Shown here: positions 1 through 10,979 of the stretch, one piece after another
How the letters are laid out: each line of letters opens with the position of its first letter
Position numbering within the stretch: the stretch's first letter is position 1
Source of the DNA: a bacterium
Lineage (GTDB): Bacteria; CAIWAD01
DNA: 10,979 bases
Direction: 5' to 3'
Assembly (NCBI GenBank): GCA_030685015.1
Contig: JAUXWS010000086.1
Span: forward strand, 1 to 10,979
Translations under genes and position numbers: made by a program
Notes under the pieces: model-generated
The model's database searches: none
What the model saw: only the letters and a program-made list of their open reading frames with translations
Told to the model about the DNA's origin: nothing

Positions 1-240
1 CTTCGCAATGTATCCCGCTGCGGCATGGTAGGGAAAACCGCAGAGGGGTATGGCGTCCTCTTTGTTCTTGTTCCGGGACGTGAGCGTGATTTCGAGGACC
101 CGGGAGGCCGTCACGGCATCCTCGAAGAACATCTCGTAGAAGTCGCCCATGCGATAGAAGAGAACGTGGCCGGGATGCCGCTGCTTGATCTCGCGGTACT
201 GCCGCAGCATGGGAGTGCTGGTGTCGTCGGCGCGCGACAC
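1..240 (-). CDS. mutS: DNA mismatch repair protein MutS, N-terminal 80 codons (partial)
   Basis: MutS recognises mismatched or looped DNA and starts methyl-independent or MutL-dependent repair. Only the N-terminal mismatch-binding domain is in the window; the gene continues past the left edge. Seen directly: [12 protein letters not shown], then [17 protein letters not shown] and [16 protein letters not shown], which match the conserved start of MutS. Phe34 and Glu36 in GDFYE correspond to the mismatch-stacking Phe and Glu of the E. coli protein (Phe36/Glu38). I chose the GTG at 240 because GGAGGAG lies six bases upstream and the reading begins close to where the family begins. No ATG is available in frame nearby. 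The gene follows the long repeat region on the same strand as the miaB operon, but is too far from it (about 1.5 kb) to be assumed co-transcribed. Confidence 0.93.
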
Positions 241-315
241 GGCGCGCTCCTCCGGACGGGCTGCCTCCTCATGCGGGATCACATGCACTCTCCTGCTGCG
301 GGCTCATCATTCTCT

Positions 316-346
316 CCCACCTTCTTCCAGCGAGAAGAAAGGTGGG
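316..346. repeat. Imperfect palindrome, repeat copy 1
   Basis: The arms CCCACCTTCTTC and GAAGAAAGGTGGG pair except for a one-base bulge. It is the first of five related stem-loops in the array. It lies just upstream of the mutS start, in the mutS leader or promoter region. Confidence 0.7.
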
Positions 347-508
347 CCAAAGAAGCGCTCTCCAAGGCATTCACGGCCCTGACCAGGTGGCCTCACGGCC
401 GCCGTCGAACAGAGGGCCCTTTTTCCTCCAAGTCTGTCATCCAAGCGAAAGCTGGGATCCCGTTCATTCCTTCGCCTACATCTTGCGGCGCAAGCGCCGC
501 GCCACCTT

Positions 509-540
509 GCCACCTTTCTTCTCGCGAGAAGAAAGGTGGC
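509..540. repeat. Perfect 32-bp palindrome, repeat copy 2
   Basis: The 16-base half GCCACCTTTCTTCTCG is followed immediately by its exact reverse complement. There is no loop sequence, so it could form a hairpin in RNA of either strand or a cruciform in DNA. Confidence 0.85.
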
Positions 541-788
541 GCCAAAGAAGCGCTCTCCAAGACATCACCGGCCCTAACTAGCCCGCCTCACGGCGGGCGT
601 CGGACAGAGGGCCGCATCAGGTGAATCGACAACCCATGTTCTCGGTTCAGGCCTTCGGCCTTCACCACAGGAAATCTCCTTTCCCCTGACAGGGGGAAGG
701 CCGGGATGGGGGTTTGCCCCAGAGTCCCTCTTTTCGGCCACGTCGCGCGTCACAATCCTGTGTCTTGCGGCGCCAGCGCCACGCTCTT

Positions 789-820
789 GCACCTTTCTTT
801 CTCGGGCGAAAGAAAGGTGC
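789..820. repeat. Stem-loop, repeat copy 3
   Basis: Perfect 13-bp arms GCACCTTTCTTTC and GAAAGAAAGGTGC flank a six-base loop. It is followed by the AAAGAAAGCCCTCTCCAAG module shared with copies 1 and 2. Confidence 0.8.
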
Positions 821-1167
821 CCAAAGAAAGCCCTCTCCAAGACACTCAGGGCCCTAACTAGGCGGCCTCACGGCCGCCGTCGCACAGAGGGCCCTATCAC
901 CTGATGCGCCTGCCGTGGCCATTGGTTCAGGCCCTCGGCCTTCACCTCACGTGGCCATGACTCAATCCTGGCGAAGCAGCACCTGGCATGTCAATGCCCT
1001 CTTTTCGGCCTCGTCGCACGCGCCACGCCGGGACGTCGCGCGCAGCGCGGCGTCGGAGCGTATGCGCGCGCAGAGGCCGAAGAGCCGGCGCCCACAAAGT
1101 CCTCATACGCGCGACCCCGCGCGTGTCACATTCGCCGCTGGTCAGGGTCTGCGAGCCTTTTCTTTGC

Positions 1168-1197
1168 CCCGCTTTCTTTTCGCGAAAAGAAAGCGGG
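1168..1197. repeat. Perfect 30-bp palindrome, repeat copy 4
   Basis: The half CCCGCTTTCTTTTCG is followed by its exact reverse complement. The arm sequence is a variant of copies 1 to 3, with CGC replacing the CAC of the outer stem. Confidence 0.85.
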
Positions 1198-1512
1198 AAG
1201 AGGCGGCGCTTGCGCCGCATTGTCTTGTCGAACAGAGGGCCCTATCACCTGATTCGCCTGCCGGGGCAATTGGTTCAGCCTTCGGCTTCACCATCAAACG
1301 GCCCAACCCCTTCCAGGGCGCAGCGACGCCTCGCAGACCTGCTCCGTGTTTTCGGCCTCGTTGTGCGTCGCGACTGACCGCCGCAGCGAAGCGAAGGCGG
1401 GAAGTATGCGCGCGCAGAGGCCGAAGAGATGGTGCCCACGAAGACCTAATACGCGCGACCCCGCGCGTGTCAAAAACACCGGCGGTCAGGGTCTGCGAGC
1501 CTTTTTCTTTGC

Positions 1513-1542
1513 CCCGCTTTCTTTTCGCGAAAAGAAAGCGGG
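1513..1542. repeat. Perfect 30-bp palindrome, repeat copy 5
   Basis: Identical to the palindrome at 1168-1197 and carried by the second tandem unit. Sequence identity of both arms in both copies suggests recent duplication or selection on the stem. Confidence 0.85.
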
Positions 1543-1800
1543 AAGAGGCGGCGCTTGCACCGCAATGCCTTGTCGGACGAGGGCCCTATCACCTGATGCG
1601 CCTGCCGGGGCAATTGGTTCAGCCTTCGGCTTCACCGCAGGAGACCTCCTTCCCCCTGCCAGGGAGAAGGCCGGGATGGGGGTTTGCCCCAGGGTCAAGA
1701 ACTCAGCCTCGTCGCGTGGCGCGACACCCTCCCACCATTCTCCTGGCGAGTGAGAAGCGGTCAAGGTGCTCGGCCCATGCGAGAGCAGGCATCGCCAGGG

Positions 1801-2445
1801 CTATTCCTCCACCAGGCGATAGTCCTTGATGCGGCCGGCCTCCCGCAAGGCGCGGGCGGTCCGTTCCGCCTCCCGACGGGAGGGCGAAGGCCCCAGCCGC
1901 GCCTTCCACAGGCCACCCTCCTGGACCACCCGCCCCTCCAGCGGCTGTGGGTCCAGCTGGCGCAGGACGGCCCGGGCGGCCGCCTCCGTCGAGAAGGCGC
2001 CCACCTGGACCCACCAGCCACCGGCGCCGGCCGGCGCGACCAGGGGACAATCGAAGGGATGCCCCCGCAGGGCGGCCAGTTCGGCCGAGCGGCGGACAAG
2101 GGAGTCCCGCATCTCCATCACGCAGAAGTATTCGCAGAGGATGGCCAGGGCCTCGCCCCGCATCCAGTCCGGCGCCGGCAGGCGGGTGAGGCGCCGCATG
2201 TCGCGCAGGACAAGCTGCACGTCGCCCTGCTCGAGGGTGGCCGCCAGCAAGGTGCCCGCCTCGTCGCCGGCGGTGGCCCGGCGGATCGCCTCCCCGTCGC
2301 CCGCCTCCCAGGTCGCCCGGTCCAACCCGGCGAAGGCCGCCAGGGCAAGGAGTGGCGCCAGCAGCAGTGAAACACCCCGCCGCGGCGGGGTGCATCGATG
2401 GACCGTGGGAAGCGCGCCCCAGGCAGGGCGTGTCGGGCCGGTCAT
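1801..2445 (-). CDS. Exported or membrane-anchored SPOR-domain protein
   Basis: A 214-residue protein. Residues 1-24 are basic (PPRR at 20-23), residues 25-40 are a hydrophobic stretch (VSLLLAPLLALAAFAG), so it is either secreted through a signal peptide or held in the inner membrane. The middle (about 41-135) is helical and unassigned. Residues about 142-213 form a SPOR domain: GGWWVQVGAFSTEAAA, then LWKARLGPSPSRREAE and a final RIKDYRLVEE. SPOR domains bind denuded glycan strands of peptidoglycan, often at division sites, so a cell-wall role is likely but the partner is unknown. The ATG at 2445 begins 14 bp after the lapB stop, which makes it the last gene of the operon; the upstream open frame overlapping lapB is ignored. 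The Shine-Dalgarno site is weak (AGTGAGAG). It ends in TAG at 1801-1803, at the border of the repeat array. Confidence 0.85.
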   Translation of the reverse strand: MTGPTRPAWGALPTVHRCTPPRRGVSLLLAPLLALAAFAGLDRATWEAGDGEAIRRATAGDEAGTLLAATLEQGDVQLVLRDMRRLTRLPAPDWMRGEALAILCEYFCVMEMRDSLVRRSAELAALRGHPFDCPLVAPAGAGGWWVQVGAFSTEAAARAVLRQLDPQPLEGRVVQEGGLWKARLGPSPSRREAERTARALREAGRIKDYRLVEE

Positions 2446-2459
2446 GGCGGTGGGCGCTC

Positions 2460-3602
2460 TCACTTCTCGCCGGGCCGCTCCAGGGTGTCCCAGGCGTGGC
2501 AGGCCGGACAGCGGAAGTGGAAGTCCTCCCCGGCCTGGCCGCAGGCGCGGCATTTCCAGATGCGGGCCCTCTGCATGAGACGGTCCGCCAGGTTGACGGT
2601 GAAATCGACCAGGCGCTGGGTCTGCCCGGCGCGCGCCAGCAGTCGGATGAAGAGACGGGCCAGGCCGAGGTTGTCCGGCACCTTCTCCAGTCCGCTCTCC
2701 AGCACGCGGATCGCCTCATTGAACTCACCCTTGCGCTCGTAGAAACCGGCCAGGGCCAGATAGGCGTCCGGCCGCTCGGGGCGGGATTGGATGACGCGGG
2801 AATAGAACCTTTCCATTTCGCTGAAGCGGCCACGGTCGAAGTAGACGCGTTCCAGCCGATCGAAGACCAGTTCGGCGCGGTCCGGGCATTCGAGAGGCAG
2901 CTTCTCCCAGTACTGGATTGCCTCGTCCACGCGATCCTCGGCGAGGTAGGAGTCACCCATGAGGATGTAGGCCGCCGCCGAAGCGGGGTTGAGCTTGAGC
3001 GCCTCCTTGACCAGGATGCGCCCGGGCCGGCCGTGTCCCTCCTCCATTCTCTTGCGCGCCTGCTCCACCAGGATCTGGGCGCGGCGCGTGTTCTGCTCGC
3101 GGCCGCTGACGCTCTCGATGCGCTTGAGCGTCTCCAGCGCCTCCTCCCACTGCTCCTGTGCCTCGAAGAGGTCCAGCCGCACGACGAGGGCGGCCACGTT
3201 GCGGCGGTCGGCCTGCACGGCACGCTCGCAAGCCTCCTGCGCCTCGCGCAGCCGGCCCATCTTGCGCAGGTCCTTGGCCAGCTCCAGATGGATGCGGGAG
3301 CGGTCTACCCCGGAAAGGCCCTCGCGCACGGTCAGGTCGGTGTGGATCTTGATGGCGCGCGGCAGGTCGCCCAACTCGCGGTGGACTCGACCCAACTGCT
3401 CGTAGGCGCGGATGTTGTCGCTGTCCTGCTCGGCCGCCCGCTTGAAGCAGCGCGCCGCCTCGCGCCAGTCCCGCCGCACCATCGCCTCCAGGCCGTCCAC
3501 GAAGGGATCGCCCCCCTCGCCCGTGTCCCGCTTGCGCACCCAGCGCCATGCCAGCAGCAGCACGGCCAACAGGGCCACCAGGAGAATCAGGATGTCGATC
3601 AT
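2460..3602 (-). CDS. lapB: LapB/YciM-like tetratricopeptide-repeat protein with rubredoxin-like C-terminus
   Basis: A 380-residue protein with the full LapB architecture. An N-terminal membrane anchor (about residues 2-20, IDILILLVALLAVLLLAW) precedes a chain of TPR helices (about 30-335; for example DNIRAYEQLGRVHRELGDLP and PDAYLALAGFYERKGEFNEA). A zinc- or iron-binding rubredoxin-like knuckle follows at Cys351, Cys354, Cys365 and Cys368 (CRACG ... CPACHAW). E. coli LapB (389 residues) controls lipopolysaccharide synthesis by delivering LpxC to the FtsH protease and by assembling the LPS machinery. Whether that job is conserved here is inferred from the architecture and from the lapA neighbour. 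The ATG at 3602 overlaps the lapA stop as ATGA, implying translational coupling. The start lies directly before the membrane anchor, so no alternative is needed. Confidence 0.88.
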   Translation of the reverse strand: MIDILILLVALLAVLLLAWRWVRKRDTGEGGDPFVDGLEAMVRRDWREAARCFKRAAEQDSDNIRAYEQLGRVHRELGDLPRAIKIHTDLTVREGLSGVDRSRIHLELAKDLRKMGRLREAQEACERAVQADRRNVAALVVRLDLFEAQEQWEEALETLKRIESVSGREQNTRRAQILVEQARKRMEEGHGRPGRILVKEALKLNPASAAAYILMGDSYLAEDRVDEAIQYWEKLPLECPDRAELVFDRLERVYFDRGRFSEMERFYSRVIQSRPERPDAYLALAGFYERKGEFNEAIRVLESGLEKVPDNLGLARLFIRLLARAGQTQRLVDFTVNLADRLMQRARIWKCRACGQAGEDFHFRCPACHAWDTLERPGEK

Positions 3603-4021
3603 CGCTCGGGGTTCCTCGCCTGGGCCATGGCCTCGTCGTCCAGCTCGTAATCGTAGGGAGGCAGGTTCAATTTGCCCGCGCGGGCAGGTTTGGCCGCGGG
3701 CGGGGCGTCGCCCTCCAGCTCGCCGTCATCCAGGATGGCCTTGTTGCGCAGGGAGGTCAATTCCTGCTTGAGGTCCCGGTTGACCCGCTCCAGATGGTGG
3801 ATGCGGCGGCGGAAATCCAGGGAGCCGAAGAAGGCCACGATGGCCCACAACACGATGCCCAGCGCCACCGCCAGCAGGACGACAACGGCCATGCTGATCG
3901 GGCCGGTGTGGTAGACAGGAATGGCGGGAATGCGCAGGCTGACCTGTTCCAGGTTGAGGGCGGCAAAGATCACGGCGTAGATCATCAGCAACAGGGTGAT
4001 AAGCCAGCGAATGAACCACAT
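3599..4021 (-). CDS. lapA: LapA-like (DUF1049) inner-membrane protein
   Basis: A 140-residue protein with two membrane segments (about 4-22 and 43-66) separated by a short loop, LNLEQVSLRIPAIPVYHTG. This is the DUF1049/LapA pattern (a N-x-x-x-V motif after the first helix). A basic, coiled-coil-like stretch follows (FRRRIHHLERVNRDLKQEL, 70-88) and then an acidic, proline-rich tail. The tail makes it longer than E. coli LapA, which is about 100 residues. LapA is a partner of LapB in LPS assembly. The ATG at 4021 has AGGTGAGAG directly upstream and begins 34 bp after the miaB stop. The stop overlaps the lapB start by four bases. Family assignment rests on topology, size and the lapB neighbour. 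Confidence 0.83.
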   Translation of the reverse strand: MWFIRWLITLLLMIYAVIFAALNLEQVSLRIPAIPVYHTGPISMAVVVLLAVALGIVLWAIVAFFGSLDFRRRIHHLERVNRDLKQELTSLRNKAILDDGELEGDAPPAAKPARAGKLNLPPYDYELDDEAMAQARNPER

Positions 4022-4055
4022 CTCTCACCTCGCGATTTGGCGCGAAGGCGGCGCG

Positions 4056-5486
4056 TCAGACCGGCCGGCCTTCCACATGGGTGACGACGCCCCGGAGGGT
4101 GAAGGAGCTGACCTCCGCCACCCGCACCGTGACCAGGGTTCCGGCCGGCCAGCGCGGGTCCGCGGGGACCACCACCACCCGGTTGCAGGTGGTGCGGCCC
4201 ATGAGTTCAAGGTCACTCTTTTTGCTGGGCGATTCAATCAACACTCCGTAGGAGCGGCCCAGGCAGGCGGCCGCCTTTTCATCCGTGATGCGCCGCTGCA
4301 GGTCCACCAGGCGGCGCAGGCGGCGCTTCTTCCCGGTGGATGGCACGTCGTCCGCCCACTTGGCGGAGGGGGCGCCCTCGCGCGGGCTGTACTCGAAGGT
4401 GAAGGCCGAGTCGAAGCGCACGCGCTCCACCAGCCTCAGGGTGTCCTCGAAGTCCGCCTCCGTCTCGGTGGGAAAGCCGACGATGATGTCGGTGGAGAAG
4501 CCCATCTCCGGCAGGGCGGCGCGGGCGCGCTCCACCAGCCGGGCGAAGTCCTCGTGGCTGTAATCCCGGCGCATGAGCCGCAGCACGCGGTCGTTGCCGG
4601 CCTGCATGGGCAGGTGCATGTGCTTGCAGACCTTGGGGTTATCCGCCATCTGGCGGATCATCGCCTCGCTGAAATCCTTGGGATGGGGGCTGGTGAAGCG
4701 GATGCGGTCGATCCCATCCACCTCGGCGACCGCGGCGAGCAGCTCCGGGAAGCGCGCGCCGTCGGATTGTCCAGCCGCCAGGACGGGTGCCCCGGGCAGG
4801 CCCCGGGCAGGCCCCGGGCCGGTGTCCAGTTCCCCATCCAGCTGGGCCGGCCGCCACTCCGGATCGCGGTAACTGTTGACGTTCTGGCCCAGCAGGGTCA
4901 CCTCGCGGAAACCCTCCGCCGCCAGGCGGCGGCACTCCTCCACCACGCTGGCCACGCTGCGGCTGCGCTCCCGGCCGCGGGTGAAGGGCACGATGCAGAA
5001 GCTGCACATGTTGTCGCAACCCCGCATGACCGTCACCCAGGCGTTGGGTCCGCCGCCCCGGCGGGGATAGATCTCGTCGTAGTTCTCCGTCTTGTCCCGC
5101 CGCGTGAGGATGATCTGCGCCTCGCGCCCCACCACCAGGTCGCGGATGACGCCCGGCAGCTTGCGGTACTGGTCGGGACCCATCACCAGGTCGACGTGGG
5201 GCAGGCCGGCGGCGATCTTCTCCGACAAGTGCGTGCTCATGCAGCCCAGCACCCCCAGGATCATGTCGGGGCGCTCCTGCTTGAGCCGCTTCCAGCTGGC
5301 CAGCTGGCCGATGACCCGCTGCTCGGCGCCCTCGCGCACGGCGCAGGTGTTGACCAGCACCACGTCGGCGCCCTCCAGCCCCTCCTGGATGGCGTGGGCG
5401 TCGTCCTCCAGCAGGCGGGCCACCAGCTCGCTGTCGGACACGTTCATCTGGCAGCCGTAGGTCTCGATATAAACCTTGAGGGACAC
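4056..5486 (-). CDS. miaB: tRNA (N6-isopentenyl adenosine(37)-C2)-methylthiotransferase MiaB
   Basis: A radical-SAM enzyme that adds a methylthio group to N6-isopentenyladenosine at tRNA position 37. The N-terminal UPF0004 domain carries Cys12 (YGCQMN), Cys48 (NTCAVRE) and Cys82 (LGCMS), the ligands of the auxiliary cluster. The radical-SAM motif is RGCDNMCSFC with Cys157, Cys161 and Cys164. The C-terminal TRAM-like domain ends near VTVRVAEVSSFTLRGVV. With the GTG start the protein is 476 residues, close to E. coli MiaB (474). I prefer GTG at 5486 because AGAGGA lies just upstream and the protein then starts at SLKVYIETYGCQMN, as in the family; the frame stays open to 5639 but that part has no family similarity. 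Residues about 209-243 form an extra Gly/Pro/Ala-rich insertion. It is the first gene of the miaB-lapA-lapB-SPOR operon. Confidence 0.95.
   Translation of the reverse strand: MSLKVYIETYGCQMNVSDSELVARLLEDDAHAIQEGLEGADVVLVNTCAVREGAEQRVIGQLASWKRLKQERPDMILGVLGCMSTHLSEKIAAGLPHVDLVMGPDQYRKLPGVIRDLVVGREAQIILTRRDKTENYDEIYPRRGGGPNAWVTVMRGCDNMCSFCIVPFTRGRERSRSVASVVEECRRLAAEGFREVTLLGQNVNSYRDPEWRPAQLDGELDTGPGPARGLPGAPVLAAGQSDGARFPELLAAVAEVDGIDRIRFTSPHPKDFSEAMIRQMADNPKVCKHMHLPMQAGNDRVLRLMRRDYSHEDFARLVERARAALPEMGFSTDIIVGFPTETEADFEDTLRLVERVRFDSAFTFEYSPREGAPSAKWADDVPSTGKKRRLRRLVDLQRRITDEKAAACLGRSYGVLIESPSKKSDLELMGRTTCNRVVVVPADPRWPAGTLVTVRVAEVSSFTLRGVVTHVEGRPV
4790..4822. repeat. Three tandem 11-bp repeats inside miaB
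   Basis: Three head-to-tail units: CCCCGGGCAGG at 4790-4800 and 4801-4811, and CCCCGGGCCGG at 4812-4822. They encode part of the non-conserved insertion of MiaB (about residues 222-233, GPGPARGLPGA). Because the unit length is not a multiple of three, gain or loss of one unit would shift the reading frame. Confidence 0.9.
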
Positions 5487-5690
5487 GGGCTTCCTCTCCC
5501 TTCCACATAGCTTGGCACTGGACTCCGCTCTCGTCCTTGCGCCACCTGCCCGTACTCGAGTCTCGAGGATGAAGGCTGAATCAGCTACCCGTCCTGTGAT
5601 TCCACTTGAGAACGACCCGCCTCCGCCGGCGGGCCGCACAGTGTAACGATTGAGGGGACGCGAGGGGAGGAAGTCTGCCCGATGCGTGGC
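5487..5690. other. Intergenic region upstream of miaB
   Basis: About 200 bp between the truncated hipA and miaB. It contains no recognisable RNA gene and no convincing gene. An odd-centred palindrome, CTCGAG-T-CTCGAG, lies at 5555-5567. The promoter of the miaB operon should be here, but I see no clear -35/-10 pair. If hipA was once full length, its 3' part has been lost from this place. Confidence 0.5.
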
Positions 5691-5873
5691 TCAATGGGCC
5701 GGGCCGGCACGCTGGAAGGTCGGCGCCGTCCCGCCCGCCAGCCAAGCTGTGGCATAGCTGAAGGCGTGCAGATCGCGGCCGCGGACCGCCTCCACGTGCA
5801 GTGTCCCCAGCCGATGCGCGCCACCCAGTTCCACCCAATCGGCCCAGATCTCAATGTCCCGGGGCCCGTTCAT
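5691..5873 (-). pseudogene. hipA: Truncated HipA-family toxin (N-terminal remnant)
   Basis: The frame begins MNGPRDIEIWADWVELGG and continues with HRLGTLHVEAVRGRDLHAFS and YATAWLA, which matches the N-terminal subdomain of HipA-type serine/threonine kinases. After about residue 48 the similarity stops, the text becomes unrelated, and a TGA follows at residue 61. HipA proteins are normally 400 residues or more, so the whole kinase core, including the ATP- and Mg-binding residues, is absent. No continuation is visible in any frame down to miaB. The ATG at 5873 overlaps the hipB stop as ATGA, the normal hipBA arrangement, which shows that the locus was once a complete toxin-antitoxin operon. It cannot be an active kinase. 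A small regulatory peptide is possible but there is no evidence for it. Confidence 0.82.
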
Positions 5874-6211
5874 GGGGCATCCCCGGCGTCTTTCCGCGCC
5901 TGGGAGGCGGGTGGCCGGGCCCGTTGCCGCAGCTCCGCGTCCTGCAGACGGCGTCCCAGTTCCTCGTCCTGGGCCACCAGGGTCAGGTCCTTGTCCAATC
6001 CCAACACATGCAGAACGTTCAGGAAAACGCCCAGGGTGACGCTGGTCTCGCCCCGCTCCAGGGCCCGCAGGGTGGTGCGTGACATGCCGGCCCGTTCGGC
6101 CACCTGCTGGGCTGTGAGTCGCCTGCGCAGGCGGGCTTGGCGCAGACGCCCACCGAGGGCTTGCAGGAGCCGGCGCTGGGCCGGCAAGGTGGTGGAAGTC
6201 TTGGGTGTCAT
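5870..6211 (-). CDS. hipB: HipB-type XRE-family helix-turn-helix regulator (antitoxin)
   Basis: A 113-residue DNA-binding protein. The XRE helix-turn-helix spans about residues 18-75: LGGRLRQARLRRRLTAQQV, then AERAGMSRTTLRALERGE and TSVTLGVFLNVLHVLGLDKD. The C-terminal part (LTLVAQDEELGRRLQDAEL) is typical of the HTH proteins that precede large HipA kinases. It should neutralise HipA and repress its own operon. It is intact while its toxin is truncated, so it is an orphan antitoxin and could still act as a repressor. The ATG at 6211 follows a poor Shine-Dalgarno context and lies at the edge of a nested palindrome that is a good candidate for its operator. The frame stays open upstream, but that extension has no family similarity. 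Confidence 0.88.
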   Translation of the reverse strand: MTPKTSTTLPAQRRLLQALGGRLRQARLRRRLTAQQVAERAGMSRTTLRALERGETSVTLGVFLNVLHVLGLDKDLTLVAQDEELGRRLQDAELRQRARPPASQARKDAGDAP

Positions 6212-6259
6212 GGTCAACAGCTTGGCCATTATCGGCGACAATGGCCAGTGTATTGACCA
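6211..6259. promoter_or_regulatory. Nested palindrome at the hipB start, candidate HipB operator
   Basis: Two inverted repeats share one centre (6235). The inner arms are TGGCCATT (6223-6230) and AATGGCCA (6240-6247) around nine bases. The outer arms are TGGTCAA (6211-6217) and TTGACCA (6253-6259), each five bases from the inner arms. All arms match perfectly. On the minus strand the inner repeat covers GATAAT (6233-6228), a possible -10 box that would give a very short leader before the ATG at 6211. Binding of a dimeric HTH protein here would block that promoter; this is inference from position and symmetry. Confidence 0.72.
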
Positions 6260-6532
6260 AATGGGATCTAAACCCAGTAACCTTCGAAGGATCCGACGCT
6301 CCATCCACCCCCCCGTACCGCAGCCCCCTGCGCCCAGCCAAAGCTCCATCAACGCCACCGCCCTACGGGTCGTCGGTCGCGGGCGGATTGCAAGGAATCC
6401 GCATGCTCCGCCGTCAGCAACCCAGCAATCTGGACTTCCCTCACGCCTTGATCGCAATTCGATCGATTTGCCACGACTTCCTGAAGGAATTCGATCCATT
6501 TGCCATTCCGCAACCGACAACCCGGAGGAGAC
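6260..6532. other. Divergent intergenic region between hipB and the ATPase gene
   Basis: About 270 bp. It holds no gene that I can support. Its right half has lower GC than the surroundings and carries the direct repeat at 6456-6505. GGAGGAG at 6524-6530 is the ribosome-binding site of the downstream ATPase gene. Confidence 0.5.
6456..6505. repeat. Direct repeat upstream of the ATPase gene, 32-bp period
   Basis: AATTCGATCGATTTGCCA at 6456-6473 and AATTCGATCCATTTGCCA at 6488-6505 differ at one base of 18. The 32-bp period is close to three helical turns, so two protein molecules would bind the same face. A degenerate relative in the opposite orientation, TGACCAAATGGGATC, occurs at 6254-6268 next to the hipB operator. 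The repeat lies 28 bp upstream of the ATPase start. Confidence 0.75.
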
Positions 6533-7683
6533 ATGTGGATTCTCCGTGGCCTGCAACCCCGGGCGCAGGCGGCCTTGCAGCCGGGCCGCGTGGTGGTCCT
6601 GCTGGGCGCCCGGCGCACGGGCAAAAGCTCGCTGATGCGGCGGCTGATGGACCATTGGCCGGGGGCGTGCCCTGGTGTTGAACGGCGACGATCTGGCCGT
6701 CCAGCAAGCCCTTGCGGAGCGCACCGCCATTGGGCTGGGCAATCTGCTGGGCTCTACGGACCTGCTGGCCCTGGATGAGGCCCAGGTGGTTCCCGGGATT
6801 GGCGCCATCCTGAAGCTGCTGGTGGACAGCCGGCCGGATGTAGCCGTGTTGGCCGGGATCATCCCGTTTCGATCTGGGACGCAGCGTGGGCGAACCCCTC
6901 ACCGGCCGCAGCCGCCACCTGACCCTCCATCCCCTCGCCCAGGCGGAACTGGGACCGTTGGAGAACCACATGGAGACCGGGGCTCGCCTGGCCACACGCC
7001 TCGTCTACGGCGGCTATCCTGACGTGGTGACCGCCGGCGACGACCGCACACGCCAGGAGTTGCTCATCGAGCTGGTCAATGCCTACCTCTTCAAAGATAT
7101 CCTGCAGGTGGAAGGCCTCCGCCGTGCCGACAAACTGAGCCGATTGCTGCAACTGCTGGCGATGGAGATCGGCGCCCAGGTCTCGGTGCAGGAACTTGGC
7201 TCCCAACTGGGCTTGAGCCGCGGTGTGGTGGAGCGCCTGTTGGACCTGCTGGAGCAGTGCTTCGTCATCTCGCGCCTGGGGGGCTTCAGCCGCAATCTGC
7301 GCAAGGAGATCAGCAAAACCTCCCGCTGGTACTTCTTGGACAACGGGGTGCGCAACGCCCTGCTGCGGAACTTCAATCCGCCCTCGCTGCGCGAGGACCT
7401 GGGCGCCTTGTGGGAAAACTACCTGGTGGTGGAGCGCCACAAGGGCCTGGACCTGGCGGGCCGGCATGTCAACCGCTGGTTCTGGCGCACCCACGACCGG
7501 CAGGAGATCGACCTTGTGGAGGAGGAGAACGGCCGCCTGTCCAGCTGGGAATTCAAGTGGAGCGCCCCGCGCCGTGACAGCGTGCCCAGCGCCTGGCGCA
7601 TGGGCTATCCCAACGCCGGGTACCAGGTGATCCACCGCGACAATCACCTGCCCTTCATCATCCCCGACGGTCCCACGACCTGA
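6533..7683 (+). pseudogene. AAA ATPase with DUF4143-like C-terminal domain, broken by two frameshifts
   Basis: The start is MWILRGLQPRAQAAL with a Walker A motif GARRTGKSS at residues 25-33. A first frameshift lies at the C/G run 6659-6665; the next frame continues with RGRALVLNGDDLAVQQAL and a Walker B motif LLALDEAQ. A second shift near 6855 moves the reading to GSSRFDLGRSVGEPLTGR. The rest (to 7683) is intact: AYLFKDILQVEG, a winged-helix-like region, then ENYLVVERHKG and an EIDLVEEE ... WEFKW pattern like a PD-(D/E)xK nuclease fold. This is the architecture of AAA_14/DUF4143 proteins, usually about 380-400 residues; the repaired frame would give about 383. Their function is unknown. Start chosen from the ribosome-binding site GGAGGAG just upstream. 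Either a real pseudogene or two sequencing errors. Confidence 0.85.
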
Positions 7684-7829
7684 GCAGGCCGCCCGCCGCG
7701 GCGGCGCTATGGGCGGAGGGGGCGCCCGCGTCGTGGATCGTGAGGCGTTCGCCGAAGGCCTGGTGGCTGGCGCGCACCGCGCCGCTGTCCCAGATGCCCA
7801 GGTAGCCGAGGCCGCGCCCTGGCAGGCAA
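7684..7829. other. Short region between the ATPase and the MazF remnant, possible gene debris
   Basis: The minus strand can be read as GLGYLGIWDSGAVRASHQAF and GERLTIHDAGAPSAHS without a stop, which looks more protein-like than the neighbouring shadow frames, but there is no start and I recognise no family. It may be the worn end of an older gene or chance. No terminator is evident between the converging ATPase and mazF frames. Confidence 0.3.
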
Positions 7830-8180
7830 CTATGGGAGGCCCAGCACCAGCCGCAGCGCGTTCTCCACGGCGCACAGCTCAGCGGCGCTGAGCCGGGTCA
7901 AGGGACCCTCCCCCAGGCGCCGCCGGTCAATGGTGCGGGGCTGGTCGGTGAGCACCACGCTGTCCTGGAGCAGCCGGTCACGGGCGCCCAAGCGGATGAA
8001 CAGCTCGCCCGCAGGCATGGTCATCGTGCTCAAGGGCAGGACGACGACCAGGGGCGTGACGGCCTCGGACAACTCGTCCGCCTGGATCACCAGCGCCGGA
8101 CGGATCTTGCCCAGTTCCTCGCCGCGCGCGGGATTGAAGTTGGCGACTCACACCTCGCCGCGGCGAATCATCGCCACCAT
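7830..8180 (-). pseudogene. mazF: MazF/PemK-type toxin with an in-frame TGA
   Basis: The frame from the ATG at 8180 reads MVAMIRRGEV, then TGA (8150-8148), then VANFNPARGEELGKIRPALV, IQADELSEAVTPLVVVLPLS and so on to a TAG at 7830. The pattern GEVWxANxxP ... GKxRPALVIQ ... VVVLPLST is that of MazF/PemK endoribonucleases, and the TGA replaces the conserved Trp codon (TGG to TGA). The full frame would encode about 116 residues, a normal MazF length. The ATG overlaps the antitoxin gene by 13 bp. Genes all around use TGA as a true stop, so recoding to Trp is unlikely. An internal start giving a shorter product from 8090 would lack the N-terminal strand and the RPA segment. I regard the toxin as inactivated by a nonsense mutation or affected by a sequencing error. 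Confidence 0.82.
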
Positions 8181-8464
8181 CCTTGGTTGTCGGGGCTTGG
8201 CGAAGTCCGCGCCGGACCAGTCTCCTCATCAAAGCCGTCATCCAGGGTCTCCTCCGCCCGGGCGAGCGCCTCCCGGCGGCTCGCCGGATCCCCGTAGGCC
8301 CCTTGCAATTCCGCCACCGCGCCAGCATAGCGGCGCTGGCGCTCGGCGCCAGCCAGGTACTCCAACAGGGCTTGACGGACCAACTGGGACCGCGTCCGGC
8401 CGCTTCGCCGGGCCTCCGCCTCCAACTCGCCCTCCAGGGCCTCGCCCAAGCGCAGACTGATCAT
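8168..8464 (-). CDS. Ribbon-helix-helix (CopG/MazE-like) antitoxin
   Basis: A 98-residue protein. The N-terminus MISLRLGEALEGELEAEARR, followed by SGRTRSQLVRQALLEYLAG, is a ribbon-helix-helix DNA-binding domain (strand ISLRL, helix 9-20, turn SGRTRS, helix 26-38). The remaining part is charged and helical, as expected for a toxin-wrapping tail. It should bind and neutralise MazF and repress its own promoter. The ATG at 8464 is preferred over the adjacent GTG at 8467 because AGGTGG lies at a better distance. The 3' end overlaps mazF by 13 bp. It is intact although the toxin frame is interrupted, so it is now an antitoxin without an evident partner. Confidence 0.85.
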   Translation of the reverse strand: MISLRLGEALEGELEAEARRSGRTRSQLVRQALLEYLAGAERQRRYAGAVAELQGAYGDPASRREALARAEETLDDGFDEETGPARTSPSPDNQGWWR

Positions 8465-8506
8465 CACGCCACCTGCAAGTCATTTCGTATTGCGATTTGT
8501 GGGCGG

Positions 8507-8535
8507 ATTGTACTACTCCCCGCAAGACATGTCAA
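8507..8535 (-). promoter_or_regulatory. Sigma-70-type promoter of the toxin-antitoxin operon
   Basis: On the minus strand a perfect -35 box TTGACA (8535-8530) is followed after exactly 17 bp by TACAAT (8512-8507), one base from consensus. It points to the antitoxin start at 8464. The palindrome GACATGTC (8526-8533) overlaps the -35 box and may be part of an operator for the antitoxin. Such a strong promoter suits an autorepressed operon. Confidence 0.83.
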
Positions 8536-8731
8536 GCCGGCGCTGGCGGGAGCCTCCTGCACGGCCGGTCATCCGCTCCCGACCTAGCGCCAGGCCGTGG
8601 CTTCCACCCAGGCATCCCGGATCAGTCGCACGAGTTGCCGGTCTGCCCAGGCCCCTGCCGCGGCGGGTGCCACCATCTTCGGCGGATGGGTGGCGCGCCC
8701 CACGGCCGCCCATTCGCCCCAATCCGTTGGT
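8536..8731. other. Non-coding or decayed stretch upstream of the toxin-antitoxin promoter
   Basis: No intact gene. The minus strand can be read as GAWADRQLVRLIRDAWVEAT near the left part (about 8587-8660), without a recognisable family. It separates the toxin-antitoxin operon from the DUF4143 fragment and the DGR, and looks like accessory-gene debris. Confidence 0.35.
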
Positions 8732-8773
8732 GAGGATTTGGGTGATCTGTGGGAAAAAGACTTGGTGGTGTGA
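8702..8773 (+). pseudogene. Remnant of a second DUF4143-type ATPase gene
   Basis: The plus strand reads SPQSVGEDLGDLWEKDLVV followed by TGA at 8771-8773. This matches the segment PPSLREDLGALWENYLVV of the ATPase at 7378-7431: ten of the last 13 residues are identical. Nothing before 8702 or after 8773 continues the similarity, so only about 20 codons of the gene survive. The DNA differs at many third positions, so it is a separate, diverged copy and not a recent duplication. Confidence 0.6.
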
Positions 8774-8820
8774 TGGATGATCGGCGGAGAGGCTACTTCG
8801 GCTGACATGGCCTGGGAGTA

Positions 8821-8848
8821 TGACGGGGGTGCGTCAGCACCCCCGTCA
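8821..8848. terminator. Perfect 12-bp stem-loop downstream of the DGR template
   Basis: The arms TGACGGGGGTGC (8821-8832) and GCACCCCCGTCA (8837-8848) enclose a four-base loop. On the minus strand it lies about 110 bp downstream of the template region, where the DGR transcript should end. There is no U-tract on that strand; on the plus strand CTCTTT follows. It may be a terminator, or it may belong to the stem-loops that accompany DGR recipient sequences, which also have short stems with four-base loops. Confidence 0.5.
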
Positions 8849-8849
8849 C

Positions 8850-8950
8850 TCTTTGCCGCCACGTGGCGGGCGGGACGGTCATCGGGACCCCTGTTGGAAA
8901 TCGTGGCAATGCCACGCGGCCGCGGTGTCCGTGAAGACCGCGGATCAGCC
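8850..8950 (-). other. Region 3' of the DGR template with two stem-loops
   Basis: Directly downstream of the template on the minus strand are two inverted repeats: CCGCGGT/ACCGCGG (8920-8926 with 8937-8943, ten-base loop) and CGTGGCA/TGCCACG around one base (8902-8916). In the Bordetella phage DGR, RNA immediately 3' of the template is needed for cDNA priming and binding of the reverse transcriptase-Avd complex. These stems are candidates for that role; this is inference from position. Confidence 0.45.
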
Positions 8951-8952
8951 GC

Positions 8953-10077
8953 TCAGGGGTGCTGCAGAGACGGAAGCCGTTGTTGTTGTTCGTGTTCGAC
9001 GGGTTGTTGTTGTTGCGATTGGCGCATGGCAGGTTGGTCGCGTTGTTGTTCCAACTGCCGCCCCGTATGACACGGTTGGAGCCGCCTGAGATGATCGCCC
9101 TTGAAGATGTCCCTCCTCAGATTCAGACTATTCCAGGCGCACAGGTTCGCCAGCACGCTCTGGGCGCAGGCCGCAAGCTCGTCCTGGGTCTTCCAGCCCT
9201 GACGGCTTTCCCATTCCCGTCTTGCCAAGCCGCACAGGCTGCGCTTCAGATTCTCGCGGCGCAGGCGGATCGTGCCGGCAAAAATGCGCGTGCCCAGGAA
9301 AGACAAGCCGTGACGCCGCTGGTTGAGACGCGTGGCCTTCGCCTTCAGGGTCAGACGCTGGTGTTCCCACAGCCAGGCCTCCAGGCGCGGCAGCAGGTCC
9401 TTCAGCGCCTGGCGGTCGTCGTGGAAGAGCACGAAGTCGTCCATGTAGCGGACGTAGCCCGGCACCCGCTCCTCGTGGAACAGCCAATGATCGAAGCCGT
9501 CCAGGTAGACGTTGGCCAGGAACTGGCTGGTCAGGTTGCCGATGGGCAGGCCGGGGTGTTGTGGATCGCAACGCAGGATGCGTTCCAGCAGCGCCAGCAG
9601 TCGTTCGTCCGACACCTGGTTGCGCAGCAGGTCCATCAGGATGTCGAGGTCGATGCTGGCGAAGTAGGAGCGGATGTCGCTCTTCAAGTACCAGCGGTGC
9701 TGGCGCAGCAGGCCTTGCGCGCGGCGCACGGCCCGATGTGTGCCCTTACCCTTGCGCGTGGCGTAGGAGTCCTCGATGAAGCTCTCCTCGTAAAGCGGCT
9801 CCAGCACGGCCACCACGGCGTGGTGCACCACGCGATCGCGAAAGGGCGCCTCGGCGATCAACCGTGGCTTGGGCTCCCGCACGGTGAAGGTGCGGTAGCC
9901 GCCGGGCTGATAGGTGTTCGCCACCAGTTCGTCCTGCAGACGCAGCAGCTCCTCCTCCAGGTGGAAACCGAAGGCCAGACAGGCCTCCGAGCCGCCAGCG
10001 CCGCGCCGTGCCCGTTCCCAGGCCCGTAGCAAGCCGCTGAAGGATACGACCTCGTCGAAGAGCTCAACCGGTGGCAT
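8953..10077 (-). CDS. DGR reverse transcriptase
   Basis: A 374-residue reverse transcriptase. Visible motifs in order: RTFTVREPKPRLIAEAPFRD (62-81), the first catalytic Asp in LKSDIRSYF (Asp134), LPIGNLTSQFLANVYL (177-192) and the catalytic box YMDD (211-214). The SQ after LPIGNLT is the signature that separates DGR enzymes from group II intron and retron relatives, which have PQG. These enzymes copy the template RNA with infidelity at adenines. Residues from about 329 to the stop are encoded by the template region itself read in a different frame, giving a Gln-rich tail (QSQQQQPVEHEQQQRL). The ATG at 10077 overlaps the avd end by 14 bp; GGAGG lies 11 bases upstream. The partner is Avd. The enzyme looks complete and active. 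Confidence 0.95.
   Translation of the reverse strand: MPPVELFDEVVSFSGLLRAWERARRGAGGSEACLAFGFHLEEELLRLQDELVANTYQPGGYRTFTVREPKPRLIAEAPFRDRVVHHAVVAVLEPLYEESFIEDSYATRKGKGTHRAVRRAQGLLRQHRWYLKSDIRSYFASIDLDILMDLLRNQVSDERLLALLERILRCDPQHPGLPIGNLTSQFLANVYLDGFDHWLFHEERVPGYVRYMDDFVLFHDDRQALKDLLPRLEAWLWEHQRLTLKAKATRLNQRRHGLSFLGTRIFAGTIRLRRENLKRSLCGLARREWESRQGWKTQDELAACAQSVLANLCAWNSLNLRRDIFKGDHLRRLQPCHTGRQLEQQRDQPAMRQSQQQQPVEHEQQQRLPSLQHP
8958..9090 (-). other. DGR template region (TR), FGE/C-type-lectin type
   Basis: Read on the minus strand from 9086 the sequence encodes GGSNRVIRGGSWNNNATNLP followed by CANRNNNNPSNTNNNNGFRL and CSTP. The RGGSWNNN ... NGFR pattern is typical of templates for formylglycine-generating-enzyme-like C-type-lectin folds. 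Fourteen Asn codons (AAC or AAT) are present; adenine mutagenesis of AAC can give many amino acids but no stop codon. The GC-rich 3' end with few adenines (about 8958-8978) would be the part that pairs with the recipient (IMH-like). Boundaries are estimated because no variable region is available for comparison. Confidence 0.9.
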
Positions 10078-10402
10078 GCTTGAGCCAGCCTCCCGTCATG
10101 CGACCGGCCTCCAGCAGCCCCCGGGCGGCGAACTCGTACTGGGCGTCGCTCAGGTAGTGGCGACGATGGCAGAGGCGCGTCAGCACGCGCAGTTTCTCCA
10201 ATGTCAGGTTGAGGCGCTGCAGGATCGGTGCGCGCTCCTTGGTGTAGGTCGCCTCGATGATCGCTTCCAGCACGTCCAGCGCCAGGTTGGCCATGCGCTG
10301 GCTGATGGTGAAGCGGGCGTCCTTGGGGAAGCGCTCCAGCCGGTCCAGCAGCCAGTCCAGGAAGCGGTTCCAGTGCGTGAAAAGGGGCAGCTCATCCGCC
10401 AT
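10064..10402 (-). CDS. avd: DGR accessory variability determinant (Avd), four-helix bundle
   Basis: A 112-residue basic, all-helical protein, MADELPLFTHWNRFLDWLLD at the start, with helices about 5-25, 28-52, 55-80 and 83-108. This is the size and pattern of Avd/S23-type four-helix-bundle proteins. Avd forms a pentameric barrel that binds nucleic acid and the reverse transcriptase and is needed for mutagenic retrohoming. Its place directly before the reverse transcriptase, with a 14-bp overlap, confirms the call. The ATG at 10402 has GAGGTGA upstream and lies inside the end of the HRDC gene (11-bp overlap). I rely mainly on context and helix pattern, because Avd proteins vary in sequence. Confidence 0.88.
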   Translation of the reverse strand: MADELPLFTHWNRFLDWLLDRLERFPKDARFTISQRMANLALDVLEAIIEATYTKERAPILQRLNLTLEKLRVLTRLCHRRHYLSDAQYEFAARGLLEAGRMTGGWLKHATG

Positions 10403-10880
10403 CGCTCACCTCCGTTGCCGGCTCTTGCGCGGGTAACTCCACGGGCGGCGGCGCGGCTGCTTGGCCCTCCTCCCGCAGCAGGCCAAGCAGCGCCTTGCCG
10501 TAGCGCGCCAGTTTGCTCTTGCCGATGCCGCGAATGGAGCGCATCGCCTCCAGCGACTGCGGCCGCCGCCGCGCCAGTTCTTCCAGCTCGCGGTTGGTGG
10601 CCACCACGTAGGCCGGCAGTCCCTGTTTCTCCGCCACGCCGAAGCGCCATTCCTTCAGGCGCTTGTAGGTGGCCGTCTGCTCGGCGTCCAGCCATTCCGG
10701 TAGCGCCTCGCCCTGTGCAGCCTCGTCGTACTCCACCCACACCGTCCACCAGGCCTTGCCTTTCCAGGCAAAAAACTCGGCCCGTTTCTGCGTCACGCTG
10801 CGCGTGGCGCAGAAACGGTTCAAATCCTCCTCCTGGAACAACTCGCGTTCTGCATCAAACGAAAGGGTGAAAATCCTCAC
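10392..10880 (-). CDS. HRDC-domain protein of the DGR
   Basis: A 162-residue protein from the GTG at 10880. The N-terminal part (1-60; VRIFTLSFDAERELFQEEDL, then EFFAWKGKAWWTVWVEYDE) is a small domain common before HRDC in DGR-linked proteins. An HRDC domain follows (about 70-137): YKRLKEWRFGVAEKQGLPAY, VVATNRELEELARRRPQSLE and the helix-hairpin-like MRSIRGIGKSKLARYGKALL. HRDC domains bind nucleic acids and occur in RecQ and RNase D. HRDC proteins are known DGR companions of undetermined role. The tail is Pro/Ala/Glu-rich. The start is uncertain: an ATG at 10913 with GAGGTGGG before it would add METCRWHSLLP, and the frame is open to 10967. The gene overlaps avd by 11 bp. Confidence 0.82.
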   Translation of the reverse strand: MRIFTLSFDAERELFQEEDLNRFCATRSVTQKRAEFFAWKGKAWWTVWVEYDEAAQGEALPEWLDAEQTATYKRLKEWRFGVAEKQGLPAYVVATNRELEELARRRPQSLEAMRSIRGIGKSKLARYGKALLGLLREEGQAAAPPPVELPAQEPATEVSDGG

Positions 10881-10979
10881 CGGCAACAGGCTATGCCACC
10901 GGCAGGTTTCCATCCCACCTCGCCGCCGCTTCGCTCGGGGCGGGCGGGACGGAAACATGCTCTCCAAAGGGTAAAAGGG
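10881..10979. other. Right edge, upstream of the HRDC gene
   Basis: About 100 bp holding the possible alternative HRDC starts and, presumably, its promoter. There is no match to the template region, so the variable region of the DGR is not within this stretch. No clear promoter is visible. Confidence 0.4.

Follow-up and report, generated by a model that had tools for sequence, protein, structure and literature searches.

An HRDC-type DGR at a contig end, with FGE-fold targets elsewhere in the genome and a covarying hairpin downstream of its template

What does a diversity-generating retroelement (DGR) diversify when all of its core components are in place and no target gene lies beside them? 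This question is raised by the locus at the right end of the window, i.e., the whole stretch of 10,979 nucleotides that was analyzed, which is the entire contig C86, one of 105 contigs of a 3.61-Mb genome. The preliminary description recognized a DGR core of reverse transcriptase (RT), Avd, an HRDC protein and an Asn-codon-rich template repeat (TR), and motifs together with family matches confirm it. The window contains a complete DGR of the known HRDC-containing type, with the minus-strand transcription order HRDC (10880-10392), Avd (10402-10064), RT (10077-8953) and TR (9085-8958). Its features are as follows.

10392..10880, minus strand: HRDC-domain protein (PF00570, E 4e-20), with homologues at the same place in related DGRs
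10064..10402, minus strand: Avd accessory protein (NF033474, 104 bits against a cut-off of 80; also bAvd, PF22296)
8953..10077, minus strand: DGR reverse transcriptase with YMDD and LPIGNLTSQ (RVT_1, PF00078, E 3e-19), its final ~46 codons inside the TR
8958..9085, minus strand: TR, 128 nt with 38 A, IMH*-like 3' end GGCTTCCGTCTCTGCAGCACC, with adenine-specific differences to the variable repeats (VRs) on C88 and C52
8961, minus strand: TR/VR polarity marker, AGC in the TR and AGG in the VRs, the same C-to-G step in C88, C52, C67 and the inspected HRDC-type loci
8821..8848, no strand assigned: perfect 12-bp inverted repeat, read from the sequence

The RT carries the [IVL]GxxxSQ and YxDD motifs of the DGR type and can be aligned over its full length with other DGR RTs, and accessory genes of both kinds, Avd and HRDC, are present. 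The HRDC gene likely starts with the GTG at 10880, in a frame that stays open to 10967, and the 12-bp inverted repeat is a possible terminator of the DGR transcript. Read in the target frame, the TR gives GSNRVIRGGSWNNNATNLPCANRNNNNPSNTNNNNGFRLCST. It includes 15 AAC/AAT codons, and at none of its codons could adenine mutagenesis create a stop. The template is thus Asn-codon-rich, as had been described, but it does not stand apart from the RT, since it overlaps the 3' end of the RT ORF. Self-comparison found no second TR copy within the window, in agreement with the earlier observation that nothing template-like occurs elsewhere in it; as the window is a whole contig, however, the lack of a target inside it carries no information on the genome. 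The search for tRNAs near the loci read gave none.

For comparison, an RT search by two-RT alignment yielded 80 loci on genome contigs and 17 on viral contigs; a single-sequence RT protein scan of the genome and viral contigs gave no matches, and three genomes of the same genus or family had no RT of this kind.

The check proposed earlier, a genome search for TR matches with mismatches at adenines only, returned matches on contigs C67, C88 and C52. At C88:30580-30704, 26/37 adenines and 1/87 other bases are changed (Fisher p 5e-17), the sole non-adenine change being the AGC-to-AGG step at the 3' end; at C52:3218-3344, the counts are 22/38 adenines and 9/89 other bases (Fisher p 4e-8). Both are TR/VR pairs of the adenine-confined kind expected of a DGR, which bears out the suggestion of distant or multiple (trans) targets. 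The diversified protein, previously called unknown, can now be named: both matches are the 3' ends of FGE-sulfatase-fold genes and hence protein C-termini, the position of a VR in a C-type-lectin/FGE-fold target, and PF03781 is present in the C52, C67 and C88 targets.

The first C52 gene (L046 457-3351) combines Peptidase_S8 with FGE, so that the diversified domain sits on a subtilase; no such subtilase (S8)-FGE fusion is named as a DGR target in the literature searched. The second C52 gene and the C88 gene encode FGE proteins with likely signal peptides (judged by eye), and the FGE domain of C52 matches Treponema denticola TvpA (2y3c) with E 1e-18. Given its nine non-adenine differences, C52 may be an old or little-used target. 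The C88 target is located downstream of a phage-type integrase gene, at a distance of ~260 bp. Beside it just the first part of an HRDC gene remains, which gives it the look of a once complete copy that is now supplied in trans.

The C67 match belongs to a second, sister DGR, with an RT 62% identical and the order FGE(VR)-HRDC-Avd-RT-TR, i.e., with its FGE target directly upstream of HRDC; its VR differs from its own TR at 18/28 A versus 4/100 non-A positions. The C67 template (TR2) does not qualify as donor of the C88 and C52 VRs, from which it differs at 27/99 and 36/99 non-A positions. Two VRs carry frameshifting indels relative to their TRs, a 4-nt deletion in C88 (L003 1500-1625) and a 1-nt insertion in C67 (L048 around 4042-4176); these may be real errors or assembly-merged variants, and some copies may be dead or mis-assembled.

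The loci around the DGR had been described as decayed, and they are.

7709..8770, no strand assigned: segmental-duplication debris (DUF4143 fragment, RHH, MazF, 5' remnant of an S8-FGE target), repeating C76 1-521 and C52 1-921

DUF4143 is spread over more than one frame, the first 26 profile positions are missing from the MazF frame, and an S8-peptidase remnant occupies 7709-8154. This last segment matches the start of C52 at 92-98% identity but has lost most of the S8 gene to a deletion, and the start of C76 is a copy of window 8253-8770 (92%). By these matches, the decayed loci are debris of a segmental duplication common to C52 and C76. Elsewhere in the window, between the MutS and SPOR genes (317-1700), several related non-coding repeats of 100-420 bp with perfect palindromes (CTTTCTTTTCGCGAAAAGAAAG) were observed.

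Duplication debris all around the DGR, the frameshifted C88 and C67 VRs and the truncated HRDC gene next to the C88 target would fit an inactive relic, in which RT, Avd and HRDC look intact while retrohoming has stopped. We consider this unlikely: 26 of 37 adenines of the TR are altered in the C88 VR against 1 of 87 non-adenine positions, and copying has therefore been recent relative to drift; every core frame and the RNA hairpins are intact. The DGR may, as the preliminary description suggested, be maintained.

Where, then, is the target in cis? Two elements lie at the right edge of the window, directly before HRDC.

10906..10956, minus strand: post-VR inverted repeat (cruciform/hairpin), which also follows the C88 and C67 VRs
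10957..10979, minus strand: C/T-rich (TTTTACCC)n tract, cut by the contig end; the same tract follows the VRs of C88, C67 and several relatives

The stem sequence shared by C86 and C88 differs from that of C67, with complementarity kept; polarity marker and inverted repeat are otherwise present, the hairpin being weak or absent behind the C52 VR. C/T-rich units (e.g. TTTTACC) were seen between VR and inverted repeat in C88, C67, L058, L059, L060, L063, L064, L087 and L099. In C88, the window-end sequence starts 27 nt after the VR marker base. Moreover, the last 54 nt of C86 and the last 53 nt of C52 recur exactly at the two edges of a 485-bp C88 stretch that includes the VR, and the first 53 nt of C52 exactly match the window at 8154. 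Such constant short overlaps at contig ends are the break pattern of a k-mer assembly graph at repeats. The cis VR is absent from the assembly under a contig of its own, and the shared 485-bp stretch, assigned to C88, may be a merge of copies.

The gene expected at this place is well defined by related loci. Among 16 other HRDC-type loci, counted only where at least 350 bp could be read upstream of HRDC, an FGE gene precedes HRDC in 15, and a VR was detected in 14; several of these contigs stop within that gene. For C86, the sequence upstream of HRDC is off-contig; C67 has an FGE gene at this place, and C52 and C88 link to the window end. Whether C52 or the left part of C88 joins C86, the gene before HRDC would be an FGE target. 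Four HRDC-type DGR contigs (L055, L058, L087, L099) likewise end inside or just upstream of the FGE target, and VR-linked assembly breaks look recurrent. As the post-VR elements lie at the window edge and the contig ends are shared with C88, it is very probable that a cis target, a gene for a lectin-fold (FGE) surface protein, begins off-contig, about 25 bp beyond 10979. The missing target in the window is then an assembly effect.

A purely trans-acting DGR, whose cis target was lost and whose core serves remote VRs alone, would also be targetless here. Its VRs on C88 and C52 do sit on other contigs and match the window TR, remote targets are known in T. denticola (PMC4891356), and trans activity was proposed for Thiohalocapsa PB-PSB1 (PMC10907252). 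Nevertheless, we regard this as improbable, since the post-VR inverted repeat and C/T tract stand at the window edge, the same sequence runs on in C88 into an FGE VR 27 nt away, and a cis FGE target is nearly always retained there in HRDC-type DGRs. That the TR matches are ordinary FGE paralogues with a conserved C-terminus can practically be dismissed: FGE is common in this genome (17 matches), and the paralogues on C41, C90 and C28 align along the TR length, but they differ at 18-21/38 A and 28-31/88 non-A positions (p 0.01-0.11) versus the strong adenine excess of C88, and the AGC/AGG marker has the same position as in other DGRs. The FGE paralogues on C41, C90, C28, C59, C57, C46, C94 and C105 were rejected as extra VRs, showing no clear adenine bias.

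With an off-contig cis target as the preferred reading, the simplest order suggested by the contig ends is C76(rc)-C52-shared stretch-C86(rc), in which the DUF4143 fragment-RHH-MazF-S8 5' part would form direct repeats flanking the DGR and its targets. Tandem or circular repetition of the entire cassette, an idea raised by the match of the C52 start to window 8154, was set aside, C76 being the simpler left neighbour.

The least expected finding is a covarying hairpin downstream of the TR.

8920..8943, minus strand: conserved hairpin with a 10-bp stem and CACG loop, CCGCGGTCTT-CACG-GACACCGCGG, downstream of the TR
8903..8915, minus strand: second short hairpin, GTGGC-AUU-GCCAC, also in the C67 DGR (GTGGCTTGACCAC)

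Counting at least 9 of 10 pairs plus a YANG loop, the form of the 8920-8943 hairpin occurs in 23/42 related loci, those with the TR at or after the RT end, compared with 0.26% of random windows of the same loci. In these 23 sequences, pairing holds in 96% of cells and double changes number 80, versus 22 in shuffles, and pairing falls sharply once the register slides; as this set was picked by pairing, the random-window rate and the covariance-model test weigh more. The covariance model, built from these sequences, finds the hairpin in loci outside its building set, with E down to 1e-5, and all matches with E below 0.1 lie on the RT strand. The hairpin shows strong covariation and is kept across many phyla. 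In loci of the Omnitrophota type, its place is directly behind Avd, and the TR follows 120-200 nt later. YANG-loop hairpins were observed at L084 5629-5655, L115 5657-5683, L088 675-701 and L110 2838-2864; in Omnitrophota-type DGRs, the hairpin 5' of the TR is often followed by a GTCCAG box. At the trans target loci the hairpin is absent. It is also absent from Rfam, which at gathering cut-offs matched nothing in the window and near the TR gave chance-level matches only.

The spacer of Bordetella phage BPP-1 contains, at the same 17-nt offset, a 7-bp UACG hairpin with one bulged base, GCCAA-C-GC-UACG-GC-UUGGC (pairing judged by eye). Tentatively, and with a likelihood we place somewhat below even, the spacer hairpin (10-bp stem, YANG tetraloop plus G, usually GA) could be an uncatalogued equivalent of the BPP-1 element that serves as an RT-Avd loading signal and is positioned 5' of the TR in Omnitrophota-type DGRs. 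If so, template RNAs of DGRs could be recognized by it across phyla, also where no TR/VR pair is visible.

Taken together, the locus is very likely an HRDC-type DGR acting on secreted FGE-fold proteins, whose C-terminal lectin-like face it diversifies, with one target in cis and others in trans. Gene content, adenine-specific TR/VR differences, the polarity marker, inverted repeats, shared contig-end sequence and covarying hairpins support this directly. In BPP-1, the spacer 3' of the TR both recruits RT-Avd and primes cDNA, and the post-VR inverted repeat raises homing (PMC12875486, PMC3240598); for the RNA structure, PMC12875486 refers to Handa et al. 2025. By analogy with BPP-1, a presumed transcript would comprise the TR and a 3' spacer with the hairpin 8920-8943, and RT and Avd, if currently active, would copy the TR with misincorporation at template adenines. 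HRDC probably aids DNA strand opening or homing, a strand-opening role having been proposed in T. denticola (PMC4891356). The mutated cDNA would then replace the VR of an FGE gene at the AGC/AGG-marked homing site, with help from the post-VR inverted repeat, in the predicted cis target past the contig end and in the trans targets on C88 and C52, the latter subtilase-fused; the FGE face may in turn bind variable ligands.

HRDC accessory genes, FGE targets, several and remote targets and post-VR hairpins are already known. The T. denticola TvpA system (PMC4891356, PDB 2y3c) shares the HRDC accessory gene and the use of one TR for several targets, some of them remote; there, however, HRDC lies between TR and RT, whereas the window has the order HRDC-Avd-RT-TR with the TR overlapping the RT end, and here one target is subtilase-fused. 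BPP-1 (PMC3240598, PMC12875486) has in common RT with Avd, a structured spacer 3' of the TR and an inverted repeat after the VR; in contrast to the window DGR, its order is avd-TR-RT without HRDC, its target is the phage protein Mtd, and its post-VR stem measures 8 bp versus at least 14 bp here. Thiohalocapsa PB-PSB1 and DGRs of related conflict systems (PMC10907252) also have FGE/CLec targets, with several DGRs in one genome, duplicated loci and candidates for trans targets; the proteins described here differ in being S8-FGE proteins of secreted type and FGE proteins with signal peptides, in which no STAND, TIR or vWA domain was found. A 'targetless' DGR of a draft genome can thus be an assembly artefact, and surveys that need TR and VR on one contig miss such DGRs because near-identical target copies around the VR break contigs; Roux et al. 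(PMC8144416) noted that their own survey would miss remote targets. Against these known systems, the less usual traits are the subtilase-fused target and the conserved spacer hairpin: the first makes for a concrete multi-target DGR system that includes a subtilase-lectin fusion, and the second is a testable candidate RT-Avd recognition element outside Bordetella.
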